The position numbers were made by a program, and so were the translations under genes. Shown here piece by piece: positions 1-23,720 of a stretch of 23,720 nt of DNA (the stretch's first letter is position 1; each line of letters opens with the position of its first letter). The notes under the pieces were generated by a model. It was not told where the DNA came from and did not search any database. It saw only the letters and a program-made list of their open reading frames with translations. Where the stretch lies: positions 1-23,720 of the IMG/VR virus record IMGVR_UViG_3300025168_000681; one strand, 5' to 3'. This DNA comes from a virus.

Positions 1-1
1 T

Positions 2-1156
2 AAAATGACAGGTACTGGAGATGCATTAAGCAGTAGAACTTATTTTGCAAAAGAAATAACAGTAAGCGGTACACACTATCCTAAGTTTTGTGTAATCCAC
101 GATAAACATTTAGTAGTTGCAGGTGCGGCTACAGCCCTTAATACTATTTTTTATAGTGGTACAAGTGACATAGATGATTTTACAAGCTCTGGATCAGGTA
201 GTATTGTACTAGACGATCAAGTAGTAGGACTTAAATCTTTCCGTAATGAACTATTTGTATTCTGTAAAAACTCAATTTATAAACTACAAAACATAAATAA
301 CGCAAGCACAATAGCTGTTGTACCCGTTACCAAAAACGTAGGTTGTGTAAGCGGTAAAACAATACAAGAGTTTGCAGGTGACTTAATATTCTTAGCTCCC
401 GACGGTTTCAGAACTATTGCGGGTACAGCAAGGATTGGCGATGTCGAGTTAGGAACTATTAGTAAAGCAATACAACCTGTTATTAATGAGATACTAACAA
501 GCACTGTTACTTATGAATTTACAAGTGTAGTTCTTAGAGATAAGTCTCAATATAGACTTTACTATAGCGGTACTGCAGAATCTACAGGTAACTCTAAAGG
601 CATTACAGGTACACTTACAGCTAGAGGATTTGAGTGGACAGAAGTAAAAGGTATACAAGCTCCTGCTGTAACTTCTGGTTTTAACTTTGCAGGCAAAGAA
701 AAAGTTTATCACGGAGACAGAAGCGGTTATATTTATAATCATGATACAGGAAGTGCTTTTAATCCTTCAGGAACTGAAACAAATATATTAGCAGAGTACC
801 AGTCACCAGACTTTGATTACGGAGACTTTGGAACTTTAAAAACTATAGATCACGTTAAGGTATCTTTAAGACCAGAAGGAGCAACAGATCCTACATTAAG
901 AGTTAGGTTTGATTTTGACACTACAGATAAAATACAACCTAATGATGTTTCATTAGAAACAAATGATCCTGCTATTTTTGGATCTTCTACTTTTAACGGA
1001 GGAGCTAAATTTGGTGCGCCAGAAGCTCCATTAATAAGACAAAGCATACAAGGAAGTGGACACAGTAACTTCTTTAAAATTTTTAGTGAGGACACAAACG
1101 CTCCTTACACAATAAACGGACTATATATAAATTACAGACCATCAGGGAGACAATAG
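2..1156 (+). CDS. Tail nozzle-like beta-propeller structural protein, probably 5'-truncated
   Basis: Probable tail-tube or nozzle component of a podovirus-like virion, comparable in role to T7 gp12 or P22 gp10. The frame is open to the left edge; the first ATG is at 5, but the fold seems already under way there, so the true start is probably outside the window. Numbering from that ATG gives a beta-rich sequence of blade-like units: IHDKHLVVAG (31-40), TIFYSGTSDIDDF (47-59), GLKSFRNELFVFCKNSIYKL (75-94) and FAGDLIFLAPDGFRTIAG (123-140), which recall the propeller of marine phage tail proteins. No signal peptide or membrane segment is seen. The fibre gene follows after 3 bases, which supports a tail role. 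The family assignment rests on motif style and position, so the exact tail part is uncertain. T7 gp12 is about twice as long as the piece visible here. Confidence 0.6.
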   Translation, partial: KMTGTGDALSSRTYFAKEITVSGTHYPKFCVIHDKHLVVAGAATALNTIFYSGTSDIDDFTSSGSGSIVLDDQVVGLKSFRNELFVFCKNSIYKLQNINNASTIAVVPVTKNVGCVSGKTIQEFAGDLIFLAPDGFRTIAGTARIGDVELGTISKAIQPVINEILTSTVTYEFTSVVLRDKSQYRLYYSGTAESTGNSKGITGTLTARGFEWTEVKGIQAPAVTSGFNFAGKEKVYHGDRSGYIYNHDTGSAFNPSGTETNILAEYQSPDFDYGDFGTLKTIDHVKVSLRPEGATDPTLRVRFDFDTTDKIQPNDVSLETNDPAIFGSSTFNGGAKFGAPEAPLIRQSIQGSGHSNFFKIFSEDTNAPYTINGLYINYRPSGRQ

Positions 1157-1159
1157 AAA

Positions 1160-4100
1160 ATGGCTCAGACATATACCAGACAAAGTTCATTAGCTGATGG
1201 CGATACTATCACCGCTGCTCTTTTTAATAATGAATACAACCAACTCTTAAACGCTTTTGCTTACTCTTCAAGCAGCGCAGATTCTACAGGTCATAGACAT
1301 GATGGTACTGCGGGGCAAGGCGGTAACATACACACTATAGGCGATATAGACTTTTTAAATAAGATAGTTGCTGATAGTACAAACAATAGATGGGGAGTAT
1401 ATGTAGAAGTATCGAGTGCGGCTGTAGAACAAATACGCATACAAGACGGAGCTATTGTTCCTGTTACAGATAACGATATTGATTTAGGCACAAGCTCTCT
1501 AGAATTTAAAGATGCTTACTTTGATGGCACAGTAACTTCTGATGCCTTTGCAGGGCCATTAACAGGAAACGTTACAGGAAACGTTGCAGGGAACGTTACA
1601 GGGAACGTAACTGGAACAGCGGCTACTGTAACTACTGCTGCTCAATCTAATATAACTTCATTAGGAACGTTAACAACTTTAACAGTCGATAATGTTATAG
1701 TTAACGGAACAACTATTGGACATACATCAGACACTGATTTAATGACACTATCAAGCGGTGTATTAACAGTAGCAGGAGAAGTAGACGCAATAAGTTTAGA
1801 CATTAGCGGTGACGCAGATATTGATGGTACTCTTGAAGCTGATGCTATTACAATAGGTGGTGTTACATTAGCAGAAACAATTAGTGATACTGTAGGAGCT
1901 ATGGTTAGCTCGAATACTGAAACAAATATAACTGTAACTTATGAGGATAGTGATAATACATTAGACTTTGTAATAGGTACTCTTAATCAAGATACTTCTG
2001 GAACAGCAGCACTAGCAACAACAGTTACATTATCTGCAAACAACAGCACAGACGAAACTATATTTCCAGTTTTTGTTGATGGGGCTACAGGAACTCAAGG
2101 ATTAGAAACTGATACAGGATTTACTTATAACCCAAGTTCAGGCAAATTAACTGCTACAGAATTTGTAGGTAACATAGATGCTGTAGACGGAGACTTTGAC
2201 GGTACGCTTGAAACAGACGCACTATCTATAGGTGGAACAACAGTTACGTCAACTGCTGCAGAGCTAAATATATTAGATGGTGTTACTTCCACAGCATCAG
2301 AACTTAACATTTTAGACGGAGTTACATCTACTTTTACAGAGCTTAATCTTCTTGATGGAGTTACAAGCACCACGGCAGAGTTAAACATTCTTGATGGCGT
2401 TACAAGCACCGCAGCAGAACTTAACATTCTTGACGGAGTTACAAGTACCGCAGCAGAATTAAATATTCTTGACGGGGTAACTAGCACCTTTACTGAACTT
2501 AACTTACTTGATGGTGTTACTAGCACTACAGAAGAGTTAAACATTTTGGATGGTGTTACAGCTAGTGCAGCAGACATTAATCTTATAGATGGAATAACAA
2601 ACGGAACTGTTATAGCAAGTAAAGCTCTTATAGCTGATGCAAATATTGATATTACTGGTGGTAGACATATTACTATTAGTGGTGAACTAGATGCTGCAAC
2701 CTTAGACATATCAGGTGATGCAGACATAGACGGAACTTTAGAAGCTGATGCAATTACAGTTAACGGTACAGCTTTGGCAAGTGTTATTGCAGGAACTACA
2801 GTAGCAAATGCAACATTATCTGCTACAACTACAGTCACAGATAGCACAGCTAACACTAACTTTCCTGTAATATTTCATGATGAATCTAATGCTTTACTAG
2901 ACGATACAGGAGCATTAAGATATAATCCTAGTACAGGACAACTATTAGTACCTAACCTTACTGTAGCAGGAACAACTACTACAGTAGATACAGTTACTAT
3001 GGAAGCTTCAAATGCAATTATATTTGAAGGAGCTACAGCAGATGCCCATGAAACTACATTAACTGTAATTGATCCAACAGGAGATAGAACAATAGGATTA
3101 CCAAATGTATCTGGTACTCTTCCAGTTCTAGCTGCTGCATCAACTACACAGATTAGTTCTACACCAGAAGAAATTAATATCCTGGATGGAGTTACCTCAA
3201 CTACAGCAGAATTAAATATACTTGATGGTGTAACAAGCACAGCAGCAGAATTAAATATACTTGATGGGGTTACAAGTACCGCAGCAGAATTAAATATACT
3301 TGATGGGGTTACAAGTACCGCAGCAGAATTAAATATACTTGATGGGGTTACTTCAACTGCTGCAGAAATTAACATTTTAGATGGTGTAACTAGCACCTTT
3401 ACTGAACTTAACTTACTTGACGGCGTTACAAGCACAACAGCAGAACTGAACATCCTAGATGGAGTGACATCAACTGCCGCAGAACTTAACATCTTAGACG
3501 GTGTGACAAGCACAGCAGGTGAATTAAATCTTATTGATGGTGGAGCAACAGTAGGAACAACTGCTGTAGCAGATGGTGATGGTATTCTTCATAATGATGC
3601 AGGTACTATGAAAGTTACAAGTGCCGCTACCTTTAAAACATATTTTCAAGCAGGACTATCAAGTGCAGCAGATGATATAGCAGCAGGGGATGCTGCAATA
3701 AACATAACAACAAGCTCAGGAAACATTACAATAGATGCAGCTGCTAATGATAGTGATATAATATTCAAAGGAACAGATGCTACTGCTGATATTACCATGC
3801 TTACACTTGACGGTTCAGACGCAGGCTCAGCTGCTTTTAACGATAAAGTTACTATCGGCGACGGCAAATTAGTTCTTAACTCAACTGCTGTCACTTCAAC
3901 TGGCGCAGAGTTAAACATACTAGACGGAGTTACGTCAACTACTGCAGAGCTAAACATATTAGACGGAGTAACTTCTACAGCTGCTGAATTAAATATTCTT
4001 GACGGAGTAACGTCAACTGCCGCAGAACTAAACATTCTTGATGGAGTTACCTCTACAGCCGCAGAGTTAAATATCCTAGATGGTGTGACAAGTACTGCAG

Positions 4101-4303
4101 CAGAGTTAAACATTATAGATGGCAATACAAGTGCTACTTCTACAACTCTTGCAGATGCAGATAGAATTGTTGTAAACGATAACGGAACTATGGTTCAAGT
4201 AGCTTTAACTGATGTAGACGCTAGAGACTTTGCAATAGTAACTTCAGCACCTTCAGGCGATCAGTCAGCTAAGAAAACTGGTTTTGTTTGGTACGTTGTA
4301 TAA
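1160..4303 (+). CDS. Repeat-rich tail fibre protein
   Basis: A 1047-residue fibre protein, inferred to bind the host surface. The N-terminal part carries HRHDGTAGQGGNIHTIGDI (46-64), DNDIDLGTSSLEFKDAYFDG (104-123) and a GNVTGN tract near 135-152, all typical in style of marine phage fibres. It then has three clusters of a 13-residue repeat (consensus TAAELNILDGVTS): 9 copies at residues 365-481, 10 at 668-797 and 6 at 914-991. Linkers between clusters also repeat: the segment LDISGDADIDGTLEADAIT occurs twice, near residues 213 and 515. The C-terminus is short and ends in WYVV, with no chaperone domain recognised. The ATG at 1160 follows GGGAGA and sits 3 bases after the preceding stop. Whether it is the main receptor-binding fibre or a side fibre cannot be told. 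Long antisense frames across the repeats are shadows of its codon pattern. Confidence 0.85.
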   Translation: MAQTYTRQSSLADGDTITAALFNNEYNQLLNAFAYSSSSADSTGHRHDGTAGQGGNIHTIGDIDFLNKIVADSTNNRWGVYVEVSSAAVEQIRIQDGAIVPVTDNDIDLGTSSLEFKDAYFDGTVTSDAFAGPLTGNVTGNVAGNVTGNVTGTAATVTTAAQSNITSLGTLTTLTVDNVIVNGTTIGHTSDTDLMTLSSGVLTVAGEVDAISLDISGDADIDGTLEADAITIGGVTLAETISDTVGAMVSSNTETNITVTYEDSDNTLDFVIGTLNQDTSGTAALATTVTLSANNSTDETIFPVFVDGATGTQGLETDTGFTYNPSSGKLTATEFVGNIDAVDGDFDGTLETDALSIGGTTVTSTAAELNILDGVTSTASELNILDGVTSTFTELNLLDGVTSTTAELNILDGVTSTAAELNILDGVTSTAAELNILDGVTSTFTELNLLDGVTSTTEELNILDGVTASAADINLIDGITNGTVIASKALIADANIDITGGRHITISGELDAATLDISGDADIDGTLEADAITVNGTALASVIAGTTVANATLSATTTVTDSTANTNFPVIFHDESNALLDDTGALRYNPSTGQLLVPNLTVAGTTTTVDTVTMEASNAIIFEGATADAHETTLTVIDPTGDRTIGLPNVSGTLPVLAAASTTQISSTPEEINILDGVTSTTAELNILDGVTSTAAELNILDGVTSTAAELNILDGVTSTAAELNILDGVTSTAAEINILDGVTSTFTELNLLDGVTSTTAELNILDGVTSTAAELNILDGVTSTAGELNLIDGGATVGTTAVADGDGILHNDAGTMKVTSAATFKTYFQAGLSSAADDIAAGDAAINITTSSGNITIDAAANDSDIIFKGTDATADITMLTLDGSDAGSAAFNDKVTIGDGKLVLNSTAVTSTGAELNILDGVTSTTAELNILDGVTSTAAELNILDGVTSTAAELNILDGVTSTAAELNILDGVTSTAAELNIIDGNTSATSTTLADADRIVVNDNGTMVQVALTDVDARDFAIVTSAPSGDQSAKKTGFVWYVV
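2252..2602 (+). repeat. Fibre repeat cluster 1: nine 39-bp units
   Basis: Nine in-frame units of 39 bp encode 13-residue repeats. Units 3 and 7 are the TFTELNLLDGVTS variant. The last unit is SAADINLIDGITN, where the usual ILDG or LLDG becomes LIDG. DNA differs between units mostly at synonymous positions. Confidence 0.95.
3161..3550 (+). repeat. Fibre repeat cluster 2: ten 39-bp units
   Basis: Ten in-frame 39-bp units. Units 3 (3239-3277) and 4 (3278-3316) differ by one base and unit 5 is close to them, which looks like recent tandem duplication; the other units have drifted at synonymous sites. The first unit is TPEEINILDGVTS and the last is TAGELNLIDGGAT, again with LIDG. Confidence 0.95.
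3899..4132 (+). repeat. Fibre repeat cluster 3: six 39-bp units
   Basis: Six in-frame 39-bp units running from TGAELNILDGVTS to TAAELNIIDGNTS. The last unit again replaces ILDG, this time with IIDG. The units keep the protein consensus while using different synonymous codons. Confidence 0.95.
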
Positions 4304-4318
4304 TACAAGGAATAGATA

Positions 4319-5287
4319 ATGGGTATTAGAGTATGGGATGGTGATTCGATTGAAACACCTGATCCAATTTTAGTAAAAGTAACAAACGGAAATTTACGAT
4401 TTGTAAACTATGCTGTTGTTTTAGAAACAGATGGTTCTTTAACTACTTTCTTTGACGCTATACGGGCTACAACTAGAGATACTGCAACAACTAAAACTAC
4501 ATCAACTGGCGGCACTACAAACACTACTACAACTTATAATACAACACTTGCTACAGCCACAACTAGAGCTACTGCAACAACTAGAAGCACTACAACAACT
4601 TTTAATACTACAACAACCTATAACACTACAACAACTTTTAATACAACTAAAAGTACTGGAACAAGTCATAGTACTACAACAAGTTACAACACTACTAGAT
4701 CTACTACAACAAGTTATAATACTACAAGATCTACTACAACAAGTTATAATACTACAAGATCTACTGCTACGGCTGCAACAATTAACACTACAACTAGCTA
4801 TGTAACCGGCCCTTACGGTAAACAAAATAATTTCCGTAATACAAGCCATACTACAACAACAAGTGGAACAACAAATACTACTACAACTTTTGGTACTTCA
4901 AAATCTACTACAACAACCTTCGGTACTTCAAAATCTACTACAACAACCTTTGGCACTTCAAAATCTACTACAACAAGTTATAATACTACAACAACTTATG
5001 CTACAACTAGAGCTACATCTACAAGTAAAAGCACCGCAACAACTCTTTCTACTACAACAACTTTTAATACAACAACAACTTTTAATACTACAACAACTTT
5101 TTCTACAACAAAAACTACAGCTACAGATGCGTCAGTAAATACTACTACAACTTTTAATACGTCAACAGCAATATTTGTAAGAGTAACTGCTACAGGAAAT
5201 ACTGGATCAGTTTTTGATACAGAAGTAGGTTCAGCAGGCGCGCATAATGCTCGTTATTGGGATGGAGATTCTTGGGAAGAAGGTTAA
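4319..5287 (+). CDS. Threonine-rich repeat protein, probable fibre or tail-tip accessory
   Basis: A 322-residue protein of unknown family. Residues 1-50 and about 288-322 are ordinary sequence, and both ends carry the same WDGDS motif (6-10 and 314-318). Between them, residues about 51-287 are mostly Thr with Ser, Asn and Ala, built from a 6-residue block such as TTTTFN or TTTSYN and a 4-residue block such as TTRS or TSKS. Because blocks are even in length, nearly all Phe, Tyr, Arg, Lys and Leu residues share one parity of position, which suggests a two-faced extended beta structure. A short break, GPYGKQNNFRN, interrupts the tract around residues 164-174 without changing the parity. AAGG lies 8 bases before the ATG. 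Position directly after the fibre gene suggests a virion surface role. No signal peptide or enzyme motif is seen. Confidence 0.7.
   Translation: MGIRVWDGDSIETPDPILVKVTNGNLRFVNYAVVLETDGSLTTFFDAIRATTRDTATTKTTSTGGTTNTTTTYNTTLATATTRATATTRSTTTTFNTTTTYNTTTTFNTTKSTGTSHSTTTSYNTTRSTTTSYNTTRSTTTSYNTTRSTATAATINTTTSYVTGPYGKQNNFRNTSHTTTTSGTTNTTTTFGTSKSTTTTFGTSKSTTTTFGTSKSTTTSYNTTTTYATTRATSTSKSTATTLSTTTTFNTTTTFNTTTTFSTTKTTATDASVNTTTTFNTSTAIFVRVTATGNTGSVFDTEVGSAGAHNARYWDGDSWEEG
4469..5179 (+). repeat. Low-complexity ACN-rich tract with near-exact 30-bp tandem units
   Basis: The DNA is a degenerate array of Thr codons (mostly ACA and ACT). Two sub-arrays are nearly exact at 30 bp: one encoding TTTSYNTTRS around 4670-4765 (about three copies) and one encoding TTTTFGTSKS around 4880-4975 (three copies). 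Such tracts can gain or lose units by slippage or recombination while staying in frame, because each unit is a multiple of three. Confidence 0.85.
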
Positions 5288-5290
5288 GAT

Positions 5291-5431
5291 ATGACAGATA
5301 AAGAAGCATTAAAAAACATAGACAGAAGAACAGAAGAAACATTATCTATACTGCTAGAACACTTTAAAGAAATGGAAGAACGTATGGATGCTTTAGAAAA
5401 GAAAAGGTGCAAATGTAAAAATGGCTCTTGA
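5291..5431 (+). CDS. Small coiled-coil protein with C-terminal Cys pair
   Basis: A 46-residue protein of unknown function. After an N-terminal MTDKEALKNIDRRTEETLS, the sequence is a charged amphipathic helix (LEHFKEMEERMDALEKK) fit for a short coiled coil, and it ends in RCKCKNGS with a CxC pair. The ATG follows AAGG by 7 bases and lies 3 bases after the preceding stop. Its last 11 bases overlap the next gene, which indicates translational coupling. There is no membrane segment. It may assemble as an oligomer; nothing more can be supported. Confidence 0.7.
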   Translation: MTDKEALKNIDRRTEETLSILLEHFKEMEERMDALEKKRCKCKNGS

Positions 5432-6317
5432 AACTTTAGCTTTTAATGATGTTTTAAATAATGATATAGCACATTTTTTTAAATCAGGAAACATTAGAAG
5501 ATCAGAAAAAAATAAACAACTAGATATTATACATCACTTACTACCGGAAAAAGGTAATCACGGAACTAATTTAGAATATGATATTTGGTATGAGTTTAAA
5601 AATGAACCTAAGATAAGAGGTTATGTATATACAGATGTTATGACTAAGTTTGTGTATTTAAAACCTGCTTCTTACATGTATTGCAAAAAGATTTTAAGGT
5701 CTTCTTTAGAAAAAGAAATTACAGAAGAAGGCGAGAATATATTTAACGATATTGCAAATAACAATACTGATAAGTATAATCTACAAACTACAGATATAGA
5801 GTATCCTTTTGTAATTTTTTTAGCAGGTACAAATATACTAGAAGAAATAACGGATGATGTAAAAGTTTTAAAGGCTGTAAAAGAACGAGGAGCTAAATTA
5901 AAACCCCATCCTTTAACTTCTCCTTTTGGCTTGTCATTTTTAAAAGCTCAGTACGGTAAAGATTGTTTAATACCTAAAAACTTATCTGGACATACAGTAT
6001 TAAATAAAGCAAGAACTGTTGGGTGTACTAGCAATTCTGAAATGGGCTTAGTAGCTTTAACAAAAGGTAAACGAGTAGAATTGTTTGATAGAAAAAACGT
6101 AGTTCCTAAAACTTACACAGCTATTTATACTGTATTGTTTGAAAACGGTTATCCAATAATAGAAGATTTTAAAAGAATGCTTTCTTCTGAAGACTCTGGA
6201 TTAATTTCTTATCTTTCAAAAGATCCAGAGAAAAATATAAATAATTTTTTTAAATATTTTAAAAGAGTATTACATGTCAGACCTAAAAGACCTAAAAGTC
6301 TTGATACTAGAAAGTAA
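5421..6317 (+). CDS. Putative glycosyltransferase-like protein (KpsC/capsule-transferase style)
   Basis: A 298-residue protein. Two motifs suggest the C-terminal half of a GT-B type transferase of the capsule or Kdo-transferase kind: LKPHPLTS (160-167) with the KPHP signature, and TSNSEMGLVALTKGKRVELF (203-222), which resembles the nucleotide-sugar site of KpsC/KpsS-like proteins, where a Ser/Thr-rich turn is followed by E, A/L, GK and V. E207 and H163 would be the residues to examine. There is no signal peptide or membrane segment, so it should act in the cytoplasm or in the virion. It overlaps the genes on both sides and sits beside a second transferase-like gene and a GNAT gene. A role in modifying cell-surface glycans or phage proteins is inference. 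The ATG at 5421 follows AAAGGTG at a rather long spacing of about 11 bases. Confidence 0.5.
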   Translation: MALETLAFNDVLNNDIAHFFKSGNIRRSEKNKQLDIIHHLLPEKGNHGTNLEYDIWYEFKNEPKIRGYVYTDVMTKFVYLKPASYMYCKKILRSSLEKEITEEGENIFNDIANNNTDKYNLQTTDIEYPFVIFLAGTNILEEITDDVKVLKAVKERGAKLKPHPLTSPFGLSFLKAQYGKDCLIPKNLSGHTVLNKARTVGCTSNSEMGLVALTKGKRVELFDRKNVVPKTYTAIYTVLFENGYPIIEDFKRMLSSEDSGLISYLSKDPEKNINNFFKYFKRVLHVRPKRPKSLDTRK

Positions 6318-7017
6318 TAACCTAACAAATTTAACAGTTAATTCTTTAAAACAAAACATGCCTAATACTGAGTATACGGTAGTAGCTAAAGAAAAACATA
6401 CTGAAAGCGTACTAGGAACATCTTTACAGAATTGTGAAAGATTTACTCCTACTTTAGTAGTTAAAAGCGGTGTAGTCTTAAACCTAAAAGAAAAAGATTT
6501 ACCCAGTAAAAATAAAATTAATGCTTATGATATATGTTTAAGCAGGGAAGGAGTTTTTACAGATCACAAAAGATTAAAAAAACATTATAAATATGTAAAT
6601 AATAAAATAAATAAAAGTGTTGTTACCTTAGATATTTTTATTATCAATCCTTCAAGATGGGAAACTATACCACAAACAGATAAAGGTATTTTAAAAGATC
6701 TTAAAAAAATATTTATGCCTAGATACATGCACCATAAACATGATGTGTTATTTAAAGAAGAAGCTACTGCAGCTATAGATGCTTTTAATTATGGTGTACT
6801 AGGTGAACAAGCAAGCGTGTTTAATTATATAGAATGTATTGAAAGAAATACTATTAACATGCTAGAGATATACGGTTATTGTTTTGATAAGTTACTTCCT
6901 TATATAGAAGGCGTACCTAAAAAAGAAAAAGAAAGAATAGAATTTTTAGCAGAACAAACAACTATAAAAATAAAAAATACTAGACAAAAAATAAGTAATG
7001 TCTTTGTTAAATATTAG
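6274..7017 (+). CDS. Putative GT-A-like glycosyltransferase, uncertain
   Basis: A 247-residue protein that I do not recognise with certainty. The N-terminus LKVLILESNNLTNLTVNSL (7-25) followed by YTVV (34-37) looks like the first beta-alpha-beta of a nucleotide-binding fold as in GT-A glycosyltransferases. Later segments FIINPSRW and MPRYMHHKHD resemble predicted glycosyltransferases in other phages as I remember them. No clear DxD metal motif is visible, so activity is doubtful. The C-terminus is rich in Lys, Arg and Ile and is probably helical. It starts 44 bases inside the preceding gene, in another frame, with AAAGAG upstream of the ATG, and it overlaps the GNAT gene by 20 bases. Tight coupling suggests that the genes are made together and act on related targets. 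Confidence 0.4.
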   Translation: MSDLKDLKVLILESNNLTNLTVNSLKQNMPNTEYTVVAKEKHTESVLGTSLQNCERFTPTLVVKSGVVLNLKEKDLPSKNKINAYDICLSREGVFTDHKRLKKHYKYVNNKINKSVVTLDIFIINPSRWETIPQTDKGILKDLKKIFMPRYMHHKHDVLFKEEATAAIDAFNYGVLGEQASVFNYIECIERNTINMLEIYGYCFDKLLPYIEGVPKKEKERIEFLAEQTTIKIKNTRQKISNVFVKY

Positions 7018-7471
7018 AAGTATAGAATTACAAGACGTAATAAGCATAGATGAAAAATTAACTAAACTTGCTTTAGAAACAGGATTAGGCTGGAGAGACA
7101 AAAGAAATATTCCGGGTTTAATTAAGTATGGTTTTTCAAACAATCCTTTATTTAAAGGGTTTGTTGCTGAAGTTAAAAGTAAAACAGTAGGCGTTTGTTT
7201 ATACTTTATAACTTTTTCTGAATGGGAAGGATTGCCTACTATTAATATACAAGATTTGTATGTTGATAAAGAACACAGAAAAAATAAGATAGCTGTTAAA
7301 TTAATACAAGCAGTTATTAAAAAAGAAAAGTTAACATGCATAAAACTTATGGTAAGTAGTTCTAATATAAAAGCAAAAGAATTTTATAATAAAATAGGTT
7401 TTCACTATAGACCTGAAGAACAAAGCTACTACATAGGCGGCAAAGAAATTTTAGAACTGGAGAACAAATAG
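6998..7471 (+). CDS. GNAT-family N-acetyltransferase
   Basis: A 157-residue protein of usual GNAT length, expected to transfer an acetyl group from acetyl-CoA to an amine. Motif A is visible as INIQDLYVDKEHRKNKIAVK (82-101): a beta-strand followed by the pyrophosphate loop. Motif B is KAKEFYNKIGF (125-135), the typical A-x-x-FY-x-x-x-GF. The loop normally reads R/Q-x-x-G-x-G/A, but here it is R94-K-N-K-I-A99, with Lys in place of the conserved Gly, so CoA binding may be altered. The substrate cannot be inferred. The gene overlaps the previous one by 20 bases and the next gene starts 1 base after its stop. Acetyltransferases near fibre genes can modify virion or surface components; this is inference. 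Confidence 0.8.
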   Translation: MSLLNIRSIELQDVISIDEKLTKLALETGLGWRDKRNIPGLIKYGFSNNPLFKGFVAEVKSKTVGVCLYFITFSEWEGLPTINIQDLYVDKEHRKNKIAVKLIQAVIKKEKLTCIKLMVSSSNIKAKEFYNKIGFHYRPEEQSYYIGGKEILELENK

Positions 7472-7472
7472 A

Positions 7473-8003
7473 ATGGCAACAACTGTTGAAGAAATTACAT
7501 ACGCTGAAATAGACCAAGCTATTTATAAGACTTGTCTTGAGTATTCTTTAAAGTATATTGAAGGAGAAACTGGTGAAGCGGATAACTGGAAATGGGAAGA
7601 GTTTGGTTTAACTGACTCTAGTTCTATAGATGAAAAGCTTGCTAAGTGTTTAGCTAAGCATGAAGAAGGAACAAACTTTGTAGCTAAAATAGATGGATAT
7701 ATTGTAGAGTATCACGAAGGCAGACTAGAAAAAACTGCTGATATATTTCAGATGGGAGTAGGTGTTGCTAGACCTGATGAAGGAGGCAGTTACTCTTGGA
7801 ACTATAGTTCAGATTATATTACAGCTTTTTTTGGATACTTAAAAACTAAAGCGGCTAAGTGTTCTTGCTGGTCTCCTGTAAATAGTTCTATGACAAAATA
7901 CTTTGAAACAGTAAAAGATGCAGGACATATTACTTACTCTATTGATGATGAAAAACCAACAATAGAAGGCGTAGTGTATAATAAATTTATAATAGAGTCT
8001 TAG
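7473..8003 (+). CDS. Unknown protein, possibly a divergent GNAT-like fold
   Basis: A 176-residue acidic protein of unrecognised family, with no signal peptide or membrane segment. The order of elements (N-terminal helices; FVAKIDGYIVEYHEG at 69-83; FQMGVGVARPDEGG at 92-105; a helix with FFGYLKTKAAKCSCWSP at 119-135; and SMTKYFETVKDAGH at 139-152) recalls the GNAT layout: a strand pair, a long strand and a helix ending near a small residue plus Gly. The acetyl-CoA loop consensus is absent, so this is only a suggestion. Four Cys occur: C21, C59, C130 and C132. The ATG lies 1 base after the GNAT gene stop, with GGAG about 10 bases upstream. Adjacent placement could reflect a diverged duplicate of the GNAT gene or a partner protein. 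Confidence 0.55.
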   Translation: MATTVEEITYAEIDQAIYKTCLEYSLKYIEGETGEADNWKWEEFGLTDSSSIDEKLAKCLAKHEEGTNFVAKIDGYIVEYHEGRLEKTADIFQMGVGVARPDEGGSYSWNYSSDYITAFFGYLKTKAAKCSCWSPVNSSMTKYFETVKDAGHITYSIDDEKPTIEGVVYNKFIIES

Positions 8004-8005
8004 TT

Positions 8006-8245
8006 ATGGATATGGAAATGTGGAACGTAATCGTTACTTTTATAATGGCCCCTGTAGTCTACAGTATTCGACAGAACTTTGTAGAGGTTAAGAGAATAGA
8101 TGTTCTTTTAAATAAAACTAGAGAAGAAGTAGCTAAAGGCTATGTTACTAAAGAAGAACTAGAAAATAATATGGATCGCGTTATCCGTATGCTTAATAAA
8201 CTAGAAACAAAACTTGATAAACTTTTTGAAGTTAAAACTAATTAG
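8006..8245 (+). CDS. Small membrane-anchored coiled-coil protein
   Basis: A 79-residue protein with an N-terminal hydrophobic stretch (WNVIVTFIMAPVVYSI, 6-21) followed by a long charged helix. The segment YVTKEELENNMDRVIRMLNKLETKLDKLF has leucines and methionines at heptad-like spacing, so it probably forms a coiled coil. This one-TM plus coiled-coil layout resembles the two small proteins at 22282-22847, but I see no clear sequence match. ATGs at 8006, 8012 and 8018 are all in frame; the first lies just after the upstream stop and is kept. Function is unknown; a holin-, spanin- or virion-membrane-associated role is possible. Confidence 0.65.
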   Translation: MDMEMWNVIVTFIMAPVVYSIRQNFVEVKRIDVLLNKTREEVAKGYVTKEELENNMDRVIRMLNKLETKLDKLFEVKTN

Positions 8246-8253
8246 GAATTAAT

Positions 8254-11200
8254 ATGGCACGTAAAAGACATAAAAAGAAAAGATTAGACTATCGAACAGG
8301 TGGCCGTGTAGAGTTAGCTAGAGGCGGAAAGAGTAGCTCTGGTCAAGCTAAAGGGAAAAAAGCTCAAGTTAAAGCACCTAAACGTGTTACTTTGCCTGCT
8401 ACTAAACGTCCTGTTCCTACGCCTGTACCTGTTCCAATACCACAAAATGAATACAGGGCTGGAAGTGAAGAAGCTGATACAGGAGTTCCAGCAAATATAC
8501 CACCAGCTAACACCTCACCAGTTTACAACCCAGTAGCTTCTTCCCCGTATGTTGCTCCTTCAACAGTTGTTAGTGAAGAACCTGATATTAGCGGAGGCTC
8601 AGACGGTAGAAATAATCCTGATGGTGGAGGCGGTAGTAGTAGTTTTGTTGCAAACAAAGGACAAGACAGACCTAAAGAAACTGCCGTAGCTACTGCTAAA
8701 GCAGCTGACACAAGAAATATTTATACTGATGCTACTGAAGCTAAATTAACGGCAGCTAGAACATCAGCTGAAGAAATGAAAAAAGGTGAGACAGTACTTC
8801 CTTCTCTTCCTGCTGCAGTAACTATGAATACTTTTAAAGATACAGACCCAAATAATTATTTTGCCGCTGATCCTAATCAAACACAAACAGGGGATATAGA
8901 AAAAATAACAGCAGGTAAAGTAACTGCTGCTGATACAGGCGCACCTGGAAATATAATGCCAGTTTCTGTACAACAAAAAATGAGATTAGACGAAGCTAAA
9001 AAATCAGGAACAGGAGCAGCAGAAACTACAGATCAACAAGGGAACATAACTGCATCTACTTTTGCTGCTGGACAAGCAACTACTCCAACGGCTGTAGACG
9101 CAGCTACAGGAGAATTATCTGAAGGCGCTAAAGCAACCGTAACTGAAATAAGAACTTTATCAGGTGAAGCTCAAGCATCTCAAATTGAGCAAGCTTTAAT
9201 AAATTCAAGTAAAGCTGCTAATGTTAACGCTGTAATTTCTGCAGGAGCATACGTTCCTCAAGTTTCAGGAGTAGCCGGACAGCTTTCTGCTACCTCTGAT
9301 GCTGAAAAACAAACTAGAGAAGCTATTACAGGCTCATCAGCAACAAGTACTGAAACTACTATTATTAACACTGTAGGCTTTGCAGCAGCACAAAGAAGCA
9401 CTGTACAAGGAACAGAGCGAACAGGCGCAGCAGCTGCTATGATAGCTCAAACAGGCAGTATACCTCAAGATATTGCAGCAGCTATTGTAGAAAATCCTGC
9501 TTCTGTAGAGGCTAAGATAGACTCTCAACCTGTAGAAGTACAGGCAGCAGTAGCTGCTTTACCTACTGAAGCATTAATAAGTTCTCAGATGGAGACCTTA
9601 GTTGGTGGATTAGAAAGCGGAACTATTCCTGCTTGGGCTAAGCCTGCAGTAGACGCTATGAATCAAAACTTAGCAGACAGAGGCATGGAAGTTTCTACAG
9701 TAGGTAGAGATGCTTTGTTTAATGCTATTATTCAAAGTGCTTTACCACTTGCTCAAAGTAATGCACAAGCTTTACAAACAAGAGCAGCACAAAACTTATC
9801 AAACCAACAACAAGCTAATCTTACGCAATCTACTCAGGATATGCAAAGGCGTATGGCTAATCTTGCTAATCAACAAACAGCAGCAAGTCAAACAGCACAA
9901 AACGCACAGCAAATGTCTGTTCTTCAAAGCGAGTTTAAACAACAAGCTGTTCTTACAAGCGCCCAACAAGAACAACAAACACTCATGGCTAACTTGCAGA
10001 ACCAACAACAAGCTGCAACACTAAACGCACAAAATGAACAAGCTATAAACGCTCAGAATTTATCTACAGCAACACAAGTAGATTTAGCTAACTTACAAAT
10101 ACAAGATGCAACAGCTAGAGAAAACATGTCTGCAGTACAGCAAGAACGATTAGCAGAATATCAAACAGCCGCACAGTTCTTAAGTCAGAACGCAGCTTTT
10201 GCTAACGATATGAAAAAAGCTAATCTTAATACTGATCAACAAATGAGACTAGCTAACCTTAGCGCACAGAACCAAGCAGGCTCAGAAAATTTAAACGCTT
10301 CTCAACAAACTGAGTTAGCTAATTTAAATAAACGTATGCAGATGAATATTAAAAATGCAGACTTAGCTCAGCAAATGGGATTAGCACAGCTTAACGTAGA
10401 TCAACAAAAAGCTATGCAAAACGCTACTATGGTAGCTAATATGGATTTAACTAAATTTACTACAGAACAACAAGTAGAGTTAGCTAACAGTAAATTTATG
10501 CAAACTGCAAACCTTACTAATTTAAATAACAAGCAGCAAGCAATTTTGCAAAACGCTACAGCTATGGCTTCTTTAGATTTAAATACACTAGATCAGCGTA
10601 CTAAACTTGCAGCTCAAAATGCACAATCTTTTTTACAGATGGATATATCTAATCTTACTAATACACAACAGTCTTATATGCTTACGTCTCAACAGCAACA
10701 ACAAACACTGTTAAGCAATAACGCTGCAGTAAATGTAGCTAAACAATTTAATTCTACAAGTGAAAATCAAACAAATCAATTCATGGCTAGTCTTGCTCAG
10801 CAGGTTGATTTAAATAATACAGCTCAGTTAAATTCTATGGAACAGTTTAATACTCAACTTTCAACACAAGCAGCTATGCAAGCAAGAGGTTTATCTTCTG
10901 ATGAGAATAAACTTAATGCTCAACTGGCTACACAAGTAGATACTTTTAACACACAACTTGCTTACGATAAAAATAAATGGAACGCTACTAATGCACAGGC
11001 TGTTGAACAATCTAATGTAGCTTGGCGTAGAAATGCTAATACAATTAATACAGCAGCTCAGAATCAAATTAACATGCAGAACGCACAGAATTTATTTGGT
11101 ATGTCGGCACAAGCTCAGTCATTTTTATGGCAAGAACTAAGAGACAGGGCTACTTATGAGTTCCAAGCAGGAGAAAAATTTGAAGATAGGAAAACACATT

Positions 11201-11319
11201 TACTAGCCGCATCTATGAGTAATGACGCGCAAACTGCACAGTATTGGGATAGCTTAAATAATTCTAATATATCTAAAATATTTGATACGTTAGTTAACGT
11301 AGCTACAGATAATACATAA
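8254..11319 (+). CDS. Large Gln/Ala/Asn-rich helical virion protein
   Basis: A 1021-residue protein, probably packaged or ejected; it matches no enzyme family I know. Residues 1-40 are very basic and include DYRTGGRVELARGG (12-25). Residues about 40-140 are Pro-rich and probably disordered, ending in a Gly/Ser run. Residues about 140-500 are Ala/Thr-rich helices. Residues about 510-820 are extremely rich in Gln, Asn, Ala, Leu and Met and show a regular 22-residue period made of two 11-residue units, as in right-handed coiled coils or lipid-binding amphipathic repeats. The C-terminal part contains more helical repeats and a more ordinary end with NLFGMSAQAQSFLWQELRD. A good TAGGAA site lies before the ATG. 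Its place directly before the gp14-like gene suggests that it belongs to the internal or ejection apparatus; this is inference. Confidence 0.65.
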   Translation: MARKRHKKKRLDYRTGGRVELARGGKSSSGQAKGKKAQVKAPKRVTLPATKRPVPTPVPVPIPQNEYRAGSEEADTGVPANIPPANTSPVYNPVASSPYVAPSTVVSEEPDISGGSDGRNNPDGGGGSSSFVANKGQDRPKETAVATAKAADTRNIYTDATEAKLTAARTSAEEMKKGETVLPSLPAAVTMNTFKDTDPNNYFAADPNQTQTGDIEKITAGKVTAADTGAPGNIMPVSVQQKMRLDEAKKSGTGAAETTDQQGNITASTFAAGQATTPTAVDAATGELSEGAKATVTEIRTLSGEAQASQIEQALINSSKAANVNAVISAGAYVPQVSGVAGQLSATSDAEKQTREAITGSSATSTETTIINTVGFAAAQRSTVQGTERTGAAAAMIAQTGSIPQDIAAAIVENPASVEAKIDSQPVEVQAAVAALPTEALISSQMETLVGGLESGTIPAWAKPAVDAMNQNLADRGMEVSTVGRDALFNAIIQSALPLAQSNAQALQTRAAQNLSNQQQANLTQSTQDMQRRMANLANQQTAASQTAQNAQQMSVLQSEFKQQAVLTSAQQEQQTLMANLQNQQQAATLNAQNEQAINAQNLSTATQVDLANLQIQDATARENMSAVQQERLAEYQTAAQFLSQNAAFANDMKKANLNTDQQMRLANLSAQNQAGSENLNASQQTELANLNKRMQMNIKNADLAQQMGLAQLNVDQQKAMQNATMVANMDLTKFTTEQQVELANSKFMQTANLTNLNNKQQAILQNATAMASLDLNTLDQRTKLAAQNAQSFLQMDISNLTNTQQSYMLTSQQQQQTLLSNNAAVNVAKQFNSTSENQTNQFMASLAQQVDLNNTAQLNSMEQFNTQLSTQAAMQARGLSSDENKLNAQLATQVDTFNTQLAYDKNKWNATNAQAVEQSNVAWRRNANTINTAAQNQINMQNAQNLFGMSAQAQSFLWQELRDRATYEFQAGEKFEDRKTHLLAASMSNDAQTAQYWDSLNNSNISKIFDTLVNVATDNT
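10084..10710 (+). repeat. 22-residue (66-bp) helical repeat array
   Basis: At protein level, nine 22-residue units plus one 11-residue half unit (10150-10182) can be laid end to end without gaps. Units start at 10084, 10183, 10249, 10315, 10381, 10447, 10513, 10579 and 10645. Each starts with a hydrophobic residue in LANL/LTNL style, except the unit at 10183, and most carry QQ either near positions 8-9 or near 18-20. The DNA has diverged, so the period shows in protein rather than in bases. The half unit shows that 11 residues is the basic step. Confidence 0.75.
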
Positions 11320-11331
11320 TAGGAGATAAAA

Positions 11332-12324
11332 ATGTTTGGAGCATTAGCAATAGGAATAGGCGGTTTATTATTAGCTTCTAAAAAAGTTAGAAAAGAAATT
11401 AAACGCTTTGGTAAAAAAGTTAAAAAAACGTTAAAGAAAGTAGTTAAAAGTAAAGCTTTTAAAATTATTGCAGCAGCAGCTCTTATAGTTACTGGAGCTT
11501 ACTTTGTTGCAGGTATGATGGGTGTAGGAGGTACAGCAGCAGCGACAACTGCAGCAGCAGGTTCAGCCGGAACTACAGCAGCAGCAGGTACAGCAGCAGC
11601 AGCAAGTACAGCAGCAGCAACTACAACTACAGCAGCAGCAACTTCTGGAATAGTAGCCAATATAGCCGCAACCATAGCTAACGGAGCTAGGTTCGTAGCT
11701 CAAACAGCTTATAGTGCAGGGCAATCTACTACTGCTTTTCTTAATAGAGGTTTTCAAGCTGCTAAAAATGTACTAACAGGTGCAAAACAAAGCACAGGTT
11801 TTTCTCCTACTGTAGGTGCTGGAGAAGGAGGTACTGGTTTAACAGCTTCAGGTGTTCGTGTACCTACAGCATCTGTAGAAACAGGTAAATTTTTTGGTGC
11901 AGGAGAAGGAGGTACTGGTGTTTCACGTTTAGGATATCCTGCAGGAAAAACATCAACAGAAATTTTAATACCTAAAACAGAAATATTAGGTGCTGGTACA
12001 GGTACTGTTGCAGAACGATCTATAAATGTAGCATCAAAAACAGCTGAACCTAAAGGCTCTAGTTTACTTCAGAAAGCAGGTAAAGTTAAAAACGCATATG
12101 ATAAAGCTACAGAACAACAAAAACAAGACCAGATGGCAGCAGGAGGACTACCTAGCTTTGATTCTTTTGATGCAGACTTTATAGGTTCTGAAATAACAAC
12201 TCCAGAAACAACAAGAGACTTTAGTGTTAACTTTCCTTTGCTAGACCAAAACATGTTTAAATCAGGATATAGATTTGACGCTAATTCATTTTATAGTCAT
12301 AGAAATATTGTAAGACAATCGTAA
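11332..12324 (+). CDS. Membrane-active internal virion protein, T7 gp14-like in layout
   Basis: A 330-residue protein. Residues 2-14 are hydrophobic, 16-41 are strongly basic (SKKVRKEIKRFGKKVKK onwards), 43-65 form a clear membrane segment, and about 67-104 is an Ala/Thr/Gly low-complexity stretch. A further hydrophobic stretch lies near 107-117. The rest is Gly/Ser/Thr-rich, with the motif GAGEGGTG appearing twice. In T7-like phages the gene before the two large ejection proteins encodes gp14, which inserts in the host outer membrane during DNA entry. Size, hydrophobic segments and position fit that role, but no sequence match is claimed. AGGAG lies just before the ATG, one of the best ribosome sites in the window. 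Confidence 0.55.
   Translation: MFGALAIGIGGLLLASKKVRKEIKRFGKKVKKTLKKVVKSKAFKIIAAAALIVTGAYFVAGMMGVGGTAAATTAAAGSAGTTAAAGTAAAASTAAATTTTAAATSGIVANIAATIANGARFVAQTAYSAGQSTTAFLNRGFQAAKNVLTGAKQSTGFSPTVGAGEGGTGLTASGVRVPTASVETGKFFGAGEGGTGVSRLGYPAGKTSTEILIPKTEILGAGTGTVAERSINVASKTAEPKGSSLLQKAGKVKNAYDKATEQQKQDQMAAGGLPSFDSFDADFIGSEITTPETTRDFSVNFPLLDQNMFKSGYRFDANSFYSHRNIVRQS
11530..11645 (+). repeat. GCA/ACA trinucleotide-rich tract
   Basis: A run of GCA, ACA and ACT codons with several pure GCA stretches of three to four units encodes the Ala/Thr segment after the membrane helix. The tract is a simple-sequence region where in-frame length change is easy. Confidence 0.8.
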
Positions 12325-12337
12325 AGGAAAAATAAAA

Positions 12338-12904
12338 ATGGCCGAACCAACTTATGACAGAGCAGGACTAGAACACTTAGCTACATCAGGTGCGCCTATA
12401 CCTGGACAGTCTTTAACAAACAATCCAGATAACCCTCAACCCTTTGAACAAAAACCACAGTTTACTTCTATACAGCCTGCTTTAGATACTGTTTTTTTAG
12501 AAATAACAGAACCTGAAACATATCATAGTTTAATGAAACTAATGAGAGAAGGCGTGCCTATAGGACAGCTTACTGACATTATTATTTATAAAGGGTTCTC
12601 TGCAGGGCTATGGAATCCTGACTTAGCTATGATGCTTCTAGAGCCTGTAATGTACATGTTAATTGCAATAGCTACACACGGGGGTATTGATGAGCCTGTT
12701 ATTGATGATGACGAAGATACTATGGATGATACAGAACAATTAAGCGAGCTGCAAAAAGCTATGGAAGCAGCAAAAGATAAAGTTATTCCTAAATTAAAAA
12801 CATCAGGAGTTCCTAGAGAAATACAAAAACGTGTAGAACAACTAGACATTCCTAAAGAACCTGTAGAAGCTTCTAGTCTACTAAGCAAAGAGGTACAAGC
12901 ATAA
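12338..12904 (+). CDS. Conserved-style marine phage virion-associated protein, unknown function
   Basis: A 188-residue protein. The N-terminus is Pro-rich and flexible: PIPGQSLTNNPDNPQPFEQK (21-40). The middle is folded and helical, with EPETYHSLMKLMREGVPIGQ and GFSAGLWNPDLAMMLLEPV. It continues into a hydrophobic helix (MYMLIAIATHGGI), an acidic patch (DDDEDTMDD) and a charged C-terminal helix. I recall similar proteins with the PIPGQSL and GLWNPDL features between internal virion genes in marine phages, but I cannot name a family. AAGGAA precedes the ATG. The stop overlaps the next start as TAATG, which implies coupled translation with the large protein that follows. It could be a chaperone, scaffold or minor head component. 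Confidence 0.65.
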   Translation: MAEPTYDRAGLEHLATSGAPIPGQSLTNNPDNPQPFEQKPQFTSIQPALDTVFLEITEPETYHSLMKLMREGVPIGQLTDIIIYKGFSAGLWNPDLAMMLLEPVMYMLIAIATHGGIDEPVIDDDEDTMDDTEQLSELQKAMEAAKDKVIPKLKTSGVPREIQKRVEQLDIPKEPVEASSLLSKEVQA

Positions 12905-15144
12905 TGGCTATTTCAACAACAGGAGATCCTGGCATACAAAAAATAGTAGGTGACTCACAGAAAAGACTAGCAAAGGCTAGAAAAAAAGGTCAGTACTTAA
13001 ATAAAATTGTAGCTATTGGAGAAGGAACAAACCGAGTATTAACAGCTAAAGCAACTAAAAGAGCGCAGGAATTTTGGAATAGTGATGCGGCTGAGCTTAA
13101 TAAAATGCAAGACTTTGTAGATACTTCTATTCAGTTTCAAGATGATTTTGCTAAAAGATTTAAAGGCGATCCTAATTGGGAACAACAATATGTAAATGAT
13201 TTTATGAACACTTATGTTGATAATAAATTAACTAACACAACAGGTATTAGTAACGAAGCTAAAAAGGCTTTATTTGCCCAAGCAAAAATAGATGTTCAAG
13301 ATGATTTATCTGCTTTTAAAAATATGTTAAATCTTTCTTCAGAGTTTAAATTAGACGGAACTATGACAGCAGAAAAAAAACAAGCACAATACTTTAAAGC
13401 CTATCAAGATCCTAAATCAAAACGTTCTAGACAAATTATTGCAAACGGTAGTCTTATTCCTACAGGGTTAAGGCTTTTAGGTCTACGGAAAGAAGACGCA
13501 GAAGGTACTCCTGAAGAACAAGCTATGCAAACTTTTATAGACTCAACCTTTGCTCAACAAACAAAATGGAATGCTGCTACTCAAGATTTTGATACTGCTA
13601 TAGGAAATAACGAAATTCAAGACATGTTTATGGTAACAGAAAATTCAGTTAAACTTAATGAAGTAATAGGTCAAATGAATACTGAAGCAGCTTTAATGAA
13701 AGATCCAAATAAACACAAAGAAAATGATTTTATGCAAATGGCTATACCTTACGGAGATGCTGAAGGAAACATAAAAGGAACTACATCTTTGTTTAGTGTT
13801 GTTAAACAATTAAGCGCTGAGGATAGAGACCCAACAACAGGTGGTCAAAACAATCTTTCTACAAGAGGAAAATTTATACAAGACGCACAAATTATAGCTT
13901 CTTCTAATTGGCATAAATATAAAGAAGCTTATAAATCAGGTGATCCTCTTTATCTTAAAACAGATTTTATGAAAGACGCTGTTGTGACACTTACTAGATC
14001 AGGTAACTTACAGGGAGTAACGCCTAAAGTTCCATCTTGGTACAGCCGAGGCTCAGCAACATATACTAAATTGGATCCTGAGCAAATGGGTAGGCATATA
14101 GCAGCGCCTCTAGATTCTAAATATACAGGAAACTTTACTGCTGACCAAGCAAAAAGATATAATGCTGTGCTTAACGGAGACACAATAACACAGCTGTCAG
14201 AAAACTATGCAAATACTACCTCAAACGCAGATGCTTTTAATTCTGAAATAAACTTTAGAATTAGGAGTGTTAGAGACGGTACTGTTACTCTTACAAAAGA
14301 AATGATAGACGCTGAACTAAGTAGGTATAGTTCTGCTCAAAGCATTAACGCAGACGAATACAAAGAACTTTTAAAAGAAAAAATGATAGATGCTCCTAAT
14401 GCCTTAGCTTTAGAAATGCAAACGTCTTTTGAACAAACAGAAGAACAAAAGTTAAATGTTTTATCTATGGAGTTTTTTGGAGTACCTGATTATCTTGATC
14501 TAACACAAACACAATTAAAAACAATTAAAAACCCTACTAAAAGAATTTCTGAATTAAAAGAAAAAATAGAAGACCTTTATAAAGTTAAGGATATCTCTTT
14601 TCCAAATATAGGAAGGAGCGTTACTTTATTAGATTTATATGACTCTACTTTAGAGCCTGATATAATGTTTAATAAAAAGGTAGAGCCAATTTTAAATAAA
14701 GCTGGCGAAAAAATGGGCGGACATATATATGACGATCTAGGAGATCAAAGTGGTATAGATACAAGTTTCGGAAGATTTTTTCAAGACGATGCTGAGCTTA
14801 CTACTAGAGAAATAAACACACTAAACGAAACAGCAAATAATACACCTTATAAAGTAGCTAACGAATGGTGGAACTCTCAAAAGCCTCCAGTGTCTTTAAA
14901 CAGACCAAATGATATAGCTTCTTGGTTATTTAAAAACCCTTCTTTTTTAGATGATTTTGACAAAGCGGGAAACGATCCTGTTAAATTTATGTATGCAATT
15001 ACAGGTAAAGAAATGCCACAAGCAACTATTGATATAGTGTCTGGAAAAGCCAGAGAGATGCGACATAACATAATAGACGAAAAAACCGGAAGACACCAAG
15101 ACGCTGCGGGCGGGTACGTTAGTTTACTATCAAGGCCTGAATAA
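12904..15144 (+). CDS. Large internal virion protein candidate (gp15-like by position)
   Basis: A 746-residue protein without a recognised domain. It is mostly soluble and helical, with a basic N-terminus (QKRLAKARKKGQYLNKI, 19-35) and Asp/Glu/Lys-rich helices throughout. There is no signal peptide, membrane segment or evident catalytic motif. Its start overlaps the previous stop and its stop overlaps the next start (both TAATG), so it sits in a tightly coupled block with the 188- and 1987-residue proteins. T7 gp15 is 747 residues long and precedes gp16, so length and order match well, although no sequence similarity can be claimed by eye. The likely role is a tube component of the ejectosome that crosses the periplasm during DNA entry. 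Confidence 0.55.
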   Translation: MAISTTGDPGIQKIVGDSQKRLAKARKKGQYLNKIVAIGEGTNRVLTAKATKRAQEFWNSDAAELNKMQDFVDTSIQFQDDFAKRFKGDPNWEQQYVNDFMNTYVDNKLTNTTGISNEAKKALFAQAKIDVQDDLSAFKNMLNLSSEFKLDGTMTAEKKQAQYFKAYQDPKSKRSRQIIANGSLIPTGLRLLGLRKEDAEGTPEEQAMQTFIDSTFAQQTKWNAATQDFDTAIGNNEIQDMFMVTENSVKLNEVIGQMNTEAALMKDPNKHKENDFMQMAIPYGDAEGNIKGTTSLFSVVKQLSAEDRDPTTGGQNNLSTRGKFIQDAQIIASSNWHKYKEAYKSGDPLYLKTDFMKDAVVTLTRSGNLQGVTPKVPSWYSRGSATYTKLDPEQMGRHIAAPLDSKYTGNFTADQAKRYNAVLNGDTITQLSENYANTTSNADAFNSEINFRIRSVRDGTVTLTKEMIDAELSRYSSAQSINADEYKELLKEKMIDAPNALALEMQTSFEQTEEQKLNVLSMEFFGVPDYLDLTQTQLKTIKNPTKRISELKEKIEDLYKVKDISFPNIGRSVTLLDLYDSTLEPDIMFNKKVEPILNKAGEKMGGHIYDDLGDQSGIDTSFGRFFQDDAELTTREINTLNETANNTPYKVANEWWNSQKPPVSLNRPNDIASWLFKNPSFLDDFDKAGNDPVKFMYAITGKEMPQATIDIVSGKAREMRHNIIDEKTGRHQDAAGGYVSLLSRPE

Positions 15145-18100
15145 TGGCAATCTCTAATAATCCTACTACTTTTGATTGGGTAAGTTTTAAAGAAAAAAAT
15201 CCTGAGTTGTGGAATCAAACTGAAGAAGACAGGAGAAAAAAACAAGAAGCTGCTAGGCAACAAGCGGCTTTAGAGAATATTAATATTCCTACTTCTTCTG
15301 AACCTGCTAACGATCCTATAGCCCAACAAATCCAAAAAACTTCTTCTTATGATTCTTGGGCTAAAGAATCAAATAATTATGATGATGATCCCGTAGGCCG
15401 TCTACTACACGAAAACCAAACTAGAGAAAATAATTTAAATAATGAAAGAAAAAAATCTTATGAAAACTATAATAAAGATGAAGAGTTTAGTTTAAATGAT
15501 TTAGACGATGACTCAACTTATCAAAAAGTAGCTATGCGTTATTTAAAATCTATAACAAGTACTGAAAATATTTATGAAAATTTAAGAGATGCTAAATACA
15601 GCATAGGCGATGCAGCTATGTTAGCTTATCGTTCTGGTAAATATGATGAACAAACTAAAGCTGATTATAAATATTTAAAAGAACTTTTTGATAAAGCAGA
15701 TACAGGCGGGGCAGAACATGTTCTTCAAGCTACTAAAGATATTGCTGTAGATCTTATTTTTGATTTACCTAATCTTTTAGCTGTTCCTTTTATTATATCT
15801 TCAGGAGGCGCAGTAGGATTAGGACTAAGTGCTGCTGCTAAGTTTGGAGCAACTCAGGCTTTTAGACAAGCTTCTAAAAAAGCAGGCCAAGAGTTTGCTA
15901 AGAAAAAAGGATTAAGAACTGTCAGTATAGGTATGACTGAAGGAGCTTATGACGGTGGTGTTATTAGTATGTCTAATCAAATTAGTGATGTACAAACAGG
16001 CATACGTCAAGACTATAGCGCAGGACAGGTTGCTTTAATAACAGGAGGCTCTGCTATCGCAGGCGGTTTAATAACAGGCGCAGGAGTTCAATTAGGTAAT
16101 GCTTTACATAGAAGAAACGTAAATAAATATGTACAAGAAAGCGGATTACCTAGAGAACAAATTCAAGACGCTGCTCCTGAACAAGTTAGAAAATGGAGGC
16201 AGGATGCTCGCGTTTATAATAATCTTATGGATTCTATTATAGGCCCTGTTAGTCAAATTACAAGTAAAGCAACCAGCCCTTATCAAAGATTAGCAGAACG
16301 TTCAGGTACTCTAGAAGAACTATTATTAAATGTACGGCATGATGCTATGCGCAGAATAACAGATAAAGGTCTTGATCCAATAGCTAGTGCAGCCTTTGGT
16401 GGCTCAGTAACTGCCAGACAATCTAATTATATTATGCTTATGCAAAAAGCCATGAGTAATCTATCAGGCAGAAGACAAAAATTAAACCCTCAAGACAATA
16501 ACGATCTTTTATACTTGCTTAGTAAAAATATTAATATAGATGAATATGTTAAATTAATAAAAGTTAAAAAAGAAGGCCGAGATGATTATGAAATACTTGG
16601 AAGAGTTGTTAGAGACAATAGAGAACTATCTCCAGAAGTTTTAAAAGCTGCTAAAGGAATAAAAGATGCTTTTGATAAGATATGGAAAGACGGGTTAGCT
16701 ATTGAAAGAGTAGGTGGTAAAAAAGCAGGAGACGTAGTAGATCTTTTTAAAAACTCTCAACAACGTATTGCTCATTACTTTCCTAGACACTGGAAGATAG
16801 ATGTAGTAGAAGAAAAACGAGATATTTTAGAAGACCTGTTAGTAGATTCTACACTCACAGATATGCGTTTAGAAAAAACTACTAAAGCTAAAATGATAGA
16901 TGATGGATTAGAAGATGGTTTAGATATTCCAGATGCTAACTTAGTTCTTATAGGGAGAAACGATAAGCCTGTAGATATAAAAACTATAGATCAACATTCT
17001 TTTGGAAACGTAATTGATCCCGCTACAGATAGACCTTTTCTTGAAAAGTTTGACGGTTTTGAAGACATGGCTTTAGAGTCTATAAAGAAAAAATATAATC
17101 TTAAAAATATTAAAACTAAAAAAGAATTATTAGAATTTGATCCAACCATAGCAGGCGAGTTTAGGTTAACAGCTAAAAAGTTTAAAGCTAAAGTAATAGT
17201 ACAACAAATGCTTAACAGAAAAAGCCCTAAATATAAAAATCTTAATACTGCTAACGCAGGTTTAGGAGGAAATGCTTTTACAAGAGAAAGAGCTTTTTCA
17301 GAACTTGACGACGTAGACTTACAAAAGCATGGTTTTGTTAATACAGATGTAATGGAAATTGTTCAAAACTATTCTGTAAGCATGTCTAAATCTATAGAAC
17401 GAGCTAAGTTTTTTGGAAGAAGCGAAGGTGACTTCCGTGATAATTTTATAAATCCTATTCTAAACGAACTAGAAGAAAGCGGTAAAAAATTAACAACAAA
17501 ACAACAAGATAAATTAGTTAAGGATTTAACTAAATTATATAAAGTAACTACAGGTTTAGAAAACAGCGTACCTTCTAGTCCTGTTGTTAAAACTTTAACA
17601 GATGTAATTAAAGTATCACAACAATTAGCTCATTTACCTTTTGCTACTTTGTCTAGTATATCAGAACCTTTTATTGCTTTATCAAGAGCTGATCTTCCAG
17701 ACACAAACGCTTTTGTTACAGAGTTTGCTAAGGCTGGTGGAAGAGTAGCTAGAAAAAACTTTGGACAGCTCTTTGATACTATGAAAAATATAACAGGCAA
17801 GGATACTCGTTTGTTTAAAGAACTAGATGATGAAACTTTTTATGATGTTTATCAAGCAGGCGTAGCTACAGAAAACGCTATGATGGATCGTATTGAAGGT
17901 ATGTACGGAGAAGGTTTAAATTCAGGAATAGCTAAAAATATTTCTAATGCCTTTTTTAATATAAACTTATTACAGCCGTGGACACAAGCAGTACAAATGG
18001 GAGCGTTTAAATTTGGTCAACAAAAAGTAATTAGAATACTTGGTGAACTAAATGACAACACAAATTTTTACGGTTCTACATTAAACGCTAGAGGAGTACA

Positions 18101-21100
18101 ACGTAGAAAAAATGAACTACATCAAATAGGCATAGATTCAGAAGAAGGACTATCTGCATATAAAAGACACGTAGATAAAGATGGTAATTTTAATGAAGCA
18201 ACCTTTAGGCAAGGTAAGTTTTTTGATTCTCAAGTAACACCCGGTACAGCTATGTTCTCTAGGGAAATTATTCTTAATCCTTCAGCAGCAGAAGGGAATA
18301 AACCTTTATGGTTTAATAACTGGTGGGCGCAGGTGCTTGTACAATTTGCAGGATACCCTACAGCTTTCAACAACACAGTATTAAAAGGCATGGCAAGAAG
18401 TGCTATTAGTGATCCTATAGCTAACGTACCTAAAGTACTTGCTGCTACAACTATGATGACAGGCGTAGCTGTAATGACTAATGCTATTAGAAGTGAAGGC
18501 AGAAGTATTACAGAAGCAGAGAGTGATGTAAGAATAGTAGCAGACGCTGTTAGAAGATGGGGAGGCTATGGCCCTTTTGATTATGTACATAGATTTTTAG
18601 AAGGCTCTAAAAGAAATAGCGGTAATATAACAGCATTATTGAAAGCCCCTACAGGCCCTATTGTTTCAGATGGTTTAGATATGGTTTTATATAGACAAGG
18701 AATATTTGAAGTAGGTGTACAAAACTTACCTGGATATTCTGCTTATCCTAAAGAAATGAGACAAAGCTTAAGGGGATGGGCTAAAGGTATGTTTAAAGAA
18801 GACAAGTCTACTTATACACCTTTTGCTGAAGGAGGAGAAGTTACCGCTTCTTTAGAGCAAGATGAAATATATGCTTTTTTAACTAGAGATGAAAATGAAT
18901 ATCAAACGGATGACAGTAAACCTATATCTTTATATAAAGAAAAAGATTTACCAGACCTTGATATAAAAGATACGTTCTACATAAACTTAAAAGGTTTTAC
19001 AGTTGCTGATAAACTAGATGCTTATCGAAGGTCAAGCACTATTGGTGTGCCTGTTTATAAAGCTAAAGGTAGAGGTAACGTATCAGGAAAAATTAAATTT
19101 AATAAAGTATTAGAATTAGATATTGAGTCCGCTACAATAGAATCAGTACAACAAAGCATAAATAAAAACAAAGATAAAATAATTTATACAGACGAAGTAA
19201 TTGCTAAAGAAATTATTAAGGAAACAGATTATCAGCTTACTCTTAGAGATGATGTACTTAGAGATGATCCTAATAAAACAAGCAACAAAATAAGTATGAT
19301 TGAAAAAAGTAAAAGTTTTTTAGTTAGGAATGAAATACTTAAACTAGGCTATGATGCTATTAAGACTAAACAAGGCTATACATTACTTAGAGAGAATCAA
19401 TTTTTACCTATAGATATTATAGACAGAAGACAACCAGTATTTATAGGAGGTGTAGTAGAAAAAATTAGAGGCTTCTTAGGCGCGCTTTTAAGAAGATCTA
19501 AACGTACAGTAAGCAGGGCTGAAACAAAAATAGAAGATGTACAATATAAAACAAAAGACGCTGTATTAATAGGTGGGCCATACCAAGCTGTTCCTAGAGA
19601 TGTAGTAACTGATAAAAAAATATTACCTAAACTATTTAGAGATAAGCTAAGAGATAGTGAAAGCTCTGGAGACTATAGAGTTATAAATAATTTAGGATAT
19701 ATGGGTGCGTATCAGTTTGGTAATCCTAGATTAACAGATTATAAAAGAGTTAATAAAAAACAATTTACTAATGAAGAATTTGTAGCAGATAACAAATTAC
19801 AAGATGAAGTATTTGACTGGCACGTTAACGATATTAGAAAAGGAATTAAAAGAAATAAACTAGATCAATACATAGGGCAAAAAATTAAAGGGATACCTGT
19901 AACTGAACAAGGAATGGTAGCTGCGGCTCACTTAGGAGGCTTTACAGGCATGAAAAACTTTATAACAAATTTAGGTGAAAACAATACGGATAAAGATGAT
20001 GGAGTAACTTATCTATCTGACTACTTAGATAAATTTAAACATACTAGATTTGAAAGAGAAAGTTACAACGACGGTAATCTTGTTTCTAGGTTACGAAAAA
20101 AAGTTAAAAAAGTTACTAGAGATAACATTCCACTTGAGTATAGAACATATATTGATAAAGTTGTTATGAAAAATAAAGATAATTTTACTGAAAAAAATAT
20201 GACTCCTGATGAATTAAAAACTTATCAAACAGAAATGAAAGAGTTTATTAGAAGAGAAATAAAAAACGGAAATTTATTTATTAGTAATGATGGAGAATTA
20301 AAATCAAAAGAAAGTGCAGATGGTGTTAAAGGCCCAAAAACTACAGGATATTTTCCTACTTTAGCTTGGAATAATCGAAATTTATTTCATACTTTTGGAA
20401 CTTCTGCTTTAAATATTAATCCAAAAAATCAAAATGTTAAAATGGTAGACAAATACAATTTTAGATTTAATGAAACTCTTACAGGAGGGCTTCAAGAAGG
20501 AAGCGGAGGCTTTACAAAAGAAAATATAAATGCATATTTAAAAGCTGGAAGATTAACAGCAGAGGATAGAAAAAAGAAAGTTACTCAAGTTACAGATAAA
20601 TTTTTTCCTAAAGAAAATACAGAGGAAGACGCTTCTGTTACTTGGGGTACAAAACCAACCAGTCTAAATCTTATGGCTATGGCAGAAAGATATGGAGCAT
20701 ATAACCTGCCTGATGAATATACTGCTAAAAATATAAATAAAGAACGAGCTAACGAAGGATTACCTCCAGAAGACTTTCCTGAAATTAATTTAAATGTTAA
20801 TACAAGTCTTGGTTTTAAAGATAAAGAATGGGCTTTATTAATGAAACAAGCAGAAGCAAATAATGTCCGCGATCAATACGGCCGCCGCTATGCTGAAAAA
20901 GAGATAGCGGAAGCATCTGCTGCTGGATTGGATCCAAAATACTTTATGAATAGTGATACTGGTGGTAATTACATTCCGACAAATTGGATAGATGACACCC
21001 CTAACGCAGGTATGGTGACATCCTCTAAACAAACAAAGAAAAAAACTGCTCCTAAACTATCAAAGGAAGAAATGTCTTATTTTTTTAATAGCAATACAGA

Positions 21101-21107
21101 TGACTAA
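15144..21107 (+). CDS. Giant internal/ejection protein with lytic transglycosylase domain (gp16-like)
   Basis: A 1987-residue protein, longer than T7 gp16 (about 1318). Residues 1-180 are charged and probably flexible. Hydrophobic segments lie at 201-233 and about 292-320. The helical middle includes QPWTQAVQMGAFKFGQQ (near 945), NNWWAQVLVQFAGYPTAFNN (near 1055) and a hydrophobic stretch near 1096-1115. Residues about 1230-1430 form an unassigned region. A lysozyme-fold lytic transglycosylase lies at about 1500-1630, with DSESSGDY (E1506 the likely catalytic acid), NNLGYMGAYQFG, AAAHLGGFTGM and SDYLDKF. In T7 gp16 the transglycosylase is at the N-terminus, so the domain order differs. The last 340 residues are unassigned. 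The expected role is ejection into the cell with local cell-wall opening. Its start overlaps the previous stop. Confidence 0.8.
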   Translation: MAISNNPTTFDWVSFKEKNPELWNQTEEDRRKKQEAARQQAALENINIPTSSEPANDPIAQQIQKTSSYDSWAKESNNYDDDPVGRLLHENQTRENNLNNERKKSYENYNKDEEFSLNDLDDDSTYQKVAMRYLKSITSTENIYENLRDAKYSIGDAAMLAYRSGKYDEQTKADYKYLKELFDKADTGGAEHVLQATKDIAVDLIFDLPNLLAVPFIISSGGAVGLGLSAAAKFGATQAFRQASKKAGQEFAKKKGLRTVSIGMTEGAYDGGVISMSNQISDVQTGIRQDYSAGQVALITGGSAIAGGLITGAGVQLGNALHRRNVNKYVQESGLPREQIQDAAPEQVRKWRQDARVYNNLMDSIIGPVSQITSKATSPYQRLAERSGTLEELLLNVRHDAMRRITDKGLDPIASAAFGGSVTARQSNYIMLMQKAMSNLSGRRQKLNPQDNNDLLYLLSKNINIDEYVKLIKVKKEGRDDYEILGRVVRDNRELSPEVLKAAKGIKDAFDKIWKDGLAIERVGGKKAGDVVDLFKNSQQRIAHYFPRHWKIDVVEEKRDILEDLLVDSTLTDMRLEKTTKAKMIDDGLEDGLDIPDANLVLIGRNDKPVDIKTIDQHSFGNVIDPATDRPFLEKFDGFEDMALESIKKKYNLKNIKTKKELLEFDPTIAGEFRLTAKKFKAKVIVQQMLNRKSPKYKNLNTANAGLGGNAFTRERAFSELDDVDLQKHGFVNTDVMEIVQNYSVSMSKSIERAKFFGRSEGDFRDNFINPILNELEESGKKLTTKQQDKLVKDLTKLYKVTTGLENSVPSSPVVKTLTDVIKVSQQLAHLPFATLSSISEPFIALSRADLPDTNAFVTEFAKAGGRVARKNFGQLFDTMKNITGKDTRLFKELDDETFYDVYQAGVATENAMMDRIEGMYGEGLNSGIAKNISNAFFNINLLQPWTQAVQMGAFKFGQQKVIRILGELNDNTNFYGSTLNARGVQRRKNELHQIGIDSEEGLSAYKRHVDKDGNFNEATFRQGKFFDSQVTPGTAMFSREIILNPSAAEGNKPLWFNNWWAQVLVQFAGYPTAFNNTVLKGMARSAISDPIANVPKVLAATTMMTGVAVMTNAIRSEGRSITEAESDVRIVADAVRRWGGYGPFDYVHRFLEGSKRNSGNITALLKAPTGPIVSDGLDMVLYRQGIFEVGVQNLPGYSAYPKEMRQSLRGWAKGMFKEDKSTYTPFAEGGEVTASLEQDEIYAFLTRDENEYQTDDSKPISLYKEKDLPDLDIKDTFYINLKGFTVADKLDAYRRSSTIGVPVYKAKGRGNVSGKIKFNKVLELDIESATIESVQQSINKNKDKIIYTDEVIAKEIIKETDYQLTLRDDVLRDDPNKTSNKISMIEKSKSFLVRNEILKLGYDAIKTKQGYTLLRENQFLPIDIIDRRQPVFIGGVVEKIRGFLGALLRRSKRTVSRAETKIEDVQYKTKDAVLIGGPYQAVPRDVVTDKKILPKLFRDKLRDSESSGDYRVINNLGYMGAYQFGNPRLTDYKRVNKKQFTNEEFVADNKLQDEVFDWHVNDIRKGIKRNKLDQYIGQKIKGIPVTEQGMVAAAHLGGFTGMKNFITNLGENNTDKDDGVTYLSDYLDKFKHTRFERESYNDGNLVSRLRKKVKKVTRDNIPLEYRTYIDKVVMKNKDNFTEKNMTPDELKTYQTEMKEFIRREIKNGNLFISNDGELKSKESADGVKGPKTTGYFPTLAWNNRNLFHTFGTSALNINPKNQNVKMVDKYNFRFNETLTGGLQEGSGGFTKENINAYLKAGRLTAEDRKKKVTQVTDKFFPKENTEEDASVTWGTKPTSLNLMAMAERYGAYNLPDEYTAKNINKERANEGLPPEDFPEINLNVNTSLGFKDKEWALLMKQAEANNVRDQYGRRYAEKEIAEASAAGLDPKYFMNSDTGGNYIPTNWIDDTPNAGMVTSSKQTKKKTAPKLSKEEMSYFFNSNTDD
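18962..19435 (+). other. Unassigned domain in the giant protein, possible ADP-ribosyltransferase-like fold
   Basis: This segment of about 158 residues (around 1274-1430) lies between the membrane-active middle and the transglycosylase. It has a strand-rich start (DTFYINLKGFT), KFNKVLELDIE, and later RNEILKLGYDAIKTKQGYTL and ENQFLPIDIIDRR. The pattern LGYDAI, a strand, then NQ-hydrophobic-x-hydrophobic recalls the C-terminal half of ADP-ribosyltransferase-like domains in phage polyvalent proteins. No confident NAD-binding or catalytic motif is visible, so it may be something else. Confidence 0.25.
19641..20036 (+). other. Lytic transglycosylase domain within the giant protein
   Basis: The domain reads from DKLRDSESSGDY to LSDYLDKF. 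It has the Glu-Ser pair followed by a Tyr, a Gly-x-x-Gly-Ala-Tyr-Gln-Phe segment that takes the place of the GAxGxMQ block of SLT domains, a conserved AAHLGG stretch and the closing TYLSDYLDKF. These are standard positions for goose-lysozyme-like transglycosylases that cleave the MurNAc-GlcNAc bond with formation of the 1,6-anhydro end. Confidence 0.8.
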
Positions 21108-21117
21108 AGGAAACAAT

Positions 21118-21258
21118 ATGAAAACAAAAAGAACCCAAGCTAATAAAGGACTATACGCTAATATTAATGCTAGAAAAAAGAAAGGAATTAGCAGACCTAA
21201 AAGCAAATCAACTATAAGTAAAAAAGCTTACGCTAACATGAAGAAAGGTTTTAAATAA
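21118..21258 (+). CDS. Very basic 46-residue protein
   Basis: A 46-residue Lys-rich protein that ends SKKAYANMKKGFK. Lys and Arg make up about a third of the residues and there are almost no acidic residues. It has a strong ribosome site (AAAGGA before the ATG) and its TAA overlaps the next ATG. Similar tiny basic proteins ending in a KKAYxNMxKGFK-like motif occur, in my recollection, in other marine phages. It could bind nucleic acid or neutralise packaged DNA, but no function is established by the sequence. Confidence 0.75.
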   Translation: MKTKRTQANKGLYANINARKKKGISRPKSKSTISKKAYANMKKGFK

Positions 21259-21518
21259 TGGCAACACGGAAACCAAGAAAAGGCAAAGCAAAAGTAAAGA
21301 TTACAGCTAGTGGTAAAAAGGTTAGCTACGGTCAAGCAGGTAAAGCAAAGGGCGGTGGAGCTAGAGTAAAACCTGGAACAAGTAAAGGTGATAGCTACTG
21401 CGCAAGAAGTTTAGGAATAAAGAAAAGACTTTCTAAGAAAAAACAAAACAATCCCAACACTCCAAACAACTTGTCACGCAAACGTTGGAAGTGTTCAGGA
21501 GCTAAGTCTAGAAAGTAA
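21258..21518 (+). CDS. Basic Gly/Lys-rich conserved-style protein with PNNLSRKRWKC motif
   Basis: An 86-residue protein rich in Lys, Arg and Gly. The N-terminal half (KPRKGKAKVKITASGKKVSYGQ) is strand-like and basic. The second half has GDSYCARSLGIKKRL (45-59) and PNNLSRKRWKCSG (69-81), with two Cys (C48 and C79) that might pair or bind metal. Proteins with this YCARS...NNLSRKRWKC layout are, to my recollection, common in marine phage genomes without known function. Its start overlaps the stop of the small basic gene before it, so the two are translated together. A DNA-associated virion role is possible. Confidence 0.75.
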   Translation: MATRKPRKGKAKVKITASGKKVSYGQAGKAKGGGARVKPGTSKGDSYCARSLGIKKRLSKKKQNNPNTPNNLSRKRWKCSGAKSRK

Positions 21519-21519
21519 A

Positions 21520-21813
21520 ATGAGTAACGATTACTATAATGACGATATGTTAATCTTCTACCACGAAGATGATTTAGATAGGGGGTATCGTATTGATTGT
21601 AAGATGAGAACTAAGCAGGACTTAGCATGGATAAAGCGCGACCAGTTTCGTAGAGTCTATGAAGAAATCCTAGAAGCATATTTAAAAGGGATGCCAGAGA
21701 TGCCTTTAGAAGTAGCTATGCAATCTGTAGATAAAATACTAGGAAGCGATATAAGATTTACCCCCGATGAACTAAAAGAAAAAGAGAGTGGACATGAATT
21801 TAAACTTACTTAA
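21520..21813 (+). CDS. Small acidic protein of unknown function
   Basis: A 97-residue protein with no recognised family. It begins MSNDYYNDDMLIFYHEDDLD, is rich in Asp, Glu and Tyr, and continues with a helix IKRDQFRRVYEEILEAYLKG and a C-terminal acidic helix. There is no membrane segment. The start is 1 base after the preceding stop and the 3' end overlaps the holin-like gene by about 20 bases. Its location between DNA-binding-like basic proteins and the membrane cassette gives no firm clue to its role. Confidence 0.65.
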   Translation: MSNDYYNDDMLIFYHEDDLDRGYRIDCKMRTKQDLAWIKRDQFRRVYEEILEAYLKGMPEMPLEVAMQSVDKILGSDIRFTPDELKEKESGHEFKLT

Positions 21814-22282
21814 AGGCGTTAAAGGAATACTAGGTGCAGTAGCCCCGACAATCGGTACAGCATTAGGTGGCCCTATGGGTGGGATGGCAGCTAAGATGGT
21901 TGCTGAAGCACTTGGAGTTGATAACGATCCTAAGAAAATAGAGAAAGCAATACAGGCAGCTACACCTGAACAACTAGCAGAACTTAAAAAGATAGATGCA
22001 GACTTTGATGTTAAAATGAAAGAGCTGGATGTAGATTTGTTTGCTCTTAAAACAGCAGACATACAAGGTGCAAGAGGTATGTTCTCTAAAGACTGGACTG
22101 CGCGTGTAATAGGTGTAACAGTAGTAGGTGGCTTTATGGGCTACATATTCTTAGTAACTATACAGCCTCCAGAGCAGAACAGTGAAGCATTAATTAACTT
22201 AGTACTTGGCTACTTAGGTGGTCTTGCAAGTGCTATTATTTCTTTTTACTTTGGTGCGAGCAATACTGATAAAAAAGACTGA
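21794..22282 (+). CDS. Holin-like protein of the 3TM (GTA holin) type
   Basis: A protein of 162 residues from the ATG at 21794; a GTG at 21788 is the alternative. The ATG is preferred because GAGAG sits 5 bases upstream. By the longer numbering, an N-terminal Gly/Ala-rich hydrophobic stretch (11-44) is followed by a charged linker and two membrane segments at about 106-124 and 134-156. The linker-to-membrane part carries DIQGARGMFSKDW (91-103) and the end carries ISFYFGASNT, both typical of the 3TM holin superfamily found in gene transfer agents and phages. The expected role is permeabilising the inner membrane at lysis. The stop overlaps the next ATG as TGATG. No cell-wall hydrolase gene follows, which is unusual for a holin locus. 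Confidence 0.65.
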   Translation: MNLNLLKGVKGILGAVAPTIGTALGGPMGGMAAKMVAEALGVDNDPKKIEKAIQAATPEQLAELKKIDADFDVKMKELDVDLFALKTADIQGARGMFSKDWTARVIGVTVVGGFMGYIFLVTIQPPEQNSEALINLVLGYLGGLASAIISFYFGASNTDKKD

Positions 22283-22578
22283 TGCAGGAAGTTGTTAGAC
22301 TAATTAGTGAACTAGGTCTTCCTGTAGCAGGAGGTTTAGTTATGTCTTACTTTATATTTCTAGTAATGAAACAGCTAATGGATGGGTTGGTTAGTGAAAT
22401 ACAAACTGTCCAGGCTATATCTAAAATGCTCATAACCAGAGCCTCAACTATGAATAACGATATAATTCGTATAGATACTAGCGTATCAAGTGCGTTAAAT
22501 TTATCGCCTGACTTAGATAGAATAGCTAGAGCAGAAAACTTTGTTGAAGACGGTACAATCGACGCACGTAGAGATTAA
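22282..22578 (+). CDS. One-TM small protein, paralogue of the next gene
   Basis: A 98-residue protein. The N-terminal segment with SELGLPVAGGLVMSYFIFLV (9-28) forms a single membrane helix. It is followed by a helical region that looks like a coiled coil (MDGLVSEIQTVQAISKML and NNDIIRIDTSVSSALNL). It aligns along about 70 residues with the next protein: both read SExGxPV, then SY, then IR and a final Leu-x-Leu. This layout is common among small holin-like or membrane-tethered phage proteins. It overlaps the holin-like gene and the next gene by one base each, so expression is coupled. Function is not established. Confidence 0.7.
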   Translation: MQEVVRLISELGLPVAGGLVMSYFIFLVMKQLMDGLVSEIQTVQAISKMLITRASTMNNDIIRIDTSVSSALNLSPDLDRIARAENFVEDGTIDARRD

Positions 22579-22847
22579 TGGATATTGTAAAACTGGTTAG
22601 TGAGTTTGGGTTTCCAGTAGTAATGGTGATAGGTCTTAGCTATTATGTGTGGTTTGTGTGGCAGACAATTACTAATAAGATTGATCCTGCCGTACAGGAA
22701 ATGAAAGTAACTATCATAAGACTTACCGATCAATTACGTTTGCTCGATCAAGACATGATCCGCCTTCAGATCAAAATCAATACTGTACTTGAACTTAAAC
22801 AAAAGAATAGGTTAGAAAATGTACACAAAAATAAAAGAAAAGATTAA
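22578..22847 (+). CDS. One-TM small protein, paralogue of the previous gene
   Basis: An 89-residue protein. SEFGFPVVMVIGLSYYVWFV (8-27) is one membrane segment, and a helical tail follows (VQEMKVTIIRLTDQLRLLDQ and DMIRLQIKINTVLELKQ). The tail ends in a basic stretch, KNRLENVHKNKRKD. Aligned by eye to the previous gene it keeps SExGxPV, SYxxxxV, D-x-IR/MIR and the final VLEL/ALNL. It probably arose by tandem duplication and then diverged. The last 29 bases overlap csgF. These proteins may act together as a hetero-oligomer in the inner membrane, which is inference only. Confidence 0.7.
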   Translation: MDIVKLVSEFGFPVVMVIGLSYYVWFVWQTITNKIDPAVQEMKVTIIRLTDQLRLLDQDMIRLQIKINTVLELKQKNRLENVHKNKRKD

Positions 22848-23325
22848 AAAACTTTCAACAAATACAATTCTATTATTGTACTCTGTAGTTTCTTTAGTAG
22901 TGTTATCTTTTATTTTTTTTAACAAACCTGTACAAGCAGATGAAATACTTTACAACTTTAAAAGTCCTAGCTTCTCTGGCATCAACTCCTCATCTCATTA
23001 TCTTACAATAGAAAATCAAGAAGCTACTAGAAGAGAAGCTGTTAAAGAGGAGATAGAAGCTTATAAAGATGAGTTAGCTAGGGAAGCCAGCAACACAACA
23101 CTTGCTAGGTTTATTAGAAATTTAGAAAGCAGGATATACGCACAGCTTAGTAGACAGATGGTCGAGCAGTTGTTTGGGGAAACACCACAGAAACAAGGCA
23201 AGCTAACACTAGAGGGTAATACGATTGAATATATTGTTGAAACAGATACGATCACACTTACAGTTACAGATGAGTCAGGCGGCACGACTAATATTACTGT
23301 GCCTATCGGTGACTTTACTTTCTAA
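22819..23325 (+). CDS. csgF: CsgF-like curli assembly factor
   Basis: A 168-residue secreted protein. Residues 1-14 are basic, 15-34 are hydrophobic, and VQA-DE (38-42) is a plausible signal peptidase I site, giving a mature chain of about 128 residues. The mature start DEILYNFKSPSFSGINSSSH resembles the E. coli CsgF N-terminus (TFQFRNPNFGGNP...), the segment that inserts in the CsgG pore. A central helical region (EATRREAVKEEIEAYKDELA) follows, then an IYAQLSRQMVEQLFG helix, then a beta-strand end, YIVETDTITLTVTDESGGTT, similar to CsgF. In E. coli CsgF couples the CsgG pore to the nucleator CsgB at the cell surface. The gene overlaps the preceding small membrane gene by 29 bases and the following csgG by 56. 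No curlin gene (csgA/B) is visible. Confidence 0.85.
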   Translation: MYTKIKEKIKKLSTNTILLLYSVVSLVVLSFIFFNKPVQADEILYNFKSPSFSGINSSSHYLTIENQEATRREAVKEEIEAYKDELAREASNTTLARFIRNLESRIYAQLSRQMVEQLFGETPQKQGKLTLEGNTIEYIVETDTITLTVTDESGGTTNITVPIGDFTF

Positions 23326-23720
23326 TTGTGCTTCTAGGAATGTACTAGAAGGTAGTGGTGTACCTCATATTGTAATAAAAAGTTCTTCAATATTAGAATT
23401 ACAATCTGAAGAACTAAAAAATATTCAGCCTGCAAAACGTAAGCCTGTTATAGCTATCTATCCTAATAGCTTTAAAGATCAAACAGGACAAAGGAAATCT
23501 AACGGGCAGTTCGCCTTGTTCAGTACAGCAATAACGCAAGCACCTGAAGCATTTCTTATCAGGGCTTTAAAACACGCAGCAGATGGAGAGTTCTTTCAAG
23601 TAGCAGAACGTGTAGGACTAGACAGTTTGACAAAGGAAAGGCAGTTAATACGCTCTACAAGGGAAACTTTTGACGAGGACAGTGCTGTAAAACCTTTGTT
23701 ACTAGCAGGCCTCTTGATTC
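23270..23720 (+). CDS. csgG: CsgG-like outer-membrane pore lipoprotein, 3' end cut by window edge
   Basis: Translating the frame from the ATG at 23270 gives a lipoprotein signal: MSQAAR, then LILLCLSVTLL, then the lipobox LSNC with the acylated Cys at residue 20. The mature part then reads as CsgG: VIAIYPNSFKDQTGQRKSN (57-75), FSTAITQAPEAFLIRALKHA (80-99), FFQVAERVGLDSLTKERQLI (105-124), RSTRETF and LLLAGLLI, matching the E. coli order (VYNIQDETGQFK, FSTAVPQSATAMLVTALKDS, FIPLERQGLQNLLNERKII). Only 150 codons are visible of a family usually near 270. CsgG forms a nine-subunit outer-membrane channel. The transmembrane hairpins lie mostly beyond this fragment, so pore formation cannot be checked. 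No Shine-Dalgarno site is seen before the ATG; the 56-base overlap with csgF suggests coupled translation. The start is chosen because it alone gives a full lipoprotein signal. Confidence 0.9.
   Translation, partial: MSQAARLILLCLSVTLLSNCASRNVLEGSGVPHIVIKSSSILELQSEELKNIQPAKRKPVIAIYPNSFKDQTGQRKSNGQFALFSTAITQAPEAFLIRALKHAADGEFFQVAERVGLDSLTKERQLIRSTRETFDEDSAVKPLLLAGLLI

Follow-up and report, generated by a model that had tools for sequence, protein, structure and literature searches.

A divergent ADP-ribosyltransferase-like domain, probably non-catalytic, in the tail of a presumed gp16-like ejection protein from an HMO-2011-type marine phage

Fusions of ADP-ribosyltransferases (ARTs) to virion proteins have been recognized in sequences, those of polyvalent proteins, and in T4 Alt. 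T7 gp16 is not known to contain an ART-fold module. This protein has an N-terminal transglycosylase and is modelled to span the periplasm, the inner membrane, and the cytoplasm after ejection (PMC8954989). The ARTs already published from phage polyvalent proteins are of the H-Y-D type, with the Asp in strand 5 (Iyer et al., PMC5512222), and head-packaged ARTs are also in print (PMC9503650). AcrIF11 proteins, which are small stand-alone enzymes with a variable helical region, lose activity in the mutants H20A/Y46A and D146A/E147A, and the structure 8dwq, deposited as "H3 protein," is AcrIF11Pae2 (PMC12421852). The closest structural counterpart of the domain described here is a region of 9k3a_B, a chain that corresponds by sequence to ORF27 of Anabaena phage A-4L (cyanophage A4 pre-ejectosome). 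This region (about residues 1418-1608; L156:20350-21072) reads LYHGT...GTYFS...DGDTTLVINPD and matches the ART-PolyVal family PF18760 weakly, below cut-off (13.1 bits, E 0.0035 in one genome). A-4L ORF27 is annotated "tail protein" and one of its relatives "ParB-like partition nuclease"; an FHGT motif is kept by its relatives in Pf-WMP3, Cyanophage PP, and Lbo-JY12. A literature search by title revealed no ART domain in a gp16-like ejection protein, although the A4 structure paper (PNAS 2025) may describe the domain. No paper was found with both pre-ejectosome and ADP-ribosyl, the matches listed for the HMO-2011-type and pelagiphage literature contained no mention of ARTs, and the term "ADP-ribosyl" is absent from the text of the phage PhiM1 ejectosome paper (PMC11440229).

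We analyzed an IMG/VR virus record of 23,720 bases, the whole of which is referred to below as the window. The features discussed are as follows.

12338-12904, plus strand: 188-aa ORF, homologue of HTVC104P gp56 (BLASTP, 34% identity, E 5e-34), marking the common gene order
12904-15144, plus strand: 746-aa ORF directly upstream of the giant, presumed from its order and size to encode a second ejection protein
15144-21107, plus strand: giant protein of 1987 aa, presumed gp16-like ejection protein (open ORF, PHROG matches, core relatives, gene order)
17184-18707, plus strand: conserved core part of the giant, residues 681-1188 (phrog_7348, E 3e-51; phrog_6958, E 2.2e-18 over residues 735-1108)
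18822-18845, plus strand: FAEGGEVT stretch just ahead of the domain, a GG-containing motif common in these tails (motif count)
18855-19424, plus strand: accessory domain of the giant with a predicted ART fold, residues about 1238-1427 (alignment A8, AlphaFold2 model, VIA, Foldseek)
19344-19421, plus strand: most conserved C-terminal hairpin of the domain, LGYDAIKTKQGYTLLRENQFLPIDII, residues 1401-1426 (Asp1404 and Gln1419 invariant in the 14 covering rows)
19632-20030, plus strand: peptidoglycan-hydrolase-like segment of the giant, residues 1497-1629, downstream of the ART-like domain (PHROG)

By sequence, the window is similar to marine phages of the HMO-2011 type. The tail protein encoded at the left end shares 43-45% identity with its counterparts in the Pelagibacter phages HTVC103P, HTVC104P, and HTVC115P and 37% with that of HMO-2011, and four of the eight window ORFs tested match HTVC104P proteins in the same order. 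The giant sits after these ORFs, at the place occupied in HTVC104P by gp54. As its match to gp54 is weak (E 0.008, and none in a BLAST run with a low-complexity filter), this equivalence rests on position and size. For the 746-aa ORF, PHROG yielded nothing at E <= 0.1, and none of the HTVC104P or HMO-2011 proteins compared with it by BLAST matched. In the middle of the giant, the PHROG matches carry the labels endolysin and virion structural protein; segment 1497-1629 farther on, for which Pfam yielded no match, is similar to phrog_26675 (endolysin, E 4.1e-7) and phrog_27932 (baseplate hub and tail lysozyme, E 3.6e-5). We presume that the giant is gp16-like from its position and modules, by analogy with T7 gp16 (PMC8954989): both are large proteins that follow other presumed ejection genes and carry a peptidoglycan-hydrolase-like module. 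However, the transglycosylase of T7 gp16 is N-terminal, whereas the hydrolase-like and ART-like modules of the giant are C-terminal. Elsewhere in the window, a 322-aa ORF in the tail region (4319-5287) consists mostly of Thr/Ser-rich repeats such as TTTTSYNTTRST, and a 1047-aa ORF (1160-4303), whose residues 5-133 match an HTVC104P structural protein, contains many copies of a TAELNILDGVTST-like repeat.

A sequence-only reading of the window had drawn attention to positions 18962-19435 for two peptides recalling the C-terminal half of ART-like domains. Both are real, in frame, and within that interval: LGYDAIKTKQGYTL corresponds to residues 1401-1414 (19344-19385) and ENQFLPIDII to residues 1417-1426 (19392-19421). 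They belong to a conserved domain and are not chance peptides. The interval itself needs revision, as the domain is wider (18855-19424) and 18962 is not the start of a codon. The domain recurs in other IMG/VR contigs at 78-80, 71-73, 52-57, and 37-40% identity, the last value being that of L022, and profiles recovered more distant relatives at 23-28% identity. A scan for the conserved core of the giant added the carriers L081-L085 and L087 (E about 1e-32). L146 was retrieved with the HMM of the window family (E 2e-4 among 81 proteins), and L048 is a partial relative; L052 and L053 were dropped as unrelated matches. In genome contigs, a profile scan with alignment A2 found no relative and one with the core of the giant found a single Pelagibacter MAG contig. 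The resulting alignment of domain relatives, A8, has 15 rows, among which L032, L082, and L081 are near-copies of L030 and L084, and the partial rows L036 and L046, from the same contig, are treated as separate. L150, which has the L146 sequence with a frameshift inside the domain, was excluded; its L146-type ART-like domain is split either by a sequencing error or by decay. With a dN/dS of about 0.28-0.32 in all four pairs computed, the domain evolves under purifying selection.

The AlphaFold2 model of the domain built from the 15-row alignment reached a pLDDT of 87.8 and a pTM of 0.84. A good model was obtained only once L146, L048, and L084-like rows had joined the alignment; an earlier one from eight rows was poor (pLDDT 60.4) and is not used as evidence, its only ART in the rows shown being 9k3a_B over a wider range at Z 3.9. 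The best VIA match of the 15-row model was 9k3a_B, residues 1418-1608 (Z 7.0, rmsd 4.3 over 135 residues). Other matches were AcrIF11 (6kyf, Z 4.7 over 112; 8dwq, Z 3.4), tankyrase (4mt9, Z 4.4; 3udd, Z 4.0), and MbcT (6fkg, Z 3.7) and NatT (8qnl, Z 3.3; 8qnq, Z 3.2), which we take to be ART-fold proteins acting on NAD. ART-fold chains account for 8 of the 50 listed VIA rows, 9k3a_B and seven chains in four groups, and occupy ranks 1-3. Foldseek placed 9k3a_B first (E 0.036, rmsd 12.3) and 8dwq second (E 0.075, rmsd 8.7), a ranking not fully independent of that of VIA, because VIA re-aligns Foldseek's own candidates. These scores are middling, with Foldseek E-values above 0.01 and Z below 8, and a Z under 8 can mean a common arrangement. 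Helical bundles make up much of both lists, and we attributed such matches (designed coiled coils, CCM3, vinculin) to the helical part of the domain. As the best match is a region that itself carries ART motifs, with AcrIF11, tankyrase, MbcT, and NatT coming next, an ART-like fold with a beta-sandwich core is moderately supported by the model. Structure prediction and Foldseek, proposed by the sequence-only reading as a check, thus gave an ART-like fold, Foldseek ranks 1 and 2 both being ARTs; the resemblance holds at the level of the predicted fold, but it spans the whole domain and is not confined to a C-terminal half.

Like its best structural match in A-4L ORF27, the domain is a module close to the C-terminal end of an ejection-complex protein (a presumed one in the window) from a podovirus and shows, by eye, a long, apparently helical stretch ahead of the last core strands. 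No sequence-profile similarity was found between the two regions, and A-4L ORF27, unlike the window domain with its lack of His, retains LYHGT and GTYFS. A variable helical region is also shared with the AcrIF11 proteins (PMC12421852), two of which (6KYF, a structure containing NAD, and 8DWQ) are structural matches. However, these are stand-alone small enzymes, whereas the window domain is devoid of His and of any AcrIF11 family match (NCBIfam AcrIF11, window protein, none at E <= 1).

Related giants carry several C-terminal accessories, of which this domain is one. The relatives of the core that were kept, 80 viral loci of the 160 core relatives and one MAG locus, were grouped with the window into 37 clusters (90% identity). 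The protein ends at most 177 aa past the conserved core segment in 17 of these, and the rest have longer tails. Nine clusters carry the window-type domain, which begins about 215-390 aa from the first residue of the core segment; this is not a prevalence, because domain carriers were used to build the query and the 160 relatives were cut to 80. The modules downstream of the domain vary: the window has the endolysin-like segment, L146 has LysM (E 3.3e-8), and L084 has an SLT match below threshold. In L083, the window-type domain (1139-1336) is followed by a second ART at about 1832-1990, which matches ART-PolyVal (PF18760) with 35.4 bits, over the 31.2 cut-off, and in which LFHGS, GLYFT, and EYNIMNP provide the His, Tyr, and Glu.

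Several other tails have a recognizable look by eye. That of L020 resembles a cell-wall hydrolase. Those of L093 (residue 976 on) and L144 (residue 1347 on) contain ART-like HGG segments, which Pfam's ART model does not match. The tails of L021 and HTVC104P gp54 (L157:4564-9480) share a methyltransferase-like segment (DYGSG/DFGSG), possibly another swapped module. Pfam found nothing in the tail of L094 and nothing beyond chance in that of L079. A short pattern, [FYLMVI]xxGG[VLIEKQFMAR], mostly [YF]-[AS]-[KE]-G-G-x-V, is present at residues 1230 and 1435 of the window protein and in the tails of relatives L075-L155. Across 36 representative tails (12,390 aa, cluster L145 omitted, rows related) we counted 66 copies, compared with a mean of 12.1 and a maximum of 21 in 200 shuffles, and in 39,600 aa of core we counted 72, here without shuffle control. 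Our impression is that it is placed near module borders.

The 195 residues of the window domain contain no His. The register of strand 1 is ambiguous: the profile alignment, which equates it with the LYHGT region, points to SLYKE, whereas the structural ranges point to TFYIN. These ranges give first and last residues only, model residue 34 lying against chain residue 1418 of 9k3a_B and model residue 28 against residue 5 of 8dwq. In either candidate column (1265 or 1280), none of the 13 rows has a His; L016 has one at the adjoining column 1264, in this single row. An Arg occupies a candidate strand-1 column in one of the 13 rows (L146) and not in the window, which thus lacks the strand-1 Arg of the T4 Alt-type R-S-E site. 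For the Tyr of strand 2, whose register is likewise ambiguous, the candidates are Tyr1279 (Y or F in all 13 rows) and Tyr1305 (Y/T/S). Conservation is strict further on: no change is seen in any of the 14 rows at Asp1404 (within G-[YF]-D-[AS]-[IV]), Gln1419, Lys1390, or Ser1391. At position 1410, before the last core strand, the window has Gln, and the rows have Glu (8/14) or else N, Q, or G. Asp1404 could provide the acidic residue of an H-Y-D site.

The window domain is, on these residues, probably non-catalytic. The missing His is by itself no proof of inactivity, and since Asp1404 may be the strand-5 Asp, we call the domain probably and not certainly inactive. The invariance of this Asp leaves room for unusual chemistry, and ART-fold RES toxins and R-S-E ARTs use residues other than His. 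The domain could accordingly be an active, unconventional ART or NAD-consuming enzyme relying on Asp1404 and non-His residues, one that enters the host to act on its proteins or NAD at an early stage of infection. The hairpin surrounding Asp1404 is the most conserved part of the domain, MbcT and NatT are among the structural matches, and the tail of L083 contains, besides the window-type domain, an ART that keeps His, Tyr, and Glu. Conversely, the domain has no His, Arg appears in a candidate strand-1 column in that single row only, the residue before the last core strand varies (E, Q, N, or G, with Q in the window), and the peptidoglycan-related modules downstream in the window and L146 would suggest a periplasmic setting with little NAD. 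We regard such an enzyme as unlikely. The suggestion made from the sequence that the phage delivers an enzyme modifying host proteins finds no support for the window protein, whose ART-like domain has neither the His nor a conserved substitute.

Sequence comparisons bear on whether the ART likeness could be coincidental, the domain being an unrelated alpha/beta fold with a structural part in the ejection protein. Searches of Pfam, PHROGs, and PDB sequences with the window domain and protein returned nothing significant for the domain, and its versions from the window, L022, L030, and L146 had no match at E <= 1 among 50,697 phage records. L048, searched up to E 5, and L084 had one match each at E 1, taken as chance, and a Pfam match to Bcr-Abl_Oligo (E 0.06 for the window, 0.0098 for the best of five members, below cut-off) was discarded as a helical chance match. 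PF18760 matched none of six records (the window and five relatives) at E <= 10. It did match L146 inside the same domain (positions 55-133, 16.6 bits for a cut-off of 31.2, E 1.2e-4 for one record), in a search where two of the 14 control genomes also gave sub-threshold matches. Against a reference set of ART-PolyVal domains from eight named phages, the hhalign score of the window family including L146 was 24.5 (best of 150 column shuffles, 21.2). It was 17.9 without L146, a value reached by a fraction of 0.020 of 150 shuffles, and 30.1 for L146 alone, reached by none of 150.

Along the giant, a sliding test with ART-PolyVal alone and without L146 did not single out the domain (15.9 vs 16.4 elsewhere), and none of the eight best sliding windows overlapped it when the window sequence was used by itself. 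With cyanophage ARTs alone, neither the family nor L146 rose above background scores. With a combined ART profile and without L146, the sliding windows overlapping the domain ranked 1-5 of 36 (18.0-16.2; next, 15.5), these five overlapping one another and so not being independent; L146 alone scored only 18.1 against this profile. Profile support for the ART likeness is thus moderate, and the sequence link between the domain and ARTs depends largely on L146 as a bridge. In alignments with ART-PolyVal (PF18760), as found in the vRNAP of Roseovarius Plymouth podovirus 1, the order of core elements is the same, including G-Y-D-[GA] followed by a hydrophobic strand, and in both cases the domain is embedded in a giant phage protein. 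In contrast to ART-PolyVal, the window domain has no PF18760 match, no strand-1 His, and an extra helical insert of about 60 residues by eye. An unrelated fold would be in keeping with the lack of a significant sequence-family match, with Foldseek E-values above 0.01 in a list crowded by helical bundles, and with profile tests that, apart from the combined profile, are weak or unspecific without L146. It accounts poorly for ARTs at VIA ranks 1-3 and Foldseek ranks 1-2 with further ART groups lower, for the bridge from L146 to PF18760, and for the preference of the combined profile for the domain within the giant, and we consider it quite improbable. Finally, it is very doubtful that the domain is a decoy or sponge, an inactive ART binding NAD, ADP-ribose, or an ART target and blunting host NAD-based defence at entry: purifying selection and invariant C-terminal hairpin residues would fit a retained binding site, and NAD/ADP-ribose proteins have been argued to be frequently packaged in virions (PMC9503650), but plain folding constraint accounts for the same conservation.

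We find it fairly probable that residues 1238-1427 form a divergent ART-fold module which most likely does not process NAD and has a structural or binding role within the gp16-like ejection protein of a marine podovirus resembling HMO-2011. The giant would be packaged and ejected, as expected for the family and by analogy with T7 gp16, and the domain, located in its variable C-terminal tail, would travel with it. Having apparently lost the strand-1 histidine needed by H-Y-D/E ARTs, with no obvious conserved substitute, the domain would most likely no longer process NAD. Most likely it would serve, in a structural or binding capacity, as a folded unit set between the core and the modules that follow, some of them related to peptidoglycan. 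Placed in this way in the window and L146, the ART-like module may come to lie in the periplasm, a compartment poor in NAD, which would fit the loss of catalysis. A structural role agrees with the A4 pre-ejectosome, in which the similar module was sufficiently ordered for model building.

A broader suggestion, which we consider unlikely as it stands, is that ejection proteins of marine podoviruses harbor a lineage of ART folds, either motif-bearing (L083, A-4L) or His-less (the window family), that ceased to be enzymes and became components of the ejection machine or binders countering NAD-based defence at entry. If so, the module of the A4 pre-ejectosome would be a structural view of this class inside the virion. 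The question is open to testing, since the window domain has a resolved counterpart in the cyanophage A4 pre-ejectosome and motif-bearing and motif-less versions exist in similar contexts. If our preferred reading of the window domain is true, a conserved, His-less ART fold in an ejection protein would mean that this fold is also kept for a purpose other than classical ADP-ribosylation.
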